DNA of 64,000 bases from Pantoea cypripedii (lineage in GTDB: Bacteria; Pseudomonadota; Gammaproteobacteria; Enterobacterales; Enterobacteriaceae): assembly GCF_002095535.1 (NCBI RefSeq), contig NZ_MLJI01000001.1, forward strand, positions 2,221,832 through 2,285,831. The letters are read 5' to 3'. The notes beneath the pieces were generated by a model that was not told where the DNA came from, did not search any database, and worked only from the letters and a program-made list of their open reading frames with translations. The position numbers and the translations under genes are program-made. Numbering within the stretch: the first letter of the stretch is position 1; the number at the start of each line of letters is the position of its first letter. This document shows positions 1-64,000 of the stretch, in pieces.

Positions 1-1
1 C

Positions 2-1126
2 TGGAACAAAACCATCCGCAGCCTCGATCTCGATTTATCCTTTAATCTGCACATCGAGCCGATGAGTAAGTATGAACTGGACGAGCCGGATATGAAGCGG
101 TTACGTGCAGGCGAAATCGTCGCGCTTGACGATCAATACACCTTCCTGCAACACATTCCGCGCAGCCATTACGTGTTATCCGTTGGCCCGATTCCTTACC
201 TGTTTTACCTGCACCAAATGCGTCTGCTGGATATCGCTCTGCTGGCTTTTATCGGTATGTCGCTGGCGCTGCCGGTGTTTATCTGGATGCGTCCCCACTG
301 GAAAGAGATGCTGCGACTGGAAAAGGCGGCGCAGCGCTTTGGGCGCGGTGAACTGGATGTGCGTACCCATTTTGACAGCACTTCCAGCCTGTTCCGCCTC
401 GGTGTCGCCTTCAACCAGATGGCCGATAACATCAACACGCTGGTTGCCAGTAAGAAGCAGTTGATCGACGGTATCGCCCATGAATTACGCACCCCGCTGG
501 TACGTTTGCGCTACCGGCTGGAGATGAGTGAAAACCTGAGCGAAAATGAATCTGCCGCGCTGAACCGGGATATCGGCCAGCTGGAAAGCTTAATCGAGGA
601 GCTGCTGACCTATGCGCGCCTCGACCGTCCGCGTGTCGATCTCACTCTGAAATCTTTTGACCTCGCCGAATGGCTGCGCCTGCATATTGAAGATGTGCAG
701 GCGGTGAATCCGCAGGCGCAGATCGATCTCGACATTCCGCAGCGTGAAAACTTTGGTGTCGCTGATACCCGCCTGATGGAGCGCGTGCTGGATAACCTGG
801 TCAATAACGCGCTGCGCTACGCACAACAACGGCTGCGCGTCAGCCTGTGGTTTGATGGCAGTATCGGGTGTTTGCAGGTAGAAGATGACGGTCCGGGTAT
901 TCCACAGGAAGAACGTGAGCGCGTGTTTGAGCCTTTTGTGCGCCTCGATCCCAGCCGCGATCGTGCTACCGGCGGTTGTGGCCTCGGCCTGGCGATTGTG
1001 CATTCCATCGCCCTTGCGTTGCAGGGCAATGTCACTATCGAGAGCAGCCCGCTGGGTGGTGCCAGTGTTCGCTTTTGCTGGCCGGTTGATCTACCCTTGC
1101 GGGAAATCCCGTCGCGCTTAACCTAA
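2..1126 (+). CDS. rstB: RstB sensor histidine kinase, 5'-truncated by the window edge
   Basis: Inner-membrane sensor kinase of the RstA/RstB two-component system. The open frame runs in from the left edge with no start, so the N-terminus and first membrane segment lie outside. What remains starts in the periplasmic domain, then a second membrane segment (about nt 200-290), a HAMP linker, a HisKA box with the phospho-acceptor histidine in GIAHELRTPL (nt about 470-500), and an ATPase domain with N box (NLVNNALRYA), G1 (DDGPGIP) and G2 (GLGLAIV). The stop lies 14 nt before the next gene. In E. coli RstA activates asr, which lies 1.7 kb downstream here. In E. coli the gene after rstB is tus; here it is a peptidase. 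Confidence 0.93.
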   Translation, partial: WNKTIRSLDLDLSFNLHIEPMSKYELDEPDMKRLRAGEIVALDDQYTFLQHIPRSHYVLSVGPIPYLFYLHQMRLLDIALLAFIGMSLALPVFIWMRPHWKEMLRLEKAAQRFGRGELDVRTHFDSTSSLFRLGVAFNQMADNINTLVASKKQLIDGIAHELRTPLVRLRYRLEMSENLSENESAALNRDIGQLESLIEELLTYARLDRPRVDLTLKSFDLAEWLRLHIEDVQAVNPQAQIDLDIPQRENFGVADTRLMERVLDNLVNNALRYAQQRLRVSLWFDGSIGCLQVEDDGPGIPQEERERVFEPFVRLDPSRDRATGGCGLGLAIVHSIALALQGNVTIESSPLGGASVRFCWPVDLPLREIPSRLT

Positions 1127-1140
1127 CAAGGAGTTTCCCC

Positions 1141-2628
1141 GTGTCCTCAGCTTATCAGGAACTTAGCCGCACTTTTCTGCGTCTGTCTCGCTTCGGCCAT
1201 TTAGGCGCTATCGCCGGTGTGGATATGCAAACCACCATGCCTGCCGGTGGCAGCCGCGCCCGTGGCGAGGCCATGGCCGAGCTGAGCGTATTTATGCACG
1301 AAATCCTGACCGATAAACGCCTCGGTGGCTTGTTTGATGCCGCGCAGCAGGAGTCTCTCAATGATGTGGAGCAGGCAAACCTGACGGAAATGCGCCGTGC
1401 CTGGCAACAGGCTACCCTTCTCCCGGCCTCATTAGTTGAAGCCAAATCGCTGGCGGGTTCCCGTTGTGAACACGCCTGGCGTCAGCAGCGTCCGGCGAAT
1501 GACTGGCAGGGATTCGCTGCCAATCTGAAAGACGTGGTGAAACTGAGCCGCGAAGAAGCGCAGCTGCGCGCTGAGGCGCTCGGCGTCTCCCGCTACGATG
1601 CGCTGCTTGACGTGTTCGAACCGGGTATGACCAGCGCTCAGCTTGACCAGACCTTTGGCGAGTTAAAAAGCTGGCTGCCGCAACTGCTGCAAAAAGTGGT
1701 GGCAAAGCAACAGCAGCATCCCGTCACCACGCCGGTCGGGCCGTTTGCTATCGAATCACAGAAACAACTCGGGTTGAGCCTGATGGGCACCCTCGGTTTC
1801 GATTTCAATCATGGCCGTCTCGACGTCAGCGCTCACCCTTTCTGCGGCGGTGTGCCGGAAGATGTGCGTATCACCACCCGTTACAATGAGAATGAATTTC
1901 TCAGCGCGATGATGGGGGTGATCCACGAAACCGGACACGCCCGTTACGAACAGAATCTGCCCCAGCAGTGGCGCGGTCAGCCGGTGGCGCATGCGCGTTC
2001 CACCGCGATGCACGAATCGCAAAGTCTGTTTATGGAGATGCAGCTGGGACGCAGCCGCGAGTTTCTGCAACGAATCCAGCCGCAGGTGATTGCGCTGATG
2101 GGCGATCAACCCGCCCTCGCCAGTGACAACTTTATTCGTCTGACACAACGTGTGAAACCGGGTCTGATCCGTGTCGATGCCGACGAACTCAGCTATCCGG
2201 CACACGTGATTTTACGTTACGAGATTGAGCGTGCCTTGATTGAGGGCGAGATTGAGGTTGATGACATTCCGGCGCTGTGGGATGAAAAGATGCAGGATTC
2301 ACTCGGCATGGATACACGCGGTAATTATCGTGATGGCTGTATGCAGGATATCCACTGGACGGACGGTGCTTTTGGTTACTTCCCGACCTACACACTCGGG
2401 GCCATGTATGCTGCACAGCTGTTCCAGGCGGTGAAGCGTGCCATTCCCCAGGTGAGCGAGCTGATTCTGCAGGGGGATTTGCAACCGGTGTTTGACTGGC
2501 TGCAACAGAATATCTGGCAGCACGGCAGCCGTTTCCCAACCGGGCAATTGCTGGTCAACGCCACCGGAGAAACCTTAAATCCGCACTATTTCCGCCAACA
2601 CCTTGAACAACGCTATCTGGCTGATTAA
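1141..2628 (+). CDS. M32-family metallocarboxypeptidase
   Basis: Predicted cytoplasmic zinc carboxypeptidase of the Taq/Pfu carboxypeptidase family (M32), which releases C-terminal residues from peptides. The 495 residues match the family's usual length of about 500. The zinc motif HETGH sits at residues 262-266 and the M32-typical HESQ motif at 291-294, supplying the third metal ligand. The start is GTG, preceded by AAGGAG about 8 nt upstream. It begins 14 nt after rstB and may be cotranscribed with it. A strong hairpin terminator follows. No signal peptide is visible. It occupies the position that tus holds in E. coli. Confidence 0.88.
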   Translation: MSSAYQELSRTFLRLSRFGHLGAIAGVDMQTTMPAGGSRARGEAMAELSVFMHEILTDKRLGGLFDAAQQESLNDVEQANLTEMRRAWQQATLLPASLVEAKSLAGSRCEHAWRQQRPANDWQGFAANLKDVVKLSREEAQLRAEALGVSRYDALLDVFEPGMTSAQLDQTFGELKSWLPQLLQKVVAKQQQHPVTTPVGPFAIESQKQLGLSLMGTLGFDFNHGRLDVSAHPFCGGVPEDVRITTRYNENEFLSAMMGVIHETGHARYEQNLPQQWRGQPVAHARSTAMHESQSLFMEMQLGRSREFLQRIQPQVIALMGDQPALASDNFIRLTQRVKPGLIRVDADELSYPAHVILRYEIERALIEGEIEVDDIPALWDEKMQDSLGMDTRGNYRDGCMQDIHWTDGAFGYFPTYTLGAMYAAQLFQAVKRAIPQVSELILQGDLQPVFDWLQQNIWQHGSRFPTGQLLVNATGETLNPHYFRQHLEQRYLAD

Positions 2629-2635
2629 ACTGCGC

Positions 2636-2658
2636 GGCGGCCTTGCTGGCCGCCTTTT
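2636..2658 (+). terminator. Rho-independent terminator after the carboxypeptidase gene
   Basis: Perfect 7-bp GC stem (GGCGGCC / GGCCGCC) with loop TTGCT, followed by TTTT. Confidence 0.85.
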
Positions 2659-2679
2659 CCATTCCTTTACTTTCCTTTG

Positions 2680-2693
2680 TACATTCCGTTACA
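2680..2693 (+). promoter_or_regulatory. RstA box upstream of asr
   Basis: TACATTCCGTTACA matches the RstA-binding consensus TACATnTnGTTACA at all fixed positions but one (C for T at position 7). It lies 104 nt before the asr start codon, a suitable place for an activator. The cognate kinase gene rstB is in the same window. That it works here is inference from E. coli, where RstA activates asr on acid shock. Confidence 0.75.
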
Positions 2694-2797
2694 CGCCGAT
2701 ACCAATCCCTCACGGAAAGAACTTCTGCAATTTCATATAGTCATTTCACCGGCCCCGCAGTGGGCTACACATGAAAAAATAGTTCGAGGAATTTGCA

Positions 2798-3241
2798 ATG
2801 AAAAAATTATTTGCGCTGGTGATCGCCGCTGCTATGGGTCTGTCTTCTGTAGCTTTCGCAGCTGAAACCACTGCTACCCCGGCTCCGGCTGCTGCTGCAA
2901 CCACTACCGCTGCACCGGTTAAACATAAAGCGACTACGCATAAACACAAGAAAGCCGCTGCTCAGAAAGCTCAGGCTGCCAAGAAACACAAAAAAGTAGC
3001 GAAGAAAGCTCCGGCTGCGCAGAAAGCTCAGGCTGCTAAAAAGCACCACAAAAAAGCAACCAAACCAGCTGCACAGAAAGCCCAGGCTGCTAAAAAGCAC
3101 CACAAAAAAGCAACCAAACCGGCTGCACAGAAAGCCCAGGCTGCTAAAAAACACCACAAAAAAGTAACTAAACCTGCTGCACAGAAAGCTCAGGCTGCTA
3201 AAAAGCACCACAAAAAAGCGACCAAAAAAGCCGCTAAATAA
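2798..3241 (+). CDS. asr: Acid shock protein Asr
   Basis: Periplasmic, highly basic acid-shock protein. 147 residues: a signal peptide (residues 1 to about 21, [14 protein letters not shown] onward to AFA), an Ala/Thr/Pro linker, then about 90 residues of Lys/Ala/His-rich repeats built on [19 protein letters not shown]. coli Asr is shorter with fewer repeats. The start follows a GAGGAATTTGCA ribosome-binding region. A RstA box lies upstream and a terminator downstream, with the small membrane gene ydgU after it, as in E. coli. Proposed family role: proton or protein protection in the acidified periplasm. The biochemical mechanism is not shown by the sequence. Confidence 0.92.
2960..3232 (+). 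repeat. In-frame tandem repeats inside asr
   Basis: Five tandem units each starting with the codons for [10 protein letters not shown]. The first is 57 nt (2960-3016) and diverged; the next four are exactly 54 nt (3017-3070, 3071-3124, 3125-3178, 3179-3232) and nearly identical. Such an array can gain or lose 18-residue units by slippage or recombination without breaking the frame. Confidence 0.9.
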
Positions 3242-3280
3242 GGTTGCCTCCGCGCGCCCGACCTTGCATTAATGATTGAA

Positions 3281-3309
3281 AACACCCGGTTCTGCCGGGT
3301 GTTTGTTTA
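3281..3309 (+). terminator. Terminator between asr and ydgU
   Basis: Perfect 9-bp stem (AACACCCGG / CCGGGTGTT) with loop TTCTG, followed by a short interrupted T tract. Because ydgU starts 16 nt later with no obvious promoter, this hairpin probably lowers rather than abolishes read-through into ydgU. Confidence 0.8.
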
Positions 3310-3324
3310 CTGGAGTAGCGGAAC

Positions 3325-3405
3325 ATGGTGCGTCGCTATCGCTTCGAAATCATTCTGATTGTGGTGATCCTGTGCGGCATTGTCGCAGCCAGCTTTTTTA
3401 TTTAG
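3325..3405 (+). CDS. ydgU: YdgU-like small membrane protein (26 aa)
   Basis: 26 codons from ATG, encoding MVRRYRFEIILIV followed by a hydrophobic stretch ending in SFFI. A basic N-terminus then a single membrane span is the architecture of E. coli YdgU, which lies at the same place directly downstream of asr and starts with a very similar MVGRYRFE-type sequence as I recall it. A TGGAG motif lies about 10 nt before the start. Expected to be an acid-induced inner-membrane small protein transcribed from the asr promoter. Molecular function is unknown. Confidence 0.75.
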   Translation: MVRRYRFEIILIVVILCGIVAASFFI

Positions 3406-3521
3406 TCGTTGTAGCGTGCTGATTATCCCAATATTTCTCCCTTTTTTACCGCTCACCGACTATAGTTATCGCTCAAGCGTGATGACAAAAACCTCTACTT
3501 ATTCTCGCCATTGAGAGAACT

Positions 3522-4328
3522 ATGCGCCTGGCTATCCTGTTATTTGTTGGTATTTTCAGTTTTAACCTCGCAGCACATGCCGATGATGAAGACGGGCCAA
3601 GCCCGGACGAGATTAAAACGCTGTTCTTTGGCAAGGATCACCGCAAAGCCATCACTGATGTCAGCGCTGCGCCCTGGGATGCCATTGGTCAACTGGAGAC
3701 CGAAAGCGGCAATCTTTGCACAGCGACGTTGATTTCTGCCCATCTGGCATTAACCGCAGGTCACTGTTTACTGACCCCACCAGGCAAATTCGATAAGCCG
3801 GTGGCGCTGCGTTTTATGGCTGGCAAAAAAGGCTGGCGCTATGAAATTCATGATATTGATGCGCGCGTGGAACCCTCACTGGCACGCAAGCTGAAAGCCG
3901 ATGGTGAAGGCTGGATTGTCCCACCTGACGCCGCACCTTTTGATTACGGTTTGATTATCCTGCACAACCCGCCCTCCGCGATTACACCGATTCCGCTGTT
4001 TGACGGTTCGCGTAGCGATCTGACGGACGCGCTGAAAGCCACAGGACGTCAGGTAACTCAGGCCGGTTACCCGGCAGATCATCTGGATACGCTGTATTCG
4101 CACAGCGATTGTCTGATTACCGGCTGGGCACAGCGCGCGGTATTGTCGCACCAATGCGATACCCTGCCTGGCGACAGTGGTTCACCGCTGCTGCTGAAGA
4201 AAGATGACGGCTGGCAATTAATTGCGGTACAAAGCTCCGCCCCTGCTCCCGCCGATCGTTACCGTGCGGATAACCGCGCCATTGCGGTCACCTCATTCCG
4301 CGACAAGCTGGAAGAGTTAGCGCAATAA
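3522..4328 (+). CDS. ydgD: YdgD-like periplasmic trypsin-family serine protease
   Basis: Secreted S1-family protease, 268 residues. Signal peptide at residues 1-20 (cleavage near AAHA-DD). The catalytic triad can be read: His81 in LTAGHC, Asp141 in [10 protein letters not shown], Ser219 in GDSGSP. Paired cysteines near the His and the Ser suggest disulfides. The asr-ydgU-ydgD order is the same as in E. coli. In E. coli, periplasmic processing of Asr has been described, and a neighbouring protease is an obvious candidate, but this is inference. It has its own 116-nt upstream gap after ydgU. Confidence 0.87.
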
Positions 4329-4343
4329 CATTGCGCTTTACTC

Positions 4344-4372
4344 AAAACCCGCGCGATAAATCGCGCCGCTAC
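4344..4372. repeat. Dispersed palindromic repeat, copy 1
   Basis: 29 nt ending GCGCGATAAATCGCGCCGCTAC, containing a perfect 7-bp palindrome GCGCGAT-AA-ATCGCGC. It lies between the convergent ydgD and hrpA ends. It recurs at 41432-41460 with one mismatch and in degenerate inverted form at 40488-40504. Confidence 0.75.
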
Positions 4373-4404
4373 AATGAATGAGCGTTGCCTGTGGCAACGC
4401 GCGA

Positions 4405-7400
4405 TCAGTTTATCTGCTCCATGGTCTGCAAAATGCGTTTATCCGAAATCGGATAAGGCGTCCCCAGTTGCTGGGCAAAGTAGCTGATACGCAACTCTTC
4501 CAGCATCCAGCGAATCGCCAGCACTTCCGCATCATCCTGACGCTGCGGCGGCAGCTTGTTACGCCAGCTTTGCCATGCCTGCTCCACCGCCTGCACTTTC
4601 AGCATCCGGGCGCGATCGCTGTGCGGATCGACCGGCAATTTCTCCAGACGGCGCTCAATGCCCTGCAAATAACGCAAGGTATCTGCCAGACGCTGCCAGC
4701 CGTTGCCGGTCACGAAACCGCGATACACCAGCCCGCTCATCTGATTCTTAATATCCGCCAGTGCCAGCGCCAGTGACATATCCACCCGGCCTTTCAGGCG
4801 TTTGTTGATATTGAAAACGCAGGTCAGGATCTGTTCCACCTGTTTCGCAATGGTGACAACCGTCTCGTTCAGTTCGGCACGCACTTTATCGCGCAGCTGC
4901 TCAAAGTTCTCCTGTTGCCACGCCGGGCCGCCTGCTTCGCCCATCAGCTTATCCACACCGCAGGCGATGCAGTCGTCAATCAGCTCCAGCACCTTGCCAT
5001 ACGGGTTAAAGTACAAGCCGAGCTTGGCCTTGTTGGGCAGCTTCTCATGCAGATACTTGATAGGCGATGGGATGTTCAGCAGCAATAAGCGACGCTGACC
5101 GCGCCACATCATTTTTTGTTGCTCCTGCTCGCTGTCGAACAGGCGAATCGCAACGCTATCTTTCTCATCCACCAGCGCAGGCCAGGCTTTAACCTGATAG
5201 CTACCGCGTTTCTGCTCATAGCTTTGCGGTAAATCGCCGAAGCTCCAGATATGCAGACCGCTTTGCTCCAGCCCGTCATCCGCCACTTTGGACAGCGTTT
5301 CCTGTACTTTGCCTTTCAGTGCCAGCTTCAGCTGATGCAGGTCTTTGCCTTCCTGTAACTTGCGGTTGTGTTCATCCACCACGCGGAAGGTCATTTTCAG
5401 GTGATCGGGCACCTGATCCCATTGCCAGGCTTCGCGGTCAATGGTGACCCCCGTCATCCGGCGGAACTCACGCTCCAGCGCGTCCAGCAACGGCAATTCC
5501 AGCGCGGTGACACGACCGAGGAAGGCTTCAGCATAGTTTGGCGCGGGCACCAGATTGCGTCGTACCGGTTTCGGTAACGATTTAATCAGGGCAATCACCA
5601 GCTCGCGGCGCACGCCAGGGATTTGCCACTCGAACCCGGCCTCATCCACCTGGTTCAGCAACGGCAGTGGAATATGTACCGTCACCCCATCGGCATCGGC
5701 ACCCGGTTCAAACTGGTAACTGAGTTTCAGCTTCAGGTTGCCCTGATGCCAGAAATTCGGGTAATCAAGCTGGCTGACTTTTTCCGCACCGTCCTTAATC
5801 AGCATCTGTTTATCGAAGCTGAGCAGGTCAGGATTGTCCTTGCTGGCTTTTTTCCACCAGTTGTCAAAATGACGCGCCGAAACGACGTCACTGGCGATAC
5901 GCCGATCGTAAAAGGCAAACAACGTCTCATCATCGACCAGGATATCGCGCCGACGCGATTTATGTTCCAGATCTTCGACTTCGCTACGCAGCTTCTGATT
6001 GTTGCGGAAAAAGGCGTGACGCGTCTGCCAGTCACCTTCCACCAGCGCATGGCGGATAAACAATTCACGGCTCAGCGGCGCGTCGATTTGGCTGTAATTC
6101 ACCTTGCGTGCCTGCACAATCGGCAAACCGTACAGCGTGACCTTTTCCGTCGCCATCACGGCGCCCTGGGCTTTCTCCCAGTGCGGCTCGCTGTAGCTGC
6201 GCTTGATCAGATGCTGTGCCAGCGGCTCGATCCACTCTGGATCGATGCGGGCGGCGATACGTCCCCACAGACGACTGGTTTCCACCAGTTCCGCCACCAT
6301 GGTCCATTTTGGCGGTTTTTTGAACAGACCGGAACCGGGGAAGATGGAGAAGTGGGCATTGCGTGCGCCAGTAAACTCCTGTTTATCGGCATCTTTCTGG
6401 CCGATATGCGATAGCAGCCCGCTCAGCAAAGCGCAGTGAACTTCACGATACGGTGCCGGTTCGCTGTTGACCGGCATCCCCTGCTCACGCACCACCTGGC
6501 GCAGCTGGGTGTAAATATCCTGCCATTCACGTACGCGCAGATAGTTGAGGTAGTCGCTTTTACACTGGCGACGGAACTGATTCCCTGACAGCGCTTTTTG
6601 CTGTTCCTGTAGATAGTTCCATAAATTCACGAACGTGAGAAAGTCGGACTCTTTCTCTGCAAATCGCCGATGTTTCTCGTCCGATGCCTGCTGTTTCTCC
6701 ACCGGACGCTCACGCGGATCCTGAATCGAGAGCGCCGCAGTGATGATCATCGCTTCGCGCACACACCCAAATTTCTGCGCTTCCAGCACCATACGCGCCA
6801 GGCGTGGGTCCACCGGCAGCGATGCCAGCTGCCGCCCAGATGCGGTCAGTTTGTAGTGCCCGTCTTCATTGACGGTGATCGCCCCCAGCTCCTCCAGCAA
6901 CCTGACCCCGTCCTGAATATTGCGTTTATCCGGGGCTTCAACAAACGGGAACGCGCCAATATCGCCGAGGCCGAGCGCGGTCATCTGCAAAATAACCGAC
7001 GCGAGGTTGGTACGCAGAATCTCCGGGTCGGTAAATTCCGGGCGGCTCAGGAAATCGTCTTCTGAGTACAGCCGGATACAGATGCCTTCCGAGACACGGC
7101 CGCAGCGGCCTTTACGCTGATTGGCTGAGGCCTGGGAGACCGGCTCAATCGGCAGGCGCTGCACTTTGGTGCGATAGCTATAGCGACTGATACGCGCCGT
7201 GCCGGGGTCAATAACGTATTTAATGCCCGGTACAGTGAGCGAGGTTTCCGCCACGTTGGTCGCCAGCACGATGCGCCGTCCGCTGTGGGACTGGAACACC
7301 CGGTTCTGTTCCGCATTCGACAGACGCGCATACAGCGGCAGAATTTCGGTATGCGGCAGATCACGTTTCATCAGCGCATCGGCGGTATCGCGGATTTCAC

Positions 7401-8301
7401 GCTCACCGCTCATAAAAATCAGGATATCGCCCCGGCTTTCCTGGCCCAGCTCATCCACCGCATCAAAGATGGCCTGAAGCTGGTCACGATCGGTGTCGTC
7501 CGCTTCTTCAACGATGGGACGGTAACGCACTTCCACCGGGAAGGTGCGGCCAGAAACTTCAATCACCGGCGCGTTGTTAAAGTGGCGCGAAAAGCGCTGC
7601 GGATCGATGGTCGCAGAGGTGATGATCACCTTGAGATCCGGGCGACGCGGCAGCAGCTCGCGCAGATAACCCAGCAGAAAATCGATGTTCAGGCTGCGTT
7701 CATGCGCTTCATCGATGATGATGGTATCGTACTGCAACAACATGCGGTCCTGCTGAATCTCTGCCAGCAGAATACCGTCGGTCATCAACTTCACCTGGGT
7801 GGTGTCGCTGACCTGATCATTAAAACGGACCTTATAACCAATGCAGCCACCGAGCGAGGTCTCCAGTTCGTCGGCAATACGGTTGGCGACGGTACGTGCA
7901 GCCAGACGGCGCGGCTGGGTATGACCAATCAACCCTTTCACACCCCGACCCAGCGTCAGACAGATTTTCGGCAGCTGTGTCGTTTTGCCCGAGCCGGTTT
8001 CACCCGCAACAATCACCACCTGATGGTCGCGAATGGCCTCGGCAATCGCCTGCTGTTTCTGGCTGACGGGCAGATTTTCCGGGAAAGTGATGCGTGGCGT
8101 CGCGGCCATACGCTGGGCGACGCGCTGCTCCGCCTGGCTGAACTCGGCCTCCAGCTCGGTAGCAATCCCCTCTTGTGCGGCGGGATTTTTCACTTTGGTT
8201 GCGCCATGTAGCCGACGTTGCAAACGCTGGCGATCACGCAACATCAGGTTTTCGAGTCGCGTCCACAACGGGGCCAAAGGAGAAGTAACGGATGATGACA
8301 T
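4405..8301 (-). CDS. hrpA: HrpA ATP-dependent DEAH-box RNA helicase
   Basis: Large cytoplasmic DEAH helicase of 1298 residues, close to the E. coli length of about 1300. Walker A GETGSGKTT at residues 100-108, Walker B DEAH at 197-200, motif III SAT, and motif VI QRKGRCGR. A helicase-associated and OB-fold region follows, then the long HrpA-specific C-terminal domain (DUF3418-type). In E. coli HrpA has roles in mRNA processing and in rescue of stalled ribosomes. Divergent from azoR with a 243-bp shared promoter region, as in E. coli. Confidence 0.96.
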   Translation of the reverse strand: MSSSVTSPLAPLWTRLENLMLRDRQRLQRRLHGATKVKNPAAQEGIATELEAEFSQAEQRVAQRMAATPRITFPENLPVSQKQQAIAEAIRDHQVVIVAGETGSGKTTQLPKICLTLGRGVKGLIGHTQPRRLAARTVANRIADELETSLGGCIGYKVRFNDQVSDTTQVKLMTDGILLAEIQQDRMLLQYDTIIIDEAHERSLNIDFLLGYLRELLPRRPDLKVIITSATIDPQRFSRHFNNAPVIEVSGRTFPVEVRYRPIVEEADDTDRDQLQAIFDAVDELGQESRGDILIFMSGEREIRDTADALMKRDLPHTEILPLYARLSNAEQNRVFQSHSGRRIVLATNVAETSLTVPGIKYVIDPGTARISRYSYRTKVQRLPIEPVSQASANQRKGRCGRVSEGICIRLYSEDDFLSRPEFTDPEILRTNLASVILQMTALGLGDIGAFPFVEAPDKRNIQDGVRLLEELGAITVNEDGHYKLTASGRQLASLPVDPRLARMVLEAQKFGCVREAMIITAALSIQDPRERPVEKQQASDEKHRRFAEKESDFLTFVNLWNYLQEQQKALSGNQFRRQCKSDYLNYLRVREWQDIYTQLRQVVREQGMPVNSEPAPYREVHCALLSGLLSHIGQKDADKQEFTGARNAHFSIFPGSGLFKKPPKWTMVAELVETSRLWGRIAARIDPEWIEPLAQHLIKRSYSEPHWEKAQGAVMATEKVTLYGLPIVQARKVNYSQIDAPLSRELFIRHALVEGDWQTRHAFFRNNQKLRSEVEDLEHKSRRRDILVDDETLFAFYDRRIASDVVSARHFDNWWKKASKDNPDLLSFDKQMLIKDGAEKVSQLDYPNFWHQGNLKLKLSYQFEPGADADGVTVHIPLPLLNQVDEAGFEWQIPGVRRELVIALIKSLPKPVRRNLVPAPNYAEAFLGRVTALELPLLDALEREFRRMTGVTIDREAWQWDQVPDHLKMTFRVVDEHNRKLQEGKDLHQLKLALKGKVQETLSKVADDGLEQSGLHIWSFGDLPQSYEQKRGSYQVKAWPALVDEKDSVAIRLFDSEQEQQKMMWRGQRRLLLLNIPSPIKYLHEKLPNKAKLGLYFNPYGKVLELIDDCIACGVDKLMGEAGGPAWQQENFEQLRDKVRAELNETVVTIAKQVEQILTCVFNINKRLKGRVDMSLALALADIKNQMSGLVYRGFVTGNGWQRLADTLRYLQGIERRLEKLPVDPHSDRARMLKVQAVEQAWQSWRNKLPPQRQDDAEVLAIRWMLEELRISYFAQQLGTPYPISDKRILQTMEQIN

Positions 8302-8514
8302 AGTGATGAGTTACCTGTTGTGGCAATGCTCCGGCACTGCCGACCGGAAATACCGGCGGATTCAATCAATTAATGAGCGGCATCATAGCATAATTTGCCC
8401 CTGCCGCCCTGACCATGCGTGCTGCCTTATTCAATAAATTCGAACATAGGTCTCGAAATATTGCGCTTTTACCCGGCCCTGAATCTTCGTAGAGTGTAAC
8501 GCATTGAGCGGTAA

Positions 8515-9144
<630 letters not shown>

Positions 9145-9164
9145 GCAAAACTGTGTCATCTTTT

Positions 9165-9193
9165 AGCCGGGCCTGAGCGCCCGGCTTTTTTTT
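9165..9193 (+). terminator. Terminator of azoR
   Basis: 8-bp stem AGCCGGGC / GCCCGGCT followed by eight T. It ends 3 nt from the stop of the convergent ydbL. Confidence 0.9.
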
Positions 9194-9195
9194 GC

Positions 9196-9516
9196 CTATT
9201 TTTGCAGCCATTGCCCGTTAATTCCCTGCACATACTCGCCAGATCCGGCACGATTCACCAGTTTTTCTCCGGCAATGCGCGCCACTTCACCGGTGGTCAA
9301 ATTGTTCTGCTGCGCCACGCGCTGATATTGCTGGCTACGTCCGTCGTTGATGCGTTTGACCAGCGCCAGCGTCTCACTGTCCTGCTGACGCGCCGCAATA
9401 TATCCGCTCAAAGTTTCACCGACCCGCCCCTGCTGGCGGGCCTGATCGAGCGTCAGCGCCCAGGCGGAAGGCACCAGTAACAGCGCCAATAGCAGAACTA
9501 TCCCTTTACGCTTCAT
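9196..9516 (-). CDS. ydbL: YdbL, periplasmic DUF1318 protein
   Basis: 106 residues with a signal peptide (MKRKGIVLLLALLL to SAWA) and a DUF1318 domain ending in VQGINGQWLQK. The start is the ATG at 9514-9516: the in-frame TTG farther upstream is part of the GAGGAGGGGG ribosome site and is not a start. Third gene of the ydbH-ynbE-ydbL operon, 11 nt after ynbE. In E. coli YdbL acts with the YdbH-YnbE lipid bridge between inner and outer membrane, probably in its assembly. That role comes from family knowledge. Confidence 0.88.
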   Translation of the reverse strand: MKRKGIVLLLALLLVPSAWALTLDQARQQGRVGETLSGYIAARQQDSETLALVKRINDGRSQQYQRVAQQNNLTTGEVARIAGEKLVNRAGSGEYVQGINGQWLQK

Positions 9517-9527
9517 CGCCCCCCTCC

Positions 9528-9716
9528 TCAAAATAAACCGCTCTGATTCTTCAGCAGGGCTTCCACATCTTTATCCACCTTGATGTGAATTTCATGCTCG
9601 ATTTTTACATTCATATTGATGGTGATCGGCTCTTTCGGTGCCGCGACTTCAATACGCGGCACGCAGCCAATCAGCGGCAGCCCGGCTGCCAGCACCAGTA
9701 ATGCCCTCAGGCTCAT
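9528..9716 (-). CDS. ynbE: YnbE outer-membrane lipoprotein
   Basis: 62 residues. Signal peptide ending in the lipobox LIGC, then a highly conserved stretch (PRIEVAAPKEPITINMNVK onward) like that of E. coli YnbE. Its ATG overlaps the ydbH stop (ATGA), indicating translational coupling. In E. coli YnbE multimers are reported to pair with the C-terminus of YdbH at the outer membrane. Confidence 0.93.
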   Translation of the reverse strand: MSLRALLVLAAGLPLIGCVPRIEVAAPKEPITINMNVKIEHEIHIKVDKDVEALLKNQSGLF

Positions 9717-12334
9717 GGTTGGGGGTCCTTTTTGGATGGCAGGGTGGCATTTTGCTCCACCCAGGATTGCAAATTATCGCCAAAGCGCAGGCTGCGCCAC
9801 AGCTGGAACAGATTTTCCTGATGACGGTAGTTAAGGTTGACCGATTGTCGGCGATTGCTGAACTGGCTGGTGCCCTTCACCTCCGATTGCATGGTCAGAT
9901 TGCCGAAGTTATCCAGGTCCAGCGTGGCCCATGAACGGGAGATCTCCATATAACGTAGCCAGTCCATCGCCGCACCGGCGGCAAAATTGTTGCTGGTGAT
10001 GGCATCCGCCATGTCTTTATCCATGCGAAAGGTCAGCGGGCCGCTGTTGGCGATCCAGCCTTTCTCTACCAGCCAGCGTGGATTATTCACCCACAACGGC
10101 AATTCGCCATTAACCTTGCCGGACATGGCGAACTGTTTCGGTTTAATCGCGGTAATCAGGCGACTCAGGTCGATATCACGCAGTGAAATACGCGCGGGGT
10201 CATGCTGCGGCAGACGCAGCTCCGGCAGGCTGACGTGGCCACCTAACAGGTCGAGGTTAACATTGGAGAGCGTCAGCGGCTGCCGCTCCTGCCACGGATA
10301 ATGGCCCTGCAAATCGGCGGTGATATTCTGCAAAGCAAACTGATTTTTCACTTCCGCGATGCGCAGGGATACCGGCCCGCGTCGGCCAAGCTGCCATTGA
10401 TGATCTTTCAGGCGGAACGGCAACGAGAAATCGATACCATTAATTTCGCTATCTGGCATCCAGACGCTGCCGTTTTTCACCACCCAGTGCCCACCCGCCT
10501 CGAATCCCTGATCGCTGGCAGCTGAAAACGCCACCTGCGCCTGAAGATCGCCCGACTGAATGCGCATCTTCAGATCGCTGCTGAGTAAAGGCTGAAACAC
10601 CGCCAGCGATTGTTTTGGCCACCAGGCTTCACCACGTAATCGTTCGCCATCCCAGCGCCCATGCACCCGCAACGGACCGATATCGCCTGCCTTGAGCTGA
10701 CCACGCCAGATAAACTGGCTCGGGTCGCTGCCTTTCGCTTCAAAATCGAGTTCCGAAGGCGGCAACCAGCCACCGTAACTGAAGCTGGTCTGACCCGACT
10801 TCAGAGCAAAGCCGCCGTTAAAAGCGGGCTGCTGTGCATCGCGCTGCCAGCGTACCGGCGCGGTGAGGGTAAGACGTGGTTTGCTCACCTCAACCATGCC
10901 GTAAGCCAGCTGATCAAAACCGGTGTCCAGCGTATCGAGACTGATGAGTTGGTCCTGCCAGCTGCCGGTGCCTTTCACATCCCATTTGGCATTCAGCGGC
11001 TCCATCACCCCGTCGCCCCAGTAGCGCCAGTTCCAGCGTCCCCGATCGGGCCAGAATTGTGTGGCCCGACCATCAAGATGCAGTCTGAAGCGGCCAAAGC
11101 TGGGATCGTGTGCCTGCAGGATCGCCTGCAACCGTCCGTTTATCCCCGCCGTACTCAATGTCACCCCGGCCAACGGCCAGCGTGCCTCATCCACTTGCAG
11201 TGTCGAAAGCAGACGGCCACGCAGGCGCAGCAAGGCACCGGGCCTCAGCGCCAATTGCGGATCGGTCAGCATCCCCTGCAATACGCCCGGAATAGCACCG
11301 TATAATTGCAGCTCAGAAAATTTGCTTTCACCGGTTAACTGGAACGGTAAATGGCTGTTTTGCAGGCTGAGGGAGCCGGGTCCGACGCTCAGTACCAGGT
11401 TGCCCTTGCCGCCCTTGCCTTGCGTCAGCAAATTGAAGCGTCCCTCGATCTGCGTGTTTTCCAGCCCCTGCTGCCAGTCAGTCAGCGTCAGCGCCAGCCC
11501 CCCCGCCAGCGGTTGTCCCTGCTGCGGCCAGCGCCATTGTCCCTGGGTAATACGGATGTGTTGATCGTCGATCTGCCACGGCAGTTGCAGCAAGGGCTGT
11601 TCGTCATCCTGCTGACGCACCGTCAGCTTACCCTGCTGCTGTTGCCAGTTGAGCGCCAGGCTGAGCGGCTGTGGCCACTGCGTCAGGCTGATATCGCCAC
11701 TGAGTTCACCGGCCACCGGCAGACCATCGGCAAAAGTGGGTAACGTCAGAGTGCCATGCACATCCAGCGGTTTGGGCAGTAACGGGTGGGTTAATTGCAG
11801 CTGCGCCAGTTGCAGTTGCTGACCTTGCAAACGTGCGTCAACCTGAAGATTGTCGCCCTGATAACGGAGGTGCTGCGCGTCTTTGTCGAGAGTCAGGTCA
11901 AACTGACCGGCGTATTGCTGCCACGGTAAAAGAACCAGTTGATCAAGATGGATATCCGCACCGGGCAGCATCGACTGCCATTGCGCCAGAGTACGCGGGG
12001 CGTCGCTGGGTACGCTGCTTTGCGGCAACGATTGCAGGCAGTCACTGTTGAGTTGTAGCTGGCGGGCGGCGAGTTGCCAGCGATGCTGATGCCAGCCGAG
12101 CCGGGCATCACTGACTTTAGCAAGCTCACAATCCCCGGCCAGGTAGCGGACTTCAGGAATAAACAGACCGCCCTGTTGCCAGCTGGGCGCAGCGTTCAGT
12201 TCCACGCGGGTATTGTCCGGCAGCCAGATACCGACCAGACGTGGCAACCATTGCGTCACCGTCAGTAACAATCCCAATAGCAACAATGTCAGCGCCAGCA
12301 GCGCAGCAAGTAATCGGCGTAGGCCCCGCGTCAT
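9713..12334 (-). CDS. ydbH: YdbH, AsmA-like intermembrane phospholipid-transport bridge protein
   Basis: 873 residues: an N-terminal membrane anchor (about residues 7-30), then a long repetitive periplasmic beta-rich body rich in Leu, Gln and Trp, as in the AsmA-like family; E. coli YdbH is of similar size. In E. coli it is partly redundant with TamB and YhdP in carrying phospholipids to the outer membrane. First gene of a three-gene operon that ends in ynbE and ydbL. Divergent from ldhA across 163 bp, as in E. coli. Confidence 0.9.
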   Translation of the reverse strand: MTRGLRRLLAALLALTLLLLGLLLTVTQWLPRLVGIWLPDNTRVELNAAPSWQQGGLFIPEVRYLAGDCELAKVSDARLGWHQHRWQLAARQLQLNSDCLQSLPQSSVPSDAPRTLAQWQSMLPGADIHLDQLVLLPWQQYAGQFDLTLDKDAQHLRYQGDNLQVDARLQGQQLQLAQLQLTHPLLPKPLDVHGTLTLPTFADGLPVAGELSGDISLTQWPQPLSLALNWQQQQGKLTVRQQDDEQPLLQLPWQIDDQHIRITQGQWRWPQQGQPLAGGLALTLTDWQQGLENTQIEGRFNLLTQGKGGKGNLVLSVGPGSLSLQNSHLPFQLTGESKFSELQLYGAIPGVLQGMLTDPQLALRPGALLRLRGRLLSTLQVDEARWPLAGVTLSTAGINGRLQAILQAHDPSFGRFRLHLDGRATQFWPDRGRWNWRYWGDGVMEPLNAKWDVKGTGSWQDQLISLDTLDTGFDQLAYGMVEVSKPRLTLTAPVRWQRDAQQPAFNGGFALKSGQTSFSYGGWLPPSELDFEAKGSDPSQFIWRGQLKAGDIGPLRVHGRWDGERLRGEAWWPKQSLAVFQPLLSSDLKMRIQSGDLQAQVAFSAASDQGFEAGGHWVVKNGSVWMPDSEINGIDFSLPFRLKDHQWQLGRRGPVSLRIAEVKNQFALQNITADLQGHYPWQERQPLTLSNVNLDLLGGHVSLPELRLPQHDPARISLRDIDLSRLITAIKPKQFAMSGKVNGELPLWVNNPRWLVEKGWIANSGPLTFRMDKDMADAITSNNFAAGAAMDWLRYMEISRSWATLDLDNFGNLTMQSEVKGTSQFSNRRQSVNLNYRHQENLFQLWRSLRFGDNLQSWVEQNATLPSKKDPQP

Positions 12335-12497
12335 GGCAGCTCACTTTCCTGTTCTTAACACAATCCTGACGAAGATGATGGCATGTTATGCCGGGTTATT
12401 GAAGGCTTAAACCCTGCTTCGGGTATTCACCAGCAAAGTTACGCAGAAACCGTTATCCTGTGAACATACCTGCATTCCATTTTTCAGGAGCGAAACA

Positions 12498-13490
12498 ATG
12501 AAAGTTGCGGTTTACAGCACCAAACAGTATGACCAGAAATACCTCGAACACGTCAACGCCAGCTACGGTTTTGAACTGGAGTTCTTTGACTTTCTGCTGA
12601 CAGAAACCACCGCCAAAAACGCCGTCGGCTGTGATGCCGTGTGTATTTTCGTGAATGATGATGGTGGCAAAGTGGTGCTGGAGGAACTGGCTGCGCTGGG
12701 GGTGAAATATATCGCGCTGCGCTGTGCCGGATTCAATAACGTCGATTTGACCGCCGCTGCGGCGCTTGGGTTACAGGTCGTGCGCGTACCCGCCTATTCG
12801 CCGGAAGCCGTAGCGGAACATGCGGTGGGCCTGATGATGACGCTGAACCGCCGCATCCATCGCGCTTATCAGCGTACCCGTGACGCTAACTTCTCGCTCG
12901 ATGGCTTAACCGGTTTTAATATGCACAATAAAACCGCAGGCGTGGTCGGCACCGGTAAGATTGGCGTGGCTGCCATGCGTATCCTGAAGGGCTTCGGTAT
13001 GCGCCTGCTGGCGTTTGATCCTTATCTCAGCCCGCAGGCGCTGGAGCTTGGCGCAGAATATGTGGATTTGAAAACCTTATTTGCCGAGTCCGATGTCATT
13101 ACCCTGCACTGCCCGTTAACGCCAGAAAATCACCATTTGCTGAATGCCCATGCTTTCAGCCAGATGAAAGATGGGGTGATGATCATCAACACCAGTCGTG
13201 GTGGCTTAATTGATTCTCAGGCCGCGATTGACGCGCTGAAGCAGCAGAAAATTGGCGCGCTGGGGATGGATGTGTACGAAAACGAGCGGGATCTGTTCTT
13301 TGAAGATAAATCGAATGATGTGATTCAGGATGACGTGTTTCGTCGCCTCTCGGCATGCCACAACGTATTATTTACCGGCCATCAGGCATTCCTGACGGCG
13401 GAAGCCTTAACCGCCATCTCCGAAAGCACGCTGAGCAATCTCGGCCAGCTGGAACGGGGGGAAGAGTGTCCTAATCTGGTAAAAGCCTGA
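12498..13490 (+). CDS. ldhA: Fermentative D-lactate dehydrogenase
   Basis: 330-residue NADH-dependent enzyme that reduces pyruvate to D-lactate. The Rossmann motif GTGKIG is at residues 151-156. Catalytic residues typical of the D-2-hydroxyacid family are present: Arg234 in TSRGG, Glu263 in YENE, and His295 in GHQAF. The ribosome site CAGGAGCG precedes the ATG. It is followed by the convergent DUF333 lipoprotein; hslJ, which follows ldhA in E. coli, is absent here. Confidence 0.97.
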   Translation: MKVAVYSTKQYDQKYLEHVNASYGFELEFFDFLLTETTAKNAVGCDAVCIFVNDDGGKVVLEELAALGVKYIALRCAGFNNVDLTAAAALGLQVVRVPAYSPEAVAEHAVGLMMTLNRRIHRAYQRTRDANFSLDGLTGFNMHNKTAGVVGTGKIGVAAMRILKGFGMRLLAFDPYLSPQALELGAEYVDLKTLFAESDVITLHCPLTPENHHLLNAHAFSQMKDGVMIINTSRGGLIDSQAAIDALKQQKIGALGMDVYENERDLFFEDKSNDVIQDDVFRRLSACHNVLFTGHQAFLTAEALTAISESTLSNLGQLERGEECPNLVKA

Positions 13491-13505
13491 CTGTGTGCGC
13501 CTGCG

Positions 13506-13778
13506 TTAGCGGGCGCATCTCCCACCCATCAGCGCCTGCTCATCACAACGACGACCATTTGCCAACTGGCACATCCCGATACGGGAACCATCGAGCTGAC
13601 GTGAAAACGCCAGTGTACCCCCGGCATTCGAGCAATTCGATTCCGCCAGCGACGACATCACCACCTGCGGTTGTATATGTGCGGCAGTCGCCTGTTGCGG
13701 CGGTTCATTATCACTATTGCTGCTGCAGGCAGAAAGTAACAGTGCAGCACCGGCCAGCAGGAAGGAAGCGGCTTTCAT
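13506..13778 (-). CDS. ydbJ: YdbJ-like DUF333 lipoprotein
   Basis: 90 residues with a lipoprotein signal (lipobox LSAC at residues 15-18), a low-complexity Ser/Asn/Gln linker, then the DUF333 core with three cysteines: CSNAGGTL, GMCQLANGRRCDEQALMGGRC-type ending. It sits between ldhA and nifJ, as ydbJ does in E. coli. Function unknown. Confidence 0.82.
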   Translation of the reverse strand: MKAASFLLAGAALLLSACSSNSDNEPPQQATAAHIQPQVVMSSLAESNCSNAGGTLAFSRQLDGSRIGMCQLANGRRCDEQALMGGRCAR

Positions 13779-14118
13779 CGTTCAGGCTCCGGGCGGATGG
13801 GGAAAAATTCGAACCAGCATATGTCAGGCGCCGCAAGGGGTCGAGAGGCGACACAGCTTTTTACAAAATTTTCTTTCCGGCTTTGCAACCAGAATTATCC
13901 TGATTGACGTTTTTTTACTACTTAACGGCGAAAAATGCCCGCCTTTCAGGCCCACAGCAATCTGGCGTAAGTGGTATAAAAAGCAGCAAAGTTAGATTTC
14001 GGTGCGCAGGATTCCGCACACCACACAGATAAGAAAGTGACGGCAGGACGCTTTGCTAGACTGAAATGATTAACCCCGGCAATTTTACGGGCATTCTCAG
14101 CTTAGCAAAGGACGATTT
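13779..14118. other. 340-bp intergenic region upstream of nifJ, no gene found
   Basis: AT-rich gap between the divergent ydbJ-like and nifJ genes. It presumably carries both promoters. I see no convincing ORF and no match to MicC, the sRNA that lies upstream of this gene in E. coli. An interrupted inverted repeat (CTTTGCTA at about 14050 and TTAGCAAAG at about 14102) lies just before the nifJ start. Confidence 0.5.
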
Positions 14119-17100
14119 ATGATTACCGTCGACGGCAACGGTGCTGTGGCTTCTGTCGCCTTCCGTACCAGCGAAGTTATCGCCATCTACCCCATCACGC
14201 CCAGCTCAACCATGGCAGAGCTGGCGGATAGCTGGGCGGGCGTTGGCCGCCGCAATATCTGGGGCGACGTCCCGCGTGTGGTGGAGATGCAATCCGAGGG
14301 CGGTGCGATTGCCACCGTACACGGTGCACTGCAAACCGGTGCACTTTCCACCTCGTTCACCTCATCGCAGGGCCTGCTGCTGATGATCCCGACGCTCTAC
14401 AAACTGGCCGGGCAACTGATGCCGTTTGTCCTGCATGTGGCGGCACGTACCGTGGCTACCCATGCCTTATCGATTTTCGGCGATCATTCTGACGTGATGG
14501 CGGTACGCCAGACCGGTTGTGCGCAACTTTGTGCCTCCAGCGTACAGGAAGCGCAGGATTTCGCCCTGATTGCGCAAATGGCATCGCTCAATAGCCGCAT
14601 CCCGTTTATCCATTTTTTTGACGGTTTTCGTACTTCGCACGAGATCAATAAAATCGTCCCGATCAGTGACGAGACGCTGCTGGCACTGATGCCACCGGAA
14701 GCGATTGCGCAGCATCGGGCCCGCGCGCTTACCCCGGACCACCCCACCGTGCGCGGCACCTCAGCCAATCCGGATACGTATTTCCAGTCACGCGAAGCCA
14801 CTAACCTGTGGTACGACGCCTGCACCGGGCATGTGATTAATGCCATGGAAGCGTTTGCCGGGCAAACCGGCCGCCGTTATCAGCCGTTCGAGTTTTACGG
14901 CCATCCGCAGGCGGAGCGGGTGATTATTATGATGGGGTCCGGCTGTGGCACCACCGAAGAAGCCATTGATGAGTTATTGCAGCGTGGCGAAAAAGTCGGC
15001 CTGGTCAAAGTCCGCCTGTATCGTCCGTTCTCCGCCAGCCATCTATTGACCGTGCTGCCTGAATCTGTGCAGCGCGTGGCGGTGCTGGATCGGACTAAAG
15101 AACCCGGCGCGCTCGGCGAACCGCTGTTTCTGGATGTGATGACCGCACTGGCGGAAGCCTACAGTCGTGGCGAGCGCAGCACGTTGCCGCGCGTCTGCGG
15201 TGGACGCTACGGTTTATCATCGAAAGAATTCGCACCTGACGCGGTGCTGGCCGTGTTCCGCGCCCTGCAACGTCCCGAACCACCGGCCCGCTTTACCGTC
15301 GGCATTTATGACGATGTCACTCATCTGTCGCTGCCGCCGGAAACCAATATTGTCCCCAATCGCGCCCACCTCGAAGCCTTGTTCTACGGGCTGGGCAGCG
15401 ATGGCAGCGTCAGTGCCACCAAAAATAATCTGAAGATTATCGGCAATGCCACGCCCTGGCAGGTGCAGGGTTATTTTGTCTATGACTCGAAAAAAGCCGG
15501 CGGGCTGACGGTTTCGCATTTGCGTGTCAGCCAGCAACCGATCCAGTCGGCCTATCTGATTCAGCAGGCCGATTTTATCGGTTGTCATCAGTTACAGTTC
15601 ATCGACAAATATTCGATGCTGGATCAACTCAAACCCGGCGGCATTTTTCTGCTGAATACCCCTTACGCGGCCGATGAAGTGTGGTCGCGTCTGCCACAGG
15701 AAGTGCAGACGCAGCTGAACGACAAACAGGCACGTTTTTACGTGATCAACGCCGCCCGCATTGCGCGCGAATGCCAGTTAGGGGCACGCATCAATACCGT
15801 GATGCAAATGGCTTTCTTCCAGCTGACGCAAATTTTGCCGGGTGACAGCGCCCTGACCGAGCTGCAAAACGCCATCGCCCGCAGCTATCGCAGCAAAGGT
15901 GAGGAACTGGTGCAGCGCAACTGGCAGGCGCTGGCGATGGCACAACAGGCGCTGGAAGCCGTGCCGTTGCAAGCCGTCGATACTCGCAGCCCGCATCGCC
16001 CCCCGGTGGTCGCTGATAACGCACCTGATTTTGTCAAAACCGTGACAGCAGCGATGCTGGCCGGTCTGGGTGACAAATTGCCAGTATCCGCCTTACCCCC
16101 CGATGGCAGCTGGCCGACCGGCACCACCCAATGGGAAAAACGCAACATTGCCGAGGCTGTACCCATCTGGCAGCCCAATCTCTGCACCCAATGTAACCAT
16201 TGCGTGGCGGCCTGCCCGCACTCCGCGATTCGCGCCAAAGTCGTGTCGCCGGAAGCGCTGGAGGGTGCGCCCGCGACCCTGGCCTCACTGGATGTTAAAT
16301 CGCGCGATATGCGCGGACAAAAATACGTGTTACAGGTCGCCCCCGAAGATTGCACCGGCTGTAACCTGTGCGTTGAAGTGTGCCCGGCCAGCGATCGTGA
16401 ACATCCGGAAATCAAAGCCATCAACATGAAATCGCGTCTGGAGCATGTTGAAACGGAAAAAATCAATTACGACGCCTTCCTTGCCCTGCCGGAGATCACC
16501 GCTGAGCAACTGGAGCGTATCGATATCCGTACCTCTCAGTTGATTACCCCGCTGTTTGAATATTCCGGTGCCTGTTCCGGCTGCGGCGAAACGCCTTATA
16601 TTAAGTTGCTGACTCAGCTCTACGGCGACCGGCTGTTAATCGCCAATGCAACCGGCTGTTCCTCCATCTATGGCGGTAATCTGCCGTCTACGCCTTATAC
16701 CACCAACGCTGACGGGCGCGGTCCGGCCTGGGCCAACTCCCTGTTTGAAGATAACGCCGAGTTTGGTCTGGGGTTCCGGCTGAGCGTTGATCAGCAACGT
16801 CAGCGCGCGTTGCGTCTGCTGGATCAGTGCGCCGCACATTTGCCAGAAGATCTGGTTGCCGCCCTTAAAGGTGACAATGTCACGCCATCATTGCGCCGTG
16901 AACAAATCGCGCAACTGCGTACCTTGTTACAAAGCGCGACGCAGCAGGAGGCCCAGGCGCTAATGACCGCAGCCGATGCGCTGGTGGATAAATCGGTGTG
17001 GCTGATTGGCGGCGATGGCTGGGCCTATGACATTGGTTATGGCGGGCTGGACCATGTGATGAGCCTGAGTGAAAACGTTAATGTGCTGGTGCTCGATACC

Positions 17101-17649
17101 CAATGCTATTCCAATACCGGCGGCCAGGCCTCGAAAGCCACCCCGCTGGGGGCCGTCACCAAGTTTGGCGAACAGGGCAAACGTAAGGCGCGTAAAGACC
17201 TTGGTATGGCAACCTTGCTGTACGGGCATGTTTATGTGGCGCAGATTTCACTCGGTGCCCAGCTCAACCAAACGGTGAAAGCGATTCAGGAAGCCGAAGC
17301 CTGGCCGGGGCCGTCATTGATCATCGCCTACAGCCCTTGCGAGGAGCATGGCTATGACCTGGCCTATAGTCATGAACAAATGCGCCTGCTGACCACCAGT
17401 GGATTCTGGCCGCTCTATCGCTTCGATCCACGTCGTGCGGAACAGGGCAAAGCCGCGTTGTCACTGGATTCACGCCCACCCAGCTCTGAGCTGGAGCAGG
17501 CATTGATGAATGAGCAGCGCTTCCGGCAGCTGCAAACCAGCGAGCCGGAAGCCGCTGCTCAGTTGTGGCGCGATGCCAGCGACGCTGCTACGCAACGTTA
17601 TCAGCGGCTGGCAGAACTGGCAGGGAAAGCAGAGAAAAACGAGTCATAA
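14119..17649 (+). CDS. nifJ: Pyruvate:flavodoxin/ferredoxin oxidoreductase
   Basis: Homodimeric iron-sulfur enzyme that oxidises pyruvate with CoA to acetyl-CoA and CO2 and reduces flavodoxin or ferredoxin. 1176 residues, matching E. coli YdbK (about 1174). Domains in order: pyrimidine-binding N-terminal domain (from residue 1), transketolase-like and gamma domains, two [4Fe-4S] clusters (CTQCNHCVAACP near residue 689 and CTGCNLCVEVCP near 745), then the TPP-binding domain with SGACSGCGET near 817, GDGWAYDIGYGG near 965 and NTGGQASK near 1000. The ribosome site AAAGGACG precedes the ATG. It contains a matS site. Confidence 0.96.
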   Translation: MITVDGNGAVASVAFRTSEVIAIYPITPSSTMAELADSWAGVGRRNIWGDVPRVVEMQSEGGAIATVHGALQTGALSTSFTSSQGLLLMIPTLYKLAGQLMPFVLHVAARTVATHALSIFGDHSDVMAVRQTGCAQLCASSVQEAQDFALIAQMASLNSRIPFIHFFDGFRTSHEINKIVPISDETLLALMPPEAIAQHRARALTPDHPTVRGTSANPDTYFQSREATNLWYDACTGHVINAMEAFAGQTGRRYQPFEFYGHPQAERVIIMMGSGCGTTEEAIDELLQRGEKVGLVKVRLYRPFSASHLLTVLPESVQRVAVLDRTKEPGALGEPLFLDVMTALAEAYSRGERSTLPRVCGGRYGLSSKEFAPDAVLAVFRALQRPEPPARFTVGIYDDVTHLSLPPETNIVPNRAHLEALFYGLGSDGSVSATKNNLKIIGNATPWQVQGYFVYDSKKAGGLTVSHLRVSQQPIQSAYLIQQADFIGCHQLQFIDKYSMLDQLKPGGIFLLNTPYAADEVWSRLPQEVQTQLNDKQARFYVINAARIARECQLGARINTVMQMAFFQLTQILPGDSALTELQNAIARSYRSKGEELVQRNWQALAMAQQALEAVPLQAVDTRSPHRPPVVADNAPDFVKTVTAAMLAGLGDKLPVSALPPDGSWPTGTTQWEKRNIAEAVPIWQPNLCTQCNHCVAACPHSAIRAKVVSPEALEGAPATLASLDVKSRDMRGQKYVLQVAPEDCTGCNLCVEVCPASDREHPEIKAINMKSRLEHVETEKINYDAFLALPEITAEQLERIDIRTSQLITPLFEYSGACSGCGETPYIKLLTQLYGDRLLIANATGCSSIYGGNLPSTPYTTNADGRGPAWANSLFEDNAEFGLGFRLSVDQQRQRALRLLDQCAAHLPEDLVAALKGDNVTPSLRREQIAQLRTLLQSATQQEAQALMTAADALVDKSVWLIGGDGWAYDIGYGGLDHVMSLSENVNVLVLDTQCYSNTGGQASKATPLGAVTKFGEQGKRKARKDLGMATLLYGHVYVAQISLGAQLNQTVKAIQEAEAWPGPSLIIAYSPCEEHGYDLAYSHEQMRLLTTSGFWPLYRFDPRRAEQGKAALSLDSRPPSSELEQALMNEQRFRQLQTSEPEAAAQLWRDASDAATQRYQRLAELAGKAEKNES
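16871..16883. other. matS site (MatP-binding), inside nifJ
   Basis: GTGACAATGTCAC is an exact match to the matS consensus GTGACRNYGTCAC, bound by MatP in the chromosome Ter macrodomain. Confidence 0.8.
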
Positions 17650-17653
17650 ACAA

Positions 17654-17676
17654 AGCCCGGCACACATGGCCGGGCT
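17654..17676. terminator. Hairpin between nifJ and the DUF2767 gene
   Basis: Stem AGCCCGG / CCGGGCT. On the minus strand it is followed by TTTGTTT, so it mainly serves the minus-strand gene; on the plus strand there is no T tract. Confidence 0.6.
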
Positions 17677-17685
17677 GATCGCACA

Positions 17686-17886
17686 TCAACAGGGCTTGAG
17701 TTGGGTAATCGCCATCTCCACTGCCCGGTTCGGAGAGCCGGTTAATTCGCGATAACGGAGTTGCAGATTTTGTAGCTCCGTTGCCAGCACATCTTTTTCT
17801 GTCGCCGCGCCACGCTGCGCCAGTTCCAGGTAACATTGCCCCACCAGGCGGCACGCTTCTTCAAATACCATGTCGTACGTTTGCAT
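17686..17886 (-). CDS. Small DUF2767-like protein (FumD/YdhZ-type)
   Basis: 66 residues, mostly helical and without a signal peptide: starts MQTYDMVFEEACRLVGQCY and ends AVEMAITQLKPC. The pattern E-x-C-R-x-V-G near the N-terminus and an A-x-E-x-x-I-x-x-L tail resembles the E. coli small protein FumD (YdhZ), from memory. A strong GAGGAG site lies 7 nt before the ATG, so it is probably translated. Convergent with nifJ. The enzymatic role claimed for FumD should not be transferred on this evidence. Confidence 0.6.
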   Translation of the reverse strand: MQTYDMVFEEACRLVGQCYLELAQRGAATEKDVLATELQNLQLRYRELTGSPNRAVEMAITQLKPC

Positions 17887-18024
17887 CTGCCTCTCCTCAC
17901 CTTTAGAAACTAAAGTAACTTATGCTTCCATCCTGTCAGTGCAGACAAAGCAAAATCTTCGCGCAGATCAATAAATGCACAAATAATTCAGGCAAAGAAT
18001 GCTGATCCGGTTCCAGTGGCTGAC

Positions 18025-19230
18025 TTAGCCAGAAAACCGTGGCTTCTCCATGCGGAATCCCAGCCCGATCAGGCGACCAAAGACAAAACGCAGAAAGGGA
18101 AAGCGGCGGATAAGACCCGGCATCGGGCTTTTACTGCCGGGCTTACGTTTATTGCTGCTCATTTTAATTTGCAGAAATTGTGTTGCCACCGTCGGAAACT
18201 GACGGCGTTTCTGTACCTTCGCCAAATCGCGCAGACTGACATCTCCCTGACGCAGCGGTTCCGTCAGATAATTGGCGGCTGCGACCGCATCCTGAATTGC
18301 CAGATTGACGCCAACCCCACCTATCGGCGACATCGCGTGCGCCGCATCGCCGATGCAAAGCACGCCGGGCTTCATCCAGCTATCGAGCCGGTCAATACGG
18401 ATCGACAGTAGCTTAAATTGCTGCCACTCCTCCAGCATTGACATCCGTTCCACGCTAAAGGGTGCCACGGCAGCGATAGCCTGTTTAAACTGATCCAGGC
18501 CCGCCGCCTTTAATTCCTCAAACTGGCCTTTCGCAATGGTGTAGCCGCATTGCCAGTAGCTGCCGCGATCGATAACGATAAAGTTTTGCCGTGGCCCCTT
18601 ATGCCCCATTCCCCAGGTCGGATCGCCCGGCTGTTTATCCAGCCGAAACCACACCACATCCTTTGATGCGCCAAACGCCCGACTGGTCAACCCGGCGGCG
18701 AGACGGACCGCTGAATTGCGGCCATCAGCCCCCACGACCAGCGGAGCCTGAATTTCCACCGGGCCGTTTTCAGTGTTCGCCCGAATGCCCCGCACGGTGT
18801 CATGCTGGTAGAGAAAGCGGTCGAAAGTGGTGGATTGCAGCAGGGTGAAACCGGCAAACTGCGCGCTTTTCTGCGCCAGAAAGTTGAGAAAGTCCCATTG
18901 CGGCATAAACGCGATAAAACGGCATTGCACGGGCAATCGGGTGAAATCGGCCATGGTAACTTCCTCACCGGCCAATTCAGCCTGCAACTTTTCAGCACGC
19001 TGATGTGGTAAGAGTAAAAGTTCGTCCAGTAAACCGAGCTGATGCATGATTTCAAGCGTAGATGGATGAATGGTGTCCCCGCGGAAATCACGCAGGAAGT
19101 CGGCGTGTTTCTCTATCACCACCACACGTAACCCAGCACGCACCAGCAGATACCCCAGCATCAACCCCGCCGGGCCTCCGCCAACAATGCAGCAATCGGT
19201 TTTCAGGATGTCATTCGCTTCGGGCTTCAT
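18025..19230 (-). CDS. FAD-dependent aromatic-ring-hydroxylase-type monooxygenase, Fur-box promoter
   Basis: 401-residue flavoprotein of the PHBH/UbiH-like superfamily. The FAD dinucleotide motif GGGPAG is at residues 17-22, with VVGADGRNS in the middle and the C-terminal FAD motif CIGDAAHAMSPIGGVGVNLA. The start is the ATG at 19228-19230, preceded by AAAGGAGTGGTT; a longer in-frame reading to 19422 would run through the promoter and is rejected. An exact TGATAATnATTATCA Fur box lies 33-47 nt upstream. Substrate unknown. No homologue in this E. coli interval that I know of, so it is accessory. Confidence 0.85.
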   Translation of the reverse strand: MKPEANDILKTDCCIVGGGPAGLMLGYLLVRAGLRVVVIEKHADFLRDFRGDTIHPSTLEIMHQLGLLDELLLLPHQRAEKLQAELAGEEVTMADFTRLPVQCRFIAFMPQWDFLNFLAQKSAQFAGFTLLQSTTFDRFLYQHDTVRGIRANTENGPVEIQAPLVVGADGRNSAVRLAAGLTSRAFGASKDVVWFRLDKQPGDPTWGMGHKGPRQNFIVIDRGSYWQCGYTIAKGQFEELKAAGLDQFKQAIAAVAPFSVERMSMLEEWQQFKLLSIRIDRLDSWMKPGVLCIGDAAHAMSPIGGVGVNLAIQDAVAAANYLTEPLRQGDVSLRDLAKVQKRRQFPTVATQFLQIKMSSNKRKPGSKSPMPGLIRRFPFLRFVFGRLIGLGFRMEKPRFSG

Positions 19231-19261
19231 AACCACTCCTTTATTAGCACTCGACCAGTTT

Positions 19262-19278
19262 ATGATAATAATTATCAT
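19262..19278. promoter_or_regulatory. Fur box in the monooxygenase promoter
   Basis: ATGATAATAATTATCAT is a perfect palindrome with 8-nt arms around one base and contains the 7-1-7 Fur motif TGATAATnATTATCA without mismatch. It lies in the likely -10 region of the minus-strand gene that starts at 19230. Confidence 0.8.
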
Positions 19279-19288
19279 TTGTGTATAG

Positions 19289-19310
19289 ATGATAATTCTG
19301 CGCTTATCAT
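19289..19310. promoter_or_regulatory. Second palindrome beside the Fur box
   Basis: ATGATAA, 8-nt spacer, TTATCAT: perfect 7-bp arms, 10 nt from the Fur box. The arms use the same half-site sequence, so it may be a secondary, widely spaced Fur site. Confidence 0.55.
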
Positions 19311-19337
19311 GATCATACCCATCTTTTTCCCGTGCCT

Positions 19338-19388
19338 CGTACCTGATAAAATATAACGTCAGCAGGGTTCTAATACTTATCAGGTACG
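19338..19388. repeat. 12-bp inverted repeat upstream of the AT-rich membrane protein
   Basis: CGTACCTGATAA and TTATCAGGTACG are perfectly complementary, separated by 27 nt, and end 18 nt before the start codon at 19406. Either an operator for a dimeric regulator or a 5'-UTR stem. No T tract follows. Confidence 0.65.
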
Positions 19389-19405
19389 CAAGGTAGAAAA
19401 AAACA

Positions 19406-20635
19406 ATGACACGGAGTTTCACAGCTCTTTTTTTTATTATTTTCCTGTGCGCATTTTCTTATTTAAAGCTAAAAGGCATTTCCCACTATTCAGATGATGT
19501 CTGGTTTTCTAATCAGGCACACACGCCAGATATTTTCCAGTGGTTAGTCATACGCTATCAGACCTGGTCTTCCCGCACACCGATTGAATTTGCGTTATTA
19601 AAAATAATAAACCACAAACAAACCTGGGCTTTTTTAAATGCATTTTTTATCGCTATAACAGTGTGTTCATTTTCCGCGATCGTGGCGAAAAATAAAAAAG
19701 AGGTCATTTTATCAAGCCTGACTTTTTTACTGATCATACTTTTCACGATCAAGAAAGGATTTATCAATGAAGGCATCCTGTGGATGACGGGTTCGGTTAA
19801 CTATTTGTGGCCGTTTGCCCTTGCCATATTGGGTTTTGCTCTGCTTAAACGATGCACGACAGAGCAGCATCTCTACAGAAATGCGTTGTTCACCGCGATA
19901 ATCTTTTTCTTGTCGTCGTTCAGCGAACAGCTTGTGGTCATCAATCTCTTTCTGTTGCCGACAATCGCGTTACTCTACCGGGGGCCAGTGCAAAAAATGG
20001 CACTCCTCTCTCTGGCCACCACTTTGCTGGCCTTGACGTATATAATACTTAGCCCAGGAAATGCCAATAGATTACATCTTGAGATTGGGCGCTGGATGCC
20101 TGATTTTGTTAATCTCAACTTTGTTGATAAAGTCCTCATGGGATTAAACCTGGCCTTTGACCAGATGTTCACCGTTCAGCCAATCGCAGTCGGTATTATT
20201 TATTTATGTTTAGCCCTGATACTCCGTAACAATAAAAAGGCGCAAATATTTTCTCTGTTACTGCTTATTGCAACCATCATCTTGTCACTGATTGAACGCA
20301 GAGTTTTTGCTACATCAAATTTTGATGCCATCTATAAGTTCAGTTCAGAGAATATAACCAGCACTTTCGCCATTGCCAGAGCCGCGACGGTTATCATCTT
20401 TGCTCTCGCCACTACCCTGCTGGTGTTCCTGGCGCAACAGGAGAGGAAAGCGGCATGGCTCATTGCGATAGCCTATATCGTCTCGTATTCAGGAACGGTG
20501 ATGCTCGGCCTGTCACCTACCATCTACGCTTCAGAGCAACGAGTGCTGATGGTGTCAGGAATGATGGTGTCTGCGCTGGCAGCGTATCTGGCTCTTCAGG
20601 CGTGTGCAATGCGTCGGAGCAAGCTGCTCCGGTGA
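19406..20635 (+). CDS. Polytopic membrane protein, DUF6056/GT-C-like, AT-rich
   Basis: 409 residues with about ten to twelve hydrophobic segments. After the first membrane span there is a periplasmic-side loop with an acidic pair (YSDDVWFSNQ, residues about 28-37) followed by RYQTWSSRTPIE. A DD/DE pair in this first loop is typical of GT-C glycosyltransferases and DUF6056 proteins that use lipid-linked sugars. The gene is clearly more AT-rich than its neighbours, with many AAA, AAT and TTT codons, which suggests recent acquisition. Weak ribosome site (AAGGTAG, 14 nt upstream). Its substrate cannot be read from the sequence. Confidence 0.7.
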   Translation: MTRSFTALFFIIFLCAFSYLKLKGISHYSDDVWFSNQAHTPDIFQWLVIRYQTWSSRTPIEFALLKIINHKQTWAFLNAFFIAITVCSFSAIVAKNKKEVILSSLTFLLIILFTIKKGFINEGILWMTGSVNYLWPFALAILGFALLKRCTTEQHLYRNALFTAIIFFLSSFSEQLVVINLFLLPTIALLYRGPVQKMALLSLATTLLALTYIILSPGNANRLHLEIGRWMPDFVNLNFVDKVLMGLNLAFDQMFTVQPIAVGIIYLCLALILRNNKKAQIFSLLLLIATIILSLIERRVFATSNFDAIYKFSSENITSTFAIARAATVIIFALATTLLVFLAQQERKAAWLIAIAYIVSYSGTVMLGLSPTIYASEQRVLMVSGMMVSALAAYLALQACAMRRSKLLR

Positions 20636-20825
20636 TTATCGCGGCAGAATGCAGGCACTTTATCTGAAGAATCTCAGTAGCCGTATCACCAGGATAACTG
20701 CAAAATGCGCTGGCGTTCAGCGCTGCAATCCGTACCATACGCACTCATGTCAGAGGGGTTTTCAGTCGTGGGATGCGTTCTGCGATGCTTCACACCTCAA
20801 GCCGTCATTGTAAAGCGTGAAAATA

Positions 20826-21761
20826 ATGTCAGAAAATCAAGAAGTCACAAAAAAAGAGCAGTACAACCTGAACAAATTACAAAAGCGTCTGCGTCGCAAC
20901 GTGGGCGAAGCGATTGCCGATTTCAATATGATCGAAGAAGGCGATCGCATCATGGTGTGTCTGTCGGGCGGCAAAGACAGCTATACCATGCTGGAAATCT
21001 TACGCAATCTGCAACAAAGCGCGCCGGTTAACTTTTCACTGGTGGCGGTGAATCTTGATCAGAAGCAACCAGGCTTCCCGGAACACATCCTGCCCGCGTA
21101 TCTGGATAACCTCGGTGTTGAGTATAAGATTGTTAACGAAGATACCTACTCCATCGTTAAAGAGAAGATTCCGGAAGGCAAAACCACCTGTTCGCTGTGC
21201 TCGCGTCTGCGCCGCGGCATTCTCTATCGCACCGCGACTGAGCTGGGTTGTACCAAAATTGCCCTTGGCCACCATCGCGACGATATTCTGCAAACGCTGT
21301 TCCTCAATATGTTCTACGGCGGCAAGATGAAGGGTATGCCACCGAAGCTGATGAGCGATGATGGCAAGCATATCGTGATCCGCCCGCTGGCCTATTGCCG
21401 CGAAAAAGACATCATCCGTTTCTCTGAGGCCCGTCAGTTCCCGATTATCCCGTGTAATCTGTGTGGCTCCCAGCCTAACCTGCAACGTCAGGTGGTGGCC
21501 GATATGCTACGCGACTGGGATAAACGCTACCCAGGCCGTATCGAAACCATGTTCAGCGCGATGCAGAACATCGTGCCTTCCCATATGGCCGACATTAACC
21601 TGTTTGACTTCAAAGGCATTCAGCATGGTGATGCGGTGATTGATGGTGGCGATCTGGCATTCGATCGGGAAACGCTGCCCGTGCAACCTGCTGGCTGGCA
21701 GCCGGAAGAGGAAGACGCTGTCGATTTGAGCGTCCGTCTGGACGTTTTGCAGATAAAGTAA
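20826..21761 (+). CDS. ttcA: tRNA 2-thiocytidine(32) synthetase TtcA
   Basis: Fe-S dependent, ATP-using tRNA thiolase that makes 2-thiocytidine at position 32. 311 residues. PP-loop SGGKDS at residues 47-52; cluster-binding CxxC pairs in CSLCSRL and CNLCGSQ. The ATG at 20826 ([17 protein letters not shown]) matches the start of E. coli TtcA; the GTG three codons upstream has no better ribosome site. A terminator with a UUCG loop follows. Linkage to fnrS and zntB is as in E. coli. Confidence 0.96.
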
Positions 21762-21774
21762 TTCGCCCCGACAG

Positions 21775-21809
21775 AAAAAGGCGCGTCGCTTCGGCTACGC
21801 GCCTTTTTT
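21775..21809. terminator. Bidirectional terminator after ttcA
   Basis: AAAAAGGCGCGT / ACGCGCCTTTTT with an inner GC-TTCG-GC tetraloop, flanked by A and T tracts on both sides. It serves ttcA and the convergent proline-rich ORF. Confidence 0.9.
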
Positions 21810-21810
21810 A

Positions 21811-21957
21811 TTAACGATGCGGGGGTGGATCGATAATCGGTGGAAACTCAGGATCGTACGGCGGATCGGGTTCAGGAATGGGTTGTGGATGCGGAATCGG
21901 TTCCGGAATCGGTGGTGGATCGGTTGGAATGGGATCGGTGGCGCGAATAACAGACAT
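21811..21957 (-). CDS. 48-residue proline-rich small protein, unrecognised
   Basis: From the ATG at 21957 it encodes MSVIRATDPIPTDPPPIPEP and continues in the same style, with 20 prolines in 48 residues, PIPEP motifs, many Asp/Glu and no Lys or membrane span. AAGGAG lies 6 nt before the ATG and the stop sits against a terminator, so it has a complete gene layout. Two PPP runs would make translation depend on EF-P. An in-frame extension to 22017 lacks a ribosome site. I do not recognise a family. Confidence 0.6.
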   Translation of the reverse strand: MSVIRATDPIPTDPPPIPEPIPHPQPIPEPDPPYDPEFPPIIDPPPHR

Positions 21958-22023
21958 GCCCTTCTCCTTGTCGCTGAATGTCTTATAAGCATAGGTAAAG
22001 ATAAGCGGCACTGGCAAACGGAC

Positions 22024-22143
22024 AAAAAAAAGCCGGCGGATTAGCCGGCGTTGTACGAATCAAATGTGCTATGCAGTAATTCAAAAAAGGAAGTAAGACA
22101 ATATGGAGCGCAACGCCCATCGCTTGACGTTGCATTCACCTGC
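22024..22143 (-). ncRNA. fnrS: FnrS, anaerobically induced Hfq-binding sRNA
   Basis: About 120 nt on the minus strand, closely matching E. coli FnrS (about 122 nt) as I remember it: the 5' end GCAGGTGAATGCAACGTCAA, the target-pairing middle GTTGCGCTCCATATTGTC, the stretch TTGAATTACTGCATAGCACA, and a 3' terminator (GCCGGC stem then eight T) whose stem sequence differs. FnrS represses aerobic-metabolism and oxidative-defence mRNAs when oxygen is absent. It lies next to ttcA, as in E. coli. An FNR site sits about 42 nt upstream of the 5' end. Confidence 0.93.
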
Positions 22144-22178
22144 GAGAGAGAGTTTGCTCCTGTTGCCTGATATGGATA

Positions 22179-22192
22179 TTGACGTCGATCAG
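22179..22192. promoter_or_regulatory. FNR site of fnrS
   Basis: On the minus strand CTGATCGACGTCAA against the consensus TTGATnnnnATCAA has two mismatches. Its centre is about 42 nt upstream of the inferred FnrS 5' end, the class II activator position. Confidence 0.75.
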
Positions 22193-22276
22193 TTTTTTTA
22201 CGCTTTTTTGCCCTCGCATCCTTAATTTACAGCGGGTTACCTTCTGCTAACCCGCTATTAACATCAGTAATGGCGC

Positions 22277-23260
22277 TTATAGCCATTTGCGTTGTCTTAG
22301 CCACCAGGCCAGTCCCAGCACCATTACCAGCAGCAACAGACAAAACACGCCAAAGCCCAGATGCCAGCTGCCGCCGGGGATACCGCCCAGGTTGACGCCG
22401 AACAGGCCGGTTAAAAACGTGGTCGGCAGGAAAATCATCGCCAGCAATGACATTGTGTAGGTACGCCGGTTCATCGCTTCCGCCAGCACCGCGGCGATTT
22501 CATCGGTCAGCACTGCCGTCCGGGCCACCCCCGCATCCAGATCGTCCAGCCCGCGGCCGAGGCGGTCGGCAATGTCCTGCATGCGACGACGGTTGTCATC
22601 ATCCATCCACGCCAGTTTTTCACTGGCCAGCCGCGCATAAACATCCCGCTGCGGGGCCATATAACGACGCATCACAATCAGTTGCTTGCGCAGCAACGCC
22701 AGTTCACCCCGGGCCGGGACCTGTTGGTCCATCAGGGCATCTTCCAGCTCGATTATCTTGTCATGCATCTCTTCAATAAATTCGCTGGCATGGTCGGTCA
22801 GCGCGTCACACACATCCACCAGCCAGCTGCCGCCGTCTACCGGGCCATTACCGTTTTGTAGATCGGTCAGCACTTCATCGATGGCGTAAACTTTACGACG
22901 CCGCGTCGAAACAATCAGTTTGTCATTAATAAATACCCGCATCGCCACCAGCTGATCCGGTCGTGAATCACTGTTGTGGTTAACGCTGCGCAGCACAATC
23001 ATAAAACCATCGCCGAGACGCGACACACGCGGTCGCATGCTATCGCCAGCCAGCGCATCACGCACGGCGTCGGGGATGAGTGGAGTCTTTTGCAGCCATT
23101 CAGCGCTCTGCTCCTGGGTGTAATTCAGGTGTAACCAGCAGGGACGTTCACAATTGATGACCTCAGAGTCATCAATGGCGATCACCCCACCTTTACCGTC
23201 GAGCTGACAAGCCACAATGGCATCTGAAACCTGCAATGCTTTACCTTCAATGACGTTCAC
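22277..23260 (-). CDS. zntB: ZntB zinc transporter (CorA family)
   Basis: 327-residue inner-membrane transporter with a large cytoplasmic N-terminal domain and two C-terminal membrane helices. The selectivity loop [10 protein letters not shown] between the helices is the ZntB form of the GxN motif, and the protein ends in LRQRKWL, like E. coli ZntB. GTG start. Transports Zn2+, probably coupled to protons. Confidence 0.95.
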
Positions 23261-23347
23261 GAACTCGCCTCTCCATCAAAATCAATACGATACAGTCTAG
23301 CGTGGCGACGACGAGTTGCAATCTTCAGGCTGTGAGCAAACATGACA

Positions 23348-23366
23348 GGCGGCCAGAGTGGCCGCC
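23348..23366 (-). terminator. Hairpin after mppA
   Basis: Perfect 7-bp stem GGCGGCC / GGCCGCC with a 5-nt loop just after the mppA stop; poor T tract, so an inefficient terminator. Confidence 0.5.
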
Positions 23367-23373
23367 AGGGAGA

Positions 23374-24993
23374 TTAGTGTTTTTCAATCCACATTTCGCG
23401 GCTGTAGGCCACGTCTTCCGGATTGGTGATCGGGTAGCCTTTCACCCAGGGTTTAATCAGACGTCCGTTGGTGTACTGATAAATCGGCGCAATCGGTGCC
23501 TGTTCAGCCAGAATTTGCTCGGCACGGTTGTAGTCCTGATTACGTGCCTGGGCGCTGGTTTCGTTACTGGCTTTTGCCAGCACGGCATCGTAATCGGCAT
23601 TATGAAAACGCGCGATATTGCCGCTATGGCTGGAAGTCAGCAGGCTGAGGAAGGTAGAGGGTTCGTTATAATCTCCCACCCACGAGGCACGAATGACGTC
23701 AAAATTGCCGCTGTTGCGGCTATCGATATAAGTCTTCCATTCCTGATTTTGCAGCGTGACATCGACACCCAGATTCTTTTTCCACATCGATGCCACCGCA
23801 ATGGCGATTTTCTGATGGCTTTCTGAGGTGTTGTACAGCAACGTCAGATGCAGCGGTTTCGCCGGTCCGTAGCCCGCTGCCGTCAGCAGCGATTTAGCCT
23901 GTGCATTAAGCTCCTGCTGACTATGCTGCTGCATGTAACTTTTCTGCGGCGTAAACCCTGCGGTCACATCCGGGGTAAAACGCCAGGCGGGCTTCTCACC
24001 GGTGCCCAGCACTTTCTCGGCAATGATGCGGCGATCGATGGTCCATGTCAGCGCTTTACGCACGCGGATATCGGCTGTGGGGCCTTTTTCGGTGTTAAAG
24101 GCGTAGTAATAGGTGCCAAGCTGGTCCGGGGTATAGACCTGGCCCGGCAGCTCTTTTTTCAGCAGCGCGGACATGTTTTTCGGGAAGGATTCGGTGATAT
24201 CGATGTCGCCAGCACGATAACGTTTGGTGGCGCTGGATTCCTCATTAATTGGAATGAAGGTGACTTTAGTCAGTACCGAGTGCGCATCATCCCAATAATG
24301 GCTGTTACGGATCAGCACAATTTTTTCATTCACGACACGATCCTGGAGCTGATAAGCCCCGTTACCGACCAGCTTACCGGGGGCCGTCCAGCCATCACCC
24401 TGTTGTGCAATGACTTTTTCCGGCACCGGAAACAATGCTGCATTGGCTACCATGCTGGGAAACCACGGCACCGGACGTGACAATGTCACCTTAAGGCGAT
24501 TACCATCCAGCACGCTGACACCCAGCTTGTCGGGGCTCATCTGCCCTTTGGTGATGGCTTCAGCGTTCTCGATGCCGCTCAGCGTCGCAAACCAGGCTGA
24601 AGGCGAGCTGTTTTTCGGATCAACCAGCCGTTGCCAGCTGTAAACAAAATCCTGGGCGCTGACCGGATCGCCATTGGACCAGCGGGCATCTTTGCGCAGG
24701 TTAAAAATCCAGGTCTTGTTATCGTTACTGCTCCAGCTTTGCGCCACACCCGGCACAATATGACCCTGCGCATCCTGATTGGTCAGCCCTTCGAATAAAT
24801 CACGCATGACCTGAATTTCCGGCAGGCCGACGGCTTTCATCGGATCAAGCGATGCGGGTTCATCTTTAATATGGCGCACGATTTCCTGTACCGGTGCCAG
24901 TTGTGCGCCCGGCGGCACATTGGCGGCGAATACCGGCGCAGTTGCACCGATAACCATTAAGGCAGCAAGCGTCTTGCGAAAAGTTATTTTCAT
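23374..24993 (-). CDS. mppA: Periplasmic oligopeptide/murein tripeptide-binding protein, MppA/OppA family
   Basis: 539-residue extracytoplasmic binding protein with signal peptide (residues 1 to about 23, ending VFAAN). Family 5 signatures: EPASLDPMKA near the mature N-terminus, then RYRAGDIDITESFPKN in the second lobe. The start is the ATG at 24991-24993 behind AAAGGAGTGGTG. Its neighbours mpaA and ycjG are the other two murein-tripeptide genes, as in E. coli, supporting MppA (binding L-Ala-gamma-D-Glu-meso-Dap for uptake through the Opp permease) over OppA. Contains a matS site. Confidence 0.88.
   Translation of the reverse strand: MKITFRKTLAALMVIGATAPVFAANVPPGAQLAPVQEIVRHIKDEPASLDPMKAVGLPEIQVMRDLFEGLTNQDAQGHIVPGVAQSWSSNDNKTWIFNLRKDARWSNGDPVSAQDFVYSWQRLVDPKNSSPSAWFATLSGIENAEAITKGQMSPDKLGVSVLDGNRLKVTLSRPVPWFPSMVANAALFPVPEKVIAQQGDGWTAPGKLVGNGAYQLQDRVVNEKIVLIRNSHYWDDAHSVLTKVTFIPINEESSATKRYRAGDIDITESFPKNMSALLKKELPGQVYTPDQLGTYYYAFNTEKGPTADIRVRKALTWTIDRRIIAEKVLGTGEKPAWRFTPDVTAGFTPQKSYMQQHSQQELNAQAKSLLTAAGYGPAKPLHLTLLYNTSESHQKIAIAVASMWKKNLGVDVTLQNQEWKTYIDSRNSGNFDVIRASWVGDYNEPSTFLSLLTSSHSGNIARFHNADYDAVLAKASNETSAQARNQDYNRAEQILAEQAPIAPIYQYTNGRLIKPWVKGYPITNPEDVAYSREMWIEKH
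24477..24489. other. matS site (MatP-binding), inside mppA
   Basis: GTGACAATGTCAC, identical to the site at 16871 and an exact fit to GTGACRNYGTCAC; 7.6 kb from the first. Confidence 0.8.
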
Positions 24994-25157
24994 CACCACT
25001 CCTTTACCCAAAAAAAGGCGGCCGCCAAAAAAAATGCGCCACCAGCGACTTTCGGCACTTTATCGCAAATTGCTGATTGATAAATAGCTATTTTCCCGCG
25101 CGCTGTTTACCGTTATGTTGAGGCTGGATCCCCGGTCACAATTTGAGGAAGTTTGTT

Positions 25158-25871
25158 ATGTCGTCACTACACCCGCGCCCACTGCGCGGCAAGCTGGATG
25201 CTGTCTGGCAACAATATGGGCAATCGGTGCTGGGTGCGCCGCTGCTGTGGTTTCCTGCTCCGGCTGCCGATGCCGAGAGCGGTCTGATTATCGCGGGCAC
25301 CCACGGTGACGAAAATGCCGCAGTGGCAACGCTATCAGGTGCCATGCGCACTCTGCCGGAGTCTCTGCGCCGTCATCACGTCATTCTGGCGGTCAATCCT
25401 GATGGCTGTCAGCTGGGCCTGCGCGCCAATGCCAATGGTGTCGATCTCAACCGAAATTTTCCGGCGGCGAACTGGCAAAGTGGTGACACCGTATACCGCT
25501 GGAACAGCGTGGCTGACCAGCGGGACGTGGTGTTGTCTACCGGGGAACGTCCCTCATCAGAACCAGAAACCAGCGCGCTGTGTCAGCTGATTCATCAGAT
25601 CAAGCCGCGTTGGGTGGTGACCTGGCATGAGCCACTGGCCTGCATTGACGATCCGCACAACAGTGAACTGGCGCAGTGGTTGTCGCAGCAGACGCAACTG
25701 CCGGTGGTCAGCAGTGTCGGGTATGCCACCCCCGGCTCATTTGGTAGCTGGTGCAGTGATCTTGACCTGCTGTGCATCACCGCCGAGATGCCACCGATTT
25801 CGGTGGACGAAGCCACCGAGGTGTATCTGGAAGCCATGATTAATCTGCTGCGCTGGCAGCCGCAGGGATAA
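25158..25871 (+). CDS. mpaA: MpaA murein tripeptide amidase
   Basis: 237-residue cytoplasmic zinc peptidase (M14 fold) that cleaves the gamma-D-Glu-meso-Dap bond during murein recycling. Zinc ligands in THGDEN (His49, Glu52), substrate motif NANGVDLNRNFPAANW, a third His in WHEPLACIDD, and catalytic Glu in ITAEMPP. The ATG at 25158 is preferred; the TTG at 25143 is part of the TTGAGGAAG ribosome site. The 3' end overlaps the convergent ycjG by 32 nt. Confidence 0.94.
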   Translation: MSSLHPRPLRGKLDAVWQQYGQSVLGAPLLWFPAPAADAESGLIIAGTHGDENAAVATLSGAMRTLPESLRRHHVILAVNPDGCQLGLRANANGVDLNRNFPAANWQSGDTVYRWNSVADQRDVVLSTGERPSSEPETSALCQLIHQIKPRWVVTWHEPLACIDDPHNSELAQWLSQQTQLPVVSSVGYATPGSFGSWCSDLDLLCITAEMPPISVDEATEVYLEAMINLLRWQPQG

Positions 25872-26826
25872 GCACCCCGTTAGCAAAATGCAGCGACGGT
25901 TCCACATCCGCAGCCAGCCAGGTGGGACCGTCGAGATCGGCAAACTGCGCCAGCGGCGTCAGTGGAAGCGCCGCACGGATGGCACGCGAAGTGCACAACA
26001 TGCAGCCCAGCATAATGCCGAATCCCTGCTGTCGCGCACTGACGGCCAGCGCCAGTGCCTCCGTCAACCCACCGGTTTTATCCAGTTTGATATTGACCAT
26101 CTCATAGCGCCCTTGCAGAGCGGCGAGGCTTTCGCGGGTATGGCAGCTTTCATCGGCGCAGATCGGCAGCGGGTGAATAAAATTTGCCAGCGCCGCATCC
26201 TGGGCAGCAGGGAGTGGCTGTTCTAGCATCGCCACCTGAAGATCGGCCAGCAGCTGACAGCGTGCCGCCAGTCCCTCCGCCTGCCAGGCCTCGTTGGCAT
26301 CGACAATCAGCGTGGCTTCCGGTACGGCGCTACGAATCGCCACCAAACGTTCGCTGATAAAGTTATTGTCCAGCTTGATTTTTAATAGCTGTGCACCGTG
26401 CTGCCACAGCGCCAGCGCGCTGCTGGCCATGGCATCAGGCGTGTCGATGCTGACGGTATGCGCGGTGACGATGCGGCTGGCGAGACTGACGCCACATAAC
26501 TCCGCCAGGCTTTGCTGTTGCTGCTGGCGCTCCAGATCCCACAATGCACAATCAACGGCATTACGCGCTGCCCCCGGCGGCAGTGCCTGTTGCAAGGCTG
26601 CCCGTGTCATACCCGCCTGCAACTGCGGCAGCACGCTGGCAATTTGTGCCAGCACTGAGGCTTCGCTTTCACCATAGCGCGCATAAGGTGTTGCCTCGCC
26701 CACGCCACGAATCCCCTCATCTTCAATTTCCACCACCACCACTTGCGCTTCAGTGCGGCTGCCTCGGGAAATAACAAACGGTGAATGCAACGGCCAGGCT
26801 TCCGGATAACTCTTTACTGTTCTCAT
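25840..26826 (-). CDS. ycjG: L-Ala-D/L-Glu epimerase (AEE)
   Basis: 328-residue enolase-superfamily enzyme that epimerises the L-Ala-D-Glu dipeptide released by MpaA, allowing its degradation. Catalytic lysines Lys149/Lys151 (KIK) and Lys247; metal ligands Asp176 (VDANEAW), Glu202 (LEQPL) and Asp225 (ADES). The last 32 nt overlap mpaA on the other strand. The mppA-mpaA-ycjG grouping makes a uptake, cleavage and epimerisation set. Confidence 0.94.
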   Translation of the reverse strand: MRTVKSYPEAWPLHSPFVISRGSRTEAQVVVVEIEDEGIRGVGEATPYARYGESEASVLAQIASVLPQLQAGMTRAALQQALPPGAARNAVDCALWDLERQQQQQSLAELCGVSLASRIVTAHTVSIDTPDAMASSALALWQHGAQLLKIKLDNNFISERLVAIRSAVPEATLIVDANEAWQAEGLAARCQLLADLQVAMLEQPLPAAQDAALANFIHPLPICADESCHTRESLAALQGRYEMVNIKLDKTGGLTEALALAVSARQQGFGIMLGCMLCTSRAIRAALPLTPLAQFADLDGPTWLAADVEPSLHFANGVLIPAAASAAD

Positions 26827-26980
26827 TATTTCTCCTTTAATCCGTCACTTAAATGCGAGGCGGCTCAGTAATCGCTACGATTTGCTCTCGTAAACCCTTA
26901 AAAAATATGTCATAAACAACGGCTATACCTGTACTGACGTGTTAAAAAGTCAGCTATTTTCATCGTTAAAAGGAAATCGT

Positions 26981-27484
26981 ATGTCTCAGAATGTTCACTT
27001 CCAGGGCAACCCGGTGCCAGTTGCAGGCCAGTTCCCGCAGGCAGGCACCCAGGCTAAACCGTTTTCTCTGGTAGCTAAAGATCTCGCTGATGTGACTCTT
27101 TCTCAGTATGCAGGCAAACGCAAAGTCCTGAACATTTTCCCGAGCATTGATACCGGCGTCTGTGCCGCTTCTGTGCGCAAGTTCAACGAACTGGCGGGTA
27201 AAGCCAACAATACCGTGGTGCTGTGCATCTCCGCTGACCTGCCGTTTGCCCAGTCACGTTTCTGCGGTGCAGAGAGCCTGAACAACGTGGTTACGCTGTC
27301 TACCCTGCGTGGTGCTGAGTTCAAAGAAGAATACGGTGTGGCGATTGCCGAAGGCGCGCTGAAAGGTCTGACCGCACGTGCGGTGGTGGTGATCGACGAG
27401 AACGACAAAGTGATTTATAGCGAACTGGTGAACGAAATCACCAGCGAGCCAAACTACGATGCGGCGCTGGCTGCGCTCAACTAA
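26981..27484 (+). CDS. tpx: Thiol peroxidase Tpx
   Basis: 167-residue atypical 2-Cys peroxiredoxin that reduces lipid and alkyl hydroperoxides using thioredoxin. Peroxidatic Cys61 in SIDTGVC and resolving Cys95 in QSRFC, the family positions. The ATG at 26981 follows AAAAGGAAATCGT; an upstream in-frame GTG reading adds 14 residues not in the family. Flanked by ycjG and tyrR, as in E. coli. Confidence 0.97.
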
Positions 27485-27496
27485 GTCGTAAGATAA

Positions 27497-27530
27497 AAAA
27501 AACCGTCTTCAGCAATGAAGACGGTTTTTT
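27497..27530. terminator. Bidirectional terminator between tpx and tyrR
   Basis: Perfect 14-bp stem AAAAAACCGTCTTC / GAAGACGGTTTTTT with loop AGCAAT, giving T tracts on both strands. Confidence 0.92.
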
Positions 27531-27539
27531 TATGCCGGA

Positions 27540-29105
27540 TTATTCGCTTTCGTTGCGTTTCTGGCTTAACCCATATTCGCGCAACTTATTGGCAATGGCG
27601 GTATGCGACACGCCCAATCGCTTCGCCAGCTTACGCGTGCTGGGATAAGAGAGATACAGGCGCGTCAGAATCGAACGCTCGAAACGACTGGTGATCTCAT
27701 CCAGCGTCCCTTCCATCGCCTCTTCTCCCATCGACACATCCAGCGCCTGCTCCGGCAACACGATATCCTGCGGACGTAATTCGTAACCTTCCAGCTGCGT
27801 CAGCGCACGGTACAGCGCATTTTTTAGCTGTCGCACATTGCCCGGCCAACTGTAACGCGTGAGGAAGGCTGTCAGCTGCGGAGAAAGACGCGGACGTGGC
27901 AACCCCTGCTCATCAGCAAAACGGGCGACAAACATTTCGGTGAGCGGCAGGATATCCTGTGGGCGTTCACGCAGCGGTGGCAGATTCAGCGTCAGTACAT
28001 TCAGGCGATAGAACAGGTCTTCACGGAATTCGCCACGTTGTACCAGCTCAATCAGGTTCTTTTGCGTGGCACAAATCACGCGCACATCAACATGCACCTC
28101 ATGCTCTTCACCGACACGACGGAAAGTGCCATCGTTCAGGAAGCGCAACAGCTTGGTCTGCATCCGCGGTGACATCTCACCAATTTCGTCCAGCAGCACC
28201 GAACCGCCATTAGCCTGCTCGAAGAACCCTTTTTTCCCTTCCAGCGCATTAGGATAGGCACCCGCCGCGTGACCAAATAATTCACTTTCCGCCACATCAT
28301 CGGGCAACGAGGCGCAGTTCAGTGCCAGGAAAGGTTTCTTGCCGCGTGCGCTGCGCAAATGACAGGCGCGCGCCAGCATATCTTTACCGGTGCCGGTATC
28401 ACCGACAATCAGCAGCGGTGCATCGTGCATCGCCAGCTTACGCGCCTGATCCAGCACCTGACGCATTTTTGGCGTGACCGCTACGATATGGTCGAATTCC
28501 GACTCATCGGTTACCGTCAGGTTCTGTAGCTGACGGCCCATACGCGCGGTGGATTTCAGGGTGATCATCGCCCCCACCGGCTGATCGCTCTGGCCTTCTT
28601 CTTCAGCGAGGTAAATCGGGCGTGCTTCCAGCAGGAAATCACGTCCCTGAATCACCACGTGCTGCACCTCAGCATCAACCCGATCATTCTCAATCCAGCG
28701 CTGGAAGTTAAAGCCGCTGATCAGCGTCCCTGCGTTCTGGTTGCGGATTTTTTGTTCGTCGAGATTAAACAGATTTTGTGCCGCCGGATTCGCCAGTTCC
28801 ACTTTGCATTTAAGGTCGATGGATAATACCGGTTCCGGCATCGCCACCAGTAACGCGCTCAGCGCCCGGTGTTCACGTTCTGATGGCATGTAAGCCACGG
28901 TGCGTACATCTGTCACGCCAGGTGTACGGCGAATTTCCGCCATCAGTGAGCTGAATGGTTCGAATTCCAGTGCGGAAAAGTTGAGGTAGATGCGCCCGAG
29001 TGGCGCAATTTCAATGCCGCGCAGGTCGATATTGCGGGCAACCAGCAGGTCGAGCAGCTCGCGCGCCAGCCCGATACGGTCCTGGCAGAAAACTTCCAAA
29101 CGCAT
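27540..29105 (-). CDS. tyrR: TyrR, aromatic amino acid transcription regulator
   Basis: 521 residues: N-terminal ACT domain (1 to about 75), PAS domain (about 80-190), AAA+ domain with GDTGTGKDML and the Walker B region LLDEIGEMSP, and C-terminal helix-turn-helix (KLAKRLGVSHTAIANKLREY). The sigma54-contact GAFTGA loop is replaced by GAYPNA, as expected for TyrR, which works with sigma70. It controls synthesis and transport of Tyr, Phe and Trp in E. coli. Minus strand, downstream of ycjXF. Confidence 0.95.
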   Translation of the reverse strand: MRLEVFCQDRIGLARELLDLLVARNIDLRGIEIAPLGRIYLNFSALEFEPFSSLMAEIRRTPGVTDVRTVAYMPSEREHRALSALLVAMPEPVLSIDLKCKVELANPAAQNLFNLDEQKIRNQNAGTLISGFNFQRWIENDRVDAEVQHVVIQGRDFLLEARPIYLAEEEGQSDQPVGAMITLKSTARMGRQLQNLTVTDESEFDHIVAVTPKMRQVLDQARKLAMHDAPLLIVGDTGTGKDMLARACHLRSARGKKPFLALNCASLPDDVAESELFGHAAGAYPNALEGKKGFFEQANGGSVLLDEIGEMSPRMQTKLLRFLNDGTFRRVGEEHEVHVDVRVICATQKNLIELVQRGEFREDLFYRLNVLTLNLPPLRERPQDILPLTEMFVARFADEQGLPRPRLSPQLTAFLTRYSWPGNVRQLKNALYRALTQLEGYELRPQDIVLPEQALDVSMGEEAMEGTLDEITSRFERSILTRLYLSYPSTRKLAKRLGVSHTAIANKLREYGLSQKRNESE

Positions 29106-29272
29106 TGCGATGGCCTTATTCAGGTTTTGATTTTAGTGATAATACGCTAACTTGCGACGCCTCAGAAGGGGCCTGTCAGGAAAAGTTGACAGTATGAAGC
29201 CGACGATTGACAAAAGTGTAACGGAACAACCAATAATAATCCCGTCAAAAATCACAATTAACAAAGAAAATC

Positions 29273-29306
29273 TCACCTTTCACACCTTTTTCAGTGTGAA
29301 AGGTGA
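29273..29306 (-). terminator. 13-bp hairpin after ycjF
   Basis: TCACCTTTCACAC and GTGTGAAAGGTGA pair perfectly around an 8-nt loop, 12 nt past the ycjF stop; on the minus strand it is followed by ATTTTCTTTG. Probable end of the psp-ycjXF transcript. Confidence 0.75.
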
Positions 29307-29317
29307 ACATGGGTTGA

Positions 29318-30391
29318 TTATTTAGCACTCTGCCCTGCTTTGCCCTCGCTTTTGCTGAGGGTTTCTTTCAACTGGCCAATCAGTTCCCGGCGGAAATCAC
29401 CCAGCCGTGGTTTGTCATCTTCCAGCCATGGCAGCGGTCGACACAGCTCCATCGCCTTAATACCCAGGCGCGCCGTGAGCAGACCGGCACCAATCCCCTG
29501 AGCAGCACGGGCAGAAAGGCGCGCGGCAATATCCTGCGATACCCAATCCATGCCCACTTCACGTACCAGCTCGGAAGCGCCGGCAAAGGCCATATTCAGC
29601 AGCACCAGACGAAACAGGCGCAGACGGCTGAAGTAACCCAGTTCGATGCCGTAAAGGGTGGCGATACGGTTCACCAGGCGTAAGTTACGCCAGGCGATAA
29701 ACGCCATATCCACCAGGGCCAGCGGGCTGACGGCAATCATCAGGGTCGCTTCCGCCGCATGACGGCTGATTTCACGCCGGGCCTGACGATCCAGCACCGG
29801 CTGCACCAGTTGCGCATACAGCGTCACTATCTCACGATCGTTATGCGTTTCATGCAACGCGGCATGCCAGCGCTGCAATGCCGGATGCGCCTGATCCAGC
29901 TGCGCCTGCTGTGCCAGTTTTTCACAGAAGGCACGTCCTTTACCGATACCGTGGCTATGCAGTAACTCACGCCCTACATCACGCTCCTCAGCGCGCTGCC
30001 GCAATCGATATAACCGACGCCACTCGCTAATCAGCGCACCCGCCCCGGCGGCGATGATCAAGCCACCGGCAACGCCGCTGCCGAGTGCAAACCAGTCACG
30101 TGTCAGCCAGGCATCGTGCATCCACTGCACTCCCTGAGCCACCACGCTGACGCCAAAAATGCCCAGGCCCGCACCCACCATTTTGCGCCACAGGCTGCGT
30201 TTCGGACGCAGCGCCGCTTCAACCACTTTTTCACCCGCCCCCTCTTCCAGCGGCTCCTCTTCACGGGTGGCGAGAAACGCCACGTCAGTGTCGGCGCTGA
30301 AGGTTTGCGCCGCACGCAGCGGTTTATCTGCTTCGCGATCCAGAGGCCGGGCAAAGTCGATACGCGGTTTTAACGGGGTTTCATCGTTCAT
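29318..30391 (-). CDS. ycjF: YcjF, UPF0283 membrane protein
   Basis: 357 residues with two adjacent membrane helices (about residues 70-120, [18 protein letters not shown] and a following [13 protein letters not shown]) and a soluble C-terminal domain (DUF697-like). The start overlaps the ycjX stop (ATGA), so translation is coupled. Paired with ycjX in most enterobacteria and transcribed with the psp operon. Molecular function unknown. Confidence 0.92.
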
Positions 30392-31773
30392 CGCAACTTA
30401 TCTCCCAACAAAAATTCCAGCGCCGAATCCATACGAATGTGTGGCAACGGACGGTCAACGTCGAGTTGCTGCGGGCGGAATTGTTCAAACTGAAATCCCT
30501 GCTGTTGCCAGAAGGTGTGACCAGGCAGGCGTGGCGGCACTTCGCCGGGATAGAAAGTCAGCGCTTCACCATCGTCGAGACGGTTACCACGCAGCGCGGG
30601 GAGCTTCTCGCCACGATGATCAACCAACCCGCTTTCGGTCGCCTGCACCGAGGCCAGACCAAGACAATCCATGGTGATGCCTTCGAATGCGGCGTTCTGC
30701 CACGCATCCTGCACCAGCTGCTGCAATAACGACACCATATTGGCGTGCTGATCGGCGGTGATGTGATCCGCTTTGGTGGCAGCGAACAGCAACTTGTCGA
30801 TAACCGGCGAAAACAATCGGCGAAATAAGGTGCGCTGGCCGTAATGAAAGCTCTGCATCAGTTGTGTCAACGCCAGACGCATATCGTTAAACGCCTGCGG
30901 TCCGCTGTTCAGCGGTTGCAGGCAGTCGACCAATACAATCTGCCGGTCAAAGCGCAGGAAATAATTTTTATAGAAGCCTTTCACCACATGCTGGCAGTAA
31001 TAATTAAACCGCTGTTGCAGCATGGCGAAATTACTGCCCGCCGGTGCCTGTCGCTGGATATCCTCCACCTGCGGCCACGGAAAAAACTGTAATGCGGGCG
31101 CGCCAGCCATATCACCCGGCAACACAAAACGCCCCGGCTGAATAAAATGCAGACCCTCAGCTTTGCATTGATGCAGATATTCGGTCCAGGCGGCGGCGAT
31201 GGCGGCCAGACGGTTTTCATCGGCCTGGGCATAAGGATCGAGATCGGCACACAGGCTGCGCCAGCGCTGTGCCCATTCGGCGCGATCGCCCTGCAACAAT
31301 CCGAGCATCTGCCGCGACCAGCCAGCATAATCCTGCGCCAGCATCGGTAAATCGAGCAGCCATTCGCCGGGATAATCGACAATTTCCAGATACAACGTGG
31401 CGGTGTCTTTGAAGTGACGCAGCAGCGATTCATCCGGGCGATAGCGTAACGCCAACCGCATTTCACTGACGCCGCGCGTCGGTGTGGGCCAGCTGGGCGG
31501 CACACCATAAAGTTGGGCCAGACCTTCGTCATAGGTAAAACGTGGCGTACCCAGTTCGCGTTGTGGCACACGTTTGACGCCGAGCAGACGCTCCTCACGC
31601 ACCACAGAAAACAGCGGCAAACGAGAGCCGCTGTGGACATTCAGGAGCTGATTAACCAGTGAGGTGATAAAGGCCGTTTTGCCACTGCGGCTCAGGCCCG
31701 TCACGGCAAGGCGCAGGTGACGGTCAACTCCCCGATTCACCAGCGCCATCAATTCATTTTGCAGTCTTTTCAT
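30388..31773 (-). CDS. ycjX: YcjX, DUF463 P-loop protein
   Basis: 461 residues with an N-terminal nucleotide-binding loop [10 protein letters not shown] (about residues 24-33) and a GTPase-like fold with DYPGEW in the switch II position. Its start lies inside the last 20 nt of pspD, and its stop overlaps ycjF. In E. coli it is part of the PspF regulon. Exact role unknown; an envelope-stress function is inferred from context. Confidence 0.92.
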
Positions 31774-32002
31774 CGTTCTCCCTGATGAAACGCGCCGACA
31801 GGCGACTAAACACCTTCGTCAGCAACGGTTCCAGCGCAAACGCCAGTAACAACTTTAACGGACGCCGCGCCACCGATTTCACTGCCCAGCCAGCAAGGCC
31901 GCCAGGGGCGTAAGTGACTGCACTGATGATGATAAATTTTCCCGCCGACTTCAACGCAGGTGCTGCGCGGCGACGCAGAGTTGTAAAACGTTGGGCGGAC
32001 AA
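31754..32002 (-). CDS. pspD: Phage shock protein PspD
   Basis: 82-residue membrane-associated protein. The core PGGLAGWAVKSVARRPLKLL is nearly the E. coli PspD core (73 residues there). It uses a TTG start, with GGAGG 6 nt before it; no ATG or GTG fits. Overlaps ycjX by 20 nt. Confidence 0.88.
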   Translation of the reverse strand: MSAQRFTTLRRRAAPALKSAGKFIIISAVTYAPGGLAGWAVKSVARRPLKLLLAFALEPLLTKVFSRLSARFIRENDEKTAK

Positions 32003-32017
32003 GGCAACCTCCGGCGA

Positions 32018-32377
32018 TTAAATTTGACGAAAACGGCTACGCACACTGAACGTTTCCGAGGTGACGTAGCGCTCAATATCACGCACATGACGTTCATCGA
32101 CCTGTAGCGCTGCATCCAGTTGATCCAGCAACTCGCTGGCGCTGGGTTTATGTACGTCCGGCGCATCATCCGGTTTCACATCCAGCACGAAGCCGAGGAT
32201 AAAATAGATGATCACCGTAAAGGCGAACAGACCAAAAAACAGCGACAGCACCACAATCACCCGTAACAGCGTGACCGGAATATCCAGATATTCCGCCAGG
32301 CCAGCACAGACGCCGCGCACCTTACCTTGCTGCGGGATGCGCCATAGCTTCCGCCCTTTCAGGCTTCCTCCGCTCAT
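32018..32377 (-). CDS. pspC: Phage shock protein PspC
   Basis: 119-residue inner-membrane sensor that, with PspB, responds to membrane damage and pulls PspA away from PspF. PspC domain near residues 10-65 (GKVRGVCAGLAEYLDIPVTL) and a membrane helix after it. Its ATG overlaps the pspB stop (ATGA). Confidence 0.95.
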   Translation of the reverse strand: MSGGSLKGRKLWRIPQQGKVRGVCAGLAEYLDIPVTLLRVIVVLSLFFGLFAFTVIIYFILGFVLDVKPDDAPDVHKPSASELLDQLDAALQVDERHVRDIERYVTSETFSVRSRFRQI

Positions 32378-32601
32378 GGTTGCCTCCAGTTCGGGTGTTC
32401 GGCATCAAGAATCGCTTCCAGCGCTTCGACACGCTCGCGCATCCGGCGAGCATCCTGAGTCATCTGTTGCAGACGTTGCATATCGTTCGATGAAAGCTCT
32501 GCACCGCCGTTGCGTTTGTTGCTGTAGTGGAGCCATAACCAAATCGGTGCAACAAATAGCACGAAGATGGTCAGCGGTATGGCCAGAAAAAGTGCGCTCA
32601 T
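32374..32601 (-). CDS. pspB: Phage shock protein PspB
   Basis: 75 residues: N-terminal membrane helix (AIPLTIFVLFVAPIWLWLHY) followed by a cytoplasmic coiled-coil tail. Partner of PspC. GGAGAGTCA ribosome site before the ATG. Confidence 0.95.
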   Translation of the reverse strand: MSALFLAIPLTIFVLFVAPIWLWLHYSNKRNGGAELSSNDMQRLQQMTQDARRMRERVEALEAILDAEHPNWRQP

Positions 32602-32643
32602 TGACTCTCCTTAATCATTTAACCCGTAACTGGTTCAGCACCA

Positions 32644-33309
32644 TTATTCGCTGCGATTCATTTTGGCTTTCAGGGCCGCCAACTGCTGGCTGATTTCATC
32701 ATCGGCTTTCAGCTCGGTGAACTCCTGATCGAGGCTTTTCGGTTTGCCAAAACGCTGGCTTTCCGCTTCTGCTTCCATGTGATCGATACGGCGTTCAAAC
32801 GATTCGAAGCGTGCCATCGCATCATTCAGTTTATTGCTGTCGAGTTGACGACGAACATCGCGTGATGAAGAGGCTGCCTGGTGACGCAGCGTCAACGCCT
32901 GCTGACGGGCACGGGTTTCGCTGAGTTTTTTCTCCAGCTCACCAATTTCCCCTTTCATACGTTCCAGCGTCTCTTCCACCTGTGACACTTCCTGTTGCAG
33001 CGCAGCGATCAAATCGGTCAGTTTCTGTTTTTCAATCAGTGCCGCGCGCGCCAGGTCATCTTTATCTTTGCGCAAAGCCAGTTCGGCTTTTTCCTGCCAT
33101 TCAGCCTGCTGAATATCGGCCTGCTCAATACGGCGCAGCAATTGTTTCTTTTCGGCCAGAGCACGGGCCGAGGTGGAGCGCACTTCCACCAGCGTGTCTT
33201 CCATTTCCTGAATCATCAGGCGTACCAGTTTCTGCGGATCTTCGGCGCGCTCCAGCAGAGAGTTGATATTAGCGTTCACGATGTCGGCGAAACGAGAAAA
33301 AATACCCAT
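32644..33309 (-). CDS. pspA: Phage shock protein PspA
   Basis: 221-residue ESCRT-III/Vipp-like coiled-coil protein (E. coli 222). It binds and inhibits PspF, and under stress polymerises on the inner membrane to preserve proton-motive force. N-terminal amphipathic helix [20 protein letters not shown]. First gene of pspABCD-ycjXF, behind a sigma54 promoter. Confidence 0.97.
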
Positions 33310-33359
33310 AATGATGTTCCTCAGAGTGTAATGTGGTTGCGTAAGACGCTCATCACTAA

Positions 33360-33376
33360 TACAAAAGGCGTGCCAG
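33360..33376 (-). promoter_or_regulatory. Sigma54 promoter of the psp operon
   Basis: On the minus strand CTGGCACGCCTTTTGTA carries the -24 element TGGCACG, four bases, and the -12 element TTGTA (consensus TTGCW). It lies 51 nt before the pspA start. PspF is encoded divergently next to it. Confidence 0.9.
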
Positions 33377-33472
33377 TTTTTAACTGTATGAATTTATTGA
33401 CCTTGATTGTTTTACATCCTGCCAGCATTCGCATAAGGTAGTGAAATTGATTAACTGATGGTGAAATTCATC

Positions 33473-34459
33473 ATGGCAAATGGTAACGACAACCTGCTAG
33501 GCGAATCCAACAACTTTCTTGAAGTGCTGGAACAGGTTTCGCGGCTCGCTCCACTGGAAAAACCGGTGCTGGTGATTGGCGAACGCGGTACCGGTAAGGA
33601 GTTGATTGCCAGCCGTTTACATTATTTATCCGATCGCTGGCAAGGTCCGTTCATCTCCCTTAACTGCGCTGCATTGAATGAAAATCTGCTCGATTCTGAA
33701 TTGTTCGGCCATGAAGCCGGTGCCTTTACCGGTGCGCAGAAACGCCATCTCGGTCGTTTTGAACGCGCCGATGGCGGCACGCTGTTTCTCGATGAATTGG
33801 CGACTGCGCCGATGCTGGTGCAGGAGAAGTTGCTGCGCGTGATTGAATATGGGCAGCTGGAGCGCGTCGGCGGCAACCAGTCACTACAGGTCAATGTCCG
33901 TCTGGTGTGCGCCACCAATGAAGATCTGCCCGCGCTGGCAGCGGAAGGCAAATTCCGTGCGGACCTGCTCGATCGTCTCGCCTTTGACGTCGTACAGCTG
34001 CCACCGCTACGCGAGCGCCGCAGTGATATCCTGGTGATGGCAGAACATTTTGCCATTCAGATGTGCCGCGAATTGGGTTTGCCGCTGTTCCCCGGTTTCA
34101 GCGAACAGGCGCAACAGACGTTGTTGCACTACAACTGGCCGGGAAATGTGCGTGAACTGAAAAACGTGGTGGAGCGCTCGGTGTATCGCCATCACAGCAT
34201 TGAGGAGCCGCTGGATAACATCATTATCAATCCGTTTGCACCGCGCAGCGCGCCGGTTCCGGTGACGGCCAGTAGCGAAAATAGCCAGCCCGCTCTGCCA
34301 CTCGATCTGCGCCAGTGGCAGAACCAGCAGGAACGTCAGCTGGTGGAACGCAGCCTGGCGGAGGCGAAATATAACCAGCGCCGGGCGGCAGATTTACTGG
34401 GGGTTACCTATCATCAACTGCGGGCAATGATGAAAAAGCATGGGGTTGAAATTAATTAA
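33473..34459 (+). CDS. pspF: PspF, sigma54 enhancer-binding activator of psp
   Basis: 328 residues: AAA+ domain with Walker A GERGTGKE, the sigma54-contact loop GAFTGA (in GHEAGAFTGAQ) and sensor motifs, then a C-terminal Fis-type HTH (RAADLLGVTYHQLRAMMKK). There is no N-terminal receiver; control is by PspA. The start at 33473 (MANGNDNLLG) aligns with E. coli PspF; the ATG at 33458 adds five residues. Confidence 0.95.
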   Translation: MANGNDNLLGESNNFLEVLEQVSRLAPLEKPVLVIGERGTGKELIASRLHYLSDRWQGPFISLNCAALNENLLDSELFGHEAGAFTGAQKRHLGRFERADGGTLFLDELATAPMLVQEKLLRVIEYGQLERVGGNQSLQVNVRLVCATNEDLPALAAEGKFRADLLDRLAFDVVQLPPLRERRSDILVMAEHFAIQMCRELGLPLFPGFSEQAQQTLLHYNWPGNVRELKNVVERSVYRHHSIEEPLDNIIINPFAPRSAPVPVTASSENSQPALPLDLRQWQNQQERQLVERSLAEAKYNQRRAADLLGVTYHQLRAMMKKHGVEIN

Positions 34460-34528
34460 ATAATAATTAAATCAACATGCTAATTAAATTCGCGAGGCCC
34501 TGAAAGTGAAAGATAAACAATGATTTAA

Positions 34529-34546
34529 GCGCCCGACGCAGGGCGC
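34529..34546. terminator. Short hairpin after pspF
   Basis: GCGCCC / GGGCGC with loop GACGCA. Only ATTAT follows on the plus strand and TTAAATCATTG on the minus strand, so a weak terminator for either flanking gene. Confidence 0.5.
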
Positions 34547-34577
34547 ATTATCATCATTGCCGGAATGCTTCCGAAGT

Positions 34578-34694
34578 TTAGTTAATATCGTATATCTCGT
34601 ATTTTTTCAGCTTCCGTCTGATATAGCGAATCTCAAATCCCAGAACGGTAACAGCAATAACAAGCATCCCCACTACAACACTCAGTACAATCAT
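34578..34694 (-). CDS. 38-residue single-span membrane protein, unrecognised
   Basis: ATG at 34692-34694 with AAGGA 6 nt upstream. Encodes MIVLSVVVGMLVIAVTVLGF (one membrane helix) followed by a charged tail rich in Arg, Lys, Tyr and Ile that ends KKYEIYDIN. Short hydrophobic start plus positive tail predicts an inner-membrane protein with cytoplasmic C-terminus. It lies between pspF and a RyhB gene. I do not recognise the family. The topology resembles small stress-induced membrane proteins, but that is only a resemblance. Confidence 0.65.
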   Translation of the reverse strand: MIVLSVVVGMLVIAVTVLGFEIRYIRRKLKKYEIYDIN

Positions 34695-34808
34695 AAGTCA
34701 TCCTTGTCTTAACGAAATTACCCAAGCAAATTGTAACCTACCGTTACTATCAGTAGCTATCAAATTCACAATTCAAGTGATGAGAGTTTACCGCACGATT
34801 TTTCGAAA

Positions 34809-34914
34809 TAGTTTGCGTTGTAGCAAGGCGGCAAGGGAGTGAGTCCCTGGGAGCATACATAAGTATGTGACCAGGGTGAGCGAGTGCAGCCAACACAGCT
34901 ACAACGCAAAGTAT
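34809..34914. repeat. ERIC (enterobacterial repetitive intergenic consensus) element
   Basis: About 106 nt with perfect 13-bp terminal inverted repeats TTTGCGTTGTAGC (34812-34824) and GCTACAACGCAAA (34898-34910). The centre, GTGAGTCCCTGGGAGCATAC then AAGTATGTGACCAGGGTGAG, matches both classical ERIC primer sequences with a few differences. Somewhat shorter than the usual 126-127 bp. It ends 4 nt from the RyhB terminator. Confidence 0.88.
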
Positions 34915-34918
34915 GAAG

Positions 34919-35008
34919 AAAAAAAAGCCCGCAATAAGCGGGCAACAAATACTGGAAGCAATGTGAGCAATGTCGTGCTCTTCTTCGGTAGAGCCACCGT
35001 CGAAGCGC
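34919..35008 (-). ncRNA. ryhB: RyhB-type iron-responsive sRNA
   Basis: About 90 nt on the minus strand, the E. coli RyhB length. The core at 34948-34979 (minus-strand AGCACGACATTGCTCACATT then GCTTCCAGTATT) is identical to the target-pairing core of E. coli RyhB as I recall it. A different 5' stem-loop precedes it, and a terminator follows (GCCCGC-TTATT-GCGGGC then eight T). A Fur box overlaps the promoter just upstream. RyhB pairs via Hfq with mRNAs of iron-using proteins when iron is low. In E. coli ryhB is at an unrelated locus (yhhX-yhhY). Confidence 0.92.
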
Positions 35009-35013
35009 AGAAG

Positions 35014-35036
35014 AATAATAATCATTCTTATTATCA
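35014..35036. promoter_or_regulatory. Fur box of the RyhB gene
   Basis: Minus strand reads TGATAATAAGAATGATTATT, containing the Fur hexamers GATAAT and GATTAT. It ends 6 nt before the inferred RNA 5' end and closely resembles the Fur-bound promoter of E. coli ryhB. Confidence 0.85.
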
Positions 35037-35195
35037 TCTGTAAACCCCTAATTGAGAATTTTTCTCATCTCCACACTAACGTTGTGATTACCCCACCCTC
35101 AGTTTGCTGAAAAAGACACCAGAACTGTCCTTAATTTGGGGAGTGCCCAGCGTTTGCGATACACTCTCGCTATTGCCTCAGAATCGTTGAGTTCT

Positions 35196-36818
35196 ATGCC
35201 AAAATTATTCCCCACGCTGTTGCTTGGTCTCAGCGTATTGAGTGCGTCTGCATGGGCGCTGCCTGCGAACGATATTCGCCACACTGGCTTCGTTTATTGC
35301 GTCAACGGCACGGTGAATACCTTCAATCCGCAGCTGGCCAGCAGCGGGTTAGTGGTCGATACCCTTGCCGCGCAGCTTTACGATCGCCTGCTGGATGTCG
35401 ATCCCTATACCTATCGCCTGATACCCGACCTGGCGCAAAGCTGGGAAGTGCGGGATAACGGCGCGACGTATCGCTTCCACCTGCGTAAAGATGTGGCCTT
35501 TCAGCACACCAACTGGTTTACGCCGACACGGAAAATGAATGCCGACGATGTGGTGTTCAGCTTTGCCCGCATGTTTGATCGCCAGCATCCGTGGCATAAC
35601 GTTAACGGTGGCAGCTACCCTTATTTTGATAGCCTGCAATTTGCCGACTCGGTGCAAAGCGTGAAAAAGCTCGATGACGATACCGTCGAGATTCGCCTGA
35701 ACAGTCCGGATGCCTCGTTTCTGTGGCATCTCGCCACCCATTACGCGCCGGTGCTCTCCAAAGAATATGCCGATCAACTGACGGCCAAAGGTCAGCAGGA
35801 AAGACTGGATCGGGAACCCGTTGGCACTGGCCCATTCCAGCTCAGCGAATACCGCACCGGGCAATATCTGCGCCTGGCGCGCAACCCGCAATACTGGCGC
35901 GGGGTGCCGCGTCTCCAGCAGGTGGTGATCGATCTTGGCGTCGGCGGCACCGGTCGCCTGTCGAAATTACTGACCGGCGAATGCGACGTGCTGGCGTATC
36001 CAGCCGCCAGCCAGCTCAGTATTCTGCGTGACGACCCACGTTTACGGATGACGTTGCGTCCCGGCATGAATATCGCTTATCTGGCCTTTAACACCCGCAA
36101 GCCACCGCTGGATCGCCCCGAAGTACGGCACGCGCTGGCGCTGGCGATTAACAATGAACGTCTGATGGAGTCGATTTATTACGGCACCGCAGAAACCGCC
36201 GCGTCGATCCTGCCGCGCGCCTCGTGGGCATATGATAATGAAGCGCGCGTAACAGAATATAACCCGGCCAAATCGCGGGAAGCATTGAAGGCACTCGGCG
36301 TGGAGGATCTGCATTTGCGTCTGGTGGTGCCCACCGCGTCGCAGTCGTGGAACCCCAGCCCGTTGAAAACCGCCGAGTTGTTACAGGCCGATCTGGCGCA
36401 GGTCGGGGTGCGCGTCACCATCGTCCCGGTGGAGGGCCGTTTTCAGGAAGCACAGCTGATGGCGATGAACCATGATATTACCCTCACCGGCTGGGCCACC
36501 GACAGTAACGACCCCGACAGCTTCTTCCGTCCGCTCCTGAGCTGCGCGGCGATTCGCTCGCAAACCAATTACGCGCACTGGTGCTCACCCGCCTTCGATG
36601 AGGTGCTGCAACAAGCGCTGCTGTCACAGCAGCTTGCGGCGCGCATTGAGAGTTACGATACGGCGCAGCAGATGCTGGCACAGGAGCTGCCGGTGCTGCC
36701 ACTGGCCTCCTCACTGCGGTTACAGGCTTATCGCCACGATATTAAAGGCCTGGTGCTGAGTCCGTTTGGTAACGCCTCATTCGCAGGCGTTTATCGTGAT
36801 GAAAGCAGCGAGGAATAA
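35196..36818 (+). CDS. sapA: SapA periplasmic peptide-binding protein
   Basis: 540-residue binding protein of the Sap ABC transporter. Signal peptide [20 protein letters not shown] ending at ALA-type site; family 5 body with [20 protein letters not shown]. The ATG at 35196 is chosen since the longer reading (35136) lacks a signal peptide at its start. In Salmonella and Haemophilus it binds antimicrobial peptides or haem; the E. coli sapBCDF part has been linked to putrescine export. Confidence 0.94.
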
Positions 36819-36820
36819 GC

Positions 36821-37786
36821 ATGATCATCTATATATTGCGTCGCCTGCTGTTGTTGATCATCACGCTGTTTTTGCTGTCGCTGGTCAGCTTCAGCCTGAG
36901 TTATTTCACCCCCAATGCCCCGCTGGAAGGCGCGTCCTTGTTTGATGCCTGGTGGTTCTGGTTTAAGGGGTTGCTTCAGTTTGATTTTGGTGTGTCCAGC
37001 ACCAATGGCCAGTCGATTGATATCCAGCTGCGCGAGGTGTTTCCCGCCACGCTGGAGCTGTGCGTTCTGGCTTTTATGCTGGCGCTGATGGTCGGGATAC
37101 CTCTCGGAATCTGTGCCGGGGTGATGCGTAATAAATGGCAGGACAAAGCGATTAGCGCGCTGGCGCTGCTCGGCTTCTCGATGCCGGTGTTCTGGCTGGC
37201 GCTACTCTTCACGATGTTTTTCTCGTTGACCCTCGGCTGGTTACCGGTATCTGGCCGCTTTGATTTGCTCTATCCGGTGCAGAACGTCACGGGTTTCGCG
37301 CTGATTGATGCCTGGCTGAGTCATTCACCGTGGCGGCATGAGATGCTGATCAGCACCCTGAACCATATGATCCTGCCGGTGGTGGTGTTGGCCGTTGCCC
37401 CGACCACTGAAGTGATTCGCCTGTTGCGCAGCAGCACCAGCGAGGTGATGGATAAAAACTACGTTAAAGCGGCGGCAACGCGTGGGCTGTCGCGTTTTAC
37501 CGTTATCCGCCGCCATGTGCTGCATAACGCGCTGCCGCCGGTGATCCCCCGTCTGGGTTTGCAGTTCTCCACCATGCTGACGCTGGCGATGATTACGGAA
37601 GTGGTGTTCAACTGGCCGGGCCTGGGGCGCTGGCTGATCAATGCTATTCGCCAGCAGGATTATGCCGCAATTTCTGCCGGTGTGATGGTGGTAGGCGGCC
37701 TGGTGATCGTGGTTAACGTGCTGTCAGATATTGTCGGCGCAGCGCTTAACCCGTTGAAACATAAGGAATGGTATGCCCTACGATAA
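36821..37786 (+). CDS. sapB: SapB permease
   Basis: 321-residue inner-membrane permease with an N-terminal helix and a binding-protein-dependent transport domain; EAA-type loop [20 protein letters not shown] near residues 220-240. It starts 2 nt after sapA and overlaps sapC by 14 nt. Confidence 0.95.
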
Positions 37787-38663
37787 TATCTACGCCGAAA
37801 AACGGCAGCCCGGCACCTTCCGACTCAGCTGGCAGCGCTTCTATCACGACACCAGCGCAATGATCGGCTTATATGGCTTCGGTGCCATCCTGTTTCTGTG
37901 TCTGTTTGGCGGCCTGCTGGCGCCTTACGGTATCGATCAGCAGTTCCTTGGCTATCAGTTGCTACCGCCCTCATGGTCACGCTATGGCGATGTCTCGTTC
38001 TTCCTTGGCACTGACGATTTGGGGCGCGATGTCCTCAGCCGGTTGCTGAGCGGCGTGACGCCAACCGTGGGTTCGGCGATTCTGGTTACGCTGCTGGCGG
38101 CGATCTGCGCGCTGGTGCTCGGCGTGCTGGCTGGCATTACCCACGGTCTGCGTTCGGCGGTGATGAACCACGTGCTGGATACGCTGCTGTCGATCCCCTC
38201 GTTGCTGCTGGCGATCATTGTGGTGGCGTTTCTTGGCCCACGGCTGGAACACGCCATGCTGGCCGTGTGGCTGGCGCTGATCCCGCGTCTGGTGCGCGAA
38301 ATCTACACCGCCGTGCACGATGAGATGGAAAAAGAATACGTGGTGGCACTTCGTCTGGATGGAGCACGTAACTTCAATATCCTGTGGAGCGCGGTATTGC
38401 CCAACGTCCTGCCGCTGCTGGTAAGTGAATTTACGCGTTCGCTGTCGATGGCGATTCTCGATATCGCCGCGCTCGGTTTTCTCGATCTTGGCGCACAGCT
38501 GCCTTCGCCCGAATGGGGCGCGATGCTGGGTGACTCGCTGGAACTGATTTACGTTGCCCCCTGGACAGTAATGTTGCCGGGTGCTGCACTGATGGTGAGT
38601 GTATTGATTGTTAACCTGCTGGGCGATGGCATCCGTCGCGCCGTAGAAGCGGGAGCTGAATAA
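37773..38663 (+). CDS. sapC: SapC permease
   Basis: 296-residue inner-membrane permease, second channel subunit. Dpp/Opp C-type N-terminal region, [17 protein letters not shown] near residue 75, and EAA loop [20 protein letters not shown]. Overlaps sapB by 14 nt and sapD by 1 nt. Confidence 0.95.
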
Positions 38664-39658
38664 TGCCGTTACTTGATATCCGCAATCTGACCATCGAATT
38701 TATGACCGCAGAAGGCCCGGTCAAGGCGGTCGATCGCATCAATCTGACCCTCACCGAAGGCGAAGTACGTGGCCTGGTGGGCGAATCCGGTTCCGGCAAG
38801 AGCCTGGTCGCCAAAGCCATCTGCGGCGTCACCAAAGATAACTGGCGCGTCACCGCTGACCGTATGCGCTTCGACGATATCGATCTGCTGCGCCTGTCCC
38901 CGCGCGAACGCCGTCGTATTGTCGGTCATAATGTATCGATGATTTTCCAGGAACCGCAGTCCTGTCTTGACCCCTCGGAAAGTATTGGCCGCCAGCTGAT
39001 GCAGGCGATACCACGCTGGACATTTAAAGGCCACTGGTATCAGCGTCTGTGGTTCTGGCGCAAAGCGCGCGCCATTGAGCTGCTGCATCGCGTCGGTATC
39101 AAAGATCATAAAGACATCATGCGCAGCTTTCCTTACGAGCTGACCGAGGGTGAATGCCAGAAAGTGATGATTGCTATCGCCCTGGCGAACCAGCCACGGT
39201 TGTTGATTGCCGATGAGCCGACTAACGCCATGGAACCGACCACCCAGGCGCAGATTTTCCGCCTGCTCAGCCGCCTCAATCAGAACAACAACACCACCAT
39301 TCTGCTGATCAGCCATGATTTGCGCACCATGAGCCAATGGGCCGATCGCATCAACGTGATGTATTGCGGCCAGACGGTGGAAACCGCGCAGAGTGATGAT
39401 CTGATGGGGACGCCCCATCATCCTTATACCCAGGCGCTAATCCGCGCAATGCCGGATTTTGGTAGTGCCCTGCCGCACAAAAGCCGTCTGAATACCTTGT
39501 CCGGCGCGATCCCATCGCTGGAACATTTACCGATTGGCTGCCGTCTTGGCCCGCGCTGCCCGTATGCGCAGCGTAAATGCATCGAAACACCGCGTCTTAG
39601 CGGCAATAAAGCGCATCTGTTCGCCTGTCACTTCCCGCTGAATATGGAGGGTCAGTAA
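38663..39658 (+). CDS. sapD: SapD ATP-binding subunit
   Basis: 331-residue ABC ATPase. Walker A GESGSGKS (about residues 39-46) and Walker B LLIADEP. The ABC signature is the unusual LTEGECQ in place of LSGGQ, as it is in E. coli SapD. C-terminal oligopeptide-transporter extension with [14 protein letters not shown], a possible Fe-S or disulfide region. In E. coli SapD also supports Trk potassium uptake. Confidence 0.95.
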
Positions 39659-39660
39659 AC

Positions 39661-40464
39661 ATGGAAACGTTGCTGGAAGTGCGCAATCTGAGCAAAACCT
39701 TCCGTTACCGTACCGGTTTGTTTCGCCGCCAGCATGTTGAGGCGGTGAAGGAGGTCAGTTTTACCCTGCGCGAAAAACAGACGCTGGCGATTATCGGAGA
39801 AAATGGTTCCGGTAAATCCACGCTGGCGAAGATGCTGAGCGGCATGGTGCCACCCACGGATGGACAAATCCTGATTGACGATCATCCGCTGGAGTATGGC
39901 GATTATGGTTATCGTAGCCAGCGCATCCGCATGATTTTCCAGGACCCGACCACCTCGCTGAATCCACGCCAGCGCGTCAGTCAAATCCTTGATTTCCCGC
40001 TGCGCCTGAATACCGATTTGGATGACGACGCGCGGGAAAAACGCATCATTGCCACGCTGCGCCAGGTGGGCTTATTACGCGATCATGCCGGTTACTATCC
40101 CCATATGCTGGCTCCGGGGCAGAAACAACGTCTGGCGCTGGCACGTGCCTTAATCCTGCAACCCAAAGTGATTGTCGCCGATGAAGCGCTGGCTTCGCTG
40201 GATATGACCATGCGTTCTCAGCTGGTGAATCTGATGCTGGAACTCCAGGAGAAGCACGGTATCTCCTATATTTATGTCACCCAGCACATCGGCATGATGA
40301 AGCACATCAGCGATCAGGTGCTGGTGATGCATCAGGGCGAAGTGGTGGAACGTGGCGGCACCGCCGATGTGCTGGCCTCCCCGCTGCACGAACTGACCAA
40401 ACGGTTGATCGCCAGCCATTTTGGTGAAGCCCTGACCGCCGAAGCCTGGCGGCGTGAGCGTTGA
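39661..40464 (+). CDS. sapF: SapF ATP-binding subunit
   Basis: 267-residue ABC ATPase, partner of SapD. Walker A GENGSGKST (about residues 46-54), Walker B VIVADEAL, signature variant MLAPGQKQRLALARAL (LAPGQ rather than LSGGQ). Starts 2 nt after sapD; last gene of the operon. Confidence 0.95.
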   Translation: METLLEVRNLSKTFRYRTGLFRRQHVEAVKEVSFTLREKQTLAIIGENGSGKSTLAKMLSGMVPPTDGQILIDDHPLEYGDYGYRSQRIRMIFQDPTTSLNPRQRVSQILDFPLRLNTDLDDDAREKRIIATLRQVGLLRDHAGYYPHMLAPGQKQRLALARALILQPKVIVADEALASLDMTMRSQLVNLMLELQEKHGISYIYVTQHIGMMKHISDQVLVMHQGEVVERGGTADVLASPLHELTKRLIASHFGEALTAEAWRRER

Positions 40465-40487
40465 TTGTTCACTGCGTCGCGGAAAAC

Positions 40488-40504
40488 GCGGCGCGATTTA
40501 CCGC
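40488..40504. repeat. Degenerate inverted copy of the palindromic repeat
   Basis: GCGGCGCGATTTACCGC matches the reverse complement of the repeat at 4344 and 41432 over 17 nt with one mismatch; the mismatch breaks the palindrome. Confidence 0.5.
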
Positions 40505-40605
40505 ATTTGACAGAGACGTGCTAGAATCCGCACGTCGATTAACGTCGGTCGCGCACTTTTTAACCATTGCGGCCGCCAACAACAATGACCATAAGGATTA
40601 CAGCT

Positions 40606-41394
40606 ATGGGTTTTCTTTCCGGTAAGCGCATTCTGATTACTGGCGTTGCCAGTAAACTTTCCATTGCCTACGGTATTGCGCAGGCGATGCACAAACAGGG
40701 CGCAGAGCTGGCTTTCACCTACCAAAACGACAAACTGAAAGGTCGTGTGGAAGAGTTTGCTAAAGACTTGGGTTCAGACATTGTTCTGCCGTGCGATGTG
40801 GCAGAAGACGAGAGCATCACTGCGCTGTTCACCGAACTGGCAAAAACCTGGCCAAAATTTGACGGTTTCGTTCACTCCATCGGTTTCGCTCCGGGCGACC
40901 AGCTGGATGGCGACTATGTAAACGCCGTTACCCGTGAAGGCTTCAAAATCGCTCACGACATCAGCGCCTACAGCTTTGTTGCTATGGCGAAAGAGTGCCG
41001 TGCGATGCTGAACCCGAATTCAGCGCTGCTGACCCTGTCTTATCTGGGTGCTGAGCGCGCCATCCCGAACTACAACGTGATGGGTCTGGCTAAAGCGTCT
41101 CTGGAAGCTAACGTACGCTACATGGCGAACGCGATGGGTCCGGAAGGTGTGCGTGTTAACGCCGTGTCTGCGGGTCCGATCCGTACACTGGCTGCCTCTG
41201 GCATCAAAGATTTCCGTAAGATGCTGGCACATTGCGAAGCCGTTACCCCGATTCGCCGTACTGTGACCATCGAAGACGTAGGTAACTCTGCGGCCTTCCT
41301 GTGTTCTGACCTGGCGGGTGGTATCACGGGTGAAGTGGTACACGTTGATGGCGGCTTCAGCATTGCCGCGATGAACGAGCTGGAACTGAAATAA
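40606..41394 (+). CDS. fabI: Enoyl-[acyl-carrier-protein] reductase (NADH) FabI
   Basis: 262-residue short-chain dehydrogenase that completes each cycle of fatty acid elongation; the E. coli length is the same. Catalytic Tyr156 and Lys163 (NYNVMGLAK). Gly93 in SIGFAPGD is the wild-type, triclosan-sensitive residue. The ATG at 40606 follows ATAAGGATTACAGCT. Between sapF and yciW, as in E. coli. Confidence 0.98.
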
Positions 41395-41402
41395 GTTCCT
41401 GA

Positions 41403-41428
41403 GGGCGAGCCTGGCTCGCCCTTTTTAT
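41403..41428 (+). terminator. Terminator of fabI
   Basis: 8-bp stem GGGCGAGC / GCTCGCCC with a 3-nt loop, followed by TTTTTATTT. Confidence 0.9.
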
Positions 41429-41431
41429 TTT

Positions 41432-41460
41432 AAAATCCGCGCGATAAATCGCGCCGCTAC
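41432..41460. repeat. Dispersed palindromic repeat, copy 2
   Basis: 29 nt identical to 4344-4372 except one base (T for C at the fifth position), including the perfect GCGCGAT-AA-ATCGCGC palindrome. It lies directly after the fabI terminator. Confidence 0.75.
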
Positions 41461-41611
41461 TTCCCCCTTATACATTCTTGCTATTAATTATCACCGATCA
41501 TTCTTTTGCCCCGGACAGCCCTTCGGCGACGATAAGCTAGCCCTTCGGTGCGCGCCCGTTTTCGGATTGCGGCCACCGCTACCGAGTCCGTTTTTTGCAA
41601 AAGGAATGACC

Positions 41612-42724
41612 ATGGAACAACGCCGTTCTCCAGGCCATGACCAGTGGTTTTACGAAAGTCAGACCCGCCCGCAACATAGCGCTGCGGCACCGCTGGTCCC
41701 TGAAGCTGCCCATATCGAGGATCGTTTTCTGCTCGGTTTGCAGCAGGAAGCGACCGCCTTACAGCCGTTGTTTATTCGCTTTCAACCCGCCCTGCTGGCG
41801 GCGCGCGATCTCAGCCAAATTCTGTTTCCCGATACCCTAAGCCCCACCCTAACACATACCCTGACGCTGTATGACCGTCTCAGCACCGCGCTGACCGTGG
41901 CACAGGTGGCGGGCGTGCAACGCTTATGCAATCACTATGCCGCGCGACTGAACCCGCTGCCAGGTCCGGACTCCTCCAGAGAAAGTAATAACCGGCTGAC
42001 GCAGATCACCCAGTACGCGCGCCAGCTGGCAATGCAACCGGCGCTGATTGCTGCCAGCAGTATCAGCGCGCTGGATGCCGTCGGCCTGACCGAACCGGAT
42101 ATCGTCACCCTTAATCAACTGGTGGGCTTTGTCAGCTATCAGGCGCGCGTGGTTGCCGGATTACAGGCGATGATCGGCCTGCCGGTACGCTGGATCCCCG
42201 GCGTATCGCCACCACCTGATGCCGACGCCGCATTGTTTCAGCAACCCTCCCACTGGCAGCACGCGCTGAAACCGGTCGAGCTGCGTTATGCCACGGCGGA
42301 ACAGCTGGCGGCCATCACCTTTTGTCAGGGCATCGATGGGCTGGACGACGCGGTGTGGTTGCTGGTACATGATGCCCAGGCCTTGTACGGCTGGGCGACG
42401 TTGCATCAACGTTTAAGCGAGCATTTTGACGCGGATGAGGTTCAGGTGCAGGCGGTGAGCGCACGAATTCTCGGCTGCCAGCGCCAGTTTGATCGCCATG
42501 CCGGAGAGAAGCGCGACACGCTGATTAATGAGATTGCCGGTGACGAGCCGCTCACCGCGTTGAGCGCACAGCTTACCCGGCTGCCTGAGCGTTTTAGCGC
42601 TGCCCATCTGCAACCGCTGCTCAATGCCGGTTGGGGAACAGAAAAGATCTTTACCCTGCTCCAGGCGGTGGCGCTGGCAAACTGGCAGGACCGCCTGCTG
42701 ATGGCGCTGGGCGAGACACGTTAA
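41612..42724 (+). CDS. yciW: YciW, CMD/AhpD-like domain protein
   Basis: 370 residues, resembling E. coli YciW at the N-terminus (MEQRRSPGHDQWFYESQT) and in LFPDTLSPTLTHTLTLYDRL and SSRESNNRLTQITQYARQLA. Carboxymuconolactone-decarboxylase/AhpD-like helical core near residues 170-200 (LNQLVGFVSYQARVVAGLQA), without the redox CxxC of AhpD. The ATG at 41612 has AAAGGA 6 nt upstream; an ATG at 41606 lies on top of that site. Linked to cysteine metabolism in E. coli; reaction unknown. The 3' end overlaps a convergent gene by 4 nt. Confidence 0.85.
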   Translation: MEQRRSPGHDQWFYESQTRPQHSAAAPLVPEAAHIEDRFLLGLQQEATALQPLFIRFQPALLAARDLSQILFPDTLSPTLTHTLTLYDRLSTALTVAQVAGVQRLCNHYAARLNPLPGPDSSRESNNRLTQITQYARQLAMQPALIAASSISALDAVGLTEPDIVTLNQLVGFVSYQARVVAGLQAMIGLPVRWIPGVSPPPDADAALFQQPSHWQHALKPVELRYATAEQLAAITFCQGIDGLDDAVWLLVHDAQALYGWATLHQRLSEHFDADEVQVQAVSARILGCQRQFDRHAGEKRDTLINEIAGDEPLTALSAQLTRLPERFSAAHLQPLLNAGWGTEKIFTLLQAVALANWQDRLLMALGETR

Positions 42725-43617
42725 TCGGGCAAATGCCCACGCGCTTCATCGAAAAAATGCTGAGCCAGCGGCGTTGCCCGGCCTGGCTCAGCAATCACCA
42801 GCGCCGCCTGACGTCCCATCGGCGCGATCTCAATTGGCCGACGTTGCAGATTTTGCAGCATTTCTGGCAACAGATGCCCACAGGGCGAGACCATCACCCC
42901 TAACCCCACCTGCGCGCTTTGCAGCAGTTGCATGATTGACGCACTCTCAACAATCACCCGTGGCTGGAGCCCAGCCGCGCGCAGCTGGCTATCGAGATAA
43001 CGGCGGAAATAGCGTGTCGGTTCAGCGAGACACAGCGGCTGGGTAGCAAGCAGCGCCAGATCAAGCGTCTGATGTGCCAGCAACGCGGGGAAAACCTCGG
43101 GATTGAACACCGCCTCGACGCCGCGATCCTTCAATAGCGCCGTCTGGAAATGCAGTTCACGCAGGGCATTGAGTTCAAAAAAACCGATGCCGCCATCCAC
43201 CGTATGGCTGTTCAGCGCATCCAGCAACTGATCGGCGCTCATTGCCGACACGCGATAATCCAACTGCGGATAGCGTGCCTCAACCGCCTTCAGCAGCGCC
43301 GGTAGCGCCACACTGCACTGCGGCATCACCCCGAGACGCAGGGTGCCATTCACACCGTGTTTCAGCGATTCAACTTCCAGCTTAAGTCCCTGATACACCG
43401 AGACGATTTCCCGCGCCCAGGCCAGTACCCGCTCACCTTCCGGGGTAAAGCCATCAAAGTTGTTGCTGCGGTTGATCAGCGACAGACCCAGCTCGCGTTC
43501 AAGATTTTTCAGGCGCATCGATAGCGTCGGCTGGCTGACAAAGCTGGCCTCCGCTGCCCGGCCAAAGTGGCGCTCACGTTCCAGATTGCAAAGATAAATT
43601 AACTGTTTGATATCCAT
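42721..43617 (-). CDS. LysR-family transcription regulator
   Basis: 298 residues. N-terminal winged HTH (residues 1-60; MDIKQLIYLCNLERERHFGR and SQPTLSMRLKNLERELG) and a substrate-binding effector domain (from about residue 90). It lies 14 nt downstream of a YoaK-like membrane gene on the same strand, so its target may be that gene or the adjacent PTS. First visible gene of an accessory block absent from E. coli here. Effector unknown. Confidence 0.9.
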   Translation of the reverse strand: MDIKQLIYLCNLERERHFGRAAEASFVSQPTLSMRLKNLERELGLSLINRSNNFDGFTPEGERVLAWAREIVSVYQGLKLEVESLKHGVNGTLRLGVMPQCSVALPALLKAVEARYPQLDYRVSAMSADQLLDALNSHTVDGGIGFFELNALRELHFQTALLKDRGVEAVFNPEVFPALLAHQTLDLALLATQPLCLAEPTRYFRRYLDSQLRAAGLQPRVIVESASIMQLLQSAQVGLGVMVSPCGHLLPEMLQNLQRRPIEIAPMGRQAALVIAEPGRATPLAQHFFDEARGHLPD

Positions 43618-43631
43618 GTATTTTCACAAAA

Positions 43632-44351
43632 TTACAGCGACACCTGGCGTGCGCGTCTGAGGGCGGTCAGAGACATCATCGTCAACATCAGGCCGATCAT
43701 TAATAACAATTTAAAACTGATGGCCTTCAGCAGCACGATACCCACCACCCCGCCGCCAAGGAACGCCAGCACCGTGTACAGATGCAGCTTCAGCCGCTCA
43801 ATATATAACGGCGCATCTTTAGGCGATTCCTTGCGCCGCAGCACATCAAATAACATCGCCAGCTCGATACCGATATCCGTCGAGGTGCCGGAAACATGGG
43901 TGGTTCTGACGCGTGCGTTAGAAATTCGCGTTACCACCGCGTTTTGCAGTCCGAGCAGAAAACTCAGGCTGAAAATCAGCTGCACCCCGGAATCACCGTT
44001 AGGAAACCAGCTCTCCAGCACGCCCAGCACCAGTAACGCGATGCCTTCGATAAAAATATTGATGGCGTAAATGCCACGAATTTCACGCCGCCGTCCGGCG
44101 TTGATAATCAGGGTTGAGACCGAGGAGCCCGCAATAAATAGCAGGATAATCAGTAGAAAAAACAGGCCGATATGCAGGTCAACTTTTGCCAGATGATCCG
44201 ATAACAGCGAGACGTTACCGGTCATATTGGCGGAGAAAAAACCCACGGTTTCGAACGCTGCCGTGTTCAGTGCGCCAGCCACGGCCGCAAGGGTACAGGC
44301 CAGACTACGGTCGGTATTATAGGTTCTGGAACTCTCAGTGCTTACCAGCAT
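43632..44351 (-). CDS. YoaK-like DUF1275 membrane protein
   Basis: 239 residues with about six membrane helices and the DUF1275 hallmarks GALNTAAFETVGFFSANMTG and GLQNAVVTRISNARVRTTHV. The start at 44351 has AGGGAA 7 nt upstream; a longer TTG reading to 44435 overlaps the PTS gene and lacks a ribosome site. Lies 80 nt downstream of the PTS gene, same strand. Transport role suspected from topology; substrate unknown. Confidence 0.82.
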   Translation of the reverse strand: MLVSTESSRTYNTDRSLACTLAAVAGALNTAAFETVGFFSANMTGNVSLLSDHLAKVDLHIGLFFLLIILLFIAGSSVSTLIINAGRRREIRGIYAINIFIEGIALLVLGVLESWFPNGDSGVQLIFSLSFLLGLQNAVVTRISNARVRTTHVSGTSTDIGIELAMLFDVLRRKESPKDAPLYIERLKLHLYTVLAFLGGGVVGIVLLKAISFKLLLMIGLMLTMMSLTALRRARQVSL

Positions 44352-44431
44352 GGCATTTCCCTGACTACCATCAACCCGGCTATCATCCTGCCAGCGCTGA
44401 ATATTCTCAAGCGCTTCGGTTCTTTTTCCCG

Positions 44432-46021
44432 TCAAGCCACACCCAGCGCACTTTTCACTTCATTGGCGATCTTCTCCACCTGCGGGCCGTAAATCACCTG
44501 CACATCATGCTCGCTGACCCGGTTCACGCCATTCGCGCCGGTGGTCATCAGCGTCTGATCGACAACTTCATTCATCTGCTTAACGCGCACCCGCAGACGG
44601 GTAAAACAGCAATCGACATCCTCGATATTGGCCTCCCCACCCAGCCCGCTGATGATCACTCTGGTGCGCTCGTCGGCCGCCACCTGCTCCGGCTTCTGCT
44701 CATCCTCAGATTCGCGCCCTGGGGTTTCTACCCTCATCCGCGTGATGATAAAACGGAAGCCATAGTAGTAAATCGGCACATAGATGACGCCGAGAACCAG
44801 TGTCCACCACCAGTGCGTTTTGCTGCCGCCGAGAATGCCAAACACCACCAGATCAATAGCACCGCCCTGCACGTTGCCAATCATCAAATGCAGCATCGAC
44901 ATCAGCATAAACGACAGGCCCATCAATAGCGCATGCAGGAAATACAGCACCGGTGACACAAATATAAAGCAAAACTCCAGCGGCTCGGTGATGCCGGTGG
45001 TAAACGAGGTGAGTGCACCGGCCAGCATCAATGCTTTGACGCGCTGCTTATGTTCCGGGCGGGCGGTGTGATAGATCGCCAGTGCGGCGGCGGGCAAGCC
45101 AAACATCATCACCGGAATCTTGCCCTGCGCGAGGAATTGGGTGGCGGTGCGTACCGTCTCATCCGGAATCGCCCCTGGGTTGGTCAGTGAGGTGTTGAAG
45201 ATATTCAAGGCTCCAACGATGGTCTGTCCATCCACGGTCGCCATGCCGCCAATTGGCGTGAAACGCACGGTTTCATTGAGGATATGATGCAAACCGGTCG
45301 GGATCAGCAGACGTTCGCAGGCACCAAGCAGAAACGCGCCGTACTGGCCGCTTTTGCCGATCATCTGCCCCACCCAGGCGATACCGGCACCGATGGTTGG
45401 CCAAATCAACGCCAGCAAGATTCCCACCAGCGGCAACACCACCACGGTGATAATCGGCACAAAACGTCGTCCACCAAAGAAGCTGATGGCGGTGGGTAGT
45501 TGCTGGGTATAAAAACGGTTATGCAATGCCACCGTAATCAGACCCGCAATCACCCCGCCGAGTACGCTCATGTTGTAGGTAAAAATGCCCAGCATCTCGA
45601 TATATTCCGCCGAGGTCATCATCGCCGTGGTTTGATCCATCCCCGACTGCTGCAGGGCGGCGGCGGTGGTGGTGGCCGCTGTCATGCCCTTCGCCGCCAG
45701 GGTGGTGCTGATGCCCACATTCATGGCGATAAAACCAATCACCGCGGCAAACGCAGCGGTAGGTTTCTCAGCTTTTGCCAGACCAATCGCACTGGCAACG
45801 GCAAAAAACACCGGTAGATTGGCAAATAACGCCCCCGCCACCTTACGAATAAATCCAATAATGAGCTGAGGGATTTGCATATGCGCGAAGGCATCGCCCG
45901 TAATCGCCGGGTTTTGCATCGCGGCGGCAAGACCGAGGAATATCCCGGCGGCGGCAATCACCGAGATAGGCATCATCAAGGCTTTACCGAAGGCGTGAAT
46001 TTGGCTGGCCATATTCTTCAT
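44432..46021 (-). CDS. Glucose-family PTS permease, fused EIIC-EIIB
   Basis: 529 residues. An N-terminal EIIC with about ten helices (GKALMMPISVIAAAGIFLGL; GITEPLEF near residue 340 is the sugar-binding GITE motif) and a C-terminal EIIB. The phosphorylation site is the second Cys in DVDCCFTRLR (Cys472). No EIIA is fused or nearby, so it would use a Crr-type EIIA. Similar to maltose/alpha-glucoside permeases, but the sugar cannot be named. A perfect 8-bp inverted repeat sits 16 nt upstream of the start. Confidence 0.85.
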   Translation of the reverse strand: MKNMASQIHAFGKALMMPISVIAAAGIFLGLAAAMQNPAITGDAFAHMQIPQLIIGFIRKVAGALFANLPVFFAVASAIGLAKAEKPTAAFAAVIGFIAMNVGISTTLAAKGMTAATTTAAALQQSGMDQTTAMMTSAEYIEMLGIFTYNMSVLGGVIAGLITVALHNRFYTQQLPTAISFFGGRRFVPIITVVVLPLVGILLALIWPTIGAGIAWVGQMIGKSGQYGAFLLGACERLLIPTGLHHILNETVRFTPIGGMATVDGQTIVGALNIFNTSLTNPGAIPDETVRTATQFLAQGKIPVMMFGLPAAALAIYHTARPEHKQRVKALMLAGALTSFTTGITEPLEFCFIFVSPVLYFLHALLMGLSFMLMSMLHLMIGNVQGGAIDLVVFGILGGSKTHWWWTLVLGVIYVPIYYYGFRFIITRMRVETPGRESEDEQKPEQVAADERTRVIISGLGGEANIEDVDCCFTRLRVRVKQMNEVVDQTLMTTGANGVNRVSEHDVQVIYGPQVEKIANEVKSALGVA

Positions 46022-46036
46022 GGTTCAGACCCTTGC

Positions 46037-46058
46037 AATAATTGAAAGTACAATTATT
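46037..46058. promoter_or_regulatory. Inverted repeat upstream of the PTS gene
   Basis: AATAATTG, 6-nt spacer, CAATTATT, ending 16 nt before the PTS start codon. Size and symmetry fit an operator for a dimeric sugar-responsive repressor overlapping the transcript start. No matching regulator family identified. Confidence 0.5.
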
Positions 46059-46268
46059 AGCCAGTTATTCACTGCACACGTAAAAGCCCGCCCGCAGTAG
46101 CCGGTAAAGTTTGAACCAGCTCACGCTTCTGTCCGATTAGCGCGATAAACGCCACCTATCGCACCATTAAGTCAATCAATTAGACAACTTTTGCTGTCAG
46201 TCGCACACTTTGCGTCAACAGTCGTCATATCCTGATAACAACTCCTAAACAATAAGCCTGCATTTACT

Positions 46269-48575
46269 ATGAAATTTAAACGTAAGATTCAGCCCTACCG
46301 TGCTGCGGCCGGTGGATGGGGCTCTTTGGAAGCGACCACCCGTTTCGTCTTCGACAGTAAAGCTGCACTGAAAAACATGCGTAACCTGCTGCGTATGAAC
46401 AAAGCACGCGGTTTTGACTGTCCGGGCTGTGCCTGGGGCGATGACAACAAAAGCACCTTCAGTTTCTGTGAGAACGGTGCCAAAGCGGTGACCTGGGAAG
46501 CCACCCGCCGCGTGGTTGAACCGGCGTTCTTCGCCCAGCACAGCGTCAGCACGCTGTATCAGCAAAGTGATTATTTCCTCGAATATCAGGGCCGTCTGAC
46601 CCACCCGCTGCGCTACAACCGCGATACGGACCATTACGAGCCGATCAGCTGGGATGACGCCTTCGCGCTGATTGCCAGCCATTTACAGGCGATGGACCAC
46701 CCTGACCAGATGGAGCTGTATACCTCTGGTCGCGCCAGCAACGAAGCCTCCTGGCTGTATCAATTGTTTGGCCGCGTGATGGGCACCAACAACTTCCCTG
46801 ACTGTTCCAATATGTGCCATGAAGCCAGTGGCTCCGGTCTGAAACGCAGCATTGGCGTGGGCAAAGGCACCATCCGTCTCGACGATTTTGATCATGCCGA
46901 TGCGATTTTTGTCTTCGGCCAGAATCCCGGCACCAACCACCCGCGTATGCTGCACAGCCTGCGTCACGCCGCCGACCACGGTGCGCGTATCGTCACCTTC
47001 AATACCCTGCGCGAGCGTGGTCTGGAGCGTTTTGCCGATCCGCAAAAACCGCTGGAAGTGGTGACGTCCATGGCGGGCACCATCAGTTCCGCCTATTACC
47101 AGCCTAATCTGGGCGGTGATATGGCAGCCATCCGTGGCATGGTAAAAACGCTGCTGGAAACCCATCGCGCACTGATCGCGGCCGGAGAAAAAGGTCTGTT
47201 TGACGAAACCTTTATCAACGCTGCCACTCAGGGCGTGGAAGCCTATCTGACCGCGGTGGATAACACCCGCTGGGACGACATTGTGCGTCAGTCCGGGTTG
47301 AGCGAAGCGCAGATCCGTGAAGCGGCCGCCATCTATCAAAGTGCCGACCGGGTGATCTGCACCTGGGCAATGGGGATCACCCAGCATAAACATTCTGTCG
47401 ATACCGTGCGTGAAATCGTCAACCTGCAACTGCTGTTTGGTCAGCTGGGCAAAAAAGGCGCAGGTCTGTGCCCGGTGCGCGGCCACAGTAACGTGCAGGG
47501 CAACCGCACCATGGGTATTGATGAAAAACCCAGCAAGGCGTTCCTGGATGCGCTGGGCAAACATTTTGACTTTGAACCGCCGCGTGAGCACGGTCATAAC
47601 ACCGTGGAAGCGCTCAACGCCATGCTGCGTGACGAAGTGAAGGTGCTGATCGCCCTGGGTGGCAACCTGGCGGCAGCGGCACCTGACTCGCCGCTGACCG
47701 AAGAAGCACTGCAACGTTGTGGTTTGACCGTGCATATCAGCACCAAACTGAACCGTAGCCATCTGGTGCCCGGCCACGAAGGTTTGATTCTGCCAACGCT
47801 GGGCCGTACCGAGCGTGACCGTCAGGCAACGGGCAACCAGTTCATCACCGTGGAAGATTCATTCAGCATGGTGCACGCGTCTGAAGGCGTCGGTATTCCG
47901 CTGGCGGACACCCAACGTTCAGAAACTGCGATTGTCGCTGGTATCGCTCATGCCACCCTCGGCAAGGCGAAAATTGACTGGCTGGCGCTGGCCGATGATT
48001 ACAATCTGATCCGTAATCACATTGCCGCCACCATCCCAGGCTTTAGCGATTTCAACACCAAATGTGATCTGCCGGGCGGGTTCTACCTCGGCAACGCCGC
48101 CGCAGAACTGCGTTTCAATACCCCGTCACAGAAAGCCGAGTTCAGCAACGCGGCCCTGCCCACTTCGCTGTTCCCACAGCTGGGTGATGTCGAGGTACCG
48201 TTTACGCTGCAAACCCTGCGTTCCCATGACCAGTACAACACCACCATTTACGGCCTCGATGACCGTTATCGCGGTGTGTACGGCCAGCGTGAAGTGGTGT
48301 TTATTCACCCGGACGATTTACAGGCGCTCGGTTTCAGTGAAGGCGAACTGGTGGATATCGAAACCCTGTGGAACGACGGTATCACCCGCCGGGTGAGCGG
48401 TTTCAAACTGGTGCCTTATAATATTCCTCGTGGCAACCTGGCTGCTTACTACCCGGAAACCAACCCGCTGGTGCCGCTTTCCAGCTACGGTGACGGTAGC
48501 GGCACCCCGACTTCGAAGTCAGTGCCGGTGAAGCTGGCCTTAACTGCCGCTGTACCAACCCAACGTATTGCCTGA
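46269..48575 (+). CDS. ydeP: YdeP-family molybdopterin oxidoreductase (FdhF-like)
   Basis: 768-residue cytoplasmic molybdoenzyme resembling formate dehydrogenase alpha chains. N-terminal cysteine motif CPGCAWG (Cys51, Cys54), molybdopterin domain with DCSNMCHEASGSGLKRSIG and FGQNPGTNHPRM, and a C-terminal Mo-dinucleotide domain (LAAYYPETNPLVPLSSYGDG). In E. coli YdeP is an EvgA-controlled acid-resistance protein; its substrate is unknown. Divergent from the PTS gene across 247 bp; terminator follows. Confidence 0.88.
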   Translation: MKFKRKIQPYRAAAGGWGSLEATTRFVFDSKAALKNMRNLLRMNKARGFDCPGCAWGDDNKSTFSFCENGAKAVTWEATRRVVEPAFFAQHSVSTLYQQSDYFLEYQGRLTHPLRYNRDTDHYEPISWDDAFALIASHLQAMDHPDQMELYTSGRASNEASWLYQLFGRVMGTNNFPDCSNMCHEASGSGLKRSIGVGKGTIRLDDFDHADAIFVFGQNPGTNHPRMLHSLRHAADHGARIVTFNTLRERGLERFADPQKPLEVVTSMAGTISSAYYQPNLGGDMAAIRGMVKTLLETHRALIAAGEKGLFDETFINAATQGVEAYLTAVDNTRWDDIVRQSGLSEAQIREAAAIYQSADRVICTWAMGITQHKHSVDTVREIVNLQLLFGQLGKKGAGLCPVRGHSNVQGNRTMGIDEKPSKAFLDALGKHFDFEPPREHGHNTVEALNAMLRDEVKVLIALGGNLAAAAPDSPLTEEALQRCGLTVHISTKLNRSHLVPGHEGLILPTLGRTERDRQATGNQFITVEDSFSMVHASEGVGIPLADTQRSETAIVAGIAHATLGKAKIDWLALADDYNLIRNHIAATIPGFSDFNTKCDLPGGFYLGNAAAELRFNTPSQKAEFSNAALPTSLFPQLGDVEVPFTLQTLRSHDQYNTTIYGLDDRYRGVYGQREVVFIHPDDLQALGFSEGELVDIETLWNDGITRRVSGFKLVPYNIPRGNLAAYYPETNPLVPLSSYGDGSGTPTSKSVPVKLALTAAVPTQRIA

Positions 48576-48594
48576 CGCCGGGTTATCAGAAGGT

Positions 48595-48619
48595 AAAAAG
48601 CCGCGTAAAGCGGCTTTTT
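48595..48619 (+). terminator. Terminator of the ydeP-like gene
   Basis: 10-bp stem AAAAAGCCGC / GCGGCTTTTT, loop GTAAA. Confidence 0.9.
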
Positions 48620-48698
48620 AGCCTGTTTTGGCCTTGCCGCGCGGGCATGATTCGCGTAAAACTGTCAGCCGCTCTTAGGCCACGAAACTAAAAAAATT

Positions 48699-50633
48699 AT
48701 GTTCCAGGATAACCCGCTGCTCGCGCAGCTGAAAGAGAAGCTCCACGCGCAGACCCCGCGCGCCGAAGGCGTGGTGAAAGGTACGGAAAAAGGATTTGGC
48801 TTTCTGGAGGTTGATGCTCAGAAAAGCTACTTCATTCCACCGCCGCAGATGAAAAAAGTGATGCACGGTGACCGCGTGGTTGCTGTGATTCACACCGATA
48901 AAGATCGCGAGAGCGCCGAGCCGGAAAGCCTGGTCGAGCCGTTCCTGACGCGTTTTGTCGGCCGCGTACAGAAAAAAGATGATCGTCTGTCTATCGTGCC
49001 GGATCATCCGCTGCTGAAAGATGCTATTCAATGTCGCGCTGCCCGTGATGTCACCCATGACTTCCAGGCCGGTGACTGGGCCGTGGCCGAAATGCGTCGC
49101 CATCCGCTGAAAGGCGACCGTGGTTTTTATGCTGAACTGACCGAATTTATCACCACCGCTGACGACCATCTGGCGCCGTGGTGGGTGACGCTGTCGCGCC
49201 ATAATCTGGAGCGTGAAGCACCGGAAGTCGGTTTTGGTGAAATGATTGACGAGCATCTGCAACGTGAAGACCTCACCGCGCTGGATTTCGTCACTATCGA
49301 CAGCGCCAGCACCGAAGATATGGACGATGCGCTGTACGCAGAAGAGACTGCCGAAGGCAACCTGCTGCTGACCATCGCCATTGCCGATCCGACCGCCTAT
49401 GTCGCGGAAGGCAGCGCGCTGGATAAACTGGCCGCGAAACGCGCCTTTACCAACTACCTGCCGGGCTTCAACATCCCGATGCTGCCGCGTGAACTGTCTG
49501 ACGATGTGTGTTCACTGCGTCCGAACGTGCGCCGTCCGGCGCTGGCCTGTCGCGTCACCGTACTGAAAGACGGCAGCCTGGCTGACGACATTCACTTCTT
49601 CGCCGCATGGATCGAATCCAAAGCCAAGCTGGTGTATGACGAGGTTTCTGACTGGCTGGAAAACAGCGGTAGCTGGCAGCCAACCAGCGACGCCATTGCC
49701 CAGCAGATTCGCCTGCTGCATCGTCTGTGCCTGGCGCGCAGCGACTGGCGTCAGACGCACGCGCTGGTGTTCAAAGATCGCCCGGATTACCGCTTCGTGC
49801 TGGGTGAAAAAGGTGAAGTGCTGGATATCATTGCGGAGCCGCGCCGTATCGCTAACCGTATCGTCGAAGAAGCGATGATCCTGGCTAACGTCTGTGCCGC
49901 CAAAGTGCTGCAACAGAAGCTGGGCTTCGGTATCTACAACGTACACACCGGTTTTGACCTCGCTAACGCGGAACAGGCGGCAGGCGTGCTGGCCGGCCAC
50001 GGTATCACCGTGGATCCGCAGGCCATCACCACGCTGGACGGTTTCCGTCAGCTGCGTCGTGAGCTGGATGCCCAGCCGACACAGTACCTCGACAGCCGTA
50101 TCCGTCGTTTCCAGTCGTTTGCCGAGATCAGTACTGAACCTGGCCCGCACTTCGGCCTTGGTCTGGAGGCCTACGCCACCTGGACCTCACCGATTCGTAA
50201 GTCTGGCGATATGATTAACCATCGCCTGCTGAAAGCGATCATTCGTGGTGAATCGATCGCGCGTCCGCAGGATGAGCTGACCGTGACCATGGGTGAACGT
50301 CGTCGTCTGAACCGCATGGCAGAGCGCGATGTGGGTGACTGGCTGTACGCACGCTTCCTCGCACCGTTTGCCGGTAGCGATCGCAAGTTCAGCGCCGAGA
50401 TCATTGACGTTTCCCGTGGCGGCATGCGTGTGCGTCTGCTGGAAAATGGCGCCGTTGCCTTTATCCCTGCGCCATTCATCCACGCCGTGCGTGATGAGCT
50501 GGTGTGCTCACAGGAAAACGGCACCGTGCAGATCAAAGGTGAAGTCGCTTACCGTGTGACTGATGTGATCGACGTGACCATCGCCGAAGTGCGTATGGAA
50601 ACACGCAGCGTGGTGGCACGTCCCGCCGCCTGA
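48699..50633 (+). CDS. rnb: Exoribonuclease II
   Basis: 644-residue processive 3'-to-5' RNase (E. coli 644). N-terminal cold-shock-like domains, RNB catalytic domain with Asp201, Asp207, Asp209 and Asp210 ([10 protein letters not shown]), and a C-terminal S1 domain (from about residue 560). Near-identical to E. coli RNase II throughout. Ribosome site is weak. Separated here from yciW by about 6 kb of accessory genes. Confidence 0.97.
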
Positions 50634-50644
50634 GCATGAAATTG

Positions 50645-50675
50645 TGCGGGATAACAGTCGTTATCCCGCATTTTT
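50645..50675 (+). terminator. Terminator of rnb
   Basis: 11-bp perfect stem TGCGGGATAAC / GTTATCCCGCA with a 4-nt loop and TTTTT. Confidence 0.92.
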
Positions 50676-50818
50676 CCCCACCTGTTTAAACAATTGTTAA
50701 ATTTGTACTCCGCTTCACACTTCTTCATCGATTCCCTGTCGCTTACATTCCATTACATTATTTTTAACTTGTTGTATTCGATCGTTTATTTTTCCCGGTC
50801 CCTACAAGGAGTTAACTC

Positions 50819-52885
50819 ATGAACAACGTCAAAACCGGAATCATCTGGTTAGCGGTGGCGTTAATTGGTGCCGCATCGTTTGCCATGCTGGCACTCAGCC
50901 GCGGCGAACACGTTAATGCGGTGTGGCTGGTGATTGCTGCCGTGGCCTGCTACAGCATTGCTTATCGCTTCTACAGCCTGTTTATCGCCCGCCGGATCTT
51001 CGAGCTGGATGATCGCCGTCGTACCCCGGCGGAACGTTTCAACGATGGTCTGGATTATGTGCCGACCAATAAGTGGGTGTTGTTCGGCCATCACTTTGCC
51101 GCCATCGCCGGTGCCGGTCCGCTGGTCGGCCCCATCCTCGCCGCACAAATGGGTTTTCTGCCTGGCACCATCTGGATCCTGGTTGGCGTGATGCTGGCGG
51201 GTGCGGTACAGGATTTCCTGGTGTTGTTTATCTCCACCCGTCGTGATGGCCGTTCGCTGGGCGAAATGGCGCGGCAGGAACTCGGTGCCTTTGCCGGGGT
51301 GATCACCATGCTCGGCGCGTTCGGCGTAATGATCATTATTCTCTCAGCCCTCGCGCTGGTGGTGGTCAAAGCGCTGGCAAACAGCCCGTGGGGATTATTC
51401 ACCATCGCCGCCACTATCCCGATCGCCTTGTTTATGGGCGTGTATATGCGTTTTCTGCGTCCGGGAAAAATCGCTGAAATTTCAATTATCGGCTTTGTGC
51501 TGATGATGGCGGCGATCATTTTTGGCGGCGATATCGCACAACATCCCTTCTGGGGACCGTTCTTCACCCTGAAAGGCACCGAGCTGACCTGGGTGCTGGT
51601 GATTTACGGCTTTGTCGCCTCGTCGCTGCCAGTGTGGTTGCTGCTGGCCCCACGTGATTACCTCTCCACCTTCCTGAAAATTGGCGTCATTCTTGGTCTT
51701 GCGGTGGGTATTTTGTTTGCCATGCCCGAACTGAAGATGCCCGCCGTCACCAAATTTATTGACGGCACCGGCCCGGTGTTTTCCGGCGCGTTGTTCCCGT
51801 TCCTGTTTATCACCATCGCCTGTGGCGCGATCTCCGGCTTCCATGCGCTGGTCTCCAGCGGCACCACCCCGAAACTGGTGGAGCGTGAAAGCCATATCCG
51901 TTTTATTGGCTACGGCGCGATGCTGATGGAATCCTTTGTCGCCATCATGGCGCTGATTTGTGCCTCAGTACTCGATCCGGGCGTCTACTTCGCCATGAAC
52001 TCACCAGCGGCGCTCATCGGCACCACGGTCGAGAATGCCGCACAGGTGATTAATGGCTGGGGCTTTGTGGTGACACCGGAAATGCTGACCTCCATTGCCG
52101 GAGAAGTGGGCGAACAAACCATTCTGTCGCGTGCCGGTGGCGCGCCGACCTTTGCCGTCGGCATGGCACATATCATCACCGAGGTGTTTAACAGCCGCGC
52201 GATGATGGCGTTCTGGTATCACTTCGCCATCCTGTTTGAAGCGCTGTTTATCCTGACTGCCGTGGATGCCGGTACGCGCGCCTGTCGTTTTATGGTGCAG
52301 GACCTGGTGGGAACCGTGGTACCGTCACTGGCGAACAACCGTTCATGGCTGGGCAATATGGCCGGGACAACCGTGGCGGTAGCTGGCTGGGGATTCTTCG
52401 TCTATCAGGGCGTGGTGGACCCACTCGGGGGGATCAATACCCTGTGGCCACTGTTCGGCATCGGTAACCAGATGCTGGCCTCGATGGCGCTGATCCTCGG
52501 TACGGTGGTGCTGTTCAAAATGAAGAAACAGCGTTACGCCTGGGTGACCATTTTGCCCACCGTCTGGCTGTTTATCACCTCGATGACCGCGGGCTGGCAG
52601 AAGATTTTTCATGAGAAACCCTCAATTGGTTTTCTCGCTCAGGCCAGTAAATTCCGTAAAGGCCTCGACGAAGGCGTGATTATCGCACCGGCCAAAACCG
52701 TGGCGGATATGCAAACCATTGTCTTCAGTAACCAGATAAACGCCTTGCTGTGCGGCTTCTTTATGCTGGTGGCGGTGACCATGCTGATCGCCGCGTTCTT
52801 CGTGATTCGTCGTGCATTACGCAGTGAAGTGCCGACCGTACATGAATCAGCGGTGTCACTGCGTAAGGAGGTGCGTAATGTCTGA
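50819..52885 (+). CDS. cstA: CstA-type carbon-starvation/pyruvate-peptide transporter
   Basis: 688-residue transporter with 16 or more membrane helices (E. coli CstA about 701). Family blocks FGHHFAAIAGAGPLVGPILA, PVWLLLAPRDYLSTFLKIG and SGFHALVSSGTTPKLVE. It agrees more with CstA than with BtsT in the C-terminal third (ITSMTAGWQKIF). Family members import pyruvate and have been linked to peptide use under starvation. AAGGAG precedes the ATG. The stop overlaps ybdD by 8 nt, the standard cstA-ybdD pair, inserted here between rnb and rpfR. Confidence 0.9.
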   Translation: MNNVKTGIIWLAVALIGAASFAMLALSRGEHVNAVWLVIAAVACYSIAYRFYSLFIARRIFELDDRRRTPAERFNDGLDYVPTNKWVLFGHHFAAIAGAGPLVGPILAAQMGFLPGTIWILVGVMLAGAVQDFLVLFISTRRDGRSLGEMARQELGAFAGVITMLGAFGVMIIILSALALVVVKALANSPWGLFTIAATIPIALFMGVYMRFLRPGKIAEISIIGFVLMMAAIIFGGDIAQHPFWGPFFTLKGTELTWVLVIYGFVASSLPVWLLLAPRDYLSTFLKIGVILGLAVGILFAMPELKMPAVTKFIDGTGPVFSGALFPFLFITIACGAISGFHALVSSGTTPKLVERESHIRFIGYGAMLMESFVAIMALICASVLDPGVYFAMNSPAALIGTTVENAAQVINGWGFVVTPEMLTSIAGEVGEQTILSRAGGAPTFAVGMAHIITEVFNSRAMMAFWYHFAILFEALFILTAVDAGTRACRFMVQDLVGTVVPSLANNRSWLGNMAGTTVAVAGWGFFVYQGVVDPLGGINTLWPLFGIGNQMLASMALILGTVVLFKMKKQRYAWVTILPTVWLFITSMTAGWQKIFHEKPSIGFLAQASKFRKGLDEGVIIAPAKTVADMQTIVFSNQINALLCGFFMLVAVTMLIAAFFVIRRALRSEVPTVHESAVSLRKEVRNV

Positions 52886-53174
52886 TGCTATTCATCAGCC
52901 GCGAAAACCGGCAGGAACCTGGCAAATCCGCCAGTGCCTGCCACTGGCTGGTGTGGCGAGGGATGCGCCACGCACGCGCTGGCAACGATTGTGGCGAGGT
53001 TTGCAGCAAAGCTTCCGCTTAATGGTCGGTGTCCATGATTATCAAAATTATCTGCAGCATATGCGTCTGCATCATCCTGACCAGACACCGATGAATGAGC
53101 GCGATTTTTATCGCTACTGTCTCAATGCCCGCTTTCCCAGTGAGCCAGGAAAACTGGGCAAATGCCCTTGTTAA
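52878..53174 (+). CDS. ybdD: YbdD/YjiX-family small protein
   Basis: 98 residues, DUF466 core YQNYLQHMRLHHPDQTPMNE and terminal Cys-rich GKCPC. The ATG at 52878 has an ideal AAGGAGGT 5 nt upstream and overlaps cstA. Longer than E. coli YbdD (about 65) by an N-terminal basic region. The family accompanies CstA/BtsT transporters and is needed for their activity in E. coli. Confidence 0.88.
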   Translation: MSDAIHQPRKPAGTWQIRQCLPLAGVARDAPRTRWQRLWRGLQQSFRLMVGVHDYQNYLQHMRLHHPDQTPMNERDFYRYCLNARFPSEPGKLGKCPC

Positions 53175-53182
53175 TGCTGCGT

Positions 53183-53206
53183 AGCCCCAAATTTTTGGGG
53201 CTTTTT
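53183..53206 (+). terminator. Terminator of cstA-ybdD
   Basis: AGCCCCAAA / TTTGGGGCT stem followed by TTTT. Confidence 0.92.
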
Positions 53207-53330
53207 CGTGCCATTCATTTCTCTAAACAAAAATATATGCGGATTGCATCTTGTGCTTACGCAAGAGGATGAATACTGTTGCTAAAATAATGAGATACCG
53301 CCTGCTGAGCATTCCCCGGAGGAAGTTTCC

Positions 53331-55313
53331 ATGACCGATGAACAAGGGCAAACGTTGCTTTACACCTTGTTTGGCACCACCAGCCCTCATTGGCGTCTGA
53401 CATCGGACAGCGATGCATTGCACTTTGCTGAAGAGGAACATGCGCACACTAACCTCGCCGTCCCTCTGACCCCGGCGCAGGCGAGTTTGCTGCGTGCCAT
53501 GACGGTCATTACTTCCAGTATTAACCTGACGTTATCCCTGCACGGCACCCCTGTGCCAATGCATTTTGTCGGCCGCAAAGTGAATCAGGCCACCTGGGCG
53601 GGCACTGCTTCTGCGTGGGGTGACACCTCCTCTGTCGCACGCGATTTGACCCTCGGACTTTCCTTTGCGGAACAAGTCGTTTCTGAAGCAAACTCGGTAA
53701 TTGTCATCCTTGACCAGCGAGGAAACATCCAACGTTTCAACCGGTTAAGTGAAGAATATACTGGTCTCAAAGAACACGAAGTGATTGGCCGTAATGTATT
53801 CCAGCTGTTTATGACCAAACAGGAGGCCCAGGCCTCACGTCGCAACATTGCCGGGTTCTTTCGTGATGGCAGTTCTTACGAAGTTGAACGCTGGGTGAAG
53901 ACCAAAAAAGGTCAACGACTGTTTCTGTTTCGTAATAAGTTCGTCCACAGTGGCAGTGGTAAAAATGAAATATTTCTCATCTGTTCAGGAACGGATATAA
54001 CAGAGGAACGCCGCGCCCAGGAGCGTCTGCGCGTACTCGCCAATACCGATACCGTCACCGGTTTACCCAATCGCAACGCCATCCATCAGCAAATTAGCCT
54101 GGCTCTGGAGATGGCGAAAGGCGCGCAAACCGGCGTGGTTTACCTCGATTTGGATAATTTCAAAAAGGTGAATGACGCCTACGGCCATATGTTTGGCGAC
54201 CAGTTGTTGCAGGCCGTTTCGCTGGCCATCCTCAGTTGCCTTGGCAAGGATCAAACCCTGGCACGCCTTGGTGGCGACGAGTTTGTGGTACTGGCGGAAA
54301 ACACCAGCCAGGCCGCGCTGGAAGCCATGGCCTCGCGCATTCTGGAACGGCTGCGTCAGCCATTCCGTATCGGCCTGATTGAGGTGTACAGCGGTTGCTC
54401 AATCGGCATCGCCCTCGCCCCGCTGCATGGCGAAGATCGTGAAAGCCTGATTCGTAACGCCGATACCGCGATGTATCACGCGAAAGAAAATGGTCGCGGT
54501 AAATTTTGCGTCTTTGCCAGTGAAATGAATCAACGCGTGTTTGAATACCTGTGGCTCGACACCAATCTGCGCAAAGCGCTGGAGCAGGATCATCTGGTGG
54601 TGTATTACCAGCCAAAAGTGGATCGCGATGGCGAGGTGCGCACGGCCGAGGCGCTGGTGCGCTGGAATTCACCGGAACGCGGTCTGGTGCCTCCCGGGGA
54701 TTTTATTGCTTACGCGGAAGAATCCGGCCTGATTGTGCCGCTTGGCCGCTGGGTGATGCTCAACGTGCTGCAACAGGTGATTACCTGGCGTGAGGAAGGC
54801 ATCTGGTTACGGGTTGCCGTGAATGTCTCAGCAAAACAGCTGATCGATCAAAGTATTTACAGCGATCTGAAGCAGGCGCTGGCAGAAAGCGGCCTGACGG
54901 ATTGTCCGATTGATATCGAACTGACCGAAAGTTGCCTGATCGAGAACGAAGCCGACGCACTGAAGCTGATGAAGCAGTTTCAGGAGTTGGGTGCGCAGGT
55001 CCATCTCGACGATTTCGGCACCGGTTACTCATCGCTGTCACAGCTGGCGCGCGTACCGATTGACGCCATCAAGCTGGATCAGAGCTTTATTCGTAATATC
55101 AATAAGCAGCCGGTGGCACAGTCGCTGGTGCGTGCCATCATGGCAGTGGCCAAAGCCCTTGAGTTGCAGGTGATTGCCGAAGGTATTGAAACCAAAGCCG
55201 AAGAAAAATTTGTTATGGCTAACGGCGTCGATGGGCGTCAGGGTTATCTTTATGCGAAACCAATGCCCGCAGACCAGCTCGGGCATTGGCTTAAGCATCC
55301 TGCCCGCGTTTAA
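53331..55313 (+). CDS. rpfR: RpfR-type BDSF receptor / c-di-GMP phosphodiesterase (PdeR, Gmr, YciR)
   Basis: 660 residues: an N-terminal domain (1 to about 95) corresponding to the RpfF-interacting domain of RpfR, PAS (about 110-225), GGDEF with intact GGDEF at 314-318, and EAL with EALVRW at 440-445 plus DDFGTGYSS. No membrane helix, so cytoplasmic. Orthologous to E. coli yciR/gmr by place after rnb. In Cronobacter and Burkholderia such proteins bind cis-2-dodecenoic acid through PAS and then degrade c-di-GMP. rpfF lies convergently 15 nt away. Confidence 0.92.
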   Translation: MTDEQGQTLLYTLFGTTSPHWRLTSDSDALHFAEEEHAHTNLAVPLTPAQASLLRAMTVITSSINLTLSLHGTPVPMHFVGRKVNQATWAGTASAWGDTSSVARDLTLGLSFAEQVVSEANSVIVILDQRGNIQRFNRLSEEYTGLKEHEVIGRNVFQLFMTKQEAQASRRNIAGFFRDGSSYEVERWVKTKKGQRLFLFRNKFVHSGSGKNEIFLICSGTDITEERRAQERLRVLANTDTVTGLPNRNAIHQQISLALEMAKGAQTGVVYLDLDNFKKVNDAYGHMFGDQLLQAVSLAILSCLGKDQTLARLGGDEFVVLAENTSQAALEAMASRILERLRQPFRIGLIEVYSGCSIGIALAPLHGEDRESLIRNADTAMYHAKENGRGKFCVFASEMNQRVFEYLWLDTNLRKALEQDHLVVYYQPKVDRDGEVRTAEALVRWNSPERGLVPPGDFIAYAEESGLIVPLGRWVMLNVLQQVITWREEGIWLRVAVNVSAKQLIDQSIYSDLKQALAESGLTDCPIDIELTESCLIENEADALKLMKQFQELGAQVHLDDFGTGYSSLSQLARVPIDAIKLDQSFIRNINKQPVAQSLVRAIMAVAKALELQVIAEGIETKAEEKFVMANGVDGRQGYLYAKPMPADQLGHWLKHPARV

Positions 55314-55328
55314 CGCTGGTCTGCGAGA

Positions 55329-56195
55329 TTATCCGGCTTTGCGCAGGGATGCGCTATGACGGTTCTGCAGTTGTACCAGACGCTCCATGTAGGCAATGTC
55401 TTTCGGTTCCAGCGTGAAAGCATAATCAACCCAATCCTCCGTAATATCCATTAACTCTGCCCTGGAGAGCTGCAATACACGCTGACGCGCTTTCAGCATT
55501 GCCCGTACGCCATTCAATTTCGGACGCAGGGTATCGATGAAGGTGCGCGTGGCGCGGTAGCTATCACCAGGCTGGAACACTTTATCCACCAGACCGCGGG
55601 TTTCATACCATTCCGCGCTGTGTGACTCCCCTTCACAAATTAACTCTTCTGCCAGCTTCATCCCGGCACGGCGCGCAACTAACGAGTACCCGCCCATCCC
55701 CGGGAACAGATTGAAGGCAATCTCCGGGAATCCCAGACGCGCGCTGTTCTGCGCCAGAATGAAGTGGTGTGCCAGAGCGGCTTCAAAACCACCGCCAAGC
55801 GCACTGCCTTCAATCATGGCCAGCGTTACCGCCCCGGTGTCGAAACCCTTCGCAGCTGAATGGATGCAGTCCACACAGGCACGGGCATAGGCACGCAATG
55901 CTTCCCGCCGGTTGTTACGAATGCATTCAACAAAGAAACGCAAATCGCCCCCGGCGTTAAACATTTGTGGTACCAGCGATCCCGTCACCCAGAAATCAAT
56001 CGGCAGACCGGAACGCTGCGCAGAGTAGCTCAGGTTCATGATCTCCTCGATGAGTTCGTGGTTAAAGCTGGGACGCGGTTGCGCCCGCAGCATCATCCAC
56101 ATGGTGTGCCGCCCTTCCTCATAATAGGCAGCCAGCTGCGTGGTTTGTCCGACTTCGGTGAACAATCTGCATGTAGGTTGGTTAATCACTGTCAT
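55329..56195 (-). CDS. rpfF: RpfF, DSF/BDSF quorum-signal synthase
   Basis: 288-residue crotonase-fold enzyme; Xanthomonas RpfF is 289. It dehydrates 3-hydroxyacyl-ACP and releases the cis-2-unsaturated fatty acid. Oxyanion-hole motif FNAGGDL (79-85); catalytic glutamates Glu138 (GGGFEAA) and Glu158 (GFPEIAF), at the RpfF rather than the fatty-acid-oxidation hydratase positions; C-terminal signature ITEDWVDYAF and RLVQLQNRHS also match RpfF. GAGGATGAGACT before the ATG. Convergent with rpfR. Confidence 0.93.
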   Translation of the reverse strand: MTVINQPTCRLFTEVGQTTQLAAYYEEGRHTMWMMLRAQPRPSFNHELIEEIMNLSYSAQRSGLPIDFWVTGSLVPQMFNAGGDLRFFVECIRNNRREALRAYARACVDCIHSAAKGFDTGAVTLAMIEGSALGGGFEAALAHHFILAQNSARLGFPEIAFNLFPGMGGYSLVARRAGMKLAEELICEGESHSAEWYETRGLVDKVFQPGDSYRATRTFIDTLRPKLNGVRAMLKARQRVLQLSRAELMDITEDWVDYAFTLEPKDIAYMERLVQLQNRHSASLRKAG

Positions 56196-56298
56196 AGTCT
56201 CATCCTCTGTTTATATGATGCGTTGAACGCAATATCAGCGTAATCCAGAGTGAGGCCAGACCAAATGAGAGATTGATTTATATAGCAAATTCCAGAGA

Positions 56299-56324
56299 TT
56301 TCCCCGACACAGGGGTCGGGGAAA
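56299..56324 (-). terminator. Hairpin after kdgT
   Basis: Perfect 10-bp stem TTTCCCCGAC / GTCGGGGAAA, 12 nt past the kdgT stop; modest T content after it on the minus strand. Confidence 0.65.
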
Positions 56325-56335
56325 GATTAGCGGGG

Positions 56336-57319
56336 TTACTTGATGGCCGCGCGTTGCCCTGCCGCAACATGAAAACGCTTAACGCGCCGTGAATAAAGCG
56401 CCGTAATGATGGGGACCAATACTGAAGTGACAATAACCGATGTCGCCACCAGCGCGGTAGCCGCCGGGGCAACCGGTTTAAACTGTGGCAGCATTTCGGC
56501 GATCAAGACCGGCGTTGCCACCGCTGCACCCGCGGTGCTGGAAGCAGCAATGCCTGCGGTACCGTCTCCACCGCCAATCAGACGATCGGCAAGGATTAAC
56601 GGAATGCCGGTGATGATGATGACTGCCACGCCTAACAGAACCCCGAGTAAACCGGTCTGCGCGATCACCGTTAAATCAATGGTATTGCCAAGCGCAAAGG
56701 CGAAAAACGGAATCAGGGTATGCACCGCTTTGCCGAAGAAATCCCGCAACTCCGGGTCGAGGTTGCCGAGGGCAAAACCCACCAGGAATGGCAGCACCGC
56801 GCCGACAAACACATGGGGTTCAAACGAGGCGATGCCTGCGGTTCCGAGAATCACCATGGTCATCAGTGGCCCTGATTCCAGCGACATCAGCACAAACGCG
56901 CCCGCTTCTTCTTTGGAACCGTATTGCTGCATGATCGAGGCATACAAACCGCCATTGGTCATATCCATCGCCGCCACTAACGCCAGGGTGGAAAGGCCCG
57001 CGAACATGCCAACTTCCACCCCGTTTTCCGGCATCACGCGTGAGGCAATGGCTGCCACCACCCAGGCCACAGCGATTTTGGTCAGCACCAGCGTACCGGA
57101 TTTGCGTAATACCGTACCGGTGGCGCTGAGTTTAATGGATGCCCCCATGCAGAAGAACCATACCGCCAGAATGGGGACGGTGCCGCTCATGAGTCCATTG
57201 GTGAACGAGCCGAAGTATTTGCCCGCGCCGGGCGAAAAGGTGTGGCACAGTGCGCCAAGAAACAGCGGTATCAACATCATACCGCCTGGGATTTTATCGA
57301 TTGCACGTTTGATATGCAT
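56336..57319 (-). CDS. kdgT: 2-keto-3-deoxygluconate permease KdgT
   Basis: 327-residue proton symporter for 2-keto-3-deoxy-D-gluconate, a product of pectin and hexuronate breakdown. About ten helices; N-terminal [20 protein letters not shown] and the central [20 protein letters not shown] are family signatures. A KdgR-type operator lies 110-128 nt upstream. The catabolic kinase and aldolase (kdgK, kdgA) are not in this window. Fits a plant-associated lifestyle. Confidence 0.94.
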
Positions 57320-57428
57320 ATTAGTGTCACCTGTACTGAGCCAGAGGGAGGTGCGTTAAACTTTGCCAACAGGCATAGCAGGCAAGATAACGGCTCAAGG
57401 CGGGTAAAAAAGTGATCCCCAATATATT

Positions 57429-57447
57429 TATGAAACGTTGTTTTACT
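57429..57447. promoter_or_regulatory. KdgR operator upstream of kdgT
   Basis: TATGAAACGTTGTTTTACT against the KdgR consensus AATGAAACATTGTTTCATT: 15 of 19 positions agree, including the ATGAAAC and TTGTTT halves. It is 110 nt before kdgT, whose family is the classic KdgR target. Confidence 0.72.
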
Positions 57448-57506
57448 TTTATTGGTTTATCATTTTATTTTTTGATCGTGCTCGCCATACCAGTTGGATT
57501 AGGCCG

Positions 57507-57532
57507 ATAAAAAAGGGCGCCATCTGGCGCCC
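57507..57532 (-). terminator. Terminator of the AraD-family gene
   Basis: On the minus strand GGGCGCC-AGAT-GGCGCCC followed by six T, 12 nt after the stop. Confidence 0.9.
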
Positions 57533-57544
57533 GGTCGGTGTTTG

Positions 57545-58243
57545 CTACTTCTGCCCATACCAGGCATTTTTACCGTGCTTTCTCAGATAGTGCAGGTCAA
57601 GCAGGGTTTGTGAGATGGAGGGCAGCTCCTGACGTAGCTGTTCCGTGTGCAGCGCCATATAGGCGACTTCCTCCAATACCACAGCGCTGTGAACCGCGGC
57701 ATCTGCATCTTTACCCCAGGCAAAGGGGCCATGAGAATTGACTAACGCTGCGGGGATGGCCGTCGGGGCAATCTCGCGCTTGGCGAACGTCTCGATAATC
57801 ACCTGCCCGGTATTCCACTCATATTCCTGCTCAATCTCTTCCCGCTCCATCGCCCGGGTACAGGGAATGGTGCCGTAGAAATCGTCGGCATGCGTGGTTC
57901 CCCATGCCGGTATATCCCGCCCGGCTTGCGCCCAGATGGTAGCGTGACGCGAATGGGTGTGCACAATGCCACCGATCTCCGGCCAGGCAAGATACAGCGC
58001 GCGGTGCGTTGCGGTGTCTGAAGATGGCCGCATTTTCCCCTCCACCACGTTGCCGCTTTCCAGTTCCACCACCACCATGTCATCGCGCTGCATGTTGGCG
58101 TATTTCACCCCGGATGGTTTGATCACCAGTAAGCCGCTGGCACGGTCGATAGCACTGACATTGCCCCAGGTAAAGGTCACCAGGTTATAACGGGGCAAAT
58201 CCAGATTGGCTTCCAGTACCTGTTGTTTCAACGCTTCCAGCAT
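57545..58243 (-). CDS. L-ribulose-5-phosphate 4-epimerase family (AraD/UlaF/SgbE)
   Basis: 232-residue class II aldolase-fold enzyme. Zinc ligands His95 and His97 ([13 protein letters not shown]) and His171 ([10 protein letters not shown]); phosphate contact PSSDTATH; Asp120 of HAD kept. Residue 121 is Asp, whereas the E. coli AraD, SgbE and UlaF sequences I remember have Tyr there. The start at 58243 follows GCAGGAGAAAAAAC. It stands alone, without arabinose or ascorbate genes, so paralogue and pathway cannot be settled. Confidence 0.87.
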
Positions 58244-58593
58244 GTTTTTTCTCCTGCAAGATGTGATGGAGAAATTGTGCAAAGCCTGCGACAAAAACGT
58301 TATGGAGGGAATGGCTGTAAAAGCAGCGGAAAGTGGCTGAGGGCGTAAAAATGTGGCGTGAATTAGGAGTTTTCTATCTTCGGAAAAATTCCGTAATGAT
58401 TAGACTTGTCTCCAGCCACCCGTGGAGCGATTTTGCTCCCATACGGCAGGGTTAACACGCTGTTTTCGCATTCGGGCTGCGGATTGCAGGCTTAAGGATG
58501 AGGACCGTGATGACATAACGGTGTGAAACAGTTTCAGGGAGCAACACCTATACTTAACGGGTTGCCTCTGTATGTACAATCAAGGAGAAGTTT
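58244..58593. other. 350-bp intergenic region between the epimerase and osmB genes
   Basis: Holds the osmB promoter (sigma-S -10 element at 58548-58557) and a small palindrome CGGAA-AAA-TTCCG at 58381-58393, which could be a regulator site since osmB is Rcs- and osmotically controlled in E. coli. No further ORF is supported. Confidence 0.5.
58547..58557 (+). promoter_or_regulatory. Sigma-S type -10 element of osmB
   Basis: CCTATACTTAA fits the extended sigma-S -10 sequence KCTAYACTTAA except its first base; it lies 37 nt before the osmB ATG. osmB is RpoS-dependent in E. coli. Confidence 0.8.
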
Positions 58594-58809
58594 ATGACAA
58601 CAACAATGAAACGTCTGACCGCGGCCGTTCTGGCGACCACCTTAGTTATCGCCCTGAGCGGTTGTTCAAACTGGTCCAAACGCGATCGTAATACCGCCAT
58701 TGGTGCGGGTGCTGGCGCGATTGGTGGTTCGGTTCTGACTAACGGCAGTGCATTGGGTACCATTGGTGGTGCCGCAGTGGGTGGCATTATCGGCCATCAG
58801 GTCCACTAA
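58594..58809 (+). CDS. osmB: Osmotically inducible lipoprotein OsmB
   Basis: 71 residues. Lipoprotein signal with lipobox LSGC, then NWSKRDRNTAIGAGAGAIGG and a Gly/Ala-rich glycine-zipper region ending GGIIGHQVH, almost the same as E. coli OsmB. AAGGAG precedes the ATG. Outer-membrane, stress-induced. Confidence 0.96.
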   Translation: MTTTMKRLTAAVLATTLVIALSGCSNWSKRDRNTAIGAGAGAIGGSVLTNGSALGTIGGAAVGGIIGHQVH

Positions 58810-58852
58810 AGGACCTTACATAATATAAGGCTACGCAGCGCATCTACAGTAC

Positions 58853-58876
58853 AGGGCCACTCATTGAGTGGCCCTT
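58853..58876. terminator. Bidirectional hairpin between osmB and yciH
   Basis: AGGGCCACTCA / TGAGTGGCCCT, nearly continuous palindrome, followed by TCTTTG on the plus strand. Confidence 0.8.
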
Positions 58877-58882
58877 CTTTGT

Positions 58883-59206
58883 TTAGCCGCCAGCGAGTTT
58901 AACCTTCATCCCTTTAGCTTCCAGCAGCGATTTCAGCAGGTCGCGCTTGTCGCCCTGGATTTCAATTACGCCATCTTTCACTGCGCCACCACAGCCACAC
59001 TTTTTCTTCAGTTCGGCAGCCAGTTTCGCTAACGCATCATCATCCAGATCGACACCGGTGATCAGGCAGACGCCCTTACCTTTGCGGCCACTGGTCTGAC
59101 GCTGGATACGCACCACGCCATCACCTTTAGGACGTGGTGCTTTTTCTTCGACGGGCGCAATACGCCCGCTTTCGGTGGAGTAAACCAGCGGATTGTCCTG
59201 AGCCAT
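58883..59206 (-). CDS. yciH: YciH, SUI1/eIF1-like translation factor
   Basis: 107 residues (E. coli 108). Unstructured N-terminus, then the SUI1 fold with KGVCLITGVDLDDDALAKLA and KKKCGCGGAVKDG. eIF1 homologue, reported to influence initiation fidelity and stress translation. Its ATG shares one base with the pyrF stop (TAATG), so it is translationally coupled, as in E. coli. Confidence 0.95.
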   Translation of the reverse strand: MAQDNPLVYSTESGRIAPVEEKAPRPKGDGVVRIQRQTSGRKGKGVCLITGVDLDDDALAKLAAELKKKCGCGGAVKDGVIEIQGDKRDLLKSLLEAKGMKVKLAGG

Positions 59207-59913
59207 TAGCCCTCCTGTAAACTGCGCAGAATTTGCTGCAATGTCGCCGCAGGATCGGCTGATTGGGTGATCGGACGCCCAATTACCATATAATCAACCC
59301 CTGCCTGCTGCGCTTGCTGCGGTGTCATAATGCGGCGCTGATCGCCCGCATCGCTGCCTGCCGGACGAATACCCGGCGTGACCAGCGCAAAATCCCTGCC
59401 AATCACCTGTTTAAAATGCGCCGCTTCATGCGCGGAGCAGACCACGCCATCAAGACCGCAATCGTGCGTCAGGCGCGCCAGACGTTCTGCCTGGGCTGCC
59501 GGTGACAGAGTGATGCCCAGACCTTTGAGATCCTCTTCATCCATGCTGGTCAGTACCGTGACGGCAATCAATAACGGAGCATCGTTACCATATGAGACCA
59601 GCGCCTCACGCGCCGCATTCATCATGCGCGCCCCGCCACTGGCGTGCACGTTCACCATCCACGCCCCCAGGTCTGCTGCCGCTGCAACCGCATGTGCCGT
59701 GGTGTTAGGGATATCGTGAAATTTCAGGTCGAGGAAAATTTCGAAACCACGCGCCTGTAACGTTTTGACCAACGAAGGGCCAAACAGCGTGAACATCTCT
59801 TTGCCAACTTTCAGACGGCATTGGCTGGGGTCGATCCGATCGACAAATTGCAGTGCGCTGTCGAGATTATGATAGTCGAGTGCCACCAGAATAGGTGAAG
59901 TGGTAACAGGCAT
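59206..59913 (-). CDS. pyrF: Orotidine 5'-phosphate decarboxylase
   Basis: 235-residue TIM-barrel enzyme for the last step of UMP synthesis. Catalytic Asp62-Lys64-Asp67 in [11 protein letters not shown]; phosphate-binding end VTPGIRP and VIGRPIT. Upstream of yciH and downstream of lapB with a 200-bp gap containing a Ter site and an 8-bp palindrome. Confidence 0.97.
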
Positions 59914-59991
59914 AACGTTTCCTCAGTTACAGGCACCCGCAGGCGCGTTAGACAAACGGCAAGCATTCTACCTGCGTGTCCTGGTGACGAC

Positions 59992-60009
59992 AATCGCAGT
60001 GCTGCGATT
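59992..60009. repeat. 18-bp palindrome upstream of pyrF
   Basis: AATCGCAG-TG-CTGCGATT, perfect 8-bp arms, 79 nt before the pyrF start. The 2-nt centre is too tight for a good RNA loop, so a protein-binding site is more likely. Confidence 0.5.
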
Positions 60010-60065
60010 AACCGGCTGATTGAATACTGGCTGCACAAGGCTTGAAGTTATTGAGTTGTAGCAGC

Positions 60066-60088
60066 CATTAGTATGTTGTAACTATGAT
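60066..60088 (+). other. Replication-termination site Ter (TerA-like)
   Basis: ATTAGTATGTTGTAACTA (60067-60084) agrees over 18 nt with E. coli TerA, including the G6 position whose partner C6 locks Tus; the flanks differ. It lies between pyrF and lapB, close to where I recall TerA in E. coli. Read on the plus strand, it should arrest forks moving toward higher window coordinates, the same polarity as TerA relative to gene order. Confidence 0.82.
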
Positions 60089-60113
60089 AGCATTTTTTTT
60101 AAACTGACGACCA

Positions 60114-61283
60114 TTACTGGCCGTCAAGTCCGCGAATAGGTTTCACTGATGACCAGGTGCGGCATGAAGGACAATGCCAGTACAGCGCATGCGCCGTAAA
60201 GCCACATTTCTGGCAGCGATAACGCGGTTTGGTGCGAATTTGCTCGCCAACCATATCCCGCAGCACCATCAGACTTTCTTTTGCACGGCCATCCTCCGCT
60301 TCATGCAGGTGAAAATCCATCAGGCGATGGAACACACGCATGGTTGGATGACGTTGCAGCTGGCGGTTGATATAGAGCTGCGCCGCTTCCGGGCCTTGCT
60401 GCTGCTCAAGGATATCGGCAAGATACAGTTCTGCTGCCGCTCCGGTGTTCTCCTCCACACAACGTTGCAGGAATTGCGCCCATTGTTCCGGCTCCTCCAT
60501 CCGTTGATAGCAGGTTTCCAGCATCGGCATGGTTTCGCTGACCAGCTCTTTATCCTGCTCCAGCACCCGTTGCAGACGCTCCACCGCTTTTGCGTATTCG
60601 CCCTGCTCCATCAGGATGCGTCCGGTCATAATTGAAACACGCGCACTCTGACGATCGGCCGCCTCGCCTTTTTTCAGCAGCGACATCGCACGATCGAGGT
60701 CATCACTGCTGAGCGCCTGCAACGCCAGTTCACAATAGAAGTGAGCAATTTCACCTTTCTGCTTATCCTTGCCCAACTTGACCAACTTTTCAGCCACCTC
60801 AATCGCCTGCTGCCAGTCACTGGTTGCCTGATGGATTAACAGCAACTGTTGCAACGCGCCAATGCGGAAATCGGTCTCATCCACCAGTTGGCTGAACATA
60901 TCTTCCGCACGGTCATACAAGCCAGCCGCCATATAATCGCGACCGAGCTGTTGTATCGCCAGCAAACGCTGTTCATAGCTGAGGGAGGCACTTTCCATTA
61001 ATGACTGGTGAATGCGGATGGCGCGGTCAACTTCACCGCGGGAACGAAACAGGTTACCCAGTGTAAGGTGGGCTTCAACCGTGCCACTATCCTCTTTCAA
61101 CATGTCGAGAAAGAGGTCAACAGCCTTGTCCTGTTGGTTAGATAGCAGAAAGTTAACCCCTGTAACGTATTCACGTGACAGGCGGTTGGCTTCCTGTTGC
61201 TTATCCTGTTGTGCACTGCGTCGGCCCATATACCAGCCATACGCTGCAGCGACAGGAAGAAGCAAAAACAGCAATTCAAGCAT
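60114..61283 (-). CDS. lapB: LapB (YciM), LPS assembly/LpxC-turnover regulator
   Basis: 389 residues: N-terminal membrane anchor (MLELLFLLLPVAAAYGWYMG), nine or so TPR repeats, and a C-terminal rubredoxin-type metal site with CQKCG and CPSC. In E. coli it guides FtsH to degrade LpxC, limiting LPS synthesis, and is controlled by YejM/PbgA. Second gene after lapA, 6 nt apart. Confidence 0.96.
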   Translation of the reverse strand: MLELLFLLLPVAAAYGWYMGRRSAQQDKQQEANRLSREYVTGVNFLLSNQQDKAVDLFLDMLKEDSGTVEAHLTLGNLFRSRGEVDRAIRIHQSLMESASLSYEQRLLAIQQLGRDYMAAGLYDRAEDMFSQLVDETDFRIGALQQLLLIHQATSDWQQAIEVAEKLVKLGKDKQKGEIAHFYCELALQALSSDDLDRAMSLLKKGEAADRQSARVSIMTGRILMEQGEYAKAVERLQRVLEQDKELVSETMPMLETCYQRMEEPEQWAQFLQRCVEENTGAAAELYLADILEQQQGPEAAQLYINRQLQRHPTMRVFHRLMDFHLHEAEDGRAKESLMVLRDMVGEQIRTKPRYRCQKCGFTAHALYWHCPSCRTWSSVKPIRGLDGQ

Positions 61284-61289
61284 CGAAGC

Positions 61290-61595
61290 TTAATCCCGAC
61301 GACCGGAGGAAGGTGAGGTCGTCACCGCGGTCGATTGTTCATTCTGCGCCTGCATACGTTTCAGTTTGCGCTGCGCGTGTGCCAGCGATACCCGTAACCG
61401 TAACCAGAACAGCCCACAAATTGCCCAGCCCAGCAAAAATCCGGCACCAAATAGCCCAGCCAGCAATGTTGAAATGCGAAATTCGCCCTGCGCCAGCAGA
61501 TAGTTAAAAGTGATGATTTGATCGTTATGCGCCCCGAGCGTAACGGAGACGATGAAAATGACCAATACCACGAGAAAAATCAGCAAATATTTCAC
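61290..61595 (-). CDS. lapA: LapA (YciS) membrane protein
   Basis: 101 residues, two membrane helices (residues 2-22 and about 42-66) then a basic coiled-coil tail. Forms the lapAB operon with lapB 6 nt away. Confidence 0.95.
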   Translation of the reverse strand: MKYLLIFLVVLVIFIVSVTLGAHNDQIITFNYLLAQGEFRISTLLAGLFGAGFLLGWAICGLFWLRLRVSLAHAQRKLKRMQAQNEQSTAVTTSPSSGRRD

Positions 61596-61720
61596 AATGC
61601 ATCCTGTCTGAGGTTATCCAATAGAAGTATGCCAAAAAAGCGACGCCGATGCTGCTATCACCGCATCAAACGGCCTGATTTACGCAAGTGCAATCAATAA
61701 TATGGGGCTGGATGGGAAAA

Positions 61721-62485
61721 TTACAATCCGTCTTCCCGTTGTGCAATCTCTTTTGCCTCCGGCGGCGGGACACTAAGGGGACCACAAAACCGTTGGGCCA
61801 GCCATGTTGCTACCATCACCAGCAACCAGGAAATCAGCGTTGCCATCACCAAATCACGTGGCCAGTGCATCCCCAGCAACAGGCGGCTGCCCATCACCAG
61901 ACTCGCCCAGACAAACACCACCACGATAGTCAGGGTGTGACGCCGCGGCCACAGCAAACCGATCACCAGCAACGCCCAGCTGGCGGCAAACAGGGTATGA
62001 CCGGAAGGAAAAGCAAAACCGGTTTCAAATGCCCAGTGTTTTTTTAACCAGCCAGGCAGCGTCGTATCATTCGCCAACAGTTGTTCCACCACCTTGCTGC
62101 GCTGCTTACGTTTTAGCTCGTAAAACTGCTGTTCATCGAGACCATGGCTTTTTGCCAGCCACATCACGTAGGGACGAGGCTCCTGCACCTGATCTTTAAT
62201 AAAGGATTTGGTGTACTGCCCGGTGAGGATAGCGCCATTCATGATGATGAGCAGCAAAATCGCGGGCCTGAGACGGAAGCGCAGGCACCATAATACCCAG
62301 GCGCTGAGAAGCAGGCTGGTGAGTGTTCCCCAAGGGCTGGTGACCGTTTCCGTCATCCAGAACAGGAATTTCAACAGCGCACCGTGGGACCCCGGCTGCC
62401 ACTGCCAGCCAGAAAGCCAGACGCTCAGTGGCATTATCAGCAATAAAAACGCCCCAATCGTCGTGCGTTGTACAATCTTTAACAT
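61721..62485 (-). CDS. pgpB: PgpB phosphatidylglycerophosphatase / undecaprenyl-pyrophosphate phosphatase
   Basis: 254-residue PAP2-family membrane phosphatase with six helices. Motifs KDQVQEPRP (C1), FAFPSGH (C2) and SRLLLGMHWPRD (C3). The start at 62485 has AAGGGA 6 nt before it; the in-frame ATG at 62521 has no ribosome site. Between lapA and ribA, as in E. coli. Confidence 0.94.
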   Translation of the reverse strand: MLKIVQRTTIGAFLLLIMPLSVWLSGWQWQPGSHGALLKFLFWMTETVTSPWGTLTSLLLSAWVLWCLRFRLRPAILLLIIMNGAILTGQYTKSFIKDQVQEPRPYVMWLAKSHGLDEQQFYELKRKQRSKVVEQLLANDTTLPGWLKKHWAFETGFAFPSGHTLFAASWALLVIGLLWPRRHTLTIVVVFVWASLVMGSRLLLGMHWPRDLVMATLISWLLVMVATWLAQRFCGPLSVPPPEAKEIAQREDGL

Positions 62486-62712
62486 CCACTTTCCCTTACA
62501 ACCGCGTAAAATACTGTGCAATGCATAACTTTAGCTGAAAAAAGAATAACATAACCATTGCGGCTTAGATAATTGTGCTTTATCACTACAATAACTCTGA
62601 CTGATTAACTGCCTGATGTCAGGTTGTGGCACAATATTGTCAGTTTTGGGGCCACACAGGCCCATGCGTTATCATGATGATAGCGCATCCTATGAAGGTT
62701 CTGGAGAGTCAA

Positions 62713-63306
62713 ATGCAGCTTAAACGGGTAGCAGAAGCCAAACTGCCCACGCCATGGGGAGATTTCCTGATGGTTGGTTTTGAAGAACTGGCAACCGGTC
62801 ACGACCACGTCGCGCTGGTTTATGGTGATGTTAGCGATCACACTGCGGTGCTGGCGCGTGTCCATTCTGAATGTCTGACGGGTGACGCTTTATTCAGCCT
62901 GCGCTGTGATTGCGGGTTTCAGCTTGAAGCGGCGCTGACGGCGATCGCCGAAGAAGGCCGCGGCGTACTGCTTTATCATCGTCAGGAAGGTCGCAATATC
63001 GGCCTGTTAAACAAGATTCGTGCCTATGCACTGCAGGATAAAGGCTTTGATACCGTAGAAGCCAACCATCAGTTGGGCTTTGCCGCAGATGAACGTGATT
63101 TCACGTTATGCGCTGATATGTTCAAACTGCTGGGTATCAATGAAGTGCGCTTGCTGACTAATAACCCGCGCAAAGTGGAAATCCTCAGCGAAGCTGGCAT
63201 CAATATTGTTGAGCGCGTGCCGTTAATCGTCGGCCGCAATCCAAAGAATGCCCATTACCTCGATACCAAAGCGGAAAAGATGGGGCATCTGTTGCCGAAG
63301 TCGTAA
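62713..63306 (+). CDS. ribA: GTP cyclohydrolase II
   Basis: 197-residue first enzyme of riboflavin synthesis. Zinc ligands Cys54, Cys65 and Cys67 ([17 protein letters not shown]) and the RQEGRNIGL loop. The ATG at 62713 follows GGAGAGTCAA; the longer reading to 62626 is not conserved. Convergent with acnA. Confidence 0.97.
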
Positions 63307-63308
63307 TA

Positions 63309-63335
63309 AAAAAGCCGGGATCATCCCGGCTTTTT
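63309..63335. terminator. Bidirectional terminator between ribA and acnA
   Basis: 12-bp stem AAAAAGCCGGGA / TCCCGGCTTTTT with loop TCA. Confidence 0.92.
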
Positions 63336-63336
63336 C

Positions 63337-64000
63337 TTAGTTCAGCATGTTACGAATCACGTAGTGTAAAATGCCATCGTTCTGGTAATAGGTCAGTTCA
63401 TTCCCCGTATCAATACGACAGCGCGTCTCCAGCGTCTCACTGCTGCCATCGGCGCGAGTCAGGGTCACGTTGACGGTACACCCCGGTTTGAGCTGCGCCA
63501 GGTTTGCCACATCAATATGCTCCTCACCGGTCAGTTGCAGCGTTTTACGCGTGACCCCCTGAGGAAACTCCAGCGGCAGAATCCCCATACCAATCAGGTT
63601 TGAACGATGGATACGCTCAAACGACTCGGCAATCACCACGCGCACGCCTTGTAAACGCGGGCCTTTGGCCGCCCAGTCGCGACTGGAGCCGGAGCCGTAC
63701 TCTTTGCCCGCTATCACCGCCAGCGGTATCCCCTCCTGCTGATACTTCATGGCAGCATCGTAAATCGCCAGTTGTTCATTGCTGGGGAAATGTTTGGTAT
63801 AGCCCCCTTCCACGCCAGGGACCATCTCATTACGAATACGAATATTGGCAAAGGTGCCGCGCATCATCACTTCGTGGTTACCACGACGCGAACCATAGGA
63901 ATTGAAGTCGTTGCGCTCCACACCATGTGCCAGCAAATAACGTCCCGCCGGACTTTCTGCCTTGATACTGCCGGCCGGTGAGATGTGGTCGGTGGTGACT
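63337..64000 (-). CDS. acnA: Aconitate hydratase A, C-terminal part (cut by the window edge)
   Basis: The last 221 residues of AcnA: the frame continues through the right edge ([19 protein letters not shown] is still in frame past 63936). Swivel-domain motifs [20 protein letters not shown] and [16 protein letters not shown]. The Fe-S cysteines lie outside the window. E. coli AcnA has about 891 residues. Confidence 0.95.

Follow-up and report, generated by a model that had tools for sequence, protein, structure and literature searches.

A second RyhB gene between pspF and sapA in Pantoea cypripedii, with a Fur-like palindrome upstream of its predicted promoter

The RyhB gene between pspF and sapA

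The region between pspF and sapA was analysed within a 64-kb stretch of Pantoea cypripedii DNA (64,000 nucleotides; hereafter the window). On the minus strand of this region, the Rfam model RF00057 (RyhB) was matched over its full length at 34982-34919 (74.1 bits, cut-off 55, E value 5e-12). RyhB is a small RNA that helps bacteria to save iron; it is repressed by Fe-Fur, induced at low iron, and pairs with its targets through a core sequence with the help of Hfq. One further Rfam match was obtained in the window, the small RNA FnrS (RF01796, 22028-22143, minus strand, 123.5 bits), located 12.8 kb from the RyhB copy. The 31-nt pairing core, GCACGACATTGCTCACATTGCTTCCAGTATT, recurs letter for letter in E. 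coli K-12 ryhB and, following addition of the preceding A, which was read by eye in both sequences, spans 34948-34979.

The features used to assign the gene to RyhB, i.e. the model score, the pairing core, a terminator with a U run and a Fur box predicted from sequence in the promoter, were all found. An earlier note, made from the letters of this DNA, had described a minus-strand RyhB homologue with this exact core, a transcript layout of about 90 nt, a terminator and a Fur site overlapping the promoter, and each of these elements was recovered by the model search and the sequence scans. Judged from the position of the −10 element, the transcript probably starts near 35009 and is approximately 91 nt long. 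The interpretation given in the note held in part: a RyhB homologue that has a Fur box of its own, and its reading as a second paralogue, stand, whereas the relocated copy and the unusual locus do not. Coordinates of all features are collected in Table 1. PspA, encoded beside this copy, also scored above its NCBIfam cut-off.

Table 1. Features of the pspF-sapA region in the window
Feature	Position	Strand	Basis
pspF, flanking gene	33458..34459	+	NCBIfam NF008622, above cut-off
Dispersed repeat, presumably ERIC-like, near the terminator end of RyhB	34805..34915		20 places in own genome
Intrinsic terminator, stem-loop and T run	34919..34943	-	6 G-C pairs, 5-nt loop, then 8 T
RyhB paralogue (small RNA), predicted transcript	34919..35009	-	RF00057 match 34919-34982; promoter and terminator scan; alignment of 61 relatives
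Target-pairing core, same sequence as in E. coli K-12 RyhB	34948..34979	-	31 nt compared, one A by eye
5′ hairpin (predicted)	34976..35009	-	MFE fold; type common to 63/87 pspF-sapA copies; covariation
Promoter, sigma-70-like: −35 TTTACA, 18-nt spacer, −10 TATTAT	35015..35044	-	10/12, promoter scan
Proximal Fur box (predicted), overlaps −10	35017..35035	-	15/19 to consensus
Distal Fur-like palindrome TGAGAATTTTTCTCA, putative Fur site	35053..35067		About −44 to −58 from the predicted start
sapA, flanking gene, directed away from ryhB	35199..36818	+	NCBIfam NF011689, above cut-off; 77% identical to E. coli SapA

The proximal Fur box was scored over 19 positions against what we take to be the E. 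coli Fur consensus. Its score of 15 compares with a maximum of 13 over 220 shuffled upstream regions, and 66 of 71 pspF-sapA copies scored at least 14, shuffles giving at most 13. Between 34500 and 35260, two terminator-like sites (0.6 in shuffles) and three promoter-like sites (1.1 in shuffles) were counted.

The 5′ hairpin and the terminator covary among relatives. In 61 distinct sequences with the hairpin type of the window, 98.6% of the cells of hairpin and terminator together were paired (99.7% for the terminator helix), five pairs had changed on both sides, and the observed values were reached in none of 500 shuffles. Slid versions of the structure dropped to 34-58% pairing, a measure that favours the unslid version, the structure having been derived from the window sequence. 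The remaining 24 of the 87 pspF-sapA copies have a 5′ part of another type. Fold comparison also confirmed the earlier observation that the predicted 5′ hairpin and the terminator are unlike those of E. coli.

Copies of the dispersed repeat were also present in pspF-sapA loci of relatives, in some of them several in a row. Between pspF and ryhB, a 38-codon open reading frame (34578-34694, minus strand) could encode a small membrane-like peptide; among the loci compared, one other (L203) has it. When plasmids were searched with the pspF-ryhB region, 81 records matched, none of which covers 80% of the query; the 20 listed cover 44-47%, and where a feature was named, the match lay in the pspF part.

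RyhB copies in the genome, the genus and the family

A whole-genome search with the Rfam RyhB model, proposed earlier for determining copy number, gave two matches in P. cypripedii (6.55 Mb, three contigs). The other copy scores higher (87.4 bits, 74.1 for the window copy) and is adjoined by gntR, with GntR above its NCBIfam cut-off, and by a gene for a YhhY-like acetyltransferase, the best NCBIfam match of which is PRK10140 (196 bits, under its cut-off of 236). In E. coli, as had been stated, ryhB is flanked by yhhX and yhhY; the window copy lacks flanking genes of this type and has pspF and sapA in their place. Because the E. coli-type place, at yhhY-gntR, is occupied by another copy in this genome, the window copy is a second RyhB paralogue, one of the two possibilities raised earlier.

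Comparison of the pspF-sapA gap across Pantoea and relatives showed that the locus is a normal one for the genus, contrary to the earlier description of it as unusual. RyhB was matched in 59 of 60 genus genomes, P. cypripedii included (58 above cut-off), and in 57 of these 59 a copy lies at pspF-sapA; of the two others, one genome measures 2.9 Mb and the second is 74% complete. At the level of the family, 92 of 149 genomes matched RyhB; of the RyhB-less ones, the 20 listed are all 2.4 Mb or smaller, and 37 others lie beyond the listing. Two of the 92 belong to the genus and 89 of the other 90 were classified, G110 with one weak match being left out. Among these 89 genomes (one per genus, same family), a pspF-sapA copy is present in at least 30, a copy at yhhX, yhhY, yhhW or gntR in at least 78, and one or more copies elsewhere in at least 37. 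The orientation of pspF and sapA around RyhB was identical in all 71 loci measured, some stretches containing just one of the two flanking genes. Considering the best 80 of 481 named sapA loci, RyhB lies upstream of sapA in 59, which by title include Pantoea, Erwinia, Mixta, Winslowiella, Sodalis, Edaphovirga and two Serratia; the 21 without RyhB are by title 13 Serratia, six Citrobacter and two Tatumella.

A quick tree was built from 166 short rows, comprising all fetched family copies and the copies from ten genus genomes. Copies grouped by locus and not by genome: the changes needed were 7 for the yhh copies (shuffled mean 55.6), 4 for the pspF-sapA copies (36.4) and 7 for the others (36.5). 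Support in the tree was weak, with nine of the 163 inner branches starred, and some pspF-sapA copies fell outside the main pspF-sapA group. Grouping by locus suggests, but does not prove, an old duplication, after which the second copy may have moved in other genera. Further copies in other genera of the family lie elsewhere, e.g. near a gene that, from its protein, we take to be TrpA-like or YeaQ-like.

The palindrome upstream of the promoter

TGAGAAaaATTCTCA is present upstream of the −35 element in most pspF-sapA copies of RyhB, in addition to the proximal Fur box; in the window, this second palindrome at 35053-35067 had been missed in the earlier note. The distal site was scored with a 14-position Fur-type motif at all loci, using the final locus classification. 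E. coli K-12 RyhB, which is like the window copy in its core and in the Fur box in its promoter and unlike it in locus (yhhX-yhhY), 5′ hairpin and terminator, scored 8/14, as did the yhh copy of P. cypripedii itself, against 13/14 for the window copy. Within the genus, 55 of 57 pspF-sapA copies scored at least 12 and 50 of 57 at least 13; in other genera, 26 of 30 scored at least 13. A score of 13 was reached by four of 78 yhh copies in the family and two of 35 in the genus (five more genus copies scored 12), and by four of 40 copies elsewhere. Shuffled stretches, evaluated with the initial locus classification, never exceeded 11.

The palindrome travels with ryhB, being mostly present at sapA loci with RyhB and absent from those without it. 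Among the best 80 of the 481 named sapA loci, which are related and not independent, it was found no more than 600 bases from where the sapA match starts in 53 of 59 loci with RyhB and in none of the 21 without, of which only five have pspF inside the examined 3 kb and most have other neighbours. Likewise, the 420 bases upstream of E. coli sapA contained no score above 9/14. On these loci, the reading of the palindrome as a general feature of sapA was rejected.

The palindrome might nevertheless be an operator of sapA, or a site for another regulator, and not a Fur site of ryhB. It sits between divergent genes, and the pattern TGAGAANNNTTCTCA occurs three times in the genome, in neither of the two further cases at classic iron genes: one of these sites is flanked by a glycerol dehydrogenase-like and an efflux-type gene, the other by a gene for a dehydrogenase of the PQQ glucose/quinate/shikimate family and a LacI-type regulator gene. 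The neighbours of these two exact palindromes do not show which regulator is involved. Against this, besides the distribution among sapA loci with and without RyhB and the low scores upstream of E. coli sapA, the palindrome is a single position off the Fur-type motif TGAKAATNATTMTCA, which occurs at eight places in the genome, the reversed control occurring at none. On balance we consider an operator of sapA or a site for another regulator rather unlikely, and a Fur site belonging to ryhB is the reading followed here.

One of the eight perfect Fur-type palindromes, TGATAATAATTATCA, is located at 19263-19277, within a listed open reading frame (18025-19422, minus strand). As it precedes the part of this frame that matches the FAD-dependent oxidoreductase family, it is probably upstream of the true start.

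We tentatively propose that Enterobacterales possess two anciently separated RyhB genes, of which the pspF-sapA one, with its own tandem Fur operator, may respond at an iron set-point unlike that of the yhhY copy, giving a two-threshold switch; the second copies scattered over other enteric genera may be its relocated descendants. This proposal is possible but still doubtful. The upstream palindrome, being specific to one paralogue, offers an easy way to test whether the iron level at which the gene is induced differs between the two RyhBs. Neither the palindrome nor a locus-wise history of the copies was found treated in the available parts of the open-access PMC literature on RyhB.

Published counterparts and predicted action

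The gene and its place are already known from work on Erwinia amylovora and Pantoea ananatis, as given in the parts of the papers available to us. In E. amylovora, ryhB is listed at pspF/sapA in the orientation > < >, with RF00057 and a terminator, and was confirmed by Northern blot (PMC4070566, Table 1); publication of this locus dates back to 2014. Its level in an hfq mutant was 2.7% and 2.1% of wild type, and a second RyhB, Hrs15, lies elsewhere in that genome (PMC4070566). The E. amylovora RNA resembles the window copy in family, flanking genes, orientation, terminator and the presence of a second RyhB; it differs in genus and in its size by RNA-seq of 140 nt, compared with the predicted 91 nt or so (PMC4070566).

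For P. ananatis LMG 2665, the available text lists RyhB (pPAR246) and RyhB2 (pPAR433), both as Hfq-dependent, although qRT-PCR of RyhB2 lacked the expected fall in an hfq mutant (PMC6749038). pPAR246 is on the minus strand, 12.5 kb from fnrS (PMC6749038) as against 12.8 kb in P. cypripedii, and from this distance it is probably the pspF-sapA counterpart. The LMG 2665 genome indeed has a RyhB copy between pspF and sapA, which, unlike the window copy, has lost the last core bases (58.7 bits). The published RyhB2 primers fit the yhhY-type copy of LMG 2665 and not its pspF-sapA copy; RyhB2 of that paper is thus the yhhY copy, and its numbering is opposite to the term second copy as used here (PMC6749038). 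Paired paralogues, as in P. cypripedii, are also described in the available parts of reports on Salmonella (RyhB-1/RyhB-2; PMC7944605) and Yersinia (RyhB1/RyhB2; PMC10342277). With the published pspF/sapA ryhB of E. amylovora as the counterpart, RyhB work in Pantoea and Erwinia should take both copies into account.

Taken as a whole, the window copy is very probably the second of two RyhB genes, controlled by Fur and iron and acting via Hfq and its core on mRNAs for iron proteins. Family, core, promoter, operator-like sites, terminator, conservation of the locus and the second copy are established by sequence; Fur binding, the response to iron, Hfq dependence and the targets are predicted for P. 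cypripedii. With iron plentiful, Fe-Fur would occupy the Fur box at the −10 element, and probably the upstream palindrome too, and block transcription. When iron falls, the RNA of about 91 nt would be made from the pspF-sapA gene and, via Hfq, its conserved core would pair with mRNAs of iron-using proteins, lowering their translation and stability.

It appears very improbable that the window copy is a non-functional duplicate, silent or in decay. It does score below the other copy, a reduced genus genome of 2.4 Mb has a weak pspF-sapA copy (31.8 bits), and two loci of Tatumella in which pspF is near sapA lack RyhB; however, relatives keep the core, the Fur box, the hairpin and the terminator, with compensatory changes, and the E. 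amylovora counterpart is transcribed, as stated in the available part of PMC4070566. The other possibility raised earlier, a single ancestral ryhB that moved from yhhX-yhhY to pspF-sapA, has nothing in its favour except the differing locus and is refuted by the two copies, the better-scoring one (87.4 bits) still being at yhhY-gntR in the same genome. Among the stretches fetched, both loci were seen in 33 of the 59 RyhB-positive genus genomes (one with a third copy), only the pspF-sapA stretch being classified in 24 further ones, where the other match was not fetched or none was present. We regard such a move as having next to no probability, and the copy question is settled in favour of a second, conserved RyhB without relocation. 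Practically no weight is given to the 95-codon open reading frame at 34750-35037 (minus strand) as a real gene and it was rejected: it is open and has an ATG start, yet it crosses the Fur box, the small RNA, the terminator and the dispersed repeat, and no Pfam family matched it at E 0.001.

The textbook target of RyhB is sodB. In the genome, the Fe/Mn superoxide dismutase family was matched once (G000:C1:42485-43084), with 42% identity to E. coli SodB over the first 106 residues of the latter. From this one partial match, sodB appears to be absent from P. cypripedii and is probably no target here. Ranked among 500 shuffles, the predicted RyhB duplex was 4th with the sdhC leader (a 100-base stretch picked by eye, with the start codon not fixed), 30th with sdhD and 51st with the superoxide dismutase gene; the E. 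coli controls ranked 38th (sodB), 58th (sdhD) and 127th (sdhC). As the scoring did not single out these known E. coli targets, the result for the sdhC leader is only suggestive, and it is a possible target.

RyhB-like sequences were also noticed on plasmids. In Pantoea sp. At-9b, plasmid pPAT9B02 (NC_014839.1) carries a third RyhB-like RNA beside aqpZ (L180:1865-1925, 56.3 bits), with core and terminator and with poor Fur-like scores upstream (8/14 near, 7/14 distal). On the Klebsiella pneumoniae plasmid NZ_CP076548.1, a stretch resembling the RyhB core (L335:2001-2057) lies partly under a gene for a hypothetical protein, near a gene annotated as the siderophore receptor Fiu.
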